From the NCBI GenBank assembly GCA_023159155.1, contig JAJNNX010000069.1, positions 124,001 to 188,000 of the forward strand: 64,000 nt of DNA. Direction: 5' to 3'. A model generated the notes under the pieces. It saw only the letters and a list, made by a program, of their open reading frames with translations, made no database searches and was not told the DNA's origin. Origin of the DNA: Ustulina deusta (taxonomy: Eukaryota > Ascomycota > Sordariomycetes > Xylariales > Xylariaceae). Made by a program: the position numbers and the translations under genes. Shown here in pieces: positions 1-64,000 of the stretch (position 1 is its first letter; each line of letters opens with the position of its first letter).

Positions 1-2959
1 TATTATTTTAAGTTTATAATTAAAAATAATTATAAATTTAATTATAAAATAGTTATAAATGTTATATAAATAAAGAACCAAAATATATTATATATAATTA
101 ATACTATAATATTATTTTAAGCAGCTATTTTTTTGAAATCTATATTTATATAAAATATATAAAAAATATTATATAAATGCTAAATTAATATTTATTAAAA
201 ACTTTTTAATAATATTATATATAATTTAAAAACAAATTTTTTATTAAACAAATTTAAAAAATATATAAAAATAATAAATATATAATATTATAAAATATTT
301 ATTAAAGCATACTAAATAATCAAAAAAATAAAACAAACGTATGGACTGCTAAAACATATATATAATATTTTTTAAAAAGAAATTAATATATAAACAAATA
401 ATAAATTAATTTTATAAATAGTAATTAAAGCATTAAACAATATAACTGGACTAAATAGCTTTATATTAACTTTTTTTATTTTTAGAGCATACTTATATAT
501 TAATAAAGATTTTCTTTTTTTTTAGCCCTTGTATAAAAAGTAACAATTATTTAAAACGCAATAAAAATACTATATAAAAACTATATAAAAGTTAAGATTA
601 ACTATACAATTAAAGAATAAAATAGACTATTTTTATATAATATATTTATATTTTTTTATAGCAAAGTTTTAGTATAAAAAAAAATAAGAAAGCTTATATA
701 AAATTAAAATAATTAAAAAAGTTAAATATAATTATTGTTTTAATAAACAAGCTAATATATTTTTGCTATATATAAGTTAAACTATATTATTATACAAAAA
801 ATACTTAGACTAAAGATATAAAAAATAATAGTATATAACTAATATAGCTAATAATAATATAAAAAAAATATAGCTAGCCAAAAAAAGAACTTATTATATA
901 TTTGTTATATAACGCCTAAATATTATAGATTTTTTTAACTATAAAAAAATATTAAGCTTTTAAGTTAGTAACTAAACTTTATATAAATAGGATTATTATA
1001 ACTTTTAAAAAATTATTTAAAAAGTTAGATATAATAAAAATTAATAAACTTATTATATATAATTTAAATATATATAAAAAAAATATATTTTTAAATTTTG
1101 CTTTATATAAAAAATAAAAAATAAAAATATTAACCTATATAAAAAATTAAAACTAGTTATATAAAGGTATAATAATACTAAAAAAAGTATAGTTTTAATT
1201 TAATTGCTAATAATCTAATAAATAAACTAATAGTTAATTTTAGCTTTTAGACTTATTTTTATATATAATTTTAGAATATTATATAAGCTTAAAAATATTA
1301 CTTAAGTTTATATCTAGTTAGAAAATAAACTATTATATAATATTTATGCTTATTTATTTTTAGAGCTAAAAAATAAATATTGTTTAAAAACTATCCTATA
1401 AATTATATAACTTTTATATAGCTTGGCTAAATTTAGGCTATATTAATTTAAAACTTATTATTAATACTACTAAAAAAAACTTAAAATATAAATATTTATA
1501 TATAATTTATGCTTACTATTTATATATAATAGCCCGGATATTTTTAGAATAACTAAAATATAAATAAATAATATTTTAAGCTTTATAACTCCAAACTTTT
1601 TAGCGCACAAAAAGGAAGAACTTTAGCAAGCAAAACTTTATACAAAGCTAAAAAAAACTTTATTTTTTAACTACTTAATTAAGTTTAATAGTAAAAAAAT
1701 TTTTTATATAAATATAATATTATAATAACCTAAAAAAACCAAACTAAAGATTTAGCTAAAATTAACCTTTATATAAAAAACTTTGCTTAAGTTTATATTT
1801 TTTAATAAGCTTAAAAAATATATATTAGTAATATATATTAACTAAAAGCTATATATAATTTTGTTATTATAGCTTAAATAACTAAACTATAATTATATAA
1901 TATTAAAGTATTAAATAAATAAATTAAATAATAATAAAATAATTTAACTTAAAAATTTATATTTATTTTATTTAATTTTTATTATATAAAATTATTTATT
2001 TTTATAAATAGTTTATTTATAAATAATATAAATATAATTTATTAGTTTAGCTTTATTAATATATTAGTAGTTAAAACTTATATAAAAAATATAATAAACT
2101 TAAACTTTAAAATTAAAAGAAATATTATATATTAGAATTTAAGCAAATATAAATAAGTTATATAAAGTGTTCTAGCTAGTAAATTATATAGTATAATAAG
2201 CAGCTTGAATAGTACTATTGCTTTTTATATAACCTTTTAAAAAGTTATAAAAATATTTAATTTATTTTTAATATTTGCTATTTTATGTTTAAAGTTAAAA
2301 TTATTATATAATTGTTTGGTTAAACTAAAAATAATATAAAAAAAAAGATTAATAATTAATATTATATTTTTTAGTAATTATATAAAAAAAAAGAAATTTC
2401 TAAAATATAATAAATTAATAATAAAAATAATCTAATAAATATATTTATTAAGCATACCTTAAACTAAGCATTAAAAACTCTAGTTTTTATTATTAAAATA
2501 TTTATTAAAAAACTATAAAAAATATATTTATATAATAAAAAATAGCTAATAACTAGGCTATATATAAAAAAGCAAATATTATATATAAGTATTAAAAAAA
2601 AATAAAAAAGTATAAAAAAGATAACAAAAATTTATTTATATTTTAAAGAGCTAATATATAACTACCCTTTTTTTTAAATAAAACTTTTCTTTTTTTTTTT
2701 TAATTATAGTTAAAATATTATATTTTATATAAGCACTAGATGCAAGCGCTACATATACTTCCCTAAAAACTAGGGACCTAACAATATACCAAAAATAGTA
2801 CTTTAGTATAGTAGCAGCAGCTACTATACAAACTGTTTATATAAAGCAGGGATATTATTTCCCGATTTTGGACCAAAATAGCCCAAAAATAACTTTTTTA
2901 GCAGATAAACTTAGCTTAAACATTTGTAAAAACGTTTAATAATAATACTTAAAATATAA

Positions 2960-3186
2960 TATTAATAAACAAAATGTTACAATTAGTCAAATAAAGCTTT
3001 TATAGTTAGTTTATTAATACTATAGACAAAGATTCTAAGCTAAAAAAGAAAAAAAGAAAAAAAAAGTTAGAGTTTATAAAGTAAATAGATATAGATTTTT
3101 TATTTTATTGCTATATAAGTCTAGAATTTTTATAAGTTTTGCTAAAACTATACCTAAAATTATATAAATTATACTAACTATTATAT
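2960..3186. repeat. Left copy of LTR-like direct repeat
   Basis: This segment aligns along its length with 8,552-8,819 in the same orientation, for example the shared run TTTATTAATACTATA and the shared run TTTTATTTTATTGCTATATA. The copies lie about 5.4 kb apart, as expected for the two LTRs of a retrotransposon. This copy is the more degraded: where the right copy has G or C, this one usually has A or T. No terminal TG/CA or target duplication could be fixed. Confidence 0.5.
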
Positions 3187-6100
3187 TACTTTTTTCTAAA
3201 ACTAAAAGTTTAAATATAATTTAAGGTTACTAATAATATTAAGTTTATATATTTTTTTTATATTATATTACTTTATTATTATTTTTATAATTATTTGTAA
3301 ATTTGTTAGCTATTATTATATATATTTATTTTTATAATTTTATAGGGGGTCTAGGGGCTTTTTTATAAGTTTTATAGAATTAGTTAAGTTTAATTAGCGC
3401 ATTTTTAAAATTCTAAGTTGCGTACTAAATATTATTAGAATTGCAGCCTTTTTAGGCAACCTAATATTACAATTTTTTGTTTTTTCTATATATTTTTAAT
3501 TGTTCGATTTGTTTGATTTTAAATTCTGTTTTGCTATTAATATTTTTAGTTAAAAGTAATAATTAAATTTATTAAAATAAAAAGTTATTACTTACTTTTT
3601 ATAATTAGTTAGTATAAAATAGGTTTTTTATTTTATAAAAGTTAAACAAATTAAAAATATAGCTAAATTTTTATTTTTTTAAAATCTTAAAAAATCTAAC
3701 TAACTAGAAGTTTAATCTAGTAATTAGTACTTATATTACAAAACTTTTTTTTTTTTAAAAAAACTTTATTTTTTATTTTAAAATTTATTAAGCGTTTTTT
3801 TTTTTTTAGTTTATAGTTTGTATTGTTTTTATGTAAGGGTTATTATATTATATGCTATTCTTTAAACATTTTAAGTTTAATAAACTAGTTTAAGCGCTTA
3901 TTGTTTAGTATTAGAATTTATAATAGTTTTATTAATATTTATTATTAAAAAGTTTTATGTTTTAATTCCTATTGCGATTTTTAGTAGTAATATATTAATT
4001 AATAAATATTATAAAAAATTATATATAAAATCTAAAACAAAAAAATAAATATTTTAATTATTCTAGTATTTATTAATATAGAAATAAAATTATTAGTTTA
4101 GTTTTTAATTAGTTAATTTTATTATTTTTTAGGTTTAAAAGTAATAAATACTACTTAAGTAATACTTAGTACTTATAAAACTATTAATTATTACTATAAA
4201 TTTAAAAATAAATAGTTTTATATTATTTAATATTTATATATTTAATATATTAAAAAATTTATATAGATTTTTATAGTATTATATAGCTAGTAATTTTATA
4301 ATGTTTATTTTTTTGCTAAATAAAGTTGCAATTAAATAGCTAAACTTATTTATAAATATTTATATATAATTATAATTTTATTAGTTAAGTAATATATTTT
4401 TATTATTTATTATTATATATTGCTATATTATAGTTAATATAAATAATAAATAAAAAAAACTAAAAGTTTTATTTTATAATATTTTGTTTTTTTTATAATT
4501 ATATTTTAAATAAAACTAGTAATATTTTTGTTTTAATATTTTGATTGTTTTATATTAATTTTAGTATATAATAATTAAAAATATATAAGTTTTTTAAATT
4601 AAAACTATATAAAAAAATTAATTTTATTTAAAATAATTTTAAATATATATAGCTTTTTGTTTTTATTTTTTAGATTTTATAGTTAGTTTTTTTGTTTAAT
4701 TAGATTTATTAAGTTAGCTTTTTAAAAAATATTAAATAAAAAGTTTATAATTAATATAAAATTTAATATTTTGTTAAGCAGGATTAATACTATTATTTAT
4801 TTTTTAGTTTTTTTAGTTTTAATTATAAAAAGTTTAGCTATTTTTTTTAATAAAGTATTAGTTATTATATTTTTTTGTTCTAGTTAGTATTAAAAAGTAA
4901 TATTAAAGTTTAATAAAAAGTTGGCCTAATATATTTATTATATTAATAAAATCTATTTATTTAAAAAATATAATAAAACTTAATAATTAATTATTATAAA
5001 AAATTTAATTTTAAAAAGCTTTAAATAATAATATTTTAAAGTTTATATTATTATTAAAAGTTTATAGTTTTAAATTAAATAAGCTTGTTTAATTAGTATT
5101 ATTATTTTAAAAAAATACTTTATAAGTTTTTAGGTTATATTTTTTTATTACTACTAGATAATTTTTTTTATTATATTATATAAGATATTTGTTTTTATTT
5201 ATATTAGTTAGTTAGGCCTAAAAAAAACTAGAACAAATATTTTATAAACTAGCAGTTTTATATATTTAAAAACTTATTTTTTTATAATAGTTAATTTAAA
5301 AAAATAATAATTTTACTAATATAATAAATAAATATATAAATATAATTATAAAATTTAAAAAATAACTAAGTTAATTTAATATTTTTAAAATTATTAAAAT
5401 TTTAATTTAAAATTGTTTAAATTTTTATAAAGTTAATTTTAATTTTTATTTTAGTTTTTATAATTATTTTTAAATAATTAATAATAAATATATTAAAACA
5501 AAAATTTTTAATGTTTTTTTAATATTTAGCTTAATATAAGCAATAAATTACTTTTTTATAATAAATTTAATACTATTTTTTAGTTTTAAAATAAATTAAA
5601 ATATTATTTATATAAATATTTATAAACTTGTTTAGAAGTTTTTAAATTTATATATTAATAAAAGCTTGCTATTAAATAGGTTTTATTTTTAAACTAAATA
5701 ATAAAACTTTTTATTAAAATATTTTTTTATAAGTTTAAAAAAAATAAAATAATATAATTTTATAATTAATAATAATTAATAAAAATTTTTAATAATATTT
5801 AGTTTTATAAATTAAATAATATTATAATAATTAAATATAATATTATTAATATTTAAAACTAATATAATTTAATTTTTTAAATATATATTTTTTATTAATA
5901 ATTAATTATAAACTTATATTTAATTAATTTAAGTTTAAATATAAATAAAACAAAAATAATATTTAAGTTTATATTTTGTTTAATAAAATTTATAGCTAAT
6001 AATTTATTTATAAATTTTTTTTTAAATAAAATAAATTATATAAATATATAATATTAATAAAAGCTAGAAATATATTTTTTATTATTAAGTTTTAATACTA

Positions 6101-8551
6101 TATTAAATTTTAATTATAATAGTAGTAAAGTTTTGGATTTTTTTTTAAAAAGAACTTTTTTAGGTATAATAACTAAAAAAGCAAAAAGCTTTATATTAAT
6201 TTTATATATTAGAAATTTTTTTTTTTTAAAATAAGATTGGTTTATTATTAAAAGTTTTTTATAATATTATTTAATTAATTTAAATTTATTTCTTTTATAA
6301 AATATTAATTACTTTTAAGTTTTTTTTAAATAGTTTAATATAACTATTTTTAGTTATTATAAACTTAATTATAATAAGTTTTTTTAAAGTTTTTTTAGTT
6401 AGTTATTTTTATTTATTTTAATAAAAATAATTTTAAAAGTTTTATATAATTTTTTTAATAATAACTTAGTTTTTTTTTTTTTTTAGAAATTATTATATAG
6501 ACCGTTTTTGTTTTAAGTTTAAAAGTCCTAATTTTTTTTTTGTTTTTTTAGTTTTAATTATTTTTAAAATAATTATTTTATTTTTAAAAAATTATTTTAA
6601 TATTTAATAATATTTTTTTAATACTTAATTATATTTTTTTATATTTTTAGGTTTATATTTTATTATTTATAGCTAAAAAGTTTAATTATAATTATTAATA
6701 AAAATTAAACTAATAAAAATAAATTATTTAATTAAATTAATTATTATTTTTAAGTTTTTATTAAAATATTTTGTTTTATTAATTATTTAATACTAATAAT
6801 AATATTATAATTAAAATTAATAATTTAAAACATTTAATTTTTAAATTATTAATTATTAATTTTTATAATATATATTAAATATTTATAAATTTTGTTAACT
6901 ATTTTATTTTAGTAATTATAAAACTTTTAAAATTTAATTAATTAAACTATTTTTATTTTTAATTATTATTTAATTTATTATATAAATTTATAACTAATTA
7001 TTAAAAAAATATAAGCTTTAATATTATATAAAACTAAAGTTTTTATTTTAATATTATTAATTTATAATTAAATAAATATTTTAAAAATAATTAATTTATT
7101 TTAGCTATATATTTTAATTAAAATAAATAAAAAAACTAATAAAAAAAATTTTATTAGTTTTATTTATTTTTTAAATCAAATAAACTACTAGAGCTATTTT
7201 TATTATAGCTTTTTTTTACTAATTAAATATTTAAAACTTTAAATTTTTAATTAAAACAATTAATTAATTTTTTTTTTTTTTACTATAAATAAAACAAGTT
7301 TTATTATTTTAATAAACTTTTTTTTTTTTTATAATTAGTGCTTATTTTAACTATTTTAAAATAAATATTTTACAATTTTTAAAATTAGCTAAAAATTAAT
7401 AAGCTAGTTTACTAAAAATTTAATTATTTAAATTAGATTTTTATTTAATTTTATTAATAAATAATTTATAAAAAATATTTAAATTTATAAAAACTTTATA
7501 TAAGTTTTTTTTTAAGTTTATATAAAAATAGTTCTATAATTTATATTTTTATTATAATTTAATAAATTAATATTTTTAAACTAAACTATTAAATATAAAA
7601 ATAAACTTATTAATATTTTTATTAGTTTTATATATATAAATTTAAAATATTTTATAAATAATAATTATTTAATTAAAATTATAATAAACTATTAATAAAG
7701 CTTAATTTATTTTAATAATATTATTAAATAGTTTTTTAATTAAATAAAAATATATTTTTATTAATTTTTTAATATATTTTTAACTAACTTATAATATATT
7801 AAAATTAACTATTTTTAGTTTAAAATATAGTAATATTTTTATTTAACTTTTTTATTAATTTATAAACTTAGTTATTAAATAAAGCTTTATTTTTTATAAA
7901 TTTATTAAGATTAATTTTTTATATTTTAGCTTTTTTAATATAAATAAAGTTTAAAGCACTAAAAAATAAACTAATAAAATAAAAAACAAATAAAGCAATA
8001 AAACTAAAAAGTTTAAAATTAATATTTTTAAATATATTTTTTATTATTAAATTATAGTTATTTTTTAAAAGTACTAAAATAAACATATTAAAAAATTAAT
8101 ATTTTATTTTTTTTATTTATTAAAAAAGTTTTGCTAAAACTAATATAAAATTATAAACTTATATAATTATAATATTTAGTGCTATATTTTTAAATATATT
8201 ATTTATTTTAAATTATTTTAGTTCTAGTTTAGATTTTTTTTTTTTATAAAAAATTTTTTTTTAAAATTATCCAATAATAAAAAGCTAGCTATACTTAAAA
8301 ATTAAAATTGTTTTAATTATTTAAAAACTAAAAATAAAATAAAAATATTTAAAGTTAAGTTTTTTATAAACTATTAGCTTTTAAATAATATAAAAATTAA
8401 AAAATTTATTAAAATTATATTAAAGTTAGATTTATATTATAAAATATATAATTTTTTATATTAAATATATAATAAAAAAAAAATTTATTTATATTTTATT
8501 AATTATAACAAAATAAAAAATATTTATTTATTAAATATTTATTAATAAATA

Positions 8552-8819
8552 ATTAGTAAGCTTAAAATAGTATTATAATTAATTAAGTAAAGTTTTTATA
8601 GCTAGTTTATTAATACTATAAATAAAGATTTTAAATTAAAAAAAAAAAAAAAAAAGTTAGAATTTATAAAATAAATAAATATAGATTTTATATATATAGC
8701 TATAGAGTTAGGTTAGTCTATGCGTAAACTTTTTATTTTATTGCTATATAAGTCTGGAATCCTTGCAGGTCTTGCTAAAACTATACCTAAAACTATATAA
8801 ACTATATTAACTATTATAT
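8552..8819. repeat. Right copy of LTR-like direct repeat
   Basis: This is the partner of 2,960-3,186. It carries an extra segment of about 40 bp (about 8,691-8,729) absent from the left copy. It keeps more G/C, for example near 8,755-8,775. The interior between the copies is too mutated to show gag or pol. A solo-repeat pair unrelated to an LTR element is also possible. Confidence 0.5.
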
Positions 8820-9180
8820 AAAGTAGTAATAATAGTACTTTTTTTATTTTATTATATAATAAAACATATTAGTTATTAAATATACTAAGAATTATTTATA
8901 TAAAAATAAAAATTAAAAATATATATATATTTATATAAAAAGTCTATATAAAGGCCTAGTAGGCCTGACTCCTTATAGGGAGGCTATATATTTTTATATA
9001 GCTATTGTTTTTTGTACGGACGAAATTTTAAAACTACGAAACGCTACCTAGGGCGGGCGGCGCTAGATATAGGCAGGCAGGGGCAGCAATAGACATACTG
9101 CTATTATTACTGCTACTACTAATAGTACTGCTTAAATTATTATTAATATAATACTTAGAATAACAAAAAAGCTTTATATA

Positions 9181-9290
9181 TAATAGTAATAGTAGTAGTA
9201 GTAGTGGTAGTAGTAGTGCTATTATTATTAATAATATTATTATTATTATTACTACTATTATTATTACTACTATTATTATATAATAACTAT
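9181..9290. repeat. Trinucleotide microsatellite (AGT/ATT)
   Basis: A run of AGT units passes into ATT and ACT units over about 110 bp, interrupted by a few substitutions. It lies in the less degraded island of the A/T-rich block. Confidence 0.85.
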
Positions 9291-9330
9291 TATTTCTAGG
9301 TTAATATAACTTTAAAATAATAGCTAGAGT

Positions 9331-9356
9331 ATATATATAATATGTGTGTGTGCGTG

Positions 9357-9389
<33 letters not shown>

Positions 9390-9390
9390 G
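9331..9390. repeat. TA/TG dinucleotide tract
   Basis: Alternating TA with a central TG stretch forms a simple dinucleotide repeat of about 60 bp. No coding or regulatory role is visible. Confidence 0.8.
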
Positions 9391-9502
9391 CCTAAAGAAA
9401 AAGAAAAAAAGAAAAAAAGGAAAGGTAGTACAAGAGCGGCCCGTTTTATATATAATAGCTGCAAATGTTATGCTTTATTTAATCTTAAATATTTCTAAAT
9501 AG

Positions 9503-9607
9503 CGTACGGAAAGTAGTTACGTACGGAAAGCAGTTATGTATAGAAAGTAGTTATGTATAGAAAGCAGTTATGTACGGAAGGTAGTTATGTACAAAAAAGC
9601 AGTTATA
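9503..9607. repeat. 17-bp tandem repeat, about six units
   Basis: Units of the form GTACGGAAAGYAGTTAT follow each other head to tail. Units differ by single transitions (GTACGG or GTATAG at the start, AGTAG or AGCAG in the middle). The last unit is longer by one base and degraded. The word GTACGGA also occurs near 9,016 and in the hairpin at 9,930-9,956, so the whole island may belong to one repeat family. Confidence 0.8.
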
Positions 9608-9929
9608 TATAATAGGCAAACTACGAAAGGCCTTTTAAAGAAACAGCAATTTATTATATTGTTAGATAATTTTATTAGCTATAGATTAGCTGTATGTTAT
9701 AGTTTATATTTTTTTTACGTTTAGAATTTCTTATTTTTTTTAGCAGTTGTATAGAGGTGCGCTACAATTAAAAAAAAAAAGAACTAGTGTTGTAATAATA
9801 GTGTTAACTATATATCAAGCTACTGCCGACTACGTATAAGACTATTTATATAACACTAGCAATTGGCTGATTGGTTTAATTGCGTAGGCGGTATATATAT
9901 GCAGAATTCTTTTACTGTATAAGAATCCT

Positions 9930-9956
9930 CCGTACGAAGGTCTTGCTTTCGTACGG
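9930..9956. repeat. Perfect 9-bp inverted repeat (hairpin)
   Basis: CCGTACGAA at 9,930-9,938 and TTCGTACGG at 9,948-9,956 are exact reverse complements separated by 9 bases. The GC-containing stem has survived inside otherwise A/T-rich DNA. It may be the end or core of a decayed element. Confidence 0.6.
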
Positions 9957-11700
9957 ATAATTAGAGAGATAGATCAATATATATAGTTATTTATTTTACC
10001 TCTTTGTTATATACGATATTGTACCCCCTGGCCACCTAACACTATAGCTATATATATAGATTGCGTTATCTCCTACTAGTACTATATTATCTAAATTAAT
10101 ATTCCTTAAATATATAAAATAATATACCTAGTTAAATATATAAATAGTTAATCTAAAATCTACTATAACTAAATTATATAATTTATATGTTTTAGTAAGC
10201 CTTTAATTAATAATAAACAAGCTTGCCACTTTTGCTATAAAAAGCCTTAAAAATTAATTATTCTAAAAGTTATCTTTTAAAACCTTAAATTTTCTTTTTT
10301 TCTTTTTTTATTGCTTTTATGCTCTCTCTACCGCCTATTTAACACTTTTTTTATTTATTATATATATTTTAGCTATTTTATTAATACTTTAATTAAATCT
10401 TTAGCTTTTTAATTAAAGCTTTATAAATATAAGCTAGTAGCTTAATATATAATAATAACTATAGTATATAATATAATCTTTTATATTTAAGTTTTTTTTT
10501 TTAGTTTTAGTTCTTATATTAATATAAAAACGCTTAATAAAAATATTTCTAAAGCTTTTTCTCTAATTGTTTTAATAGTTTTTATAACTATTATTAGTTT
10601 AATATTATTAATAGCTTTTATAATTTTAACAATTTTATTTAAAATAATCTTTTTTTTAATTATTTATAAGATTGTTTAAATTGTTTTAGTTATTAAAAAG
10701 TTTAAAAATATTAAAAGCACTTTTTTTAATAATCTTTCTAGAAATATAAATTATACTTAAAATTATAGCTTTTTAATATAGTTTAGTAGTAATAATCTAG
10801 TATTATAAAATATTATTTATAATAGTATTATAATAAATATTTTAAAAAAAATTAACTTAAACTAGATAAATATTTTATAAAACTTTTTTTAAATTAATAA
10901 TAAGCTTAAATAAATCTATTGTTTTAGTATTTTTTAAATAAACTTTAAAAACTTTATTAAACTACTTGTTTACCTATTTAGTTAGATTTTTAATAGGTTT
11001 TCTAGCTATAAAATTAATAAAAGCTTTATATTTTAATTTATATTTAAACTTTAAAGCATGTTAGGCTATATTTCTAAGCTCCCTAAAATTATTGTACTAT
11101 TTATTAATTGTTTAGTTAGCTTTTATTTATATTAAGTAATAATTTAAATAAACTATTTTATATATTTATTTAGTAAGCTTAATAAATTTAGTTTAATAAT
11201 TAATATAATATTTAAAAGCAATTTTATAGTACTATTTAGTGTTTTAATATAGCGCTTTTTTAGTAATTATTAGTTTTATATATATTATAGTATTAAAATT
11301 AGTAATTCTAATAAAAAAAAATTGCTTATTAGTAGTACGCTTAATAACTAAAACTATAAAGCTTGCTTTATTTTTTAGAACTATATATTTTTAAAAATTA
11401 TAGTTATAAGTGCTAATAATAAAAAATTTTTTTTATAATAGAAAGTTTTTTAAAAAATTAAATATAATAATATATTATTTAAATATAATAATAATTTTTA
11501 TATATTTTTAGCTAAAAATTGCTTATAATAAAATATAAAAATTAATAAAACTTTTAATTATTAGATTTAATATTATAAAGCGTACCGCATATATATATTT
11601 AGATCGCTTTATTTATTATTATTTTTTATAAATCTTATTTTATTTTTATAAAATATTTATTTATAAGCTTGCTAGTAAGTATAGCCTAGCCATACTTATT

Positions 11701-12579
11701 AAGCTATATTATTAAGCTATAACGCTTATATAACCAAGTGATCCTGCTATCCATGCCTAATTAGCTCTCTTCACAGCTACTAGCTATGGGCCAAATCCAA
11801 CACCTGGCTATAGGTAGGTATTATTCTGTATACCTACTTATAATTAGGTCTGCATCGAGTACTCAGACCAGCTATGCGTTGCTCAGGTAGAAAAATTAGA
11901 AAAAAATATGATTGGCCAGAAATTCAGGCTAGTGGGGCCATGTACCATTAGCCACAATGAAAACGCGCTAGCTGGTCTGAGCGCTGAGATAACCTCCATG
12001 GTCCTTCTCTTGCTGAACTCTGCCCAAAATGCATATATCCATCCCTACCCCTCTTCCAATTCACCGTCCACCTATGCCAGCATAGCCCCTTCCAAAACAA
12101 GTACCTAGCAAGATTCGACATCCTTAGCAACAGGGTGTTTGGTATCAGTACAGTGAGTATGCACCTATTGTACGTTCCGGCGATGCGTAAGCCTTTGGGC
12201 CTTGGCTTCCTCGGGCAGAGAAAGATAGCCGACAAGAGTAGAGTATATATATGTGAGCTCGGAGAAAACAAAAGTATTGCAAGATAGATACCACAAGATA
12301 CCATCAAAACTCCCCCAACGCCTCGTCTAATCTTGCATTCAAGACGCCCACTCCTATAGCTCATATGAAATGACCAAAAAAATTTAGACAATGAAAACCG
12401 CCCATGCCCGAGAGACAAGATAATATCCGAAAGGGATTGAGTTGTATAGTCCCGGAACGCCAAGAACTCCATCGCCTGCCCGCTTGCCATCACCGAAAGT
12501 CGTCATCATCGAATCGTTCCAACTCTCCAAACCACTCCGGGTCCAACACGAAATCCGGAGGGTGAGTTGCGTAGACTTT
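11701..12579. other. Boundary and gene-free spacer
   Basis: Base composition changes here from extreme A/T to a balanced mix within about 100 bases. No gene was recognised. The right end is the 3' flank of the minus-strand gene ending at 12,580. Confidence 0.6.
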
Positions 12580-15576
12580 TTATTTGTCCTCAAAAACACT
12601 AAATTCTCTTTCCCTGTCCCTGGTGGCCCATGGCGGTTGATTGCTCGGATATTCACTTGGTGCGCTAGATCCCTGGCTCTGGGTCTCATGTTTATCAGTG
12701 TTGATTGTTGGTAAATCATCACCACCAGCATCAGCATCCGTCATGACATCATCGTCCACGTGAATGTTCACCTCTGGGTTGTGGTTCTCCCCATCTTCAA
12801 AGCCTGGCCAATCCTCATCCTCGGGTGCCTCGGGTGCTTGACCGTCCTGCCAGGATTCATGCGATTGAGTTTCGTATGAGTCGTGGTCGAGGTCCGCCAT
12901 AGATCTATCATCGCCGTCCACCCCGCTTTCCAATTGCTCGTCGTCGTTGCCAGCAGTATCATCGCAAACGTCTGTTTCACTACCGCTCTCAGCAGCATTC
13001 ACATCGAAGTCGATATCATCATCTTCAAGGATATTGACTTCACCACGACCCGGCCTTGTGTCTACAAAAGGCGCATTACTATATGGTGTTGCGTAAGAAG
13101 GGCTCGTCGCACGTTGCCCCAGCATTTCGGGTACGGGGCTAGGTGACGACGTGCTCCAGCGCGGGGTGTACCGGCTCCAGTGCGGTCGAAGGGACGGGGA
13201 GGGGGTGTTACGACGTTTAGCTAGCGCTGCTATTTGAGCTGCCCGAGACGGTTGGGGTGAGCTGTATCGCTCGTTCGGCTGGACATATACTGCAATCCGC
13301 CTTTTCGCAATCGCTGGGGAAACTAGATTTTGGAGAGTAGGTGGCATAGAGGTAGTTCGTATCCGGGGGGGTTTCGAGGCTCTCCTTTCTCGGAGCACGG
13401 CCGGGGTTTGTGCTCGTGAGCTAGAACGCCTAGTTGCAACTGATGGGGGTGTGCCCCTGGCAGAGACGAAGACATCTCGTGAGGAGGTCAGGGTAGACAT
13501 GGCTCGCCAATGCTCCTGCGCGGATGCCGGCACTGCCTGTACACTGAAGACATTTGTGACAGCTGGAGACCCGTCTAGAATGTTATTCCAGGCCCAGCAT
13601 TCTTCTTTAGCATCCCCTTCAAGAATCTCCTGGCTGCTTTGTGAGTCCGCATACACTCGGCTCAATTCGCGTAAGCGCTGCCACGTCCATCCATTTTCGT
13701 AGGCATCTTGATTTTGAACGTATGCTTCAGGATGAGTAATGAAAAGGCGATGCACGCCATGCGATTTCATAACGACGCTTGAGACAAGGAACTGAACGTT
13801 CCACGAAACAGGTGTAACCATCTCGGCAGGTGTGAGGAAACGAAGTCTAGAGTCTTTATGAAGCTTTCGTAGTGGTACCCAGGGTGATTGCAAGCCTAGA
13901 AATTTGGCGACGCGATGGTTGACTGTGGAACCATGGTGTACATTGGCCTGCATTCGGGAGAATGTTCGAAAAAGCGTGCCAAAGGCCTCCGACATGGCCT
14001 GCTGCACGCTCCGAGCATCAGGGCCGCGAACTATTACATCCTTCACCAAGCCTCGACTCCTCAGTCGCTGCCCAATCGTATGGTCAGGTGCGCACGCGCG
14101 ACCGAGCAGCCATTCTGAATCAACCTCTGGTCCAGCCCAATCGCTGAAGTCTGGCGACTGAGGTTCGGAGCTGCTGGGCAATTGCATCCATAAATCGGCT
14201 TCCACAGAACTGCCATGCGAGAGACGTTGGCTACCAAAGTCACGCGACTCCAACCATATATTTTTGAGGGGAAAAGGAAGAAAGACAACCTCGACCTCCC
14301 AGGGTTGGGTGAGGGAAGGGAAGGAAGAAATGCCCTGTAATTGGCTGAGTTGGACTTTTAAGCTTTTGAGTTCGCTTTGAAGCTCTGCGCGATCCATGAT
14401 ATAGCTGCCGGTGCTAGTTGAGACTGACACGATGCTAGCTGTCGGGTCATCGATCCTTTCACGACGAGACCAACCCGAAGTATGGCTTGCGTTGTCATTC
14501 AGTATCTTTTCGCACTCCTCAACGCGTGATTCCAACTCGGTGATTCTCAAGTCGGATTGGTCATGCTTCTCATAACACATGTCATGTGCAGCAGCAGAAA
14601 ATGAGATGCTTTCAAGATTCTCAATGCGCTGCCCATGGCCTTGGACAGTATTGGACAGTAAATGATAAGCTTCATTGTTCACTCTTGGAGCCGGTGATTG
14701 GTCTGGTCCATCGGTAATATCTCTATATCTTGTTGACCTAGGAGTGTTGGTTACGGTCTGGCCGTCATCCGCAGACTGATCAGTGTCAGGTTCGGCAGCA
14801 TCCTCATCCTCTGGCTCTGTGGAATGGCTCTTTTCCTTTTCCCGAAGTGGCTCGAGTATGGTAGATCTGACACCACTAAGTGTCTGCAGTCCTTTTCCGG
14901 CAAAGGGTTTTAGGTATGCTATCCGCGTGGAGGACGTAGTTGAACTCGGCTGTGATGCCATCAGACACTGGCTAGGTATTGGGGGCAGCGAGGCAGGTTG
15001 GTCAGGCCCCGATTGAATGAGACTAGCCCAGGGTAACGTATCGGGAATTGAAGGCTGCCCAATTTCAGCTCGCGGCGCACTCTCATGTCCATGGGAAGAA
15101 CTAGGATTGTTAACCGCATTCAAGTCCATGTGCTGGCCTACGAGACCGGGCAGATTAAGAGATAGATCCGAAACTACGGGCGTGAGCGGCTCACGGTTGG
15201 TTCTGGGCCGTTCGTTCTCCTGGCCATTCGTGTAGATGGGTGCGACGACAGGGTTTGGGGCCGAGGGTTGACTATCACGGGCATCGTCATGAAAGCAGGC
15301 ATGATGGGCACACATGCACCAAACGGTCTGGTCCTCATAGCCATTGGCAAATCCGGGCGGATATCCTACCGGGCTCCCTCTCTCTAGCCCCCCAAAAGAG
15401 GCGCGACTCCAGAAACGACGACACCCACATTTGTGTCCACTGGCGCCGGGCGTCAAATCAACATAATTGCATGGGCCACCAGGAAGGCTGGGCGGAGGCG
15501 TAGTTAAGGGCGCATCGGCATATATATTAAAGAAGGAAGCATTTGGCAGCTGGAAATCCGGGGTGGGTCCTGCCAT
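12580..15576 (-). CDS. Conserved-looking large fungal protein with N-terminal Cys/His cluster, function unknown
   Basis: One uninterrupted frame of 998 codons starts at ATG 15,576. I do not recognise a named domain. Residues 36-96 hold a Cys/His-rich cluster (C36, C50, C52, C87, C89, H91, H92, C94, H96; local pattern WCMCAHHACFHD) that could bind zinc; this is inference. Residues of roughly 120-300 are Ser/Pro-rich and disordered. Heptad-like sequence around 300-410 suggests a coiled coil. The middle part (about 420-660), beginning PWEVEVVFLPFP, is richer in hydrophobic residues and looks folded. The C-terminus is Ser/Arg-rich and then strongly acidic (many D/E after about 840). The mix suggests a nuclear or scaffold protein, but nothing shows it directly. 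It is the first gene next to the A/T-rich block and its codons look normal, with no sign of RIP damage. Confidence 0.8.
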   Translation of the reverse strand: MAGPTPDFQLPNASFFNIYADAPLTTPPPSLPGGPCNYVDLTPGASGHKCGCRRFWSRASFGGLERGSPVGYPPGFANGYEDQTVWCMCAHHACFHDDARDSQPSAPNPVVAPIYTNGQENERPRTNREPLTPVVSDLSLNLPGLVGQHMDLNAVNNPSSSHGHESAPRAEIGQPSIPDTLPWASLIQSGPDQPASLPPIPSQCLMASQPSSTTSSTRIAYLKPFAGKGLQTLSGVRSTILEPLREKEKSHSTEPEDEDAAEPDTDQSADDGQTVTNTPRSTRYRDITDGPDQSPAPRVNNEAYHLLSNTVQGHGQRIENLESISFSAAAHDMCYEKHDQSDLRITELESRVEECEKILNDNASHTSGWSRRERIDDPTASIVSVSTSTGSYIMDRAELQSELKSLKVQLSQLQGISSFPSLTQPWEVEVVFLPFPLKNIWLESRDFGSQRLSHGSSVEADLWMQLPSSSEPQSPDFSDWAGPEVDSEWLLGRACAPDHTIGQRLRSRGLVKDVIVRGPDARSVQQAMSEAFGTLFRTFSRMQANVHHGSTVNHRVAKFLGLQSPWVPLRKLHKDSRLRFLTPAEMVTPVSWNVQFLVSSVVMKSHGVHRLFITHPEAYVQNQDAYENGWTWQRLRELSRVYADSQSSQEILEGDAKEECWAWNNILDGSPAVTNVFSVQAVPASAQEHWRAMSTLTSSRDVFVSARGTPPSVATRRSSSRAQTPAVLRERRASKPPRIRTTSMPPTLQNLVSPAIAKRRIAVYVQPNERYSSPQPSRAAQIAALAKRRNTPSPSLRPHWSRYTPRWSTSSPSPVPEMLGQRATSPSYATPYSNAPFVDTRPGRGEVNILEDDDIDFDVNAAESGSETDVCDDTAGNDDEQLESGVDGDDRSMADLDHDSYETQSHESWQDGQAPEAPEDEDWPGFEDGENHNPEVNIHVDDDVMTDADAGGDDLPTINTDKHETQSQGSSAPSEYPSNQPPWATRDREREFSVFEDK

Positions 15577-16562
15577 TGGGCGATTCGAGCGATAGTCGCT
15601 GGCATTGGAGGTCTATAGATGACAGCAGATGACGGGGCGAGACGAGAACGAGCGCGCGGGCGATGGGGAGAGAGCCTGGTATTTATGGTGGCGGTGGGCG
15701 CGGCGCTGTGGTGGTCGTGAGGATGTCGGAACCATGCGCGAGCGGCCGTGCCCGAACACCGCTAGGTCGCGATCCGGATATCTCTAGCACATAACTGTGT
15801 TCTGTTAGTTCAAGCTCGACGTCGTCTGCCCGCTCGACGAGCTGGAGGTGAGCCTGCTCAGGCGGACACTGACCAATGCGGATATAGACAGCCACGGTGT
15901 GAAAAGGGGTAAACTCTATTATATAGCGAAGAGGGCGGAGGAGAGGTTAAATACAAGAGACGGCAACGCCTGGCGAATATGTGTACAGAGCAATGCGACC
16001 GATGAAGGCGACGAAGGGAAACTGAGGTTGCTAAAAAGTGAGGCGTCCACCCAGGATTGGCCCGACACAGGCGAGAGGGCAGTATGTGGTGGGGTTCGTC
16101 GGTTGGGCAGATGGTGGACACAGTACATACTAGTAGGTATCACAGTACGCTAACCTAGCTAAGTCGAGATGATAGATGGCCGGGGTTCATGAATTCGATT
16201 CGCCTGAGCCATGCCGCTTTTTGCTGAGCCTGAGCAGGACCCGCTCTTGCATAACTTCCTATATGTGCATTACGGTATGGAATGGTGACCGCAATAGTAA
16301 ATAGAACCCTCTGAAGCCAAAGTTTTATTCTGAATCGGATTGGGGTATTGATCTCATGGCTGAACACTCATCGGGAAGATGATAACGATACTATGTAGAC
16401 TCGGATCAACTCAAATCTTTGATAGGTTTACGACAGATTGTGCATGATAAATGACTTCCAAGTTGGGATATTCAAGTTGTTTATATAGTAGAATAGTAAA
16501 CTTGATTATTTGACGCGCTTCAATCGGCGAAGCAACCATACTTACAACTGAAATCATTCTGC
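15577..16562. other. Gene-free spacer
   Basis: This is the promoter side of the 998-aa gene followed by sequence without a credible gene. Several short frames exist on both strands but show no family features. Confidence 0.5.
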
Positions 16563-16790
16563 TGGCACCATTTAATACTTTTGATACTTTTAAACCTTTC
16601 GATACTTTGGAGGATACTTTTAATACTTTAATACTTTTCATGACACTTTTGATACTTTTAAACCTTTTGAACTTTTTAATACTTTTCTTGATACTTTTCG
16701 TGCTACTTTTCGTGATACTTTCAAACCTCTTAAACCTTTTAATACTTTAATACCTTTCATGATACTTTTGGTAGTTTTGATACTTTTATT
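16563..16790. repeat. Minisatellite of ATACTTTT / AAACCTTTT units
   Basis: About 230 bp of imperfect tandem units built from ATACTTTT, AATACTTT and AAACCTTTT, with short spacers such as CATGATACTTTT. On the minus strand it reads as K-V-S-K and K-V-L-K type repeats. It begins just where homology to RCC1 stops (about 16,785), so it has expanded at the 3' end of the pseudogene, apparently from the codons for KVSK. Confidence 0.75.
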
Positions 16791-17791
16791 GGGAGGCAGA
16801 TATTGTCACTCCCAGTGTCCTTTGCATAGCCAGCTCGCTTAGCGGTTTAAGCCCCAGGCCCAGACATTGTCTTTCTGGTCAACGGCAAAAGAGTGCTTTA
16901 GGCCAGATACACTATACTTTGCTTTGTTGCAACGCAAATTGACACATTAAGGCTGGGTGCCTTCTGATATGCGGCGACCATGGCGGCGACTGTCGAACAG
17001 GCAATAGCCGAGTTGGTTCTTCCGTCCGACTCCCCAAGCCCACACAATATCAGCCTGGTCAAGCGCAATCGCACGCCAACTGCGTGATATCCCCAAGGCG
17101 AGGAACGAGAGACGGCTTGTATAGCACTTCTGTAAGCTCGCCACTAGCATATATGAATCGAGGTTTGCCCTCAGCATCCTAACACATCTTGGATCAGACA
17201 CGTAACATAACAAATCGATAAGTCCGCACGTGCGGCCCTTACCAAGAACGTGCCCTATCCCATCCATAGACAAGGCCAGTGTTAGTGAGAGCAAAACTGC
17301 CGCTATCACCAGCTGCAACTCGGAAAGATTTAGTTCCTGGGGGTGGGGGGAATTGGCTTGGATTTGTGTTGGCGTAGACTCCATTAGATCGAGTCCCTCA
17401 TCTTCGTCATCGGACTTCGTGTCTACGTCACAACGTCCTCCGTTTCACGCCGTATTCCTTCCAAGAGCACCTCGGTCGTTAACACCGCAGGTGATAATCT
17501 TGGTATCGCTTGTTAAAGCAACTGTGTGCATGCCACCGCAGTCGAGCCGCACAACCCGGAAGGGAGTTGCCTCACTTCCGCTCAGAAATGGGTGAATAGA
17601 AGCGCGAGGCTTTTATTTTTTTCTCGTGGTCCGAGACCGAGCTCACCGCACTCGCCGCTGCCAAAGACAATAAAATTTGGAGGACTTGCGCAGGTGGCTT
17701 CTCGATGGCAGGCAGGGAGCAGATCTCCTAGGTTCGACGATGCATTGGCAGTAGCGTTGTTGATGGTGTCACTAGACTTCTTTGGAGGCAT
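16785..17791 (-). pseudogene. RCC1-family Ran guanine-nucleotide exchange factor, broken copy
   Basis: Several RCC1 repeat motifs can be read in changing frames on the minus strand, in the family's usual order. First is GSGECGELGLGP near 17,680. Then comes DCGGMHTVALTSDTKI with GVNDRGALGRNTA near 17,545-17,440, then AGDSGSFALTNTGLVYGW near 17,300, IVWAWGVGRKNQLG near 17,040, and HSFAVDQKDNVWAWGLN followed by GYAKDTGSD near 16,900-16,800. The frame is lost at a run of seven A near 17,630. A TGA replaces an expected Trp codon near 17,437. There is a TAA near 17,240, a further stop and frame change near 17,060, and a TAA after WAWGLNR near 16,850. The last blade is missing and replaced by a minisatellite. 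RCC1 (yeast Srm1/Prp20) loads Ran with GTP on chromatin and is essential, so an intact copy should exist elsewhere (inference). Some breaks are G-to-A type, compatible with RIP of a duplicate. Confidence 0.85.
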
Positions 17792-19280
17792 TCTAAAGAT
17801 CATACAAGGCAGTTTATTATAGGTCGATGGCTAAGTTCATGGTTATAGAATCCGCTCTCAAGAATTGAGAGCTCTCTATACCAACTGAACTATAAGGTAA
17901 CTTCTGTAAAAGAAGTTTGAACCGTTTTAGGGACTGTTTCATTCTGCATAAATAATACATAAAATGTACAGTCAGAGGACCTGGTCGAGTCTGAGCAAAA
18001 GCGGCGAGCGCACTAAACTCATCTTGTCACACACTACAGAACCCCCCTAGGTACAGTACTACTACGGTAAGTCTAGGTAGGTAGGTAGGTATGTTATAGG
18101 CATCAGGGGTGGTTACATGTTGTGTATCCGCCGAGTCCTGCACCGAGAGCCAAGCTCGAGAAACGCACGACGTACACCGTTGCTGTCATCGAATAGGTAG
18201 TACCTAGTATACTTCCACGACACTGCACATGCAGGAAACTTGGAGTACCTACTCCCTATTAGATAGATACTACCAAGTATACATTCTCTACATATGTAGG
18301 TACGCTGCCTATCTATCTAGGCAGTAGCGACGAAATCAAGGTACGCAGCGCGTAAAGCGCTCACGTATATCCATATCCATCCGTAACAGTCATCGCATTC
18401 AACAATCTGCACAATTGTATTTCTGCATGCACAACGCCAGCACTTACATAGTTCCCCAACCTACCTACCTACACTACATCAAGCTGCACTTAACGCGCTT
18501 CGAAAAAAGAAAAAAAAAAGAGGGAACGAAAAGAGGCGTCCACCCAAATCAGGCACAGCAGGGATCGCGCCCCAGCAAAGCCAGGTAGCGGCAGGGCAGC
18601 GCTCCCATTGGCCCCGCAGTGCGCGCAGATCCCTGCGTCGCGAACCGCGGAGCCAGCCAGCCAGGCGTGCAAGGGGCACGCTCGACAAGTCTCGAGGCAA
18701 GCTGGTTGCTCCGAATCCGCCGCCCGATCCTGGCCTTCGCGGCCGAGCTCGTCCACGGAAAGTGACTTGGTCGAGGTGAAGACGCATCTCACTTGCCGCC
18801 GCCTCGCGAAACGAGATGACACACAAACAACATCCCTCTCCTTAGACCGCGCACAATCGACCGGATTCGTCAACAGTGATGCGGGCGTAGGGAGTCATGG
18901 TCGTGGAAGCGAGGCGGATCTGCACGCCTCATTTCTTAGACTTTGTGTACAGTAGGTAGGTATGCACTGTCTACTCAACAAACCCTATCGGTATTGTTAT
19001 CTCGGAATCACTGCGGAATCTTCATTGAATGCCACCGAGATTGCGGCATTAAACATGGCTAGATCGTCCCGTCGCTTTGGCCCACGCTTACAAGCAGCAC
19101 AACCTGAATCGGCAGCACTTCGGACGCGCTGCAGTGACCGGTGAAATAGATGTATGATAGTTAGGTACTTTCCTCTTGGAGATTGAACAAGCCAGTGCTT
19201 TGATAGACGGCTGTATATATAATCATACATAGATCGCATTCGTAAAAGGGTATAATACATTGGTTAATTCGTCAACTTCA
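17792..19280. other. Gene-free spacer with TAGGTAGG tracts
   Basis: No credible gene. It contains repeated TAGGTAGG/CCTACCTA words (for example about 18,074-18,092 and 18,461-18,472) and a GC-richer patch at 18,500-18,800. A short tRNA-like A-box segment lies at 17,850-17,900 on the minus strand but does not fold into a full tRNA. Confidence 0.5.
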
Positions 19281-20990
19281 TTAGACCTCACCCCAACTTC
19301 CCATGGGTCCTGTTGTGGCAATCATAGACCCAGTGCCGACAGATCCACCGATATCCCAGTAGTGACGAGATGACGAACAGCTGCTTCGTCTGACGGACCG
19401 GCGCGTGCTCTGGCTTGCACAACTTGACGGCGGTCTGAACAGTGCGGGGTTGGGCACGGTTGTGGGCTTAGACTTCCGCCTCTCCACGTTACGGGACCGG
19501 GACACTAGAGGATGATGTTGACGGACTCTTGCCGCCTTTGCTGCTGCATCCTGTGTGCCCGGTGTCGGTGTCGCTAGGTGTGATGTACCAGAGAGCGCGC
19601 TAGTACTGCTGGAACGCGGTAAAAAGCGCGACCTTAGATACCGGAATACCAGCCGGATATCGAGGTCTTGCTCCCACTCCTCCTGTGTGAAAACGATACC
19701 GCTGTCTGCTTGCGATTGCGACTTACTGTGAGCAGAGTCAGGCGGGTGGCGCACCTGCGGTATATCAATTGGTTTCGAGGTTGGGATGGTCGGCTGAAAT
19801 TCAGGTGTATCTATATGCTCCTGATGTGCGACTGCTTCAGATACTAGGTAACTAGTACTTTCAGGAATAACAGGCAGGCCCGCATAAGGGATAGGCATCT
19901 GCTGGACCCGATTGAAGGTTGTAAATGCACCGGGATGGTCAGAAAGCTGATGAACCAATAGCCCGAGTTCTGTAGCTACTCTTTCAAGCATCTTGACCTG
20001 CCAGCTGGAATCCAGTGTGGGGTCCTGAGAGATTCTATCATCGTGGGTTGATGACAGTAAGACTGATGCCTTTGGTGTCGTGGAGAGTTCTTCCTCATCA
20101 GGAAGTGCTTCGCCGAAGAGGATAGTTAACATCTTGTCATCAATTCCCATAAGGTCCTGTATCACTTTGCGGGTAACACGGCTCCATATGCTATCGCGCG
20201 TCTCAGGTGAATCGCTCAAGTTCTGATCGTGCCAGTCTCCGCCCGCATTTCCGTCAGTTGCTCCACCTGCTGCTCTAGGCGTCGTGTCTTCGGCTCTTTG
20301 ATCGATATGATGCGTGTTCGACAGGCTAGCTACCGACTTTCGTCGTCTTCGAGTTTCTTTCTGAATTTCGTCCAAAAGATAGCGGCTTTGCTCAAGACGC
20401 CAGGACTCTATTCGGCGTATCTTATCAACTTCCTGGTTTTCTTCCCTTTCGAGTTCGGCTTGCGCTAAATCTAGGCTTTCCCGCCGTCTCTTAATCCGCC
20501 GAGGGTTATATTGCTCGAACGCATATAACCTGTTTTGGACATCCTCGCCCATACCCCCCTGTTCCAACCGGAACAAGCCCAGCCCATCGTGGTTTGGAAA
20601 GACGGGAGATGATATGTAAAAATCGGGAGTAGACCGAAACTCGGGCAAGTGGCTGTCGAGACTGTCTAATTCGGCATCATCCTCGTCCTCGGCGGCATCG
20701 ATGAGGCTATCGGAGCGCTGGTGTCCTGCGCTAGCTTGGGATGGGGCGATCGTATCAAGACTTCCGAAATCATTGGATCGTGCACCGCCAGGTGTTATGT
20801 TAGACCTATGGGTCGATGTTAGGTACGATGATGTGGTGCCTGCATCAGTTGCTGGTGAAAAAAGAACCCATGTCTGAGAGTCGTCGACGGGTTGAGTGAC
20901 GGCTAATTGGAGATGATGTGGGTTGTCGTCCTCTGGTCCAGGCCTGAAAAGCCGCTGCACAGCCTGGCGAGGAGGTTGATGGAATGCCAT
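19281..20990 (-). CDS. Fungal protein of unknown function, 569 aa
   Basis: One open frame starts at ATG 20,990 (MAFHQPPRQAVQ) with no visible intron. I do not recognise the family. Residues of about 95-140 are acidic and contain EFRSTPDFYISSPVFP, which looks like a short conserved block. Residues of about 155-220 are rich in Arg, Glu and Lys (RRIKRRRESLDLAQAELERE) and are likely helical with a possible nuclear localisation signal. A second folded-looking block near 430-465 reads FTQEEWEQDLDIRLVFRYLR. The C-terminus is Ser/Arg-rich and low in complexity. No signal peptide or membrane segment is visible. A nuclear or cytoplasmic regulatory role is possible but unsupported. Its 5' end faces a spacer of about 1.8 kb before the L10 gene. 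Confidence 0.75.
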   Translation of the reverse strand: MAFHQPPRQAVQRLFRPGPEDDNPHHLQLAVTQPVDDSQTWVLFSPATDAGTTSSYLTSTHRSNITPGGARSNDFGSLDTIAPSQASAGHQRSDSLIDAAEDEDDAELDSLDSHLPEFRSTPDFYISSPVFPNHDGLGLFRLEQGGMGEDVQNRLYAFEQYNPRRIKRRRESLDLAQAELEREENQEVDKIRRIESWRLEQSRYLLDEIQKETRRRRKSVASLSNTHHIDQRAEDTTPRAAGGATDGNAGGDWHDQNLSDSPETRDSIWSRVTRKVIQDLMGIDDKMLTILFGEALPDEEELSTTPKASVLLSSTHDDRISQDPTLDSSWQVKMLERVATELGLLVHQLSDHPGAFTTFNRVQQMPIPYAGLPVIPESTSYLVSEAVAHQEHIDTPEFQPTIPTSKPIDIPQVRHPPDSAHSKSQSQADSGIVFTQEEWEQDLDIRLVFRYLRSRFLPRSSSTSALSGTSHLATPTPGTQDAAAKAARVRQHHPLVSRSRNVERRKSKPTTVPNPALFRPPSSCASQSTRRSVRRSSCSSSRHYWDIGGSVGTGSMIATTGPMGSWGEV

Positions 20991-22827
20991 GATGTTCTGT
21001 TCTCATCAGAATACCAGGACCATATAGACGCCGCCCGAGAAGGGGGCAGACGCCGGCCCAGCAAATATCACCCGAGACGCACAAAAGCGAAGCCACAAGG
21101 CGTGCTACTTCTTTCTGCTGGACCACAGGTACCCAACTTGGACGCTTCTGCTGTTATGGTGGTTGGTGTCGACGAGTTGAGGGGTAGCTTGTCTGATAAG
21201 CTCTCATGCAACGTGCGTAGACAGGAGTTGGTGGCGGTAGTGGGAAATGCCGCGGTTTATACTAGGTAGTGAAGAACCTTGAAGTGTTGGGTGCATATTG
21301 TAGAGACGAGGCAGACTACCTAACCTAATATCTAGTAGGCAGAGGAAGATAAGGCCAGGGCGGGTTGTCTCTTGTGTCACCTGTTTGGGTTGGGGGTGCT
21401 TGTTGATGACCTAGTGCATCTACTTAAAGTCGCGTGGGCAGTGTTGATAGTCAGGCAAGCGCCAACTGTCTTAGTGTACCTAGAGAGTCCGTGGAGGTAC
21501 CTAGGGCTCCGCTATTTATGTCGCATGAGGTAGGTACCTCGTAGCGTTCCCGGTGTACCCAGATTAGGTCCCGATACTGGCGCCCGACTACCGGTACTTA
21601 GCACCATGCAGTCATTAGGTGACGGGACAAGTCTACACGACCTACAAGTCTATGCTGTGGGTTGTTTGTCCAGATCCACTTCCAACCACCTATCTAAATC
21701 GACGCAAGACAGTGGTTGGATGATGCGATGGGCTGTCAGCGCCAGCTTGTTCACCATCGAATGTCGGTCAATCTGATCATCACGTATTTTTGTGCCTGTG
21801 CCTGTCCATGGACGGCGTCTCCCGTTCTTTCCGTCGTCCTAGTTTCGATCTAAAACCCGGTTCTGACCCGACGACGGCCTGACACCTCTTGGTCAGCCGA
21901 AGAGGAGGTGAGGGCGTGGAATAGCTAACTACGTCGTAGGTACCCAGATCAAGGGACCACATCCATGTGGCTACCTCTCATCGCGTCCTGTCATTTCACC
22001 CCTGCATATGTTATCTTTTCTCTTTTTTCCGATTGAGACAAGTTTACAGAGTACAGGCATCCTCATCCAATGAGATACCTAGACTGCCGGAGCGCGCGGC
22101 GGTGGGTCGAAGCTGGCAGTTCAACCACAAGAAACGCAGGAAATCACGGTCTAGTGTACAATCACCGCCTTCGATGGTTATGCCGACTTCTCAAGTGTCA
22201 TTTTACACCAACCCAAAGCTACCTAGGTAGATATGGTGAGGGAGGTAGGTAGGTACGCATACTGCAATAGCTGCGGGAGTAAATACACCCGATGTAATCA
22301 TCTCATCGCTTCTCCACTCACGTAGTGCCAGCTCGTAAAATACAAAGTCGGCGTTTCAGTCCTATCTAGGTGGGACGGCAAGCTTAACTTACTATTACCC
22401 ATCCCCTTCCCAACCCTCCAGCTGAATAATCAGGGCAAGTGCCAGGTCGCCGCCTTACTGCTCATAGGCTCTCCGGATGTTTAGCATCATGTTCCAATGT
22501 TGGACTTGCTTCAGGGCCTGATTGGCTGCTTGCGGTAGTACCTATATCTAGGATAATTCCAGTAGGAATTATATATAGCATACATTCAGATCGGGGTCGA
22601 AACAATGATTGAGGTTCTTGAACCAAGGGAGCATCACGTTTCATTTCCATATGCCATCTCCAGTCAAAAGAGGATTAGACTAACAATTCACGTCTGGTAG
22701 AAATTGATAAAATGTGCAAGTGCAAATGCAAGATCCCTATTGACTGCTATGACACAGTTCTATGGTAACCGAATGACGCCAGCCCTTTCATCCCATGCTT
22801 ACTTGACAACAATGACAATGTAACCCT
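20991..22827. other. Gene-free spacer
   Basis: This covers the upstream region of the 569-aa gene and the 3' flank of L10. AGGTACC and TAGGTAGG words are frequent (for example about 21,490-21,540 and 22,220-22,255). No gene was recognised. Confidence 0.5.
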
Positions 22828-23760
22828 CTAAGCCTCGGCAAAAGCGTCGGGGAAACGTCTGATGTTGTCCGCTAGCTTTCCCTTGTTGCTCAGGAACTGG
22901 ACGTAAGCACCATCAATCAAGAGGCGGCCAGCAGCCTTCTCCTCGAGGTACTCCTCACGGCGGAGAGGAGTGAAACCCCAGTTCTTGGAGATGATGATCT
23001 TTTGTCGGCCAGGGAACTTGTACATAGATCGGCGGAGAGCTTCGAGGGCGATGGCACGGTCTAAACTTCGTCAGCAACAACCTTCGAAACAACCTAGCGG
23101 GCATACGCACTAGAGTCACGAGTGCGGACGCTCAGGAGAATCTGGCCGATGTTGACACGGGCGACAGTGCCGTTGGGCTTGCCCCAGGCACCACGCATAC
23201 CGGTTTGCAGTCTATCGGCACCAGCGCATGACAACATCTTGTTGATACGGACGACGTGGTATGGGTGAGCGCGGACACGTAGATGAAATCCTTCCTTTCC
23301 GGCTTGCTTGACGAGGTACTTGTTTGCGCAAATACGGGCGGCTTCAAGAGCCTCCGAGCTCAGCTGTTCGTACTCATTGGAGACCATGTGGATGCAGAGA
23401 GGGAAGTCATCGACGTTCGCCTTCTTTCGACCGAGGTCGAAGATGCGGATCTTCGGGTCGGGGACACCACGGTTGAACCGGGACTTGGGATACGGCTGTT
23501 CGAACTACGTTAGCTCCAGGCCAATACATCGCGGGGCTGGGAAAAGGTTGCGCTTGGGGGTGCCATTTGATTTAGGATGATGGGATTTTCTGGGATGCGA
23601 AGGAATCCGAGGCAGGTATTCCAATGCTTGCGAGCAAGGCACATCGCCATGTCCAAGTTGAAGACGTAGATGATGCAGATTCCACATCTTATCGAGTGCT
23701 CAAGTGTGTTCTTACCTTGTTCTTGCAGTATCGGTAGCAACGAGCGGGACGACGCGCCAT
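22828..23760 (-). CDS. rpl10: 60S ribosomal protein L10 (uL16)
   Basis: Three exons on the minus strand, 23,716-23,760, 23,111-23,495 and 22,828-23,060, give a 220-aa protein, the normal length. Exon 1 encodes [15 protein letters not shown], the invariant N-terminus. Exon 2 encodes [20 protein letters not shown] and the central [20 protein letters not shown] region. Exon 3 ends with the C-terminal block beginning [18 protein letters not shown]. Introns start GTAAG and GTGCGT and end CAG and TAG. The protein sits near the peptidyl-transferase centre and the tRNA corridor of the large subunit and joins late in 60S maturation. The 220-nt first intron after codon 15 holds no snoRNA that I could see. 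The gene is transcribed away from rpl30. Confidence 0.97.
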
Positions 23761-24166
23761 CTTGTCTGGGGTTTCGTGGATGTGACGTAGATGTTGTTGA
23801 GGTTAGTGGTGATGTCGACAGATTGCAAGAGCCCGAGCCGTCCTCTTGAAGTTCTGGGGGATGGCAAAAATCCCGAGTTGATTTCAAAGCAGGCGAGTCA
23901 CGAATAGCGGGGCCAGTGCATCAAACCTTATTGGCCCAAGGGCGTCAGGCGGAAAGTGTGGGGTTAGGGCTACAATGCGCACGGCAAATAATGAATTTAC
24001 TGGTGCAAGGGCCCCTCCAAGTCAAAAAATTATTGGCAACCGCTACCTGCATCCGCCGACTTTTTCGCGATTGAATTCTTGTCCGCTGTTCACCACCACC
24101 GCCACCACCACCACCTCCCCGAAATCCAGTCCTTAACCCGTCCCGAACGAGGCCTCAGTCAGCAAA
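23761..24166. promoter_or_regulatory. Shared divergent promoter of rpl10 and rpl30
   Basis: The 406 bp between the two start codons must hold both promoters and 5' leaders. A GTTAGGG word lies at 23,963-23,969 (CCCTAAC on the other strand), resembling the Tbf1-type element used at ribosomal protein genes in several ascomycetes; its role here is inference. A CCACCACCGCC-type pyrimidine/CA tract at about 24,088-24,120 lies in the rpl30 leader. Head-to-head arrangement would allow co-regulation of two 60S proteins. Confidence 0.6.
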
Positions 24167-24830
24167 ATGGCAGGAAAGAAGACCAAGCGCGATGCCAACT
24201 CCATCAACAGCAAGCTGGCGCTCGTTGTCAAGAGTGGTAAAATCACACTTGGCTACAAGTCCTGTATGTGCATTGCCTCCTTCTCGCATCATCCAGTCGA
24301 TATCTGAGGCTTACAAATACAACAGCCCTCAAGAGTCTGCGATCCGGCAAGGCCAAGCTAGTCATAATTGCCGGAAACACGCCGCCTCTCCGCAAGTCCG
24401 AGCTTGGTAAGTCGCCGTATCTCGACATAGGGACTCGACTGACTCCTGCAATAGAATACTACTCGATGTTGTCCAAGACCCCCGTCCACCATTTCCAGGG
24501 CACCAACGTAAGTGAGCCCTCATCTCTAGTTGCTTGGTTTCCTGCATCGTCGTAGGGGATGGAGGTCCAATGAACCGCCATCCCAGCCCAGAGAAAAAGC
24601 CTTCCTTGGGCTTTGGAGGGTACAACATCCGGCTAACATGGTACTGACATAGATCGAACTCGGAACCTCCCGTAAGTCCCCGTCTGAGAGTCATCTATGT
24701 CTCATAATTCGTCCACCATAACACAGCAATACTAACACTGACAACGACAGTGGGTAAACTGTACTCCTGCTCCACTATGGCTATCCTTGATGCCGGTGAC
24801 TCCGATATCCTGAGCGACCAGCAAGCTTAA
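24167..24830 (+). CDS. rpl30: 60S ribosomal protein L30 (eL30)
   Basis: Five exons, 24,167-24,263, 24,326-24,406, 24,455-24,507, 24,653-24,671 and 24,751-24,830, give a 109-aa protein. It starts [20 protein letters not shown], continues with [20 protein letters not shown] and ends [11 protein letters not shown]. The [19 protein letters not shown] block is the L30e/L7Ae-type RNA-binding core. All introns start GTAAG or GTATG and end AG. Exon 4 is only 19 nt. In yeast L30 binds a kink-turn in its own transcript and inhibits splicing; whether that happens here cannot be seen. It is a neighbour of rpl10 in the opposite direction. Confidence 0.97.
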
Positions 24831-26929
24831 GTTTGACTTGCATCCACAAAACGGCGTCTGGGTTAACGGTCTCAACAAAACGGACAAGGGACGATCCTTC
24901 GGGGATTAGGATCGCTGCATATCCTCATCATATGAGCAATGATAGCAAAGGAAATGGGGTTCTCGTAGTCCAGTAGCGGCATCGCAGATTCGCTTCTGGA
25001 TGCGCCATGCCTAGCACTCGGCTTATCGAGTATGATCACGAGTGATACCCAATACACTTTTTCTAGAAAGAAACACATCATTATTGCCTATGTGAAACAG
25101 GAAGGCTCCTGCAAATACTCCTCAACAAGTGTTGTTAGTGACTCTTTGCTCGCAGTTATCATGTACAGTGCTCGAACTGTCACGTTGGACAAACTTTAAA
25201 TACATTACGCGGTTGCCGCCTACATATGTAGCAACGGCATAGGTATTACGTACAAGACCCCAGGCAACATATACTTTGTTAAGCACTGTGCCGTACAACT
25301 TTGAAAGCCTTCGATGCGAACGGGCCTTGCGAGGTGCACGTTGAAGGTCATTACTCTTTGTATGCATTAGGAATATTCGGGAATCTTGAACAAAGCACTT
25401 CGCAGCGCACCAGCCCTGTTCATGGAGAGGCTGCAGAGAATTCGAAATATATTCTCGCAGGTCGTACGGCCGAGCCGCTCCCGAATACCACGCCCAGATG
25501 CTTCGAGAAACGCCACCGTTCCAGTTGTATGAAAGATCAGGTTCACGGTCGGTCGCATTGAAGGAGTGCTCACCTATCAAGACTACCGCGGTACGGAAAG
25601 CTTCGGTTTTAAGCGACACAGCTGCCAATACGTAGGTAGCCGCATGAACTTGCAGAGTGGCGCATCTTATAAAGCTTTGAGTTGTCACATTGTTGTACAG
25701 CCTGATACCTACTAGTATCTGTATTCACTGCCGCTTAGGAGGTATATAGAACATGCCTGGGGCAGACACCTACCCAGAATTTCGTGGTAGAGAACTGTCT
25801 TGGTAGCTTCATACGTGCGTTTCGTTCATTTAGGAGGTTAGCAAAGCATTTCGGCTCGAATCTGCTCGAACTTGAGAGTTTATGGATGGCTCGGCGATAG
25901 TTGTCTCAAAGCGCATGATTCGACATGAGAGTACGTGTAGTGTAGGCACCTATTTTCATGCGGATTCGTGTTCTGGGTATAACAAGCTGACCTGACAGAT
26001 CCCTGACTGTGTATAAGTGGAACGGGATGAGGGACAACGACTGGGATGTCAGCATGACGGTAATTAAAGCAAAAGGGATGAAGTTGATCTACGCATATGC
26101 CAGGCAACCTAGTATCCATATATTATTACTACTAGTAGACAGCCTATAGTACATACTGATCCTATCGTCTCTTCATTTTCCGGCCACGTAGGTACCACTA
26201 ATACCATACATGTAGTATACTATACTATAGACAGGAACATGAAACTTGACTCGAGCTCGTCGAGATCCGACTGAATCAAGGCAGTTCCCACGATGCATAT
26301 CTAGATTAACCTTGATAGGCTTCGACAAAGAGCTGAGTGGACATGTCTCCTACGTAGATCACGCTAGCCAATCCCGATTAGACTACCTACATACAGAGGA
26401 GACAAGCCAGGTATTTTGCCCCCCTCGTTAGGTACAACACATGCAGTACGCTAGAGGGAGGTACCTGTCGTATATGAGAGATACCTGCCGAGTCCATGCA
26501 TACAGCGCTAGCGCAAGGACTGATGACACACCCCTGAGCAGACCCTGAGTTGGTGAAGAGAGCGTCGAGGCGTGTTCGAAAAAAGGGCTCAGTCGATTTC
26601 TAATTTAGGGCGCTCCTGTACCGCATTTCGCACCACGGGACCCTGCCTAATCTACCTTAGTGTCGTCCCGACGCTACACGACAGTCACTGCCCGGCAACG
26701 TTGATTTCTCCCCGACAGAGCAGATACATTGCATAGCGGGAATCATTGTTGCCCCAGCGCGCCACAACAAAGGAACAACAACGCTATTCTGAATCACCTC
26801 GGGCCGTCCAGCATTCCATTTATCCTTATCGACGCAGCAACGAGCGATCGCCGCCGCCCGTCGCTCCCGCATACCATCGCTGGGCATTGTGTGTCGTATC
26901 GTGTTGGGTAGCCGGTCAAGAGTGCAGCC
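24831..26929. other. Gene-free spacer
   Basis: No credible gene. A 188-codon minus frame at 25,122-25,688 has no family features and is treated as chance. The right end is the promoter and leader of the coiled-coil gene. Confidence 0.5.
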
Positions 26930-28899
26930 ATGTCCGCCGTGACGAAGAAGCCGAGCTCCTCGGTGTCCGGGCGAGTGTCCTCGACAGACAGCAGTCACGC
27001 GCCAGCGGCCTCGAGAGTACCCCGGGCGTCTACACCGACGTCGTCCACATCCACGACTACCGCTGCGGCCACCAACGGGACCCCAACACGGACCCGGTCC
27101 ATTCGCACTGGCACTCCTGTATCGGCACGGGCTGCCGCACACAGAGCCAGCTCGTCGCTCAGCATATCCACCAGGGCCGACGCCGACGCCCGTGCAGAGA
27201 CCATCGCACTCATCGAGGACCTCAAAGAGCGGCTGCACAAAGCCGACGCCACGTCGGAGCAGTACAGAAAACAAGCCGAGGTCTTGCAGTCACGGCTGGA
27301 CGAGGCCCTCAAGGAGCAAGCCAAGCTAGAGGAGAGAGCCCACGAGAACGACGAACGGCTCGAAACTCTGAGGAATGAAAAAAGAGAGGCTGCAAGACAA
27401 ATGCGTGAAATGGAGGCCATCTATGAGGCCGAGAGGAGCTCGATGATGAAAGAGAAGGAAGAGATGTCTAACCGAGAAGAGGAAATGCAGACCATCATCA
27501 ACCGATTGAAGGAGACCCTGAACCAGCGCAACGCCGAAGACGAATACCGCCTGACCAGGCAATGTGAGTTCAATAAGCGCAATGACTTTTGCGTAGGCTC
27601 GCTAATGTGTGCTTCACAGCAAACAACAACTCTCCCAGCGTCGAAAGCGGCAACTTCGCACCGCCCTCCTCGATCCAGAGAAGTGATTCTCGGAACAATT
27701 CAAAGCTGCTGCTTCAGAAAGACAAACTTATAGAATCACTGCGTCTTGAGCTAGCAGAAGCCCAGATCAAGCTTGTCGAGTCCGAAAACCAGGGTGGTGG
27801 GCGGCTCCACGAAGTCGAACGACTGCTCATGGAGGCCCGGATGGCGAATGCACGTTTGATGGAAGATAATGAATCATATCAACTCCTTCTTCAAGAGAAG
27901 ACACTGCACGGTGACTTTGGCAAAGGTGACTTTAACTACATGAGTGTCTCTGCCAATCAGGATGCTCTTAATGCCTTGGAAGGTAGAAGTAGCACCGGTG
28001 GTGTCCTAACACCTGGGACAAGTCTAGCTGATGAACTTGGTTCTATCGCCGACGAATCTGAGATGGGCGAAAGCCCCGTGCGCCAACTAGAGTCTGAGCT
28101 GCGTGCCCTGAAAGACCAGAACAAGGCTTTGACGTTATATATTAACAAGATCATCGAACGACTACTGCAACACCAGGAGTTTGAGCATATCCTCGACCAG
28201 TCATCCGACACCAAGTCCTCTGCGAATGTACACAAGGATCTTCCCCCGCCCCCTGCATCTGAGATGCCAGGCGTGGGAGTTTCGCTTCTTCAGCGTGCCA
28301 AATCAATTGCTACAGGTGGTAATGCGGCTCGGCCCAAGCCGCGGCCCATGACGATGATGCCGGCGCAGAACTCGGCACATAACAACCCTGAGACGGCACC
28401 GAGTATCCCGATTGGTTTGGGTCGTGGACAGAGTGCGCGCCGCGGTGGGCGTCCCATGAGCGAGCAATTTACAGGGGCGGCCGGCATTGTGAATGCAATG
28501 TACAAGGGTCCTGATGGTCCCTTGTCCCCGACACTGAGCAACCCGCGAAACTCGGCATCCTTCTTCTCAGGCGTATCGACGCCACGAGTTCCATCGTCCC
28601 AAGGCGCCCCTAGTGCTGGCAACTTTCCGGGAATGCGGAGCGAGACCAGCAGCGTTAGCGGAGATTCTGCCTCAGCTGAAGGCACTGCCTCGAGCCCGCC
28701 ACGCGTCAGCAGCGGTCACGCCAGCTTTTCTGGCTCTGAGAAGGCGACAACTTTCGCGGGCAACAAGCCGCGTCCATTACGACTCGTCCAGGAGAATGCA
28801 CCCGAGAAGGTTGAGAATAAACGCGCGAGTTGGATGGGTTGGGCATCTGCGGCATGGGCCAAGAGGGAGGAGACTATGGGAGAATCCATCAAGGAATAA
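26930..28899 (+). CDS. Coiled-coil protein, resembling fungal 'M protein repeat' proteins
   Basis: Two exons, 26,930-27,563 and 27,620-28,899, give 637 aa. The 56-nt intron starts GTGAGT, carries GCTAAT as branch site and ends CAG. Residues 1-85 are Ser/Thr/Ala-rich. About 85-210 is a long Glu/Lys/Arg coiled coil (EDLKERLHKADATSEQYRKQ and following heptads). More coiled coil follows in exon 2 (KDKLIESLRLELAEAQIKLV) and a block with LYINKIIERLLQHQEFEHIL. The C-terminal third is Ser/Pro/Gly-rich and disordered, ending near SWMGWASAAWAKREE. I recall similar fungal proteins deposited as 'M protein repeat protein', a name that says only that they are coiled coil. A cytoskeletal or scaffold role is plausible but not shown. 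Confidence 0.85.
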
Positions 28900-30520
28900 A
28901 ATTGCTACTTTGTGTTCTTCGATATCCCCTCGCTCGCGTTGCATACGACAACCAAGGTTTCACTTGCATCATCGGGAGCGATTACTTCGGTTCGAATTTC
29001 CTATATATTCCCCTCTTGTATGGTGCGGATTCCATGTTGGTCTGGGTAACTTATGATTGCGTTGATTTGGAATGAAAATGAAGCACGTGATGCCGAAGAG
29101 AATTGACGACTTCGTGTCAGGCTAGGATGCCGGCTGGTTCAGGTAGCGACGAATGATTTACGGAAATAGAAATGAGAGAAGATGAACCGGGGTTGAGCCT
29201 AACATTCATGTTGAACGTCAGATGTGAAAATGGAAAGCATTAAACGTTATAGACCCAGGCTAGCAGATTAATTTACGATTAATAGCTCTGACAGTTCTGG
29301 AACTTCTATCGATTGTCTAAGACACTCTCTTTATTTGGGTATCCCGAGGTTACCGACCCCCTTCCATGTCTTAGTCGTCTTCCTAGGTACTATTAAGTAC
29401 CTACATACATACGGGGCATTGCACAGGACCAAGTGATGTCGACAGAGCGTGAATATCTACTGAGGTATTTTATCAAATTATAGAACACAATATTTAGGGA
29501 CAGCCCGTACGGGATATATGCCGTTACAGCACCCGTCTAATTCAGCCTGCAGATGAGCTACGCTTCATATATACACCACCTATGTGTGTAGTAGATGCCA
29601 CAATATGCTCATAACCTAACACACAGATATGCCCTCGAGATTCCTCCTCTCGGTGTATAAGCACGAAAACTCGTCTATACGCCCGTCTCGCCGTTGCCGG
29701 TGTCCTCGACCTCTACACGACGGGATCCCGGCTGGCGTATCACGAGGCTCCGCCTGCCTCCTGATGCTGAATCGCCGAGGCAGGAGGCTGATCCTGTCCG
29801 ACGAGGCCGCTGCATCATCTCCAGCCCTGTGGCTTTCGGCGTAACATTTCGCGTGCCATGGCCCCGTCTTCGGTCCTTTTGCGGAAAATTTTTAGTATGA
29901 AACATGTGGTTGCCGCTCGGGCTGCTATGACGTAGATTGTCTAGGACAGACTCTGCTTAGATAGACAACACGTTGTCGACCTTGATATTTTTGACATTGA
30001 TGCTTTGCATGGTATATATGGTATTTATCTATTCATGGACACTGGAGATCGAGGTTTCGAGTTGTGCTGATGGCAGTACCGATTCTATGAGAGCGGCGGG
30101 CAGTGCTCATCGCTGGCTATGGCTTGTCTTGGCGGTGTATAGACAATCATAGCGACAGCGCAGACGAACGATGTGTCGGACACAGGACTAGGATCACGGA
30201 GCATCTGGCTGTGACGGTATTGGAGCGGAGGTGAGATCTCCACCTACTCACTTCCACCTAGAGCGAGTGATTCGATCAAAGAAAGCGCTGAAGGTATTCT
30301 CGCTCCGTTCTACTATCTGCACCCGCAACGACGATAGCACACGTGATACACTCGGGTCGTCGGTTATGGCAATCGCTGTGTCCAGTGGTGGCGTCTTCGG
30401 GTCGTGAGATTTTTTACTCTTTGGGGAATGATTCTCTACCTAGTCTTGCTTACCGGTTTGCTCGTAGTAGGTATAGTAGAGGGTCTATATTTAGAAAAAG
30501 GAAGAAAAACAGGCCGCAAC

Positions 30521-32291
30521 TTCACTGCATTTTTAGCCTCGACCGGCTGATTATGACATATGATCCAACCAAAATATTACCGAACTTTTGGCTCGCTAAC
30601 TGTCTGCCTCACCGTGATGGTAGATCAACCGACTATGGGAGGGCTTGGCGGTTTTTGCCTCTCCTTCACTGCATTTTTAGCCTCACCCAACTGATTATAA
30701 CATATAATCCAACCAAAATGTTGTCCCATCAAGGAGCACCTAAGTGACGCATCGTAGGCTCGTATACACATTTAGGTGAGACCATGGCATCTGGTACCAG
30801 GTGTCTTGTAGTCACGTTTTCTTGTTTGCATGCTTCTACACCACTTTTGGTGTTGTCATAGTCTCAACAACTACAGCTTGTCTTCTGGGTGGTCATGCTA
30901 TATTCCTTAGATACCCGTCCCATACCTAGTATGTATGTACTGGCGTCAGTCGAGCATCTGGGTGCTGCATCAAGGCTCAATCACTCCTGTTCGTTTTTAA
31001 CTCGGTCCGTTTTAAATTTCTCCAACTCGGTATTACAGCATCGCGGGTGTCATCAAGGGAGGTGCTGAAACTGCACTGCTTTTTTAGCCCCGCAGCTGTC
31101 TATATATTATGTAAAGACTTGGAAAGAAAAAAGCAATATGCTCTTGGTATACAATTGCTTGCGCTATGTTTTTACCCTCGCCTAGTTGCTTATATCCTGC
31201 ACAATAGAGACTTCGACAAATACATGATTGGGCATGTCGTATATCATCGTCTTCCTAGCTAGTCTTTGTTGTTAGCTTTATTTGCCTCGCCAGACATAAG
31301 TAAGAGCTGCGATCCTGCTGACGTATTTATCTCTCTTTGGGCGTGGAAACCGCTAATATGATTGATGCGGTATGTGTAGAGCAAGAAAGAAATATCAGGG
31401 GATCCTATCATGTTTCAAACTTCATGCAGCGCCTAGTACAGTGCTGCTCTCACGATATCCGAAATTTCCCTTTTGACGCCGCGGTGTATTATCACAGGGT
31501 TGTAATGAACAATCGAATTTTATTGCTTATGCCTATTCGATACTGTCATTCCACTAGTTAGCTCCGACATTCTCGTGAGTAGATATTGACATCACGCCCA
31601 TGAGTATATCGCTTCCATAGAATAATTACACTAGAAGACATTTTTACTCTTCTTTTTTTTTTGCTATAATATCGTGGGCATTTTAGGATACGTTGTACGC
31701 CTTATTCGACTTCCTCAATCCCTCGATATACCTTCCCACACCTATTCCCACACCTGCCGTCACACATCACACAACAGGGGGTACGACAAAATGATCTACT
31801 TTCACTGCATTTTTAGACCACTCCGACCGCAAGTAATACGCCCACTCGCGGCTTCCCAGCTATTACGTGCATTCTAGGTCGACGGTTCCGTGCGTTGAAG
31901 ATCAAGAACACTAGCTTCATAATAACACCGTTATGGGAAGTGCCCCTCTCTCCCTGTGGTAAAATAAGTCGTGCCATCTGCAACTAATATGTTCATAGTA
32001 GCTGTGATGTGTGTGTATCTAAACCCTCAAGGAACACCGACGATGTATTCTCAGCTAAGCACATGTCGAAAATCTATTGGCGACAGGTTCTCTGTTATCA
32101 CTCGAGGCGCCAAACAAAGACGTGAGCAATGGCTTTTTACATAATAAGGTGTTCGGCGGAATACTCTAAGAATAGTCTGATAATTATACACCCCATGGTA
32201 AGAGAGTAGGATGAAGCTACTCCTTGCTGTCAACTAATGGATCCCCTCAAGGTTGAAACATCGGACTGTTCTTCACTGCATTTTTAACGCC
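30521..32291 (+). repeat. Five dispersed copies of a TTCACTGCATTTTTAGCC motif
   Basis: Copies start at 30,521, 30,665, 31,072 (variant TGCACTGCTTTTTTAGCC), 31,801 and 32,272, all on the plus strand. The first two are identical over 20 bases, and similarity continues for about 40 bases beyond (shared words CTGATTAT and ATCCAACCAAAAT), with several differences of G-to-A type. The other three share only the core. Flanks upstream differ. I did not notice the motif elsewhere in the window. Its nature is unknown; it may be the remnant of a repeat family. Confidence 0.6.
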
Positions 32292-34927
32292 CGCGAGGAG
32301 CTACACCGGCAGTCTACTTTCACAGCCGTATCCATTTGGCTGCTGCGGGGGCTTGGGGTGTGCGGTTGTGCGGCTGTGGCGGCGATGGATCGAACAATGT
32401 TACTTTTTAACTTGTTAGGCACTCCGCGGGAAAATAACCCTATTGAGTTCGCGAGGTCGTGGTGCCAGAAGAATCCGAACCTTACATGTATATTGACCTC
32501 ATCTGAGGCCCTAAGAGGGCCTGGTGTATACCCTGGACATATGCCACCCACCACTCGCTCATGAGAGTTATCGGCGGTCTGGAACTGGGTACGAGTTTAA
32601 GGGGGTTCGACATGTGCCAATGCCAATAGATAGCGCGCGCATGCCAAAGGACTTGATGACGCGCCCAACCTAGGCTAGCTAATAGGTGAGTGAAAAGGGG
32701 TCATGTTGCAGGTTAGGTTATACAGACTCTTCAACCCAAGAAGCGTTGACTGACAGATACCGTGTCTGAAATCAATGTTTTTGGGTTCTAAGAACCTGAC
32801 ATCGAAATAGTACCTAGTAATCGATTCGGCAACCTAAATGGCAGACAACTATCGCTTCTATATCCGTCAACCCTAACAACAGAGTTGACCCGTCAAACTG
32901 TATATCGCTTTAATGACTATGTCACTATGGCAGTCGACATAGTTTCTGCCCCAAGCGCAGAGATAGCGGTAACAACCTAGACGACAGAACTCAGCGTGAA
33001 CACGGGTGGACGCAAGATCGTCGGAGAGGCGAGGGCAACACCCGCTAGACGGCATCCCACCCGCGAGATTTCCTGGACCACATGGCCATCCCTGCGAGCA
33101 AGTCATAGGCACAAGTTATTCAGTTACAAGTTCGCGATACCATGCATCGAGGAGATGAAGGACGTGAGCCATCGGCGTCGAGGTAAACTCGGACCACGGC
33201 TTTTCCAGGCCAGTCGTCATCCTTTATTCGGTACCCTTTACGGGCTTACGAGCTATGCTTAATCAAGGCGTGTATTTTGTGAACTAACTGTCTCAAATTC
33301 AAATTATTCCTGATGTTATAGACACGGGTGAGCCTTGCTCTCACCACGGCGTGTTAGACGATGAGCATAAAAGACTAGCCACAATACAGTATCATGAGCT
33401 ACCTCGATGGCTAAGGTGTAACTACCCTTCTGAGAATAGGAATCTGGGTGCTCGGGAAGTCCGCCAGAAAGAAGAGAAATCACATATACGAACCATCTCG
33501 ACGAACAGCTAGTTTCCGGACACGCAGCTTGGATATCACAATAACGTTTCGCCAAATATCCTTTACTTGACGATCCCGGACGCGACAATGCCTTGCCTTA
33601 AAAAGCCACGTCCGTTTCCTATTATGGAGACGCGCGAGCGATGCCGGTAGAGTTAAGGGATGAACAGAGCGGCGCGCGCCTCGGTAAATAAGCTTTGGCC
33701 CTAGGGTGTACGATTTCACTTCTACGGGCCGGCGGCGAGGCTGTGGTAATACAGCATGCTTTGTGCTGCCCGGAGCACGCGTGGCCTTGTCTCGGGTGAT
33801 GACGAGGAGTTGAACTTGCGCGCCTCGTGGCCAGCAGTCTGGATGTGGCAAGTCAACTAGCTATGCAACCTATTATTGTGGGAGCGACTTTACAGAAATG
33901 TATAACGACAACGTGAATCGGGAGCAGCAGTGTTTAATGGGATAACCAACGGCTGTGAGGCATGCTCCGAGCACCCGTTCCGTTTTGCAGCATCATGTCT
34001 CTCACCGACTACGTACTTATCTAACAAGGGGGATCCCGCCATCGAAGCACCGTTGTTAGGTCAACCTTGTCCTGAAAAAGAGAACAAAAGCCCCCCCAAA
34101 AAGCGCGTTGTTTCCGTTGGAAGGGGGTACATGATATATATATCGGATATGGTTGATCGGTAATAACATGTGCCGTCTCACTCTTTACACAAAGGAACGT
34201 GGAATTTGATATCACATCTAGGCCGCACAAACACGATGGTACGAGACAAGTCGTAGCACTCGGATATCGCCATGTGGATTTACGACTTACGATTGTTCAA
34301 GAAGCCCGAGGTTGTGCGCGTTGACTAACGACCCCCTGGCATGTTTCGCCTGTTGTAGAGCCCGCCTTATCCTGCGCAAACAATTCCAAGAGGTTAAATT
34401 CCTGGAAGAAAGGAGCGTGCAAGTCAATGCGCCACTCTGTCACCGCCTCAGCCTTCTCGACTGTGGTGCTCTACAGGCGTTGTAGGGCGGTCGGCTGTGG
34501 CTTGACAGTGGCGTAAGAAAGGAAGACATGCTGAGTACAAAAGACCATTCTGAGCAGTTGGTGAGGTCTTGGCTATGCGCGCAATAATCCAGTACGGAGG
34601 GAAGCCCCCCACATCAAGGACTCCTCGCTGCATGGGCTCGGCAGCCGAGCCTATTAGGGTGGCGGGTTCCTGCGCAGATGACCACCACCCCCAGGGCAGG
34701 TTTCCCAATCGATCGATGCCATGTCAATAGGACCACGACGCCGATAAGACTGGGAGAGGCAGAAAAGGGACTTGGGGGCTGGATTGTGCTGACGAGGTAC
34801 CGTCCGAACGGGCCGCGGCGGATTATGTCAGATCTGACGTGAATCGGACACGTTTCATGGAAGCATTATCGAACATTGTGACAAATCCAGGTCGGTAGTG
34901 TCGTGTAGGGATAATGCAGTGGTGGAA

Positions 34928-34945
34928 GGGGGGGGGGGGGGGGGG
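34928..34945. repeat. Poly-G run of about 18
   Basis: An uninterrupted G homopolymer is followed by an A-rich stretch. Runs this long are unstable and also prone to sequencing error, so the exact length is doubtful. Confidence 0.8.
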
Positions 34946-37900
34946 AAGTAAAAATAAAATAAAATAGGAGACTCCTGAGACGAGTGGGAATTGGGCGGAT
35001 CGTCCCGTCGGATCAATATAGTATCCGAACATCTCGACCTGGATTGATTCCTTCGAGCTGTAAGTAGGGCCGATGCCCGGCGACTTTGACTAACACGTAC
35101 TATGTAGTATACCTATATGTATGTGAGAATGTCAATAGTTTCATGTTAGGTCTGAATACCCAAGTACGGGTAGGTAGTAGTAGAGAAGGCCGAATTCATC
35201 AGGGATGTGGTCCGGGATGCAACGGCAGAAATATCGCCCAGTGTCTCTTTTGAGGAGGGCCAGCAAAGCGATTCTCCCGTTTGGGATGACCACGTCGTTG
35301 GTGCGTGATAATGACAGCAGCGACTCCAGGGTGGTGGTGACATTCGCTACTCTCACCTAATGCAGAGGCCAGCGACGACAGTTAATCGCGCGCGTGGCCT
35401 GCTGTCCACATGTCGATCGCTGAGAGGTCCAAGATCTGCCGGGGTACAGGAGCGTGCATGTACTCTCCACCACCTCGCTTCCCAGAAGTACATTGCTGTA
35501 GGTTGGGACGGTATTTGGGTAAGGCTGTGGGCGAGGGCTGGAATAGTCTCGCTTATTACAGCGCAATATAGTTTAATTTCGAATCGTGCTCGTGCTGACG
35601 CCGATGCTGACGTTGTTGCTCTCACTTCCTTCTCTGATCGCAGGACCGAGAGCCGGAAAGTGTAAGTCGTAGTGTATACTGGCCAAGTGCTGCAGTGCAG
35701 GGTACACCAGAAATAAATCGAAATTGATTACTTACGTTCCAAATCAGTCGTTTTCGTGGTCATCGTGGTTTGGAGCCTTGGAGGGGCTTGACGACTTTCT
35801 ATTGTCTGGGAAACCCGTCGGATCCGTCCGGACGAAACTGTCCATCTACGGCGGACCGGATTCCTTATTCTGTTGGAATCGTTCCTTTGCTGTTACTGTA
35901 TTTGGTGTACATTGGATCACTGCTTTCAATCCATCCCCTCTGTTTCCACATTGGCTAGAAGCTTCCAGTCCGCCGTTACTCATCTGATATGAGTAATATC
36001 GGCCTCGTATCCCCCTCGCTTCTTCGCGCCTTTTAAAACAAACAAAGCCGGGTTCTCGAGCAAATTAGCCTTAATTATGGGAATACCGAGAAGCGCAGAT
36101 TTTGGGAAGGGACAAATATGTGTACACCGTTAGCACGGATATCGCTGGACTTGAACCAAAGAGTGACCGTTTTCTAACATTCCCTGCTAAAACGCCGCTC
36201 TGAGCAGTCTGTTGTCTGCATGGGAGGCAGGCAGACCCTTTACACAAGAGAAGGCCACGCTATACTAGTTTACATCTATGAGGTTTTTTTTTTGAGTTTT
36301 TTTTTTGCCTTCTCCTAAATTGGAAAATGCAGCTGTCAGTAGGCGTGTCACTTCTTTGATTTTGGACAAGGTGAAAGCTTGAGTTGAGTTTTAAAACGGG
36401 TCACTAGGGCGCAGTCGAGTCTACTCCTACCTGTTGATGACTTTTATTACTGTTAGAACCATGGCAAAAATTGGTGTATTTCAAATGTCTCTGGGAGCGT
36501 GGGACGGTGCTGGTGACTACTTAGCCATATTGCCCCTCACAGTGGATTCCATGTGAATTACGCACCCAGTCCATTACTCCGACATGTACAACATCAATAC
36601 ACCCTTCTACCCATAACAGGAGCAGAGGATAAAAAGCATTAATCTACCTACTTACACATTGGTACTGTTCTGCTGTAGCTCCTCCATAAACACAAACCCA
36701 GGTAGTGTACAGCATTTTCTACATGCCGGTTTTTCCTGGTCAGCCTCTACACTACTCAGTCTGCCGGCTCGCCAATCCACCACATTCCTTCCGAGGGCTC
36801 ATGTGTAGCTCGATGAATTAGATAGCGACAAGTCGTGGATGGGATGCTCCCCTGCCAAAGGGAAGCACCCATTGAAGGAATGGATATGGGTGTGTTATGT
36901 GTTAACCTGATTCTCGGATTTTGTTAAATGACATACAAACCCAAGACTCATGAGCTCATACTCCCTACCACGGGAAGTGTACAGGACACGAGTGAAATGT
37001 ATGGTACCAACGGTGCAGTTGCTAGTAGGTGGACCACACCTGAACGGTAGGGCAACGATCGACTGGAAAATCATTCGACTTGGAGCCATAAACGGTTTGC
37101 TGCTTCTGGGGTGCTTCTAGCTCCCTGCTAGTTGCAGACTTGGGTAGCTTTACAACTGCCAACCATCGTGCATTGAAGATCTTGAGGGTGTAGTGTATGA
37201 ACTGTTGCCGTCATAGCACCAATCAATGTCTTGGGCTGTATGCTCTCTAATGCATACACTATTCGCTACACTATGATGGTAGCAAAATCTCCCGTCCAAG
37301 CAGCGTGTCAGATCGAATGCGAGGGAGGACAGGCAAGACAGATATTTTCAATATCGGGAACCCCAATTAAAAGCGTTGAGTCCGATGTCATCGGCAGTGC
37401 GGGGAGTGGAGAGCAGAATAAGGTACACTCGGTGGAAGGTAAGAGGAGATGGTCTGAGTAAGTAGGTAAGGTACCTCTGTACACACCATCACAAGGCAAG
37501 CCGCCCCAGGCCAATCAAGTACGTCACCATCGAAATGGGATCAACCCCAAGGGCTAGGCTGCATCCGACAAAGCCAGCTCATCATGAAATTGACAGAAAA
37601 TTTATTGCCCCAACCTGACCGAGGTACGGTGTGTGGCACTTATCTTTAAACAAACAGGCCAAGCCAATTCTCTGTTCTTCTCATTTTGCTTGTAATCTCT
37701 TGGGCGGTCACAACACCTCCATTGATACACGTTTTATCAGACCTCGGCAGATGACCGACTGAGCCCTAGCCGCTACCTACACTACTTCTGCTGCGGCGTA
37801 CATGTAGGTGCCTAAGGTACCTAGGGTAACCATTGAAGTCGTCTAATATACATGAGGTACCTACCTTTAATTAATAAATGTAGTGTGGATACCGGATGTG

Positions 37901-39221
37901 AAGCAAACATTTGACTGCCCGACAATGCCGTGGTTTGCACAAAATACGCTAGATCGGAAAGGGAAGTTATGTGAGACAAATAGATACCTAAGCTGAATGC
38001 CCAAGTCCGCGTGTGTGTGCGATGACTGATGCACGACCTCGCCTGTGTAAGTTGTGCGAGGTACTCCGGAGTACTGCCTCCTGCTGTTGCACCAGCGCTG
38101 TATGGCTGCGTTGGCTCCACAGTACTCCTGTACACAACCAGGTACGCCATTGTAGGTTGCTTCTTCCTATGTACCCAAGTACCCAAGTACCGAAGGTACC
38201 TACACCTAAATTCAAGTTTCTGGCACACTTGGCCCACAACCCCGTGTTGGCGCTATACCGAAATACGTACTAAGTTGACTCCTTTTTTTCACTATTTTTT
38301 TACCCCTTCTTTCCGGCTGTGACAACACTGCCTAGGTAGAAGCTAAGAATAATACCTACACTAGCCCTGTCCAATGTTGTTGTCCCTGTTTTCCCGAAAT
38401 ACCTACCTACACCACCACTACGTACTACATGGCCCGGTACCTACAGCTCGGTACCTCTTTCTCATCGCCCACGCCATCCCCGTTGTCCTGGACCTTTTCC
38501 GACCCGCGAGTAAACACTGCCCATGCATAACGCCGGCACACCTCACCTGCACATTTTTGGACCTTGACCTCTCCTCCATCCCGTCTTGATAACAACTCTC
38601 TCCGTCCTGGACGACACTCGGCTGGCCCTACCGCTATCGACCATTCAGGGACCTGTGTTTGGCAGCCTGTGCCACGCTACATTGCATTCCCCTACCGTCA
38701 CGACTTACGACGCCGACGCATTGTGTCATCCCGGCGGCGCTCACCACCCGGCTGGCGACCAATCCTGCGTTTCCAGACGTCTTCCTCGGCATCCCAGCAA
38801 CCAAACAGAACGGCCGACACTTGGCCTGGTGATATCCCTCACAGCCAGCGCTCTGGATTGTCCAAACACATCCTGGGACGTACATACGAGCAGGCCAACG
38901 GCAACCAGTCTCGCGCACGAGTGCACCAGCGGGCAGTGGCAGCAACGCCAGGGCTCCTCTCTTGCAGCCAAGACACTTGCAACACTGGCCGGAAGTCGTT
39001 CAATCGGTGTACCTTGTTCCGGCCAACCCGCATGTCCGCCTCCCTACGGTGCCGTACTACGATGATCGTTGCTGACGGGAACACACTGGCCATTCGTTCG
39101 AGCTAGACCCAATTCCTAGATGGGTGGCATGAAACTACGCTGAAGACGTGGTCCCATTCCTCGCACACCCCCCCACGAGTAGCAAGCAGCTACCAGAGCA
39201 GCACCTGACAGGTCGGGCATC

Positions 39222-42011
39222 ATGGCAAATACCAATAATACCGCTGGTCTGGAAGCCAGCATATCGAGCCTGAACTCTCTTGACAACGATACATCTGTGC
39301 CATCAAGCGCAAATCTCGATACGCAGCCTTCCAAGTGGACCTCAGCTTCTACGTCGTTGACAGCCTCGCCTGCTGAGTCGAGAGACCCATCGCCCGCAAG
39401 AACGTCCAAGGCCTCTGGAAGAACAAGTCGTGCATCTATATCACCGGCGCAGTCGCGCAAGAACAGTGTCCAGGACCCGAGTCCGTTGAGAACAAGATCG
39501 AATATCCCTACATCTTCTGCAATTCCGAGACAACTCTCAGTGACTAGTATCCCCAGCTTGCCTCCCCCCACTGGTACTGACAGTATACTACGTGCACCTG
39601 TCCCACAGAAGTCGTCCGTAACTCAGGAGACCTCTAAGGACGCGCCTCGGTGGCCCATTTCTCCGCGACTGAAATCCCCTCCGCCATCCTTTGGCAGGCC
39701 GACAGCTGCCTCGTCGGCTCGCAGAAACGACTCAGAACCTCCAGCTATCAATGTACAACGGGCTACTCCTTCACCACATGTGGAACCGAACTCGCAGTCT
39801 GCATCGGACGTGGAGGTTGAAGAATCGTATCTGTCATCCGGTATGAGGACACCAAATCGTGGACCGAGCAACGGTTCATCAACTCTCGAAACGGTACAGG
39901 AGGTTAGCCAGCCAAATACGCCACGGCCAGGCCTGGATAGTGCAATCAAGAAGCTTGAGGAGACGGCTACATCGCAAAATTCTACACGGAATAGGAGTTA
40001 TGACACTCCATCCACCAGTGTCAAGTCGAGTCAAAATGCGACAAATAGTGAGAGTGGAAGCGACAGCGGCAGTGTCAAGACGGACACACGGCGATCTAGT
40101 AGCACTGCCCCGCCGCCTCGCCTACATAGCAGGCAGTCCAGCTCCACGCTGAAGTTTAACGGCAGGGGGCAACCATCTGGCGAGAGTTCGTCGAGAAATA
40201 TGACTGTCGAGACCGAGGAAGTTAAGGATATGCCGCAATTGTCATTAATCCCCAGCGCCGGCGGACAGAGAGTCAACGGAAGTCTGAGAACCCGTCCGAG
40301 CAACGAGACGATTAAGCCCAAGAAGGAGAAGAAGAGACACAATAGGAAAGCTACTTCTGTTGCTGCTGGTAATGGTGAGCCACTACATTCCATTCCGACC
40401 ATAAAGCTTCGGCATAGTTGGTCAGCAAGATCGAACATCTCCACTTGCCGTTCGCCACCGAAACTCCGTGGTCAAGGATCGTGGAGTGAAGAAGCAATAA
40501 GTCCCAGACAGCAGGTCAAGCGACTCGCAGCGATACGGACCCCAAGTATAACCTCCCATGTAACGAGTTTGCTAACCCGAGGTCTTCGCCCAGCATCCTC
40601 AAAAGCAGATATCTTTGAGGCTAAGGTGGCGAGTGCGGTAGAAGAGGCGAACTCCTCCGATTCTGACGAAACATTTGTGTACGACTCTAACCCACCAGAC
40701 ACTGAACGCCCTCGCCTTTACCACTCGCGCACACCGAGTGCAGCATCTATGGCTAGTCAGGTGGATCGTAATGGGATGCGGTCCATACATGCGGTCCTTG
40801 ATAGTGGCTCTCATAACGTTCATGTCAAGAAGAACATGAAGTTCGTCAATACGTACAATGGAAACGGAAGCGAGAGCGTCCAAGGGGACGATGATGGACG
40901 TGGCACCGGCCGTAGTAATGTTGGCTCAGCCAGAGGCACAGCGCACCACCATCATCACCCTGGCCGTTGGGGCAGGAATAGCGGCAACAACCATCTTTCG
41001 CTCTTTGATAACGAATCTCCCTTCCCCAATGCAGCCCGGTCCAAATTCCCTGGTAATACTGCTAGACAACCGTCCAACCCTCCGAGTCCTCGATTCAATA
41101 CCAACCGAGGCTGGCTATCGGGTAGTAAGCGACAAGGAGCGCTATCAAATGGCTACGACATGGACGATACGACACCAGGCGCAGACGACGAACGAACCCC
41201 TCTTTTGCAGTCTGGCACAATGCGCACCGCTCGGTCTAACCGACCCAGACGAAATGTGCCATTACCAAACTTGGAATCACAAATATATCATCGGAATCCC
41301 TCATTTCTCAACCGTTTCGCTAGCTGTCTGGTCCTTACCGTGATGCTGCTGCTCGTTATCACTAGTGGTATCGGCTTCATGTTTGCGACGTCACAGCCGC
41401 TCACTGATGTTGCCCTTTTGAAAATTGGCAACGTCCTTGCTAGTGAGCAGGAGCTCATGTTCGATCTTACTGTGCGAGCACATAACCCCAACGTTGTTGT
41501 TGTGATGATCGATTCGGCGGATATCGAGGTATTCGCCAAGTCGCCACATGCTGGGAATGACTCTGAATGGTGGCGTCACCCTCAAGGAGACGACTTCACA
41601 ATACTGGATGATCCGAAGGATGACCCACCCGATGTCAATGAACCTGATGACAACACTTCACGCAATATGAGGTTGGGAAACGTTCACACGTTTGACAGTC
41701 CTTTGACTTACGAAGGTTCGTTTTTCCAACGCGGCTTTACAACCTCATCTGGTGAGCTCCGACTTCGCCACCCGGGTAACTCCACCGAGAGCGGCACAGA
41801 GCGGTGGGAACGCATTATTTCGGACGAGTTTACTTTGGTTATCAAAGGTGTACTCAAGTATACCCTGCCTCTTAGCCAGAAGGTCCGAAAGGTATCCATA
41901 TCTGGCAAGACTCTTGTCAAGCCAAATGCCGCGAACGATCCGACGCTGCGACCAAACGAACCAGAGATATCAATCTCTGATAAATCCACAGCTTGGGCAG
42001 CCCCGCCCTAA
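39222..42011 (+). CDS. VAC7: Vac7-like vacuolar membrane regulator of PI(3,5)P2 synthesis
   Basis: One frame of 929 codons starts at ATG 39,222. Residues 1-650 are Ser/Thr/Pro-rich and poorly structured, as in known Vac7 proteins. A DERTPLL sequence near residue 657 fits an acidic di-leucine vacuole-sorting signal. One hydrophobic segment at about 697-720 (CLVLTVMLLLVITSGIGFMF) would anchor it with the long N-terminus cytosolic. The C-terminal lumenal part (about 721-900), with FDLTVRAHNPNVVVVMIDSA, matches the LEA-like fold typical of the family. In yeast Vac7 activates the lipid kinase Fab1 at the vacuole, together with Vac14 and Fig4, and controls vacuole size and stress response. The C-terminal half is the diagnostic part. 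No intron is needed. It has a long leader region with short upstream frames (38,564-39,106). Confidence 0.9.
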   Translation: MANTNNTAGLEASISSLNSLDNDTSVPSSANLDTQPSKWTSASTSLTASPAESRDPSPARTSKASGRTSRASISPAQSRKNSVQDPSPLRTRSNIPTSSAIPRQLSVTSIPSLPPPTGTDSILRAPVPQKSSVTQETSKDAPRWPISPRLKSPPPSFGRPTAASSARRNDSEPPAINVQRATPSPHVEPNSQSASDVEVEESYLSSGMRTPNRGPSNGSSTLETVQEVSQPNTPRPGLDSAIKKLEETATSQNSTRNRSYDTPSTSVKSSQNATNSESGSDSGSVKTDTRRSSSTAPPPRLHSRQSSSTLKFNGRGQPSGESSSRNMTVETEEVKDMPQLSLIPSAGGQRVNGSLRTRPSNETIKPKKEKKRHNRKATSVAAGNGEPLHSIPTIKLRHSWSARSNISTCRSPPKLRGQGSWSEEAISPRQQVKRLAAIRTPSITSHVTSLLTRGLRPASSKADIFEAKVASAVEEANSSDSDETFVYDSNPPDTERPRLYHSRTPSAASMASQVDRNGMRSIHAVLDSGSHNVHVKKNMKFVNTYNGNGSESVQGDDDGRGTGRSNVGSARGTAHHHHHPGRWGRNSGNNHLSLFDNESPFPNAARSKFPGNTARQPSNPPSPRFNTNRGWLSGSKRQGALSNGYDMDDTTPGADDERTPLLQSGTMRTARSNRPRRNVPLPNLESQIYHRNPSFLNRFASCLVLTVMLLLVITSGIGFMFATSQPLTDVALLKIGNVLASEQELMFDLTVRAHNPNVVVVMIDSADIEVFAKSPHAGNDSEWWRHPQGDDFTILDDPKDDPPDVNEPDDNTSRNMRLGNVHTFDSPLTYEGSFFQRGFTTSSGELRLRHPGNSTESGTERWERIISDEFTLVIKGVLKYTLPLSQKVRKVSISGKTLVKPNAANDPTLRPNEPEISISDKSTAWAAPP

Positions 42012-43035
42012 CCATTTTCCTTTGTATATTTGGTATGATTCTGTATATTATCGAACACGATATCGCATCCTCGGAGCTTCTGGCGTTGGATTCCACTATT
42101 TGCACGGCTAGGCTTTCGCTATCATGTAGCGAACTAGTTGAGCTTGCGTGTTTATTTGCTTCTGCTTTTGCTATATTTCTTTCGGGCGGAAAAGAACGGT
42201 TCTAATGACTCAAGATACGTACATAGCCACGGCGTTTTACACGATGCGGGCTTCATTGCAACAGCATAGGATGGACATAAAAAAAGATACACATGGGCCC
42301 GCTGCGATACGATCTGCGCATCACTTGCTTTCTTCATGGTACTTTTTTTTTTCCTTCGATTTTCTCCTTCCCTTTCTCTACACAAGATTGGGCACATGGG
42401 ATGGGGGGGAAAGGTTTGCTTTTTGTTGTCGCTTACCGGGTGCGAATTTCGTCATTTAGAGGGAAGTGTTGGCGACTACCCATGAGACCAGATACCCAAA
42501 GACAGAAACGGGAAATAAAGTTTCCGCAAATTCTGTATTTGTAATGAAAACAAATGCCTTTATGAGAACAAGACAAGAGATTCAACACAAAATGGACACT
42601 TGGGGAAATGAGGGAATTACTTTTCGCCCTTTCTAATTACTCCTGCCAACCTGGACTGGACTGGACTTTTTCGTCTTGGTTAGGTGGCACGACAGCTCAG
42701 ACTGTCTTGTCTTCTTGTCTTGCTGATGGGCAGCGATGGATGATGATGAATGAAAAGAAGGGAATGGATTGGACTAAGAATAGCCTGCCTACTACTTCTC
42801 TATCTATTTATTATAGGATCGATCTATACTAATGATGAACTACTGGTCAACTGTTTTCTTCTCTCTTTGTGTGACACTGTTTATTATTCATCCTGGCCGC
42901 TAGATGCTGATTGCAAATTTGGTGTCGGCTCCGAGGTCCTCGACCTTGTATTTGTGCGAGCGGCAAGGCACAGAAGCTACTACTTCACCCAGAATGTCAT
43001 TCCAGGAAATTCCCTTTTGACGAGGTGGGATGACA

Positions 43036-43082
<47 letters not shown>

Positions 43083-43644
43083 GAGTACGGTGGGATGAGG
43101 ATACTACATTCTCTGGTTTTGTGTTGGATGACTGCGTAGCTACGCACGTAAAGCGGAGGCTCCAATCGTAGAGCATCGCTATACTTACTTACCTACACAG
43201 GTAGGTAGGTAGGTCGGTAGGTCGGTGAGTAACCTAGGCTTATCTACTTAGTCATTGTGCGAATTTCAAGCAGACACGGATGGGGGTTTGTCGATTCGGG
43301 AGCCTGATATTGTGGTTGTCTTCATGGAAGATTCTTAAGATGATGTCCTCAAACGAGTCTACCTTTATTGAGTAAAAGAACAAAGCAGCCAACCAGCCCG
43401 ACCATCCAAGCTGGATTTACTCCGTCCTTTTTCTTCCCAGCTAAGCTAATTCCTAGACTCTTCATCATCAAAACGGGATACAAGTACAGCGCAGGACAAT
43501 ACTACATGATTTGCAAGCAAGCATATCTAGTCTGAGCGATTCCCCTCGCAACTTCGCATGCAAGGCAAAGTACATCGGGGTAGGATACGGGGGTAGGTGA
43601 TTGGATGAGAGGTAGATAGGTAAAAAGGCATATATACGCCTCCC
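42012..43644. other. Gene-free spacer between convergent VAC7 and PRP6
   Basis: The two genes end towards each other, so this is 3' flank for both. It contains a GA microsatellite, a 14-bp palindrome (TGCGTAGCTACGCA, 43,133-43,146) and a TAGGTAGG tract near 43,200. No gene was recognised. Confidence 0.6.
43039..43078. repeat. GA dinucleotide microsatellite
   Basis: About 20 perfect GA units in the VAC7-PRP6 intergenic region. Confidence 0.95.
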
Positions 43645-46567
43645 TCAATGCACCTCAGCAGCAACGATCTTAAGGATCTCCTCGATGCCCTTCTGGGCAT
43701 TCTTCGGATCCTTCGCGAAGCGCTGCCACACCTCACCGTGTCTAGGCTCGACACCGACGCACTTCTTGATGACCTCTTCCCTCTTCTCTGGAGTGCCGTG
43801 CTCAACCAGGAACTTGTAGTACCATGCCCAGCTATCTCCGAGGTCTGAGTCCCGCACGACGGCCCTCTCGAACCAATTCTGCGCCTTGTCGAGACGGCGC
43901 TCGCCCCAGAAGATGCGCGCCACGGCCACGAGGAGCACGGGGTCATTCTCCGCTTCCTTGACTGCCTCGACGGCTCGCGGCTTGCGCTGCTTCGGCTCCG
44001 TCAGGTGCCAGATCTTCTCTGCCCAGAGCAGGCCTTGCTTGTTTTTGGGCACGTCGCGGCGCGCACGCTCCATGAGCGACTCGGCTTGTTTCGTGTCGCC
44101 GGCGCGGAGCTCCAGACGCACGGATTCGCACCACAGCTCGGGAGATTTAGGGACGGCCAGACGCGCTCGATCGAGCACAGAGCGCGCCTTAGGAAGCAGA
44201 CCCAGCGACTCCTCAAGGCGGGCGTAGAGGAGCCAAAGAGGAATAGAGCTCGGCACGGCTTTCACGCCCGTCGCGTACGCTTCGCGGGCCTGAGGTTTCT
44301 TGCCTAGATCTTCATAGATATGTCCTTTCATCATCCAGAGCTTTGGGTAGGAGGGGAAGAGGTTTAGGGCCTGCTGCACGAGGTCGAGAGCCTCGTCGAG
44401 GTTGTTGAGCTGTCTTTCGAAGGCGACGCTCTTCATCCATACGCGATCCGTGGGCGCCTCCTGTCGAGCTTGCTTCAGCAATCCACGGGCTTGTTCTATC
44501 TGGTCGTTCTCCGCTTCGAGCTTGACGGCCGCGAGCCAGATGTCTTCGTTGTTAGGGTTCTGCTGGAACGCTCGGGCCAGGACGCGGCGCGCATTGTCAA
44601 CCTCTCCAGCTTGCCATTTCTCCTTTGCGAGCATCATCCACAAAACCTCGCTGTGAGGAACCGCGTTGACTGCCTTTTCAAGCACTTGCCAAAGATCCTC
44701 TCTTTTGCCATAATTCCTCTCGAGGTCTGCTGCTGCCAGCCATATTGTTTTGCTAGTGGGGAAGACACGCAAGGCATATGCGTAAATAGCCCGAGCCGTT
44801 TCGTACATACCCCTATTGATACTCCCACGCGCGTCTTCTAACCAGGTCTCTTTGCGGTCATCATCCTCGTCTAGACCGTAGCCTAGAGTCTCTCGTATGA
44901 TCGCCCCGCAAGAAATGATGGCTCCCTCCTCTTCGCATTTCTCGGCTTCCGTAATCCATTCTTCCCGCTTCGGCATAGCTGATTCCTTTACTAATACCTG
45001 TACTGCACGTTTCATGACGTTGACCTTCTCTCCTTCACCTAGCTGTTCTTGTAATCTTGTAGCGGCAATCCAAATCTCGTGGGACGTCGGACAGTGTTTA
45101 CGAGCTCTGTTGAGTACTTTTTGCGCGTTCTCCGGGGTTTCTAGACGAGCTAGCGCTAGCCATAGATCAACTGATAATGGAATAAGTTCAGTGGCCTTTG
45201 CGAGGAGCAATTTCGCATCCTCGGGGTCTTCTTCAAGGTTGACAGCTTCCTTCCACAGAGCTTCGGATTCGGGGGTATGATCCAGAGCATGCCGTATTAC
45301 TCGCTTCTTGGATCGTGCATCATCTTCCAGCTTCATCGCCTCGACCCATAATCGGACCGAGCGGCTGTTTTTCTTAATAGCATTCGCAGCGATGATCCTG
45401 GCGTTACGCTGGTCGTTTAGTCGGATATTTTCAAGCCACACGTCTTCGCTCTTAGGACAATGGTCACAACCCCGAGCTATCACATTGCGCGCTGCCACTA
45501 TTTTGCCTGCAAGCTCTTCGAGACGTGCCGCTGCAATCCAGCCAGGGCCATTATTCGGATTCGTCTTGATAACTGATTCAAGCAGTTCTCGAACTCGATT
45601 TATGTCGCCAACCTGGGCAGCGCTTTCAGGTAGTTGCGATTTTGCGAGACTCGTTAGATAACCCTTAGGATCTACACTAGTAGCACTTCCTGATGTCGTA
45701 CTAGTTCCATTCTGAGAAGCCTGATCAAGTCGCACTTGCAGGACCTTGTCTCTCGCTTGTCCAATCTTGGCGAAGTCTGTTACCGTTCCATCGGTGCCGT
45801 TCGTGGAAGCACTGGCGCTGCCGGAGGCGGAGGCGGCGCCATCGTCAGCCACAGTCGTTCCAAGTTCGCCTGCGCTGCTCGCCGCGGCCAGGACACTGTC
45901 AGGCACGGCATAGAAACGTTGATGTCTCGCCTGCCGAGCCCGTTTGTTCCTGCCGGTAAGATCTCCGACCTCAGGTAATGCGGCCCACTCGTCTTCGGTA
46001 ATGCTTTCGAGACCTCGTTTCAGGTCGGCGAACTGCTGGGAGATCTTGGGATTCTTGCGTTCGTATTCTTCTCTTTCTGCTTGCTCGCGGGCTTCCCTAG
46101 TCGAGTGACAATCGTCGGTAATCTGCTCAACTACTTCCGAGATGAACTGTGAACTCGCCGGGGAGGCAAAACGGGGGTCTGGGAGAGGCTGGCGGTACTA
46201 ACCTTCTTGCTCTTCGACGCTTGTCCATCTTCTCATCGATTTCACGGTATATCCGATCAGCCTCGTCGTCGTCCTTGTCGTATATGCCGCCGGCAAAGAG
46301 GCCGACTTCGTTGTCAGGATCCTGAAAGCGCTCATCGTTGTTGTCGTCCTCCTCGGCGGCCTGGTCCTTCTTCTTGCCGGCGACCGCATCGCCAAAGCCG
46401 AGCTGAGCTGCGCGCTTCGCGAGGGCTTCCTTGATCTGATCTTCGGAAGGGCCCTCTCTCGCCGGACCTAAATCTGAGCGTGTTGTGAAGCCGGTCGCGC
46501 CGCGTCCCAGTCCGGCAACGTAGTTCTCCGGCGCAGGCTGGGACAAGAAATCGCGTCGGCCCGTCAT
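43645..46567 (-). CDS. PRP6: Pre-mRNA splicing factor Prp6/Prp1 (U5 snRNP)
   Basis: Two exons on the minus strand, 46,203-46,567 and 43,645-46,096, give 938 aa, the usual length. The 106-nt intron starts GTTAGT and ends TAG and falls inside the RRRARR stretch, which continues with EAREQAEREEYERKNPKISQ. Residues 1-150 form the PRP1 N-terminal domain (DFLSQPAPENYVAGLGRGAT, then GLFAGGIYDKDDDEADRIYR and LPEVGDLTG). From about residue 260 to the end the protein is a long array of HAT/TPR helices with repeated W-L-x-A-(A/V)-x-L-E elements (VWLENIRLNDQ, IWIAATRLQEQ, IWLAAVKLEAEN). Prp6 bridges U5 and U4/U6 in the tri-snRNP and is needed for its assembly. A tandem duplication sits directly upstream of the start codon and a MITE about 220 bp away. 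Confidence 0.97.
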
Positions 46568-46665
46568 GGTGATGCCGGCGGAGGTGGTAGATTGTATTCG
46601 CAGCGGCCTCGGGGTGGTGATGCCGGCAGGTGTGGTAGATTGTATTCGCAGGGCGGCCTCGGGGT
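46568..46665. repeat. Tandem duplication of 48-50 bp before the PRP6 start
   Basis: Two adjacent copies begin GGTGATGCCGGC and share GGTAGATTGTATTCGCAG and GGCGGCCTCGGGG-type sequence (46,568-46,615 and 46,616-46,665). They lie immediately upstream of the PRP6 ATG, so in its leader or core promoter. Confidence 0.85.
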
Positions 46666-46791
46666 GGTGGATTACTATTAGAAGTGATATCTGGATAAAA
46701 ATACGCAGCGTTGGCGCAGCAGACGTGAGCTGGTTGAAGAAGTAAAAAGAGTTGATGTTGGAAGTTCACTGTCTATCAAGGTGCTTACCTA

Positions 46792-47405
46792 TAGCCCACC
46801 TAGGTTGGCCTTAAATGCAGGCTGCGTTAGCCGTAACTCCACTTAGTTTAATTGCTAGTACCCGCTCCACTAAAAATAGGTGTGGCTGCAATGGTGGGCC
46901 GAATCCACCAGAAGTACCCCCAATTATACATCCAACACCAACATACTTGAACGAAAAAAAAAAAAAAAAGAGGTATAGAAATTGAGGCTATTGTCTTTTG
47001 CTAATTCGTATTTATCGCGATTTTTTTTTGTGTTGTGAAAGTGGTTATTTTGGTAGTTTTGTTATAAGCATACATCCTAAACGCCTCGCTACCCATTCTG
47101 AACGCCCACCTAGCTAGCCATTTATCACTGAAACCATGCCTCTGAGATACTCACCGGACGCTGAATATCTAATGAGGCCGTTGTAGCCCTGACCGGTGTA
47201 TTCGGAGGGGTTGCCAATGGCGGCAATAGATGTAGCCTGTGAATTTGGGGATTTTCGGCTTCAATATGGCCCTCCCCTATATAGCTGTATCCTTCGTGGG
47301 CCCCATACCGTAGGCTTACTTTGTCAACAACTATACCCACACCTATTTTTGTAAGTGGGGTTACGGCCAACGCAGCCTGCATTTAAGGCCAACCTAGGTA
47401 GGCTA
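46792..47405. mobile_element. hAT-like miniature inverted-repeat transposon (MITE), 614 bp
   Basis: The ends are inverted repeats: left from 46,792 and right (reverse strand) from 47,405 both read TAGCCYACCTAGGTTGGCCT and stay aligned for about 49 bases with three differences, all C/T or G/A. An 8-bp direct repeat, CTTACCTA, flanks the element at 46,784-46,791 and 47,406-47,413. An 8-bp target duplication together with a TAG-type end points to the hAT superfamily. After the shared region the left arm has about 27 extra bases (near 46,841-46,867) and then realigns at AAAATAGGTGTGG. The interior has no transposase; an 85-codon frame at 47,125-47,382 has no recognisable domain. It sits between PRP6 and DIM1, about 290 bp before the DIM1 start, and would need a hAT transposase supplied from elsewhere. 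Confidence 0.88.
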
Positions 47406-47694
47406 CTTACCTAGACCTATCCAACGCTAGCCAAGCTACAGATAAGATAAGACTAAAAAGGTGGAGATGATGCAGCCCACTTCGAAGTTCATCCATCAAA
47501 AAAGATGCTACTGGTATTTCGATCGATTGCCCCTCCACCTTACCTACATATTGTACAATTCGCACTATTGTCTCTAGCCATCCTTCCCATTGCGCATAAA
47601 TGCGCTTGCGATACGAGACCTCCTGTATCAGCGTACTCTACAGCCGGTTCAACAGAAGAATCGCCCAGAGAGCCCGACTCTCGTACGGCCCAGG

Positions 47695-50165
47695 ATGGGG
47701 AAAGCCAAGACATCGAAGCGTGGAAATGCGGGCTCAGGGCCATATGAGCGCCCATCGAAGGGCAATGCAGCCGCCAACAACGTGTTTAAATTCACGTCAG
47801 TAGTTCTGGGGGAACCCCGATGTGGCCAACGTTGTTCAAAAAAGCATCGACTAACTGGGCGTCTCGTGCAGAAAGGACCTCGGTCAACACATCCTGAAGA
47901 ATCCGGGTATAGCCCAAGCCAGTACGCATTCTAGACTTTTGCATTCCCTGTTCTGGCAAATTCTGGGCTCGCCATTTACTCATGCTCCCAAATCCCGCTG
48001 GAATCTTTACTCATTCTGGCATATCTAACTCGTCATCTGCCGCAGTCGTGGATAAGGCTTATTTAAAAAAAACTGATACCGTGCTCGAGGTGAGATGGTC
48101 GCCTATTTCAATATATCTTCCTTTTTCGTTCATCCGTAGTCTAACAGAGCTCTTATAGGTGGGACCTGGAACGGGTAATCTGACAGTTCAAATACTGAAC
48201 CAGGCGAGAAAAGTCATCGCGGTGGAGATGGATCCGAGGAGTTAGTTATCTCTATCTGCATCCCCTGTTAAGCTCGGGTGCTGATTAGCAAACCCACAGT
48301 GGCCGCCGAGGTTACAAAACGTGTTCAGGGCAAACCTGAACACAAGCGGTTGGAAGTCATATGTAAGTACCTTGATCTGTTCTTCCCGTTTTTGGCTGCT
48401 TTCGGGCTCGGTGCTCCTTGAAACCTCAAGAATGCATGATAATTTTACTGTTTACGGCAATTATTGACTCGCGAGTTCTGATAGTGGGGGACGTGATTAA
48501 ACAAGACATAACTGACCTCAATTTTGATGTAAGTTTCGTCTTGAGTGTATTCGGAGTATTCCGGCTTAAATAAATAAAAAGGTGTGCATCTCGAATACTC
48601 CCTACCAGATCTCCTCACCACTTATTTTTAAACTGCTAAGATTGCCAAGTGAGTACCGCTTTTTTCTCTATCGATCGTTCGCCAGTGTTTGTCATTATAA
48701 CCTTGGTTCATTGCGAGGCGCCTATGTTCCGCCATCCTGTTACTGACTTTCAAGCATATAGGACCGCCGAGGACTTGTATTTTGATGTTCCGTAAGTATC
48801 GTTGATCTGAGCAAAAAGCTTCCTAGAGCTAATAGAATCTACGTTTTTAGAGAGGGAATTCGCGATGCGTTTGTCAGTTTGAACCTGCAATCCAAGCAAT
48901 TGAGATTGTTATACTAATAGAAAGTAGAACTGCACGGCCTGGAGATTCTCTCTATGTAAGTAAACCCCCATTCCTATGACAGCCATCTGTTTCGGCAAGT
49001 CATAACAGGGGGGATCTATACTATAGATGATGGATCGTATATACTAACTTCCCTACCAGTGTCGGCTCAGTGTTAATGCAAATTTCTGGGTACGATTCTC
49101 AACTTTTATCTCAAATCGTTACGTTTGTATGCTGATGAGGTTACTAGGCCAAAATCTCTCATGTTTTAGTTAGTGGCATCCCTGCTTTTCCATTTCTTTT
49201 CTTGATTTCGATGTCACTGTATTGCTAGATGGATGTCTAAGTAGGAGTAGTAAAAGCTAACAGCATTCAACTCAAAGAAAGTCGGCAGGGCAAATTGTGA
49301 GTACTAGACCACGATTTTCTCCAGATACCACTCAACTCGGAAAGCTTCACACTATTCCAAAAGCCAACAAGACGACAAAAACCCGTTCAGAGAGCTTTTT
49401 CTGACCATGAATGAACCTTGCAGTTAGGCCTCCTCCCAAAGTCGATTCTAGCGTGATTCGACTCGAGCCAAAGACGTCGTCCGAGCGACCCAACATAAGT
49501 TTCGAAGAGGTATGATCTGAACATGTTGTCTATCCAGACACAATGATATACTAACCTAATTCAAGTTCGATGGCCTTCTTCGAATTTGCTTTAATCGCCG
49601 CAATAAAGTTTTGCGCTCTTTATTCCTAGGAAATAAAGAGGTCCTAAAGCGTGAGTCCATGCAAGAAGAAGCATTTTTGCCCAATTGTTATCACCAGGCC
49701 AAGTTTTTGTGTCTAGACAAGATCCGTTTTCTATTATATCTACCCTCTCCACAGCCCGAGAAAATGTTTGCGTCAATTGATATTTACTGATGCCGAGTAG
49801 TCGTGGAAACGAACTATCGTCTTTATTGTGCGACCAACGATATACCTATTGACGAAGGCCTGGTAGACGATGCTGGGGAGGACGAGGAGATGGAGGTTGA
49901 TGAGAACGACAACGATGCTTCAATGGACATCGACGGAGATGACGATATGCCATCCTTCTTTGGTGCAGCTAGAAACCCGGATGAAGGTGTTCTGAGCAAG
50001 AAAGCGCCTCACAAAAAGACTCGTATTGCGGTCTTGGTAAAGGAGAAAGTGCGCAAGGTCCTGGAAGAAACAGAGCTTGCTGGGAGCAGGAGCGCGAAGA
50101 TGCATGAAAATGACTTCTTACGTCTTCTCGCGGCGTTCAATGCCGAAGGCATACACTTCTCGTAA
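47695..50165 (+). CDS. DIM1: 18S rRNA adenine dimethyltransferase Dim1
   Basis: Sixteen exons rebuild a 378-aa Dim1: 47,695-47,795; 47,872-47,921; 48,046-48,089; 48,159-48,240; 48,300-48,362; 48,485-48,528; 48,582-48,648; 48,762-48,791; 48,851-48,872; 48,928-48,955; 49,060-49,089; 49,148-49,168; 49,278-49,296; 49,424-49,509; 49,566-49,650; 49,801-50,165. The product carries GQHILKNPGIAQAIVDKAYL, the SAM motif VLEVGPGTGNLT, the acidic VIAVEMDPR, LGDVIKQD, the catalytic NTPYQISSPLIFKLL, PPRTCILMFQREFAMRLTAR and FDGLLRICFNRRNK, and the acidic fungal insert before the C-terminus. Dim1 dimethylates two adjacent adenines near the 3' end of 18S rRNA and is needed for 40S maturation. All introns are GT-AG; the acceptor of intron 12 (CTCAAAG) is weak. 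Fifteen introns of 53-150 nt, and exons as short as 19-30 nt, are unusual for this kind of genome. No stop or frame break is left after splicing, so I judge it functional. Confidence 0.93.
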
Positions 50166-50758
50166 GGAACATTGATGGCTACATAGATCAGCCTCGACGA
50201 GAGCTCTAAGGATATAGGCGCCAGGGAGGTTACTCTCATAGATAATTAGGGTTGGAATTTGGCGTTGGGACGAGAGACAAAAAGCTAGATGGTCATATCC
50301 TATTTTGTGTCCTTTCAGCGACATTTATAGGAGACGGAAAGGTGCTGAATAGATGACCGTGACTAATACCCACTGAGAATACGTGGTATAACCAGACACA
50401 GAATGCCAGTCAGGAGATGAAGTTGATCTAGAAGATGATTGCATCTATTTCCTTGGTGTCTTTAAATTGTCACCTCAGCTCCCAAACGTAGAGGCTAAAC
50501 CATCCTCTGGTAAGGGAAAGGGACTTCCAGCTGAACCAAGCTGGAATCTTACTCGATAGGTCAACAAGTTTTCAGACCCGAAATACGACACAAGGGCTGA
50601 ATAATTCAATACAGGGACATAATTAACCGTACAGCGTAACCAGTTTCGCCCATGCACAGCATGCAAGCAGGGCAAGAATTCCACCATATCACCCTTGACG
50701 AAGCAGATATATAGAGCAGGATAGGACGCCACAAAAGCCCGTCTCACAGGCCCGTTGT
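50166..50758. other. Spacer between convergent DIM1 and the 131-aa gene
   Basis: Both neighbours end here. No gene was recognised. Confidence 0.6.
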
Positions 50759-51355
50759 TTATTTGCCACCGAACCAGCTCGAGATACCGCTCTTCGCCTT
50801 AGAAGCCTCGTTCTCGACCTTGTTGTCGAACTCGTCGATCTTCTTCAGTGTGGCGTCTTTGGCATCCTTCGTGTACGCCTGGGCTTCCGATTTGGCCTTG
50901 GACAGCTCGGCCTCTGTCTTGCCGAACTATTTCGTGGAAACGATTCAATGAGCCCCTGAGTTTTTTTTTTTTGTTCTTTAAGGAGACGCGATGGAACTGT
51001 ACCCATTTATAGGGGACAAGGCATTTGCGGGACGATACTGGGAGTAGAACGTACTGCGCTGTCAATCTTTGCACCCACCTGTCGACCCAGTGCCTCGGCC
51101 TCCTTCTCGGCCTCCTTGCCACGACCCGGCTGCTCGCCCCTGAACCTGGCAGATAGTTTGTGTGCGTCGGCTGCATTGGCTTGTGTGTTAATTCCTGTCT
51201 GATTGGGAGGTGGATAAGTCCTCGATGTTCTTGTCATCCGTACCTTCGGCGTGCTTCTGGGCAACCTTTCCATCACCGCCTGCGGTGTAGAGGTAGTATC
51301 CGATACCAGCAGCGGCAGTGCCGCCGATGAGAAGGGGCACACGGGATCGAGACAT
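50759..51355 (-). CDS. Small membrane-anchored helical protein ('calcofluor white hypersensitive protein' type)
   Basis: Three exons on the minus strand, 51,244-51,355, 51,055-51,170 and 50,759-50,926, give 131 aa. The N-terminus MSRSRVPLLIGGTAAAGIGY, followed by YLY, is one short membrane segment (about residues 6-23). The rest is Ala/Lys/Glu-rich amphipathic helix (GRGKEAEKEAEALGRQVGAK, then KTEAELSKAKSEAQAYTKDA) and ends with SGISSWFGGK. I recall small fungal proteins of this layout deposited as 'calcofluor white hypersensitive protein'; the biochemical role is unknown to me. LEA-like helices after a membrane anchor could suit stress protection or a mitochondrial or ER site, which is inference. 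Introns: GTACGG...CAG (73 nt) and GTACGT...TAG (128 nt). Confidence 0.8.
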
Positions 51356-52495
51356 GGTGGTTTTAGTTAGGGTTTGATTAGATTATATAGATGATTGTAA
51401 TTGCACAAGAAGAGGGCGTGACAAGAGGTAGTTCCAGTTGTCGCAGCAGATGGTTGTGTCGTGGGGAATGGTGGTGTGTGATGTCGGATTTGGATTGGAT
51501 GGCGGGAAAAGAGTAGAAGGAGGGGTTTTTCTATGAAATAGCGAGTGGCTTGACGGTTTCGCTACGACAGCATTCTCCTCAAACTCTTTCTCAGGCATTG
51601 CAACCGGTGGTTGAGCCCGCTGTCGTACGAACCCGGGGGAAGACATGACGTAACGTAAGGTGATGCGAAATGCGGGGAGCTATATGTACCAGCTACCTCT
51701 GTATCCTGGTCGGTGTCCACTGTAAGTGCCCCGTCCAGTACGCTACTGTACACTAAAGCACTACCTAACGAGCCACAGTGGATGTGTCTACCTCGCGCGA
51801 CTTGTTCAGCAGTATGAACATACCGCCTGTATGAAGTATCTCCCAAGTGCCCTCAGAAAAGCTGCATTCTTTTCTAAGCTCCTTTCAGTGGCTAGATACC
51901 TACCACAATGTCTCCATTCACCCTAACTGGCGACATATAAGCACGATTGATACCTGTTCTTGATCTTCACGATACTACCTGTATTTCATACCTGCTACCG
52001 ATGAACAGATTCGACTTACCCACCTGGCCGAGATGACGGCGATTGCTCGGAACCCATCACAAATATTTCCATTTCGACGGACGGTCCCTTTCGGGTTGGC
52101 GCAGAGTGTCCGCTGTACTACACTAAGCATGTACGGCAGACAAGCTCGCTAGGGGTTGTTACACTGCGCTCGGTAGAGACACTAAGAGCTGCACAGCAGC
52201 GAGCTAAACTAGAGCTGCCCCATCGCAGCCGCCATCGTCATCATCATCTCCTGCTTGGTTCTTAGTTGACTACCTTGACCACCGCCGACTCTGCCTCTCC
52301 CCTCCCCCCTTCTCCCCTTCTTGTTGTGCCAGTGGCGAGACGGCAGCCCATGCCCTTGAATCGCCATAATCTGTACGTCGAGGCATAGTAATCAATTCCC
52401 TCCAGCTCCGTCCTCTGATCCCGTCCCCACGCCAGCTGCCGTGCATCTGCGTCGCCGCCTCTCGCTGCTATGTGCAAACGCGCCAAGCTCTAGTC
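51356..52495. other. Divergent spacer
   Basis: This lies between two divergent genes (131-aa gene and Mug65-like gene) and should hold both promoters. No gene or clear binding motif was recognised. Confidence 0.5.
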
Positions 52496-53950
52496 ATGCC
52501 CGGCCATAGAGCGCATGTGCGCAGTTCCCGTCGCGTGCCTCCGCTCGCCGACAAGGACATTGACCACGAGATCGATCTCGTCGACCACGACGGATCCGTC
52601 GAAGCTCACGTTGCCCAGCCCTCGAGCGTCCGAACAAGCCATTCGACCCATTCGAGCCACCCGGACCAGATCGCGAGCCAGCCCGCTTCCAACCAACCCC
52701 TCGCTCGCTCCGAATCCCAGGCGCCGCTGACCCAAAACGCTAGCGAACACGGAACGCTATCCAGCCACGAGGAACCAGAGCCCGGCCCGTCTCAGACCCC
52801 TCGAATAAGCGAACATCCTGACCATGATGGCGTCGACATGGAATCTCCGAGCCAGGAAGGGAGCTCGGGCATCACTCAAAACAACAATCCTCAGAAGCGG
52901 TCCGGCCGACTTAGTACGGGCAGTCGAGAACCCGGAGGCCGCAACCCCCCGCCGAAAGAGATCGAGTCCGAGATCGACATACTCTATGAGAATCAGCGTG
53001 GCGGCTTCCTATGTGGCATCCCTCTTTTCTCGTCTGCAGCATTGGGGAACCTAGACCCCCCGCCCTGGACCAATTTTGCCCATAAGCCCAGCCCGACCGA
53101 TATCCACACAGCCCAGGTTCCTGATCCGAGCTGGCAATGGGCTTGGCCCGAATGGCGTATAAATCACGACGAGCAAATTCAAACCGATGGCGACGGCTGG
53201 GAATACTCTTTTATGTTCTCCAGATTCTCCTGGCATCCACCGAGATGGTACAGCTCGTTTGTTCGGAGAAGAGCATGGATTAGAAGACGGATAAAAATAA
53301 GCATGGGATACCAAGCGACAGACGAGCATGCCATGAACCCAGCCTACTTCACCGTGTTAGCCAAGCAGCAAGGGCCGACTCCCTTTGCGACAATGAACGA
53401 GGCGGAAAGAATGAGTATGGACAGACAGTCTAGGCGGTCACAGGGGTCTCGGAGGTCGCGGGAAAGGTCAAGGGGAGGTGTGGACAACCCCCCGGTCGCC
53501 CTGGAGATCAAAACTACCGATGACTTGATGGCTATCCTCAGGCAATCACGGATTGACCGGGAGAGACTCGAAGCAGTCGAAAACTACATTAGCAACGGTA
53601 CGGATGACTTGCTGCACCTGCAGGGGCATATGCATGAGATCATGTCCATGTTTGTCTTCCAGACCTCTCGGAAAACACTCCTGGCACGGCTTACGCAGTT
53701 GCATGATGACGTGACAAGCGAAAGGAATCAAGGAAAATCGGCAAAAACGCCCAAGGCGCAAAATTTAGCGGAGGCTATCAAGCATGCTGACGAGGAAGTC
53801 CGCAGATTGGAATATTGGAGCGATATCAAAGGGATGGCCGAGAACGGCGAGACAGCTCACGCTGTGGATCATCAGAAGGGGTGGGACTCGGGTTGGCAGG
53901 GACTGGACAAGAGTGGTGCGAAGGGCATCGCTGACGACGAAAATCCATAA
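52496..53950 (+). CDS. Mug65-like protein with dysferlin (DysF) domain
   Basis: The first ATG of the frame is at 52,496 (MPGHRAHVRSSRRVPPL); the frame is open slightly further upstream but only with a GTG. The product is 484 aa. Residues 1-155 are polar and disordered. Residues of about 160-268 form a dysferlin-type domain: YENQRGGFLCGIPLFSSAAL, PPPWTNF, then DPSWQWAWPEWRINHDEQ, DGDGWEYSFMFSRFSWHP and RRRAWIRRR, with the Trp and Arg pattern of DysFN/DysFC. About 345-460 is helical. In S. pombe the similar protein Mug65 is up-regulated in meiosis, and yeast Spo73 with a DysF domain acts in prospore membrane growth; DysF domains also occur in peroxisomal Pex23-30 proteins. A membrane-contact or sporulation role is therefore likely but not proven. 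It has no membrane segment. No intron. Confidence 0.85.
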   Translation: MPGHRAHVRSSRRVPPLADKDIDHEIDLVDHDGSVEAHVAQPSSVRTSHSTHSSHPDQIASQPASNQPLARSESQAPLTQNASEHGTLSSHEEPEPGPSQTPRISEHPDHDGVDMESPSQEGSSGITQNNNPQKRSGRLSTGSREPGGRNPPPKEIESEIDILYENQRGGFLCGIPLFSSAALGNLDPPPWTNFAHKPSPTDIHTAQVPDPSWQWAWPEWRINHDEQIQTDGDGWEYSFMFSRFSWHPPRWYSSFVRRRAWIRRRIKISMGYQATDEHAMNPAYFTVLAKQQGPTPFATMNEAERMSMDRQSRRSQGSRRSRERSRGGVDNPPVALEIKTTDDLMAILRQSRIDRERLEAVENYISNGTDDLLHLQGHMHEIMSMFVFQTSRKTLLARLTQLHDDVTSERNQGKSAKTPKAQNLAEAIKHADEEVRRLEYWSDIKGMAENGETAHAVDHQKGWDSGWQGLDKSGAKGIADDENP

Positions 53951-55280
53951 TACCTAGCTTTGGGGCGAGTTAGTAAGAGGGCACAGGGCAGGGTTTCATT
54001 TTTTGGGATACCCTTACTCTCCAACGGATAAAAGCTGCATACTGTGTATGTGCAATCCCAGATTATCGCGAAACAGGGCAGTACCCAGCTCCGGCACCTC
54101 ATCTCACGTTATCTATCGAAAATTTTGGCCCAACCACACCTCGGTCGACGTGTAATGTGCACGAGTGTAGTATTGGTATGCTATTTACGGCGCCAATGTC
54201 CCCCTTGCATGCCAATTATCCATGCCCGGGGACCGTTACCCGTGAAGTTGCCGAAGACGATTGGGCCGAGAACGCTGCTACGTAACGCTTCAGCCGCAAC
54301 CTTTGGACCTGAAAAGCGCAGTTCTTGAGCACAGCTTCAGCTTAGCATGCCTCTCGGCGGTCCAAGTCTCCATTTATACGATGGTGTATTCTAGAAGGGG
54401 CGGCTCAGCTGTAATCGTTTTCCGTGGGGGTAAGACCCCCCCCAAACGCGACCCTACACCACGCATCAAGGGTATAGATACAGGGAGGCAGGTCCTAGGA
54501 GAATCTAGCCTCCACGTTATCTATGTCGTCGATTCCTCCCCCCCCTTTCTTGCAGCCTCGCGAGGTCGCGTCGCATGTTAGCGAGCCCGTTCCGCTTACC
54601 CGGCTGAAATCCCATGTCAAACAGTTACAGGTTCAGTGAAGGCGTTGATATATCGTACCTATCGTACCATGGCCGCTCGCTGTACTATCTCGGCATCCCC
54701 TATCTATCGACCTCGATACTGGTGTCCGTGCATGACAAATGAGGGGGCCTACGACTCCAGTATCTCTGCGGAGTGAGGACCTCCTCACCGGTTCGAACAA
54801 TCCTGACAGGGACGAAACCAGCTGGGCTCATGCTCGCGGCTGCGGCGCCATCTATCTATCGACAGAATCGCAGTGGGGATCATGTTCGTGATATTGGTAC
54901 TAGCTCTCGGAGTCGGCGCACACTTTGTATCTCGTACTTTTGTTTTTTTCCTGTTCAAGATGACAATATGCAACGTTCCACGTTCCTGCATGTGTGGTGA
55001 GATCTTCGATGCAGGAGGGGCGACTTTTATAAGAGTCTGTGCTGCCAAGTCTTCCATAGCGTCATCAATATACGACCTAAAGATAGACCGTGATGCCCGA
55101 TCTGCTTCCATTCGGAGACCGGTAATATATCTCATCATCCCTTGACTGTGCCGCCTGATCCTTCTTAGTAGAGAACCGTCGATCAGGTCATTTCCGTTCT
55201 CCTACACTACTATTGTCCAAATACTATACCCCATCAGGCTACTTGTTGATGCTTTATTACCTGCCCTGTCGACAAACACG
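53951..55280. other. Gene-free spacer
   Basis: No credible gene. CTATCTATCGA words recur (for example about 54,702 and 54,852), and short pyrimidine runs near 54,530 stand out. The right end is the promoter of the hemerythrin-domain gene. Confidence 0.5.
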
Positions 55281-57043
55281 ATGATGTTGCCAAGAAGACA
55301 AGGTGGCCAAGGGTTGCTCACCCTTAAGTCGCCTTCTCCCCGTGCTGCCTCGTCTAACAGTCAAGAGGGGAAGACTAAGAGCGAGGGTGCTGTAATAAAG
55401 CCTTGGGCCGACCAACCCTGGCCGCTCATCGAGGCCCCGTCGAGGACACAACATGTGCGTATTGTGTTGCCGTGCTTCTTCTTAATTTCTTTCCATATGA
55501 TTTGACTCTTACCTTTTTTCAACATGTTCCCTTTTTTATACTCCAAAACCAAAAGCCGACATCGGATCTTCCGATCTGCTACAAGGACGACCAGATGGAT
55601 AGCTAACGAGGAGCCGAGCAGATCACACACCCGGCCCTGCACATCGCCAACGAGATCTCACTCATCCACAACGCCATGTTGCGCGGGCTTAACTCGATAT
55701 ACCTGCAGGCACCACACGTACGACAAGCCAAAGACATAGCGGACCTGTTATTCCTGACGCAGAGCTGGAGCAGCTGGCTACTGAACCACCACCACCTCAA
55801 AGAGGCCATAATGCTCCCCGGGTTCGAAGCCGCCTTGGGCGTACCGGCGGGCACGTTCACATTACTTGGTATTCGAAGTCCATCACCGACCTCTCCCACT
55901 TCGGATAGAGATATAACGCCGACGACGACGACGGCGACGACGAAAGGTAAAGGCAAAGACAGGGGCGGAGAAGCAGAAGACACGATATCCTCCCGCTTAC
56001 GCCACGTCTACGCATACGCTTCTACCACGCGCCCGGATCCGCAGGCATACAACGCGACGACGTTGCAGGGACTCCTCGCTAATCTCGCCGAGACTCTCGT
56101 GCCCCATCTCACGAGGCAGGTCGGGCTTCTGGCCTCGATGCGGGAGATGTGTCTTAGTTCCGTCTCACCCGCCGCGGCTAGTATAGGCAGGGATGACGAG
56201 ATGCCTGCTCCGCTGCCCGTCCCCATGGCCCAGATTACAAAGACGGCCTCTGCGTCTTCCGCCAGCAACGGATCGCCCTCCTCTCCCCCATCTACATCAT
56301 CCACATCGCGCTCGCCCTCGACGGCTTCTTCCCCCCCACACTCCCCGCGGAGGGTCTCGTTCTCCCTATTCCCGTCTACCTCCTCCACCACCACCACCAC
56401 CGCCACCACTCGACCGCCACAGCACGGCAAAACCGGCAGCAAGGGTACTACCACTACTACTACTAATAATAATAATAATAACAATAATACCAAGGCCAAG
56501 AAAAACAACAACAACAAGGGTAAAAATAACGTACAACCCCCCCCTGATGGTGGAAATCACACGGGAGCCAGGATCATGGAGGTGATGGAGACGGACGCGA
56601 AAGACCGCCTGGCGCACGCGCGCGCGCTCCTCGAAGCCGACGACCGCGCCAACAGGCTGACGCAGGTGCACACGGCGGCCGAGGCCCACGCGGCGGCCGA
56701 CGTGGATTACTTCGTGATCCCGCCCATGATCGTGCGGCTGCGCGACTCGACGGTCCCGACCACGACGTCGCTGCCCTCCGGGCTCTCGCGCACCTCGTCG
56801 TCCTCGAGCATTCGGGCGGGGAGTACGGAGACGGGGATGGGGATGGGGATGGGGAGAGGGGGGGCAGGAGTAGGAGCAGGAGCAGGACAGGGAAATAATA
56901 AAGGCGGCGATTGGCCGCGGCTGTCGGTCCCGGCCGTCCACGCCATCGCGGATAAACTGTCGCTGAGGCACGAGGGGGCCTGGAGGTTCTTGCCTTGCGA
57001 TGTCTGGGGACGACCGAGGGAGTTGCCGTTTTCGGCGGAGTGA
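55281..57043 (+). CDS. Hemerythrin (HHE)-domain protein with expanded low-complexity insert
   Basis: Two exons, 55,281-55,454 and 55,619-57,043, give 532 aa. The second exon alone is open from 55,676, but the family's N-terminal element KPWADQPWPLIEAPS lies in exon 1, so I place an intron (GTGCGT to GAG, 164 nt, with GCTAAC near its end); the acceptor is the least certain point. The HHE helices read HPALHIANEISLIHNAMLRG, LNSIYLQAPHV, WSSWLLNHHHLKEAIMLPGF and LAETLVPHL. The His and Glu residues would bind a di-iron or similar centre. Residues of about 210-330 are Ser, Thr, Asn and Pro runs coded by microsatellites. The family's C-terminal part follows: DVDYFVIPPMIVRLRD and SLRHEGAWRFLPCDVWGRPR. 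Fungal members are cytosolic and of unclear role; oxygen, NO or metal sensing is inference. Confidence 0.82.
56381..56520 (+). repeat. Coding microsatellites (CCA, ACT, AAT, ACA)
   Basis: Trinucleotide runs encode Thr and Asn homopolymers inside the hemerythrin-domain protein. Units are multiples of three, so length changes would keep the frame. Confidence 0.85.
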
Positions 57044-57120
57044 AAGGAAGGAAGGAAGGGGTTGAGTGAGTGAATGAGTGGATGGATGGAGGGAGGGAGG
57101 GAGGGAGGGAGGGGGCGTGA
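57041..57120. repeat. GAAG/GAGT/GATG/GAGG simple tetranucleotide tracts
   Basis: Purine-rich tetranucleotide runs (GGAA, GAGT, GGAT, GGAG) start at the stop codon of the hemerythrin-domain gene. They are probably part of its 3' untranslated region. Confidence 0.75.
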
Positions 57121-57854
57121 GTGGTGGATTTCACTTGAGGAGAAGGAGTGCGTGGGTGCGTGGGTGCTGGGCAGGGGAAATCAATCCCCCCTCCCCTCCC
57201 TCTCCCCTCCCCTCTCCCCGGGCGACTAGGAATCTTTATCTAGAACGGAGGCATTGGGGGAAATCCCGACAAAACGGGCGAGAAGGGATTGTCGAGCGCT
57301 TCAGGCTTGATGATGAGAAAGCGAGGCAGTTTGGAGAGTCTGGATGGATGGATGAATGAATGAATGCTCGCAACACGGATTCGATCAGGGAGATCGGTTC
57401 CAAGACTGCGGCGGCGGCGGTATCTTTTTCGAAGCGCAAGCGAGGAACAGGAGAGAATGAATTGAGGCGAGGGTTGTTTTGAATGTCGAAGGATTGATTA
57501 CAAGGACATTTCAGACGAGATATACAACATGGATGTTCGGTTGATAACTATCTGTCAAGCCGAGCACAATAGGTAGTATGTATATAGCCCGGGGTGGGAG
57601 GGGGGAGGAGGCGAGGGGTGCTACCCTGCAGGAAAAATCCCACGAGTTATCGTATAGTAATAGCACCTACATTTATTTCGCAACGCAATCTAATTCGGAC
57701 GACCCTATTGCACACCTAAGTCGAAGGGCAAAAGGGATTTGGGAGGGGGGAGGGGGGAGGGGGGAAGGGGGGGGGGAAGGACTGGATGGAATAAGGTAAT
57801 TAAAAACGAACGACAAATTAATGTGAAATGTGTGTGTTTTTAAAAAAAGTTAAT
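57121..57854. other. Spacer with G-rich tract
   Basis: 3' flank of the hemerythrin-domain gene. From 57,741 to 57,780 runs of three to ten G alternate with single or double A, which could form a G-quadruplex on the plus strand. No gene was recognised. Confidence 0.55.
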
Positions 57855-57867
57855 AAAAAAAATAAAA
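57855..57867 (-). terminator. RNA polymerase III T-run terminator of the tRNA-Lys gene
   Basis: On the minus strand a TTTT followed by a run of eight T lies about 45-55 nt beyond the tRNA 3' end. Between them a 7-bp hairpin (CTCCCAG, 57,881-57,887, with CTGGGAG, 57,892-57,898) would be part of the precursor trailer. Confidence 0.65.
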
Positions 57868-57911
57868 GTTTCGGTTGCTGCTCCCAGTTACCTGGGAGGC
57901 ATCAGGAATTG

Positions 57912-58048
57912 AGCCCGATGCGGGGGTCGAACCTAATGATTGCAGTTAGCTTTTGCGCTCTTATTTAAGAGGGGAATAAGAACAGGATAAACTAACCCGC
58001 AACCTTGAGATTAAGAGTCTCACGCTCTACCGATTGAGCTAACCGGGC
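57912..58048 (-). tRNA. tRNA-Lys(CUU) interrupted in the T-stem
   Basis: The minus strand from 58,048 reads a complete tRNA: acceptor GCCCGGT paired with ATCGGGC, D-arm GCTC/GAGC with loop AATCGGTA, anticodon arm TGAGA/TCTCA with loop CTCTTAA (anticodon CTT, Lys), variable AGGTT, T-arm GCGGG/CCCGC with loop TTCGACC, discriminator T. It is exactly 73 nt once 64 nt at 57,933-57,996 are removed. The insertion lies between T-stem bases, not at the standard position 37/38 next to the anticodon. The A box (TAGCTCAATCGGTAG) is intact, and the B box (GGTTCGACCCC) is rebuilt across the junction because the insert ends in G, so polymerase III promotion should still work. Without removal of the insert the T-arm cannot form normally, so the gene is either processed in an unusual way or is a recently broken copy. 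All other stems are perfect, which favours recent origin or function. Confidence 0.93.
57933..57996 (-). other. 64-nt intron-like insertion inside tRNA-Lys
   Basis: On the minus strand it starts GTTAGT, holds GCTAAC 18 to 13 nt before its end and ends CATTAG, the three signals of a fungal spliceosomal intron, with a short pyrimidine-rich middle. The length of 64 nt is typical of introns in this genome. A CTCTT/AAGAG hairpin lies in the middle. A GTT repeat at both edges makes the exact borders movable by 3 nt, as a small target duplication would. I see no clear bulge-helix-bulge for the tRNA splicing endonuclease. Confidence 0.75.
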
Positions 58049-59231
58049 GGCTCTGGTGATTTTCTCGCTTGCCAAAGCCCCTCGTTATGCTCGGTACTCG
58101 CTCGGCTCGGGTCACACTTAGCGTGGGCGTAATTTTTTCTCTGTGCCAAGGGGTAGGTTTGTGTTCATGATGGTATGCTAAGGTTAGATAGATAGTTGCG
58201 TTACTTAACAGGGCTGCCTCCAGACTAGGTCGGTAATGCGGGTATTTCTCACCGCACAGTCCCACCACATTCTCGAGGTTCTCTTTGCGCTTAATTGAAG
58301 TCGCCGCTTCAAGTAGGTCATGGTATTCGTTAATTGGTAACGGAAGTGGAAGGGCCTAGAACCGTAAAAAGCACGAGATGAAGACTGTCTGCATGCATGC
58401 ACAAGCAAGGCTAGAATATAACAACAACACATCACCCTCACTTGAAGAGAGGTCGAATTGTCTCACCGTCAAATAAGAGTCGCCTCAGTAACGGAGAGAG
58501 GGGCATCGAGTCCCGAATATTCGGGACGTGGCCGACCATCCCTCCCCAGCACCCCCGGAATGTGAACATCAATCAATGAAGGCGCGCAGGTAAGACAATT
58601 CTCCATCAATTACCAATCTAAATTCCAGCACCGAGAGTCGCCACATGCTAGACAGGCAGCCTGCCCCCCTCCCAATATAAGTGCAGACAGGAGTAGACAT
58701 TTGGACGATTTAGCGCTGTGAATTGTGAGACCTCTTCGCCAGATCTAGGGTAAATGCGTGCCAGTCGCGTCGGAGGGGAGGCGAGACACGCGCAGAAACG
58801 GGTAAAGTGGAGGAGGGGGGCTTGCTCGATTCTGCAGTGGCTTTTACTGTATTGCATTGCTGAGTTGCAATGCGATGCCTCTAGCAACGGATAGCGCGTA
58901 CGTAGATCATGGAAAGACAGACAGATGGAAGGGATGGGAGGTAGTCGAGGTCGTCGCGTCCGGGTGATGTCGAGACTCGTGCTCTCCATCGCGCGTGAAA
59001 GCTTCCAATTGAGATATTCTTCCTCGGGCAGTTGTAGATCAGTCCACACACAAGCACGATACGCCTGTGGAAGAGAGCAGTTAGTTGGTATGCGAGGTTG
59101 GACAACGAGCGCATAGACTGTATCACGGATTCAGAAACTCTTCATGAACAAACGATTAGCGCGGTTGATATTCTCACGACAAAAGAAGATAATCGCTACT
59201 GCTGCTGTTGTCGTCAAGGCTCCCTTCTACG
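58049..59231. other. Spacer upstream of AXL2
   Basis: It holds the upstream flank of the tRNA gene and the promoter of the AXL2-like gene. The only marked element is the palindrome at 58,510-58,527. No gene was recognised. Confidence 0.55.
58510..58527. promoter_or_regulatory. Perfect 18-bp palindrome with CCG-N6-CGG core
   Basis: GTCCCGAATATTCGGGAC is its own reverse complement. The core CCG-N6-CGG is the layout bound by dimers of fungal Zn2Cys6 regulators. It lies about 700 bp before the AXL2 start codon and about 460 bp upstream of the tRNA 5' end. A regulatory role is inference. Confidence 0.45.
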
Positions 59232-62200
59232 ATGATGGCGACGCGGCGGGCGAGTCCCCGTCGCGGCAAGGTCATCACGAATCCGCGCCAGCACTTCCAG
59301 TCCTTCTTCTCTGTTCGACTCACGATCCTCCTACTAAGCATCACTGCACCCGTATTCGGCACGCCAATATCATACTTCCCCTTTAATTCGCAACTTCCGC
59401 CCGTGGCGCGAGTATCGAAGCCATTCTCGTTCATCTTCTCGCCCCTGACATTCTCGTCCGACAATGAGATGAGCTATGCGCTGGCCGACGGTTCACCTTC
59501 ATGGCTCTCGCTCGATACCGCGTCGCGAACACTCTCTGGCACCCCGGACGAAGCTACAGTACCCTCGGGCGAGACGCTGGTCGGCGTTGTAATCACGCTC
59601 GTAGCAAGCGACGACACAGGCTCAACGGCTGCGAATGCAACGCTCGTCGTGTCGCGCGGTCCGGAACCTATTGTGAAAATACCACTTTTGGATCAAATCC
59701 AGAAATTCGGCCCGTACTCCGCACCTGCGTCCATATTGCTTCACCCGTCGAGCGAGTTCGAGTTCGAGTTTGATCCGAATACTTTTGGTGCTGGTGTCGC
59801 GAGGGGCGGGAATGATCAGGACAGGGCCGAAGGTGGGAGAAGCAAGACTCGGGATGTAAAAAGAGAGACAGATGGAACCATGAGTGGAACAGAGCGACCA
59901 CAACTGAATTACTACGCAGTATCAGGCAACAACGCGCCTCTCCCATCATGGATTGCATTCAACGCCGAAAAACTCGCTTTCTCGGGCAAAACGCCGCTCT
60001 CCGAGCCCCTTGCACAACCACCCTCGAGGTTTGACTTCCAGCTGGTAGCTTCGGATGTTGTTGGATTCTCATCGGCCTTTATCGAATTCTCAATCATGGT
60101 GGGCAACCATGAGCTTACCAGCGAGGAGCCTGTCATCAAATTAAACGCCACGAGGGGCCAGCAGCTTGAGTACACAGATTTATCCAACATGTTCAAGCTA
60201 GACGAGAAACCTATGAAGGCAGGAGATATTTCTTCTATCAAAGCGGATGGGCTGCCAGCGTGGCTCTCTTTTGACGAAGAATCGTGGAAGATCAGCGGGA
60301 CGCCGGATCTGGACGCACAACCGACTAACGTCACGGTTTCGGTGGTGGATAAATTTTCGGATGCTTTGAACGTTACTCTGGTAATAGGATTCGACAAGAA
60401 AATCTTCGTGTCCGATCTCCCTGGCCTTAATGTGTCAGCTGGGGATGACCTCTCGTTTGACCTTACGAGGTTCCTCTTCACCCCCGAAGACACGCAATTA
60501 ATGGCCGAGATACAGCCTGATGACTCCTGGATTCGATACGACGACTCGTCTAAACTTCTCTCTGGGACAGTGCCTAAGCCTTTAAACACGAACTTTGCCC
60601 CCGAGATTCGTATTAGTTTCAATGCGATCCAAAGGCGTACGAAAGAGAAGGAAATGAAAGATATGAACATTCACGTGAACAAACCAATTGACACGGCCGA
60701 ACTTCCTCCCGTGAAGGGTCCTACCAAGGGAGACGACACACGTAGAGACCTATACTGGCTCCTTATCATTCCGGCCGTAGCCGTTGCGGTTGCTATCATC
60801 CTGTGGATCTTCAAGGTGCGGAAACGGCGGCACCAGCCGAGGAAGCTTGACTTCTCAGAGGTATCGGGGCCCGTGCCGGGCACTTTCGTGGCAAACGGGT
60901 ACATGGATCCCTCGTTAGATGAGATACGGAAGATGGTGGACACAGGACCACAGGCGCCATATATACGACCTCATATGCCACCAGCGCCTTCCAATCCTCA
61001 AACATCGCAGGCAACAGCGAATCCGAGAATAGAAGTGGAGCAGGTTACTTCACACTCCATGGCCAAGTATTCCGGGGCGGATAAGCCAGCATACCAAGGT
61101 AATGATATGAGAGATTCTTGGTTGGGTGATCGACATTCTCGGCCGTCTCCCACGGGCACGGATGAAGTTAGTTTACTATCCAATACAAGCTGCGGGCAAG
61201 AAGTACACAATACCGGAAATCTCTACATAAAAAAACGAAGGCCAGGAGAAAATGCACATGAGAAGAAAATTGGGCTTCAGGTCCCAGAGATTGCCGAACC
61301 GTTCAGTATACAGGCGACTCCTGATCTTGCTTACACGGCAGCGGGGAGATATGATTATGTTTCCGATGAAGAGACACAGGCTATTGTCAGTTCCGCAGAG
61401 CGGCGAAGATCGGGTCACCAACAAAACACAAGTCTCAGCCCTCATGGATTCCAAAATAAGCTCTCCAAAGCTTGGAAACGAACGAGTATCTCGAAGTTGG
61501 GAGACACAAAACGGCATAGCCAACATAGTGCATCGACGGATGTGACAACTTGTACAAGTATCCTCACCTCCGGAGTCACTGAAGAGGCAACTACAGCGAG
61601 CGCAAATGTCGTTGCGAGACCGACCATTATTCACATACCCGGTCGGCCAGGCGAGGCGCGACAACTGAGTCGAAGAACAGGGGGCTCGACAACATTCTTT
61701 GGCGGCGGTTCCCTCACCAAGTCCCAACGGAACTTTGGACTGGACAAGGACACCGTGTCAGTGTCAGCATATTCTATTGAGAAAGACCTAGAACCCCCCG
61801 CTGTTTTTAGAGAGCAAGACGTAGCTCGGGATGGCCAGATGGCATGTGATGACCTGGCAAGTACCCCTTTAGGTATCGCGTACGGAGACATGATTCCGAC
61901 CAAACGGACTTGGGATGAAAACTGGAATGCCGGCGTTACAGATGAAGAACTTCTGTCTCCCGATCGGTGGCCGAAACCGGGCGTGACTCCAGCTAATGTA
62001 TTCCGGGGTCAAAGCGAGCCACCTCAGCTTCCATCTCCTAAACTATCCACCAAGGTTGAGTCACCAGTAACGCCAATGGGCAAAGGAAAGAAAAGGTTAA
62101 GTCCGATGCGCAGGTTAAGCCGGATCCGCGGCTCTATATCGACGCTGTCGCAAACGCCATCAACACATATGCGAAGCAAGGGACGGTCTTCTCACGAGGA

Positions 62201-62555
62201 GCGGTTGCGTATAAGCCGCATCCGAGAGCAAAAAGCGCTGGACGAATTCCGCGCCATGATGTCGCACACACCATCACCTCACAGCGAATGGGCTCCGCCA
62301 AGGGTTAGACCCTTGCCAGAGACGCCATCCAGGGCAAGTAGGCCACCCCTGATTGATCACTCGAACGAACCAGGAGGGCTTAGGAGTACGGCCTCGAAGC
62401 GAAGCGTTAAGACATTGCGTAGTAACAAGAGCGTGCGGAGTGCGCGGGCGGATGATGACGACGACGATGCGTGGGAAGACATACCGCCACCTGAGTCGAT
62501 AATATTTGGATGGGAGGGAGAAGGAAGCGATGGTAGTTTTCCAGTTTATATCTGA
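59232..62555 (+). CDS. AXL2: Axl2-like cell-surface polarity protein with cadherin-like repeats
   Basis: The first ATG in the frame is 59,232 (MMATRRASPRRGK); upstream the frame has only a TTG. The product is 1,107 aa. After a basic stretch, a hydrophobic segment LTILLLSITAPVFG (about 30-45) is the signal peptide. The outer part (about 45-490) holds four cadherin-like dystroglycan-type (CADG) modules, each ending in a W-x-x-x-D/N...L-S-G-T-P motif: PSWLSLDTASRTLSGTP, PSWIAFNAEKLAFSGKTP, PAWLSFDEESWKISGTP and DSWIRYDDSSKLLSGTV. One membrane helix follows at about 507-529 (YWLLIIPAVAVAVAIILWIF), then KVRKRR and a long Ser/Pro-rich cytoplasmic tail with an acidic end. Yeast Axl2 marks axial bud sites and binds septins; fungal homologues act in septation and conidiation. 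No intron. N-glycosylation sites are frequent outside. Confidence 0.9.
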   Translation: MMATRRASPRRGKVITNPRQHFQSFFSVRLTILLLSITAPVFGTPISYFPFNSQLPPVARVSKPFSFIFSPLTFSSDNEMSYALADGSPSWLSLDTASRTLSGTPDEATVPSGETLVGVVITLVASDDTGSTAANATLVVSRGPEPIVKIPLLDQIQKFGPYSAPASILLHPSSEFEFEFDPNTFGAGVARGGNDQDRAEGGRSKTRDVKRETDGTMSGTERPQLNYYAVSGNNAPLPSWIAFNAEKLAFSGKTPLSEPLAQPPSRFDFQLVASDVVGFSSAFIEFSIMVGNHELTSEEPVIKLNATRGQQLEYTDLSNMFKLDEKPMKAGDISSIKADGLPAWLSFDEESWKISGTPDLDAQPTNVTVSVVDKFSDALNVTLVIGFDKKIFVSDLPGLNVSAGDDLSFDLTRFLFTPEDTQLMAEIQPDDSWIRYDDSSKLLSGTVPKPLNTNFAPEIRISFNAIQRRTKEKEMKDMNIHVNKPIDTAELPPVKGPTKGDDTRRDLYWLLIIPAVAVAVAIILWIFKVRKRRHQPRKLDFSEVSGPVPGTFVANGYMDPSLDEIRKMVDTGPQAPYIRPHMPPAPSNPQTSQATANPRIEVEQVTSHSMAKYSGADKPAYQGNDMRDSWLGDRHSRPSPTGTDEVSLLSNTSCGQEVHNTGNLYIKKRRPGENAHEKKIGLQVPEIAEPFSIQATPDLAYTAAGRYDYVSDEETQAIVSSAERRRSGHQQNTSLSPHGFQNKLSKAWKRTSISKLGDTKRHSQHSASTDVTTCTSILTSGVTEEATTASANVVARPTIIHIPGRPGEARQLSRRTGGSTTFFGGGSLTKSQRNFGLDKDTVSVSAYSIEKDLEPPAVFREQDVARDGQMACDDLASTPLGIAYGDMIPTKRTWDENWNAGVTDEELLSPDRWPKPGVTPANVFRGQSEPPQLPSPKLSTKVESPVTPMGKGKKRLSPMRRLSRIRGSISTLSQTPSTHMRSKGRSSHEERLRISRIREQKALDEFRAMMSHTPSPHSEWAPPRVRPLPETPSRASRPPLIDHSNEPGGLRSTASKRSVKTLRSNKSVRSARADDDDDDAWEDIPPPESIIFGWEGEGSDGSFPVYI

Positions 62556-64000
62556 GATGCACGATAATGAATTGTGGAGACCGGTCTGTTTGTAATACCT
62601 ACCCGATCTTAGTATACTTGGCTACTGAACTTCAGTTTGAATGCGAGCCTCTCCGGAAGCACTTGCAACTAACTTGGTCGACTATGATGGCCGAATCATA
62701 CTATATGCACTTGACTGTGAGCGGTGGTAGACTTTTTTTTTCCTTTCTTCTTGTCCTTTTGTTTTTCTTTTTTCCTTTTCCAAAACAATATAACTTGTAG
62801 GGTGTTGTTATTCGGTTGTGCGAGAGAGGGCCGTATGAGGTGTCTCACTTAGCGTGGTGTTGCATGGTAATTGCATCGGAGCGGCTCAAGAGGCGGTAGA
62901 GTCGTAATCCTGGTCGGATCCTGGACATCCATAGCGGTGGTGCAGGTCACGGGATGGTATAAAGCCGCAGCAACCCCAGTTCCCGTCTATTTCCTAAGGC
63001 ACTGGAGGCTTGACGGCATCAGCATGACCCCGGTTCGACCCAGACACAGCGCCAGGCCACGGAGGACCACGCATAGTTCGCACTCTTGGCCAGCGTCCAC
63101 CTCTCCAGGTCTTTCAACGCCCTTCAGCGGCGCGCAGCGTGACGAATGGCCTGGCTTCTCGCACTGGGACATCGACGGGGGTTCTGTGCAGACTGTCTGG
63201 ACTCGTCCGTGGTCTGCCGGCTACTGACTGACTGCTCTTGGCGATGATAGATGAAGTAACCTGTGCAGCAAACCACTGCAGGGCTCACGGCAAACACTCT
63301 CTCTTGCAGGGATCGCCTGGCTCGCTACATCGCATGCTGCGTCGGGCCAAGGGACTGCAGCCACTCCCGGACGCTGTTCGATGCCTTAAAGTGGGATACT
63401 CAGCCCAAATAAGGGTCGCGGTAAACCTTTGGTTCGCAACGCATGTTGTTGAGTTGGTGAGCAAACAATCTTAAAGTGATACTGGTGTCGGTCACCTATT
63501 CGACACACGACCGCGCTTCCTCGCGAATGTTACGAGCCTATCAGGTCTCTCTCGCTTGCCACAGCCACCACAGTCCCGCAGCAGCACAGGCGAGAACGGT
63601 GTTGGGAGCATGTAGGCGAGTACTCATCATGCTGTTCCCAGTCGACAACAGTTGATATTTTCTCAACTTTGGCGGGAATGAATGGCCGAGTGCCTAGTGT
63701 GGTTTTCATCGCCACGGATGGATTGGTAGACACGTGAAAACATCAAGGTTGTACTTGCTGTACCAGAATCCTACATACTGACACAGAGTACATGTCGGAG
63801 TACATATATATATATCAGGTATTCCAACCTACTATGTATACATTGGCATGCACGTGAAGTGCCAACATAGTACGCCGTGCTGATGATATCTTGTGCTGTA
63901 ACTAGCATGGACAGGAGAGGTTGAGGTGCCTTAGGTACCTACCTAGGTACTAGGTAGTATAGGCAGGTTGAGGTAATTGATAACGGGCTGCGTGGGTGTT
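62556..64000. other. Gene-free right end
   Basis: 3' flank of the AXL2-like gene with T-rich runs near 62,730-62,790, then sequence with no credible gene. AGGTACCTA words are dense near 63,930-63,960. Confidence 0.5.

Follow-up and report, generated by a model that had tools for sequence, protein, structure and literature searches.

The gene for tRNA-Lys(CUU) in one stretch of the genome of Ustulina (Kretzschmaria) deusta, a wood-degrading ascomycete, is interrupted within its T-stem by a segment that resembles an mRNA intron, which raises the question of whether such a gene can still give rise to a tRNA and, if so, which machinery would remove the interruption. The window (the whole stretch of DNA that was analysed, 64,000 nt) lies on contig C90 of the 56.06-Mb assembly of 123 contigs that was searched here; the published draft genome of this fungus is given as 46.5 Mb in the available text of its report (PMC5658485). 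We consider it very likely that the segment is a spliceosomal intron of the U2 type, that the tRNA-Lys(CUU) gene around it is functional and of the Pol III type, and that the intron belongs to a set of such introns in the Pol III genes of this fungus. This set would comprise the T-stem introns of three exon-intact Lys-CUU loci, an intron in the D-loop of the only Arg-CCU gene found and the introns of both U6 genes that score over the Rfam cut-off. We class the introns as putatively spliceosomal by their sequence and the host genes, likewise, as tRNA genes. The features of the window locus are as follows, in window coordinates:

58048..57912, minus strand: tRNA-Lys(CUU) gene of 137 nt, split (52 + 64 + 21).
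57997..58048, minus strand: 5' exon, tRNA nt 1-52, ending at base 4 of the 5' strand of the T-stem (GCGG) and identical in 6/7 Lys-CUU loci.
57933..57996, minus strand: mRNA-type intron of 64 nt, GTTAGT...GCTAAC...CATTAG, with a genome match to itself only.
57991..57996, minus strand: putative 5' splice site GTTAGT; the same hexamer starts the protein-confirmed PRP1 intron in the window.
57945..57950, minus strand: putative branch-site motif GCTAAC, presumed branch A at 57946.
57933..57935, minus strand: putative 3' splice site TAG.
57912..57932, minus strand: 3' exon, tRNA nt 53-73.
58030..58041, minus strand: uninterrupted TAGCTCAATCGG, which we take from the consensus to be the A box.
57923..57933, minus strand: GGTTCGACCCC, presumably the B box by its consensus, with the intron's last G completing the motif in the DNA.
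57899..57921, minus strand: alternative hairpin of the 3' acceptor strand GCATCGGG with the trailer CCTGATGC; 8/8 pairs in 6/7 Lys-CUU loci, one pair broken in C29.
57881..57898, minus strand: second trailer hairpin, CTCCCAG/CTGGGAG.
57855..57867, minus strand: T-runs, TTTT and then eight T, the likely Pol III terminator.

After removal of the intron, the window gene has a complete cloverleaf accompanied by an A box, a B box and a T-run, and ARAGORN reads the joined exons as tRNA-Lys(ctt), equal to the three intronless genes of the genome. The presumed branch A is 13 nt from the intron end, the position of the cut is ambiguous by one G, and the first run of at least four T starts 45 nt past the tRNA end. 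In unspliced form, the window gives an Rfam tRNA match of 36.1 bits (model positions 8-63), while the short window locus gives 48.7 bits, 68 of its letters standing opposite 4 of the model. Run on the unspliced window, ARAGORN called no tRNA. A preliminary description of this DNA had placed the exons at 58048..57997 and 57932..57912 and the insert at 57996..57933, with GTTAGT at its start, GCTAAC and a terminal TTAG, and these coordinates are exact and the motifs correct. It had also stated that the B box is rebuilt at the junction, and the intron's last G indeed restores GGTTCGACCCC in the DNA. Its proposal of an mRNA-type intron in a Pol III-type gene is supported, with both promoter boxes kept.

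To place the window gene among its relatives, we consider the seven loci of the genome that match the Lys-CUU 5' half at three or fewer mismatches, all of them (7/7) without a mismatch. Three are intronless (C1, C24 and C39), and four (C67, C90, which is the window locus, C102 and C29) have an insert at one common T-stem site, after GCGG. Over 73 nt, the exons of C67, C90 and C102 have 0 differences from the intronless genes. Their inserts of 55, 64 and 63 nt start with GTGAGC, GTTAGT and GTGAGT, respectively; the branch motifs are CTAAT, CTAAC and TTAAC, whose branch A lies 11-13 nt before the insert ends, and the last three bases of each insert are TAG. Outside these terminal signals, the similarity of the inserts is not above that of shuffled sequences (z of -2.1 to 0.6 for the three pairs). 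The trailers of the same three loci differ in 8/41, 10/43 and 11/43 aligned columns, and those of intron-bearing and intronless copies differ by 8 to 12 per 40-44 columns; the intron-bearing genes are therefore not recent copies of one another. The ARAGORN survey of the genome found 0/3 of the exon-intact intron-bearing Lys genes, and the exact Lys pattern had 0 matches in viral-contig and genome-contig collections, among which there is no relative of this genome.

The fourth insert-bearing locus, C29, has GC instead of GT at the joint of the same site, with a GT four bases further in. Its tRNA has an A-to-G change in the B box, some pairs of its acceptor stem are broken, and the 100 nt downstream contain no stretch of four T. 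C29 is a natural control in which the splice site and the tRNA, in both exons and terminator, have decayed together. The clear decay of this locus, along with the existence of three intact intronless Lys-CUU copies, makes it conceivable that all intron-bearing Lys-CUU loci are pseudogenes, the insert being inert and the intronless copies doing the work. We regard this as unlikely, since the exons of C67, C90 and C102 are unchanged despite unrelated inserts and the differences in their trailers, the B box and T-run kept in these three loci are damaged or lost in C29, and tRNA-Arg(CCU), described below, is without an intronless copy in the searches made. With three intact intronless genes, the intron-bearing Lys genes could be dispensable, and the likeness of the exons could in principle be maintained through gene conversion by the intronless copies. 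That the window gene is a freshly disabled copy, as had been suggested, is not borne out: the site is occupied in four loci, the inserts have diverged beyond recognition and three exon sets are unchanged. The suggestion of a mobile introner-like element fares no better, as the only match of the window insert in the 56-Mb genome is the insert itself (a search made with this insert, very common words being skipped) and the sister inserts are unrelated to it. Such an element is expected in near-identical copies, and this candidate was rejected.

The Lys trailer contains two hairpins that are largely kept in the family, the first of which pairs with the 3' acceptor strand. Across the seven loci, the second has two-sided changes in 2/6 pairs, although its covariation term is only -0.35, and three of its pairs have 1-2 broken or gapped cells. 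The hairpins are also present in the intronless copies and are thus not tied to the intron. Spliceosomal introns normally sit within Pol II transcripts, and this fact, like the keeping of both hairpins across seven loci, would fit a reading in which the loci are parts of Pol II transcripts, as tRNA-like domains in long non-coding RNAs that are spliced without making tRNA. We find this reading extremely unlikely: the A box, B box and T-runs are in place, the intronless sisters share the layout, the joined exons are flawless tRNAs, and homology between the Lys-CUU loci runs from the first bases of the tRNA to within or soon after the trailer, with only short weak pieces (E of 0.02 or more) beyond it. 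As a separate observation, a hairpin-like trailer can be seen by eye before the T-run after some other tRNA genes (e.g., L046, L047, L050, L054, L055 and L041-L044), and the tRNA-Ala(AGC) trailer resembles a T-arm by eye (e.g., GGAGGTTCAATTCCTCC).

The second isotype with an intron of this kind is tRNA-Arg(CCU), at a locus first listed as a truncated tRNA match with Rfam at a loose threshold:

C80:782250-782650 (assembly G000, locus L151), nt 75-206: tRNA-Arg(CCU) gene with a 59-nt mRNA-type intron in the D-loop; the only copy found.

In the DNA, GCCGTACTAGAGAAATGG is followed by the intron, GTAAGT...GCTAACTTAGATTACAG (59 nt), and then by TTAACTC...GGTGCGGTG, with the intron signals GTAAGT...GCTAAC...ACAG. 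The intron comes directly after the GG of the A box, the joined exons give tRNA-Arg(cct) with a cloverleaf in ARAGORN, and a run of eight T starts 7 nt past the gene. When three or fewer mismatches are allowed, a 22-nt pattern covering the anticodon arm and variable loop matches the genome once (reversed control 0), while the spliced 73-nt sequence matches this locus only, over nt 18-73, the 5' exon being too short to find. Given the single match of both, no intronless Arg-CCU gene was found in the genome by the pattern and spliced-sequence searches and a partial tRNA inventory. The preliminary description had held that many intact Lys-CUU copies, together with an absence of spliced reads from the window locus, would make that locus a simple pseudogene. 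Three intronless Lys-CUU copies do exist, but the argument does not extend to tRNA-Arg(CCU), which is split by an intron of this kind and of which a single copy was found. We therefore think it probable, if less secure than the classification of the introns themselves, that this fungus needs the spliceosome as a tRNA-maturation enzyme, in that tRNA-Arg(CCU), the dedicated decoder of AGG, would be encoded only in intron-split form and would arise from its Pol III transcript by no other route than mRNA-type splicing. If this is true, there is a third nuclear tRNA splicing route beside the endonuclease-ligase one, and translation of AGG codons is linked to spliceosome activity.

Introns of the same type are found in the U6 snRNA genes of this genome. 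With 47/2779 first-look candidates scored, two loci are above the Rfam cut-off, and 2/2 carry mRNA-type introns, at different positions:

C91:574090-574241 (L154): U6 gene with a 53-nt intron, GTACGT...TACTAAC...GCAG, between GAAGAT and TAGCATGG.
C69:1560121-1560227 plus an upstream exon (L155): U6 gene with a 50-nt intron, GTAAGA...CTAAT...GCAG, between CAATTTG and AAACGATAC.

A B-box-like AGTTCGAATCC lies within the C91 intron, and a B box is likewise present in the U6 intron of fission yeast. Five weaker U6 matches lie under the cut-off, of which three were fetched; one of the weaker matches, on C86, resembles by eye a decayed gene related to the C91 type. Since splicing depends on U6 and both U6 genes over the cut-off are split, at least one Pol III RNA must be spliced in this fungus, unless an intronless U6 was missed.

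When the introns of the exon-intact genes (three Lys, one Arg and two U6) are compared, 6/6 have GTNNG at the 5' joint and YAG at the 3' joint, and 6/6 have YTRAY with the branch A 10-13 nt from the end. The longer motif GTNNGY is present in 5/6, with the exception being the GTAAGA of the C69 U6 gene, whose intron has a second YTRAY at 28 nt. The combination GTNNG..YTRAY..YAG is found in 4/4 inserts of exon-intact tRNA genes and in 2/2 U6 genes over the cut-off, and not in C29, which fails GT at the joint; by chance, it occurs in a fraction of 0.00016 of 400,000 random segments of 50-66 nt (from 252 kb of this genome, three boundary placements allowed). The six introns are 50-64 nt long and, as for a U2-type spliceosomal intron, lie within the range of the genome's mRNA introns: in a genome sample, 20/23 GTRAGY..CTAAC..YAG patterns are 48-83 nt long in a search limited to 42-100 nt. 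In the 252-kb sample, GTAAGT with a downstream CTRAC (and YAG) is in clear excess, with 18 occurrences versus 3-5 when the motif is permuted (five permutations). No such excess with CTRAC is seen in that sample for the hexamers that open the Lys introns (GTTAGT, 6 versus 2-8; GTGAGT, 3 versus 4-6; GTGAGC, 5 versus 2-6 for permuted motifs), and so these are not distinguished by this measure. Two of them start mRNA introns within the window itself, namely a 106-nt intron of the PRP1 gene that starts with GTTAGT and whose removal gives a translation equal to P0121, and a 56-nt intron that starts with GTGAGT and whose joined frame is open and like P0242 (both by protein comparison). A set of introns predicted ab initio by coding score was set aside as too noisy.

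These shared signals bear on whether the tRNA splicing endonuclease might remove introns at ectopic positions here, as in archaea and the red alga Cyanidioschyzon merolae. In the text available to us, C. merolae tRNA-Ile is described with a T-arm intron at 53/54 (PMC9602550) and archaeal introns are described at 20/21 and 53/54 among other positions (PMC4090602). Such a route is nonetheless very unlikely for the genes in question, as 6/6 introns of exon-intact genes share spliceosomal signals that an endonuclease should not be expected to preserve, the same signals are seen in the U6 introns of this genome, and minimum-energy folding of the three Lys precursors places the splice sites in differing contexts, with no shared fold at these sites visible by eye. 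On its own, the window intron folds tightly (z of -3.7), compared to z of 0.01 to 1.38 for the other five introns, and most of the 5' splice site in the predicted window precursor is paired with the branch region, a pairing also predicted for a piece without the first seven nt. This predicted pairing might hinder splicing of the window copy. Since the other five introns show no excess of folding, the fold is probably incidental to the window intron, although it may make the window copy a poor substrate.

A partial tRNA survey scored 63/2280 first-look candidates, among which there were no Phe, Cys, Pro or Asn tRNA genes. The T-arm pattern with a TAG end, TAGGTTCGANYCC, has 59 matches (control 9), of which three are the known Lys loci and the 56 others were fetched. 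ARAGORN found a tRNA in 0/56, and as this program misses the known split genes, the loci were rechecked with Rfam: 0/56 reach the tRNA cut-off, with three weak tRNA matches of 20.5-22.8 bits, and L117 has weak matches to other Rfam families, far below the cut-off. The corresponding pattern with a CAG end, CAGGTTCRANYCC, has 37 matches (control 23), four of which are known Ser or His genes. Among the others, 10/33 were read; one of these gives an Rfam tRNA match above the cut-off (L177), and its T-arm is uninterrupted by eye. The D-loop pattern TRGNNNARYGGGTRAGT has 11 matches (control 4), one being Arg-CCU, and all 10 others were fetched and gave no tRNA match at E 5. For other RNAs, 29 matches to 5S rRNA over the cut-off span 98-128 nt and a single match to SRP RNA spans 284 nt, with no intron-sized insert apparent from the spans in either case.

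Several further observations were made along the way. In the anticodon region of the tRNA-like L177 (C69:1558700-1558950; 31.1 bits), 53 letters stand opposite 13 of the model. ARAGORN reads C59:340545-340781 (L152) as a tRNA-Arg(TCT) whose anticodon loop holds an intron of 164 nt, unusually long for a canonical tRNA intron. In many of the 56 loci L095-L150, a B-box-like TAGGTTCGAGTCC or TAGGTTCGAATCC precedes TATCAGCGCTATTTGG or TATTAGCGCTAGTCC, and these loci may represent tRNA-derived SINE families; another repeated B-box-like sequence, AAACCGCGCAGGTTCGAATCCTG(C/T)AGCT, is seen in L171, L172 and L175. Positions 1-12000 of the window are extremely AT-rich (GC of 13.6%, 7.3% and 19.1% in three 4-kb blocks, beside about 50% GC) and are possibly RIP-affected or centromeric.

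Every intron-bearing tRNA gene with intact exons has an uninterrupted A box and B box in its DNA, and both intron sites (Lys T-stem and Arg D-loop) fall between these boxes. Under the spliceosomal reading, Pol III would transcribe tRNA-Lys(CUU) from the boxes that the intron leaves whole, read through the intron and hairpin trailer, and stop in the T-run. The spliceosome would then recognise GUNNGY, YURAY and YAG and join GCGG to GUUCGACC, with the expected junctions being GCGG|GTTCGACC for C67, C90 and C102 and AATGG|TTAACTC for Arg-CCU. Once joined, the T-arm could fold, and end trimming and CCA addition would follow. Counting against such a scheme, recognition by the spliceosome is as a rule tied to Pol II and the cap. 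The anatomy of the genes, the shared position, the conservation of signals and exons and the one Arg-CCU copy in the searches made are read directly from the DNA; transcription, spliceosomal excision and the order of processing are what we infer. Together, they suggest that the spliceosome also has to finish some tRNAs in this wood-rotting fungus. Should splicing proceed as we propose, there would be a further route of tRNA maturation, such genes would escape tRNA finders, and whether the spliceosome acts on Pol III transcripts other than U6 could be tested directly in a wood-decay fungus. There is also a bearing on intron gain. The position of U6 in the spliceosome active site is the usual explanation for its introns, and reverse splicing has been invoked for their gain because U6 lies there, whereas a tRNA is outside the active site.

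Among known systems, rDNA and U2 are Pol I and Pol II genes. The spliceosomal introns of ascomycete rDNA and the mRNA-type intron of Rhodotorula U2 are similar to those described here in residing in non-coding RNA genes, as far as the available text goes (PMC2586383), but their hosts are not tRNA. Our search of the open-access literature, in the portions accessible, returned no report of spliceosomal tRNA introns, and the available parts of two 2014 reviews on tRNA introns and tRNA gene diversity contain no word beginning with "spliceosom-" (PMC4090602, PMC4033280). According to the accessible text of a 2017 paper, U3 and U6 were at that time the only small structured RNAs for which frequent interruption by an intron was known (PMC5832005). 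The fungal U6 introns, of fission yeast and others, are spliceosomal introns within a Pol III RNA gene, as here; the same paper cites the fission-yeast U6 intron and Canzler et al. 2016 on U6 introns. Fungal U3 snoRNA genes likewise have normal spliceosomal introns in a small structured RNA (PMC5832005), but differ from the tRNA genes in gene type and processing route. A recent gain of introns in a related family of Xylariales is exemplified by the proliferating (stw)introns of Hypoxylaceae, which the available text describes as highly similar repeats in protein genes (PMC8469720), whereas the tRNA introns here are unrelated to one another and that of the window is single-copy. In the parts of the literature available, excision of nuclear tRNA introns is otherwise ascribed to the tRNA splicing endonuclease or to a mechanism that has yet to be identified, and for most eukaryotes a short insertion in the D- or T-arm is regarded as marking a pseudogene (PMC4090602, PMC9602550, PMC4033280). 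The closest counterparts by position are the D- and T-arm introns, even at 53/54, of C. merolae, nucleomorph and archaeal tRNAs, which are described as being of the bulge-helix-bulge (BHB) type and cut by the endonuclease, or else very short with a mechanism not known, such as the 3-24-nt tRNA introns of Guillardia theta (PMC9602550, PMC4090602). The tRNA introns of U. deusta, by contrast, are 55-64 nt long and have 5' splice, branch and 3' splice motifs.
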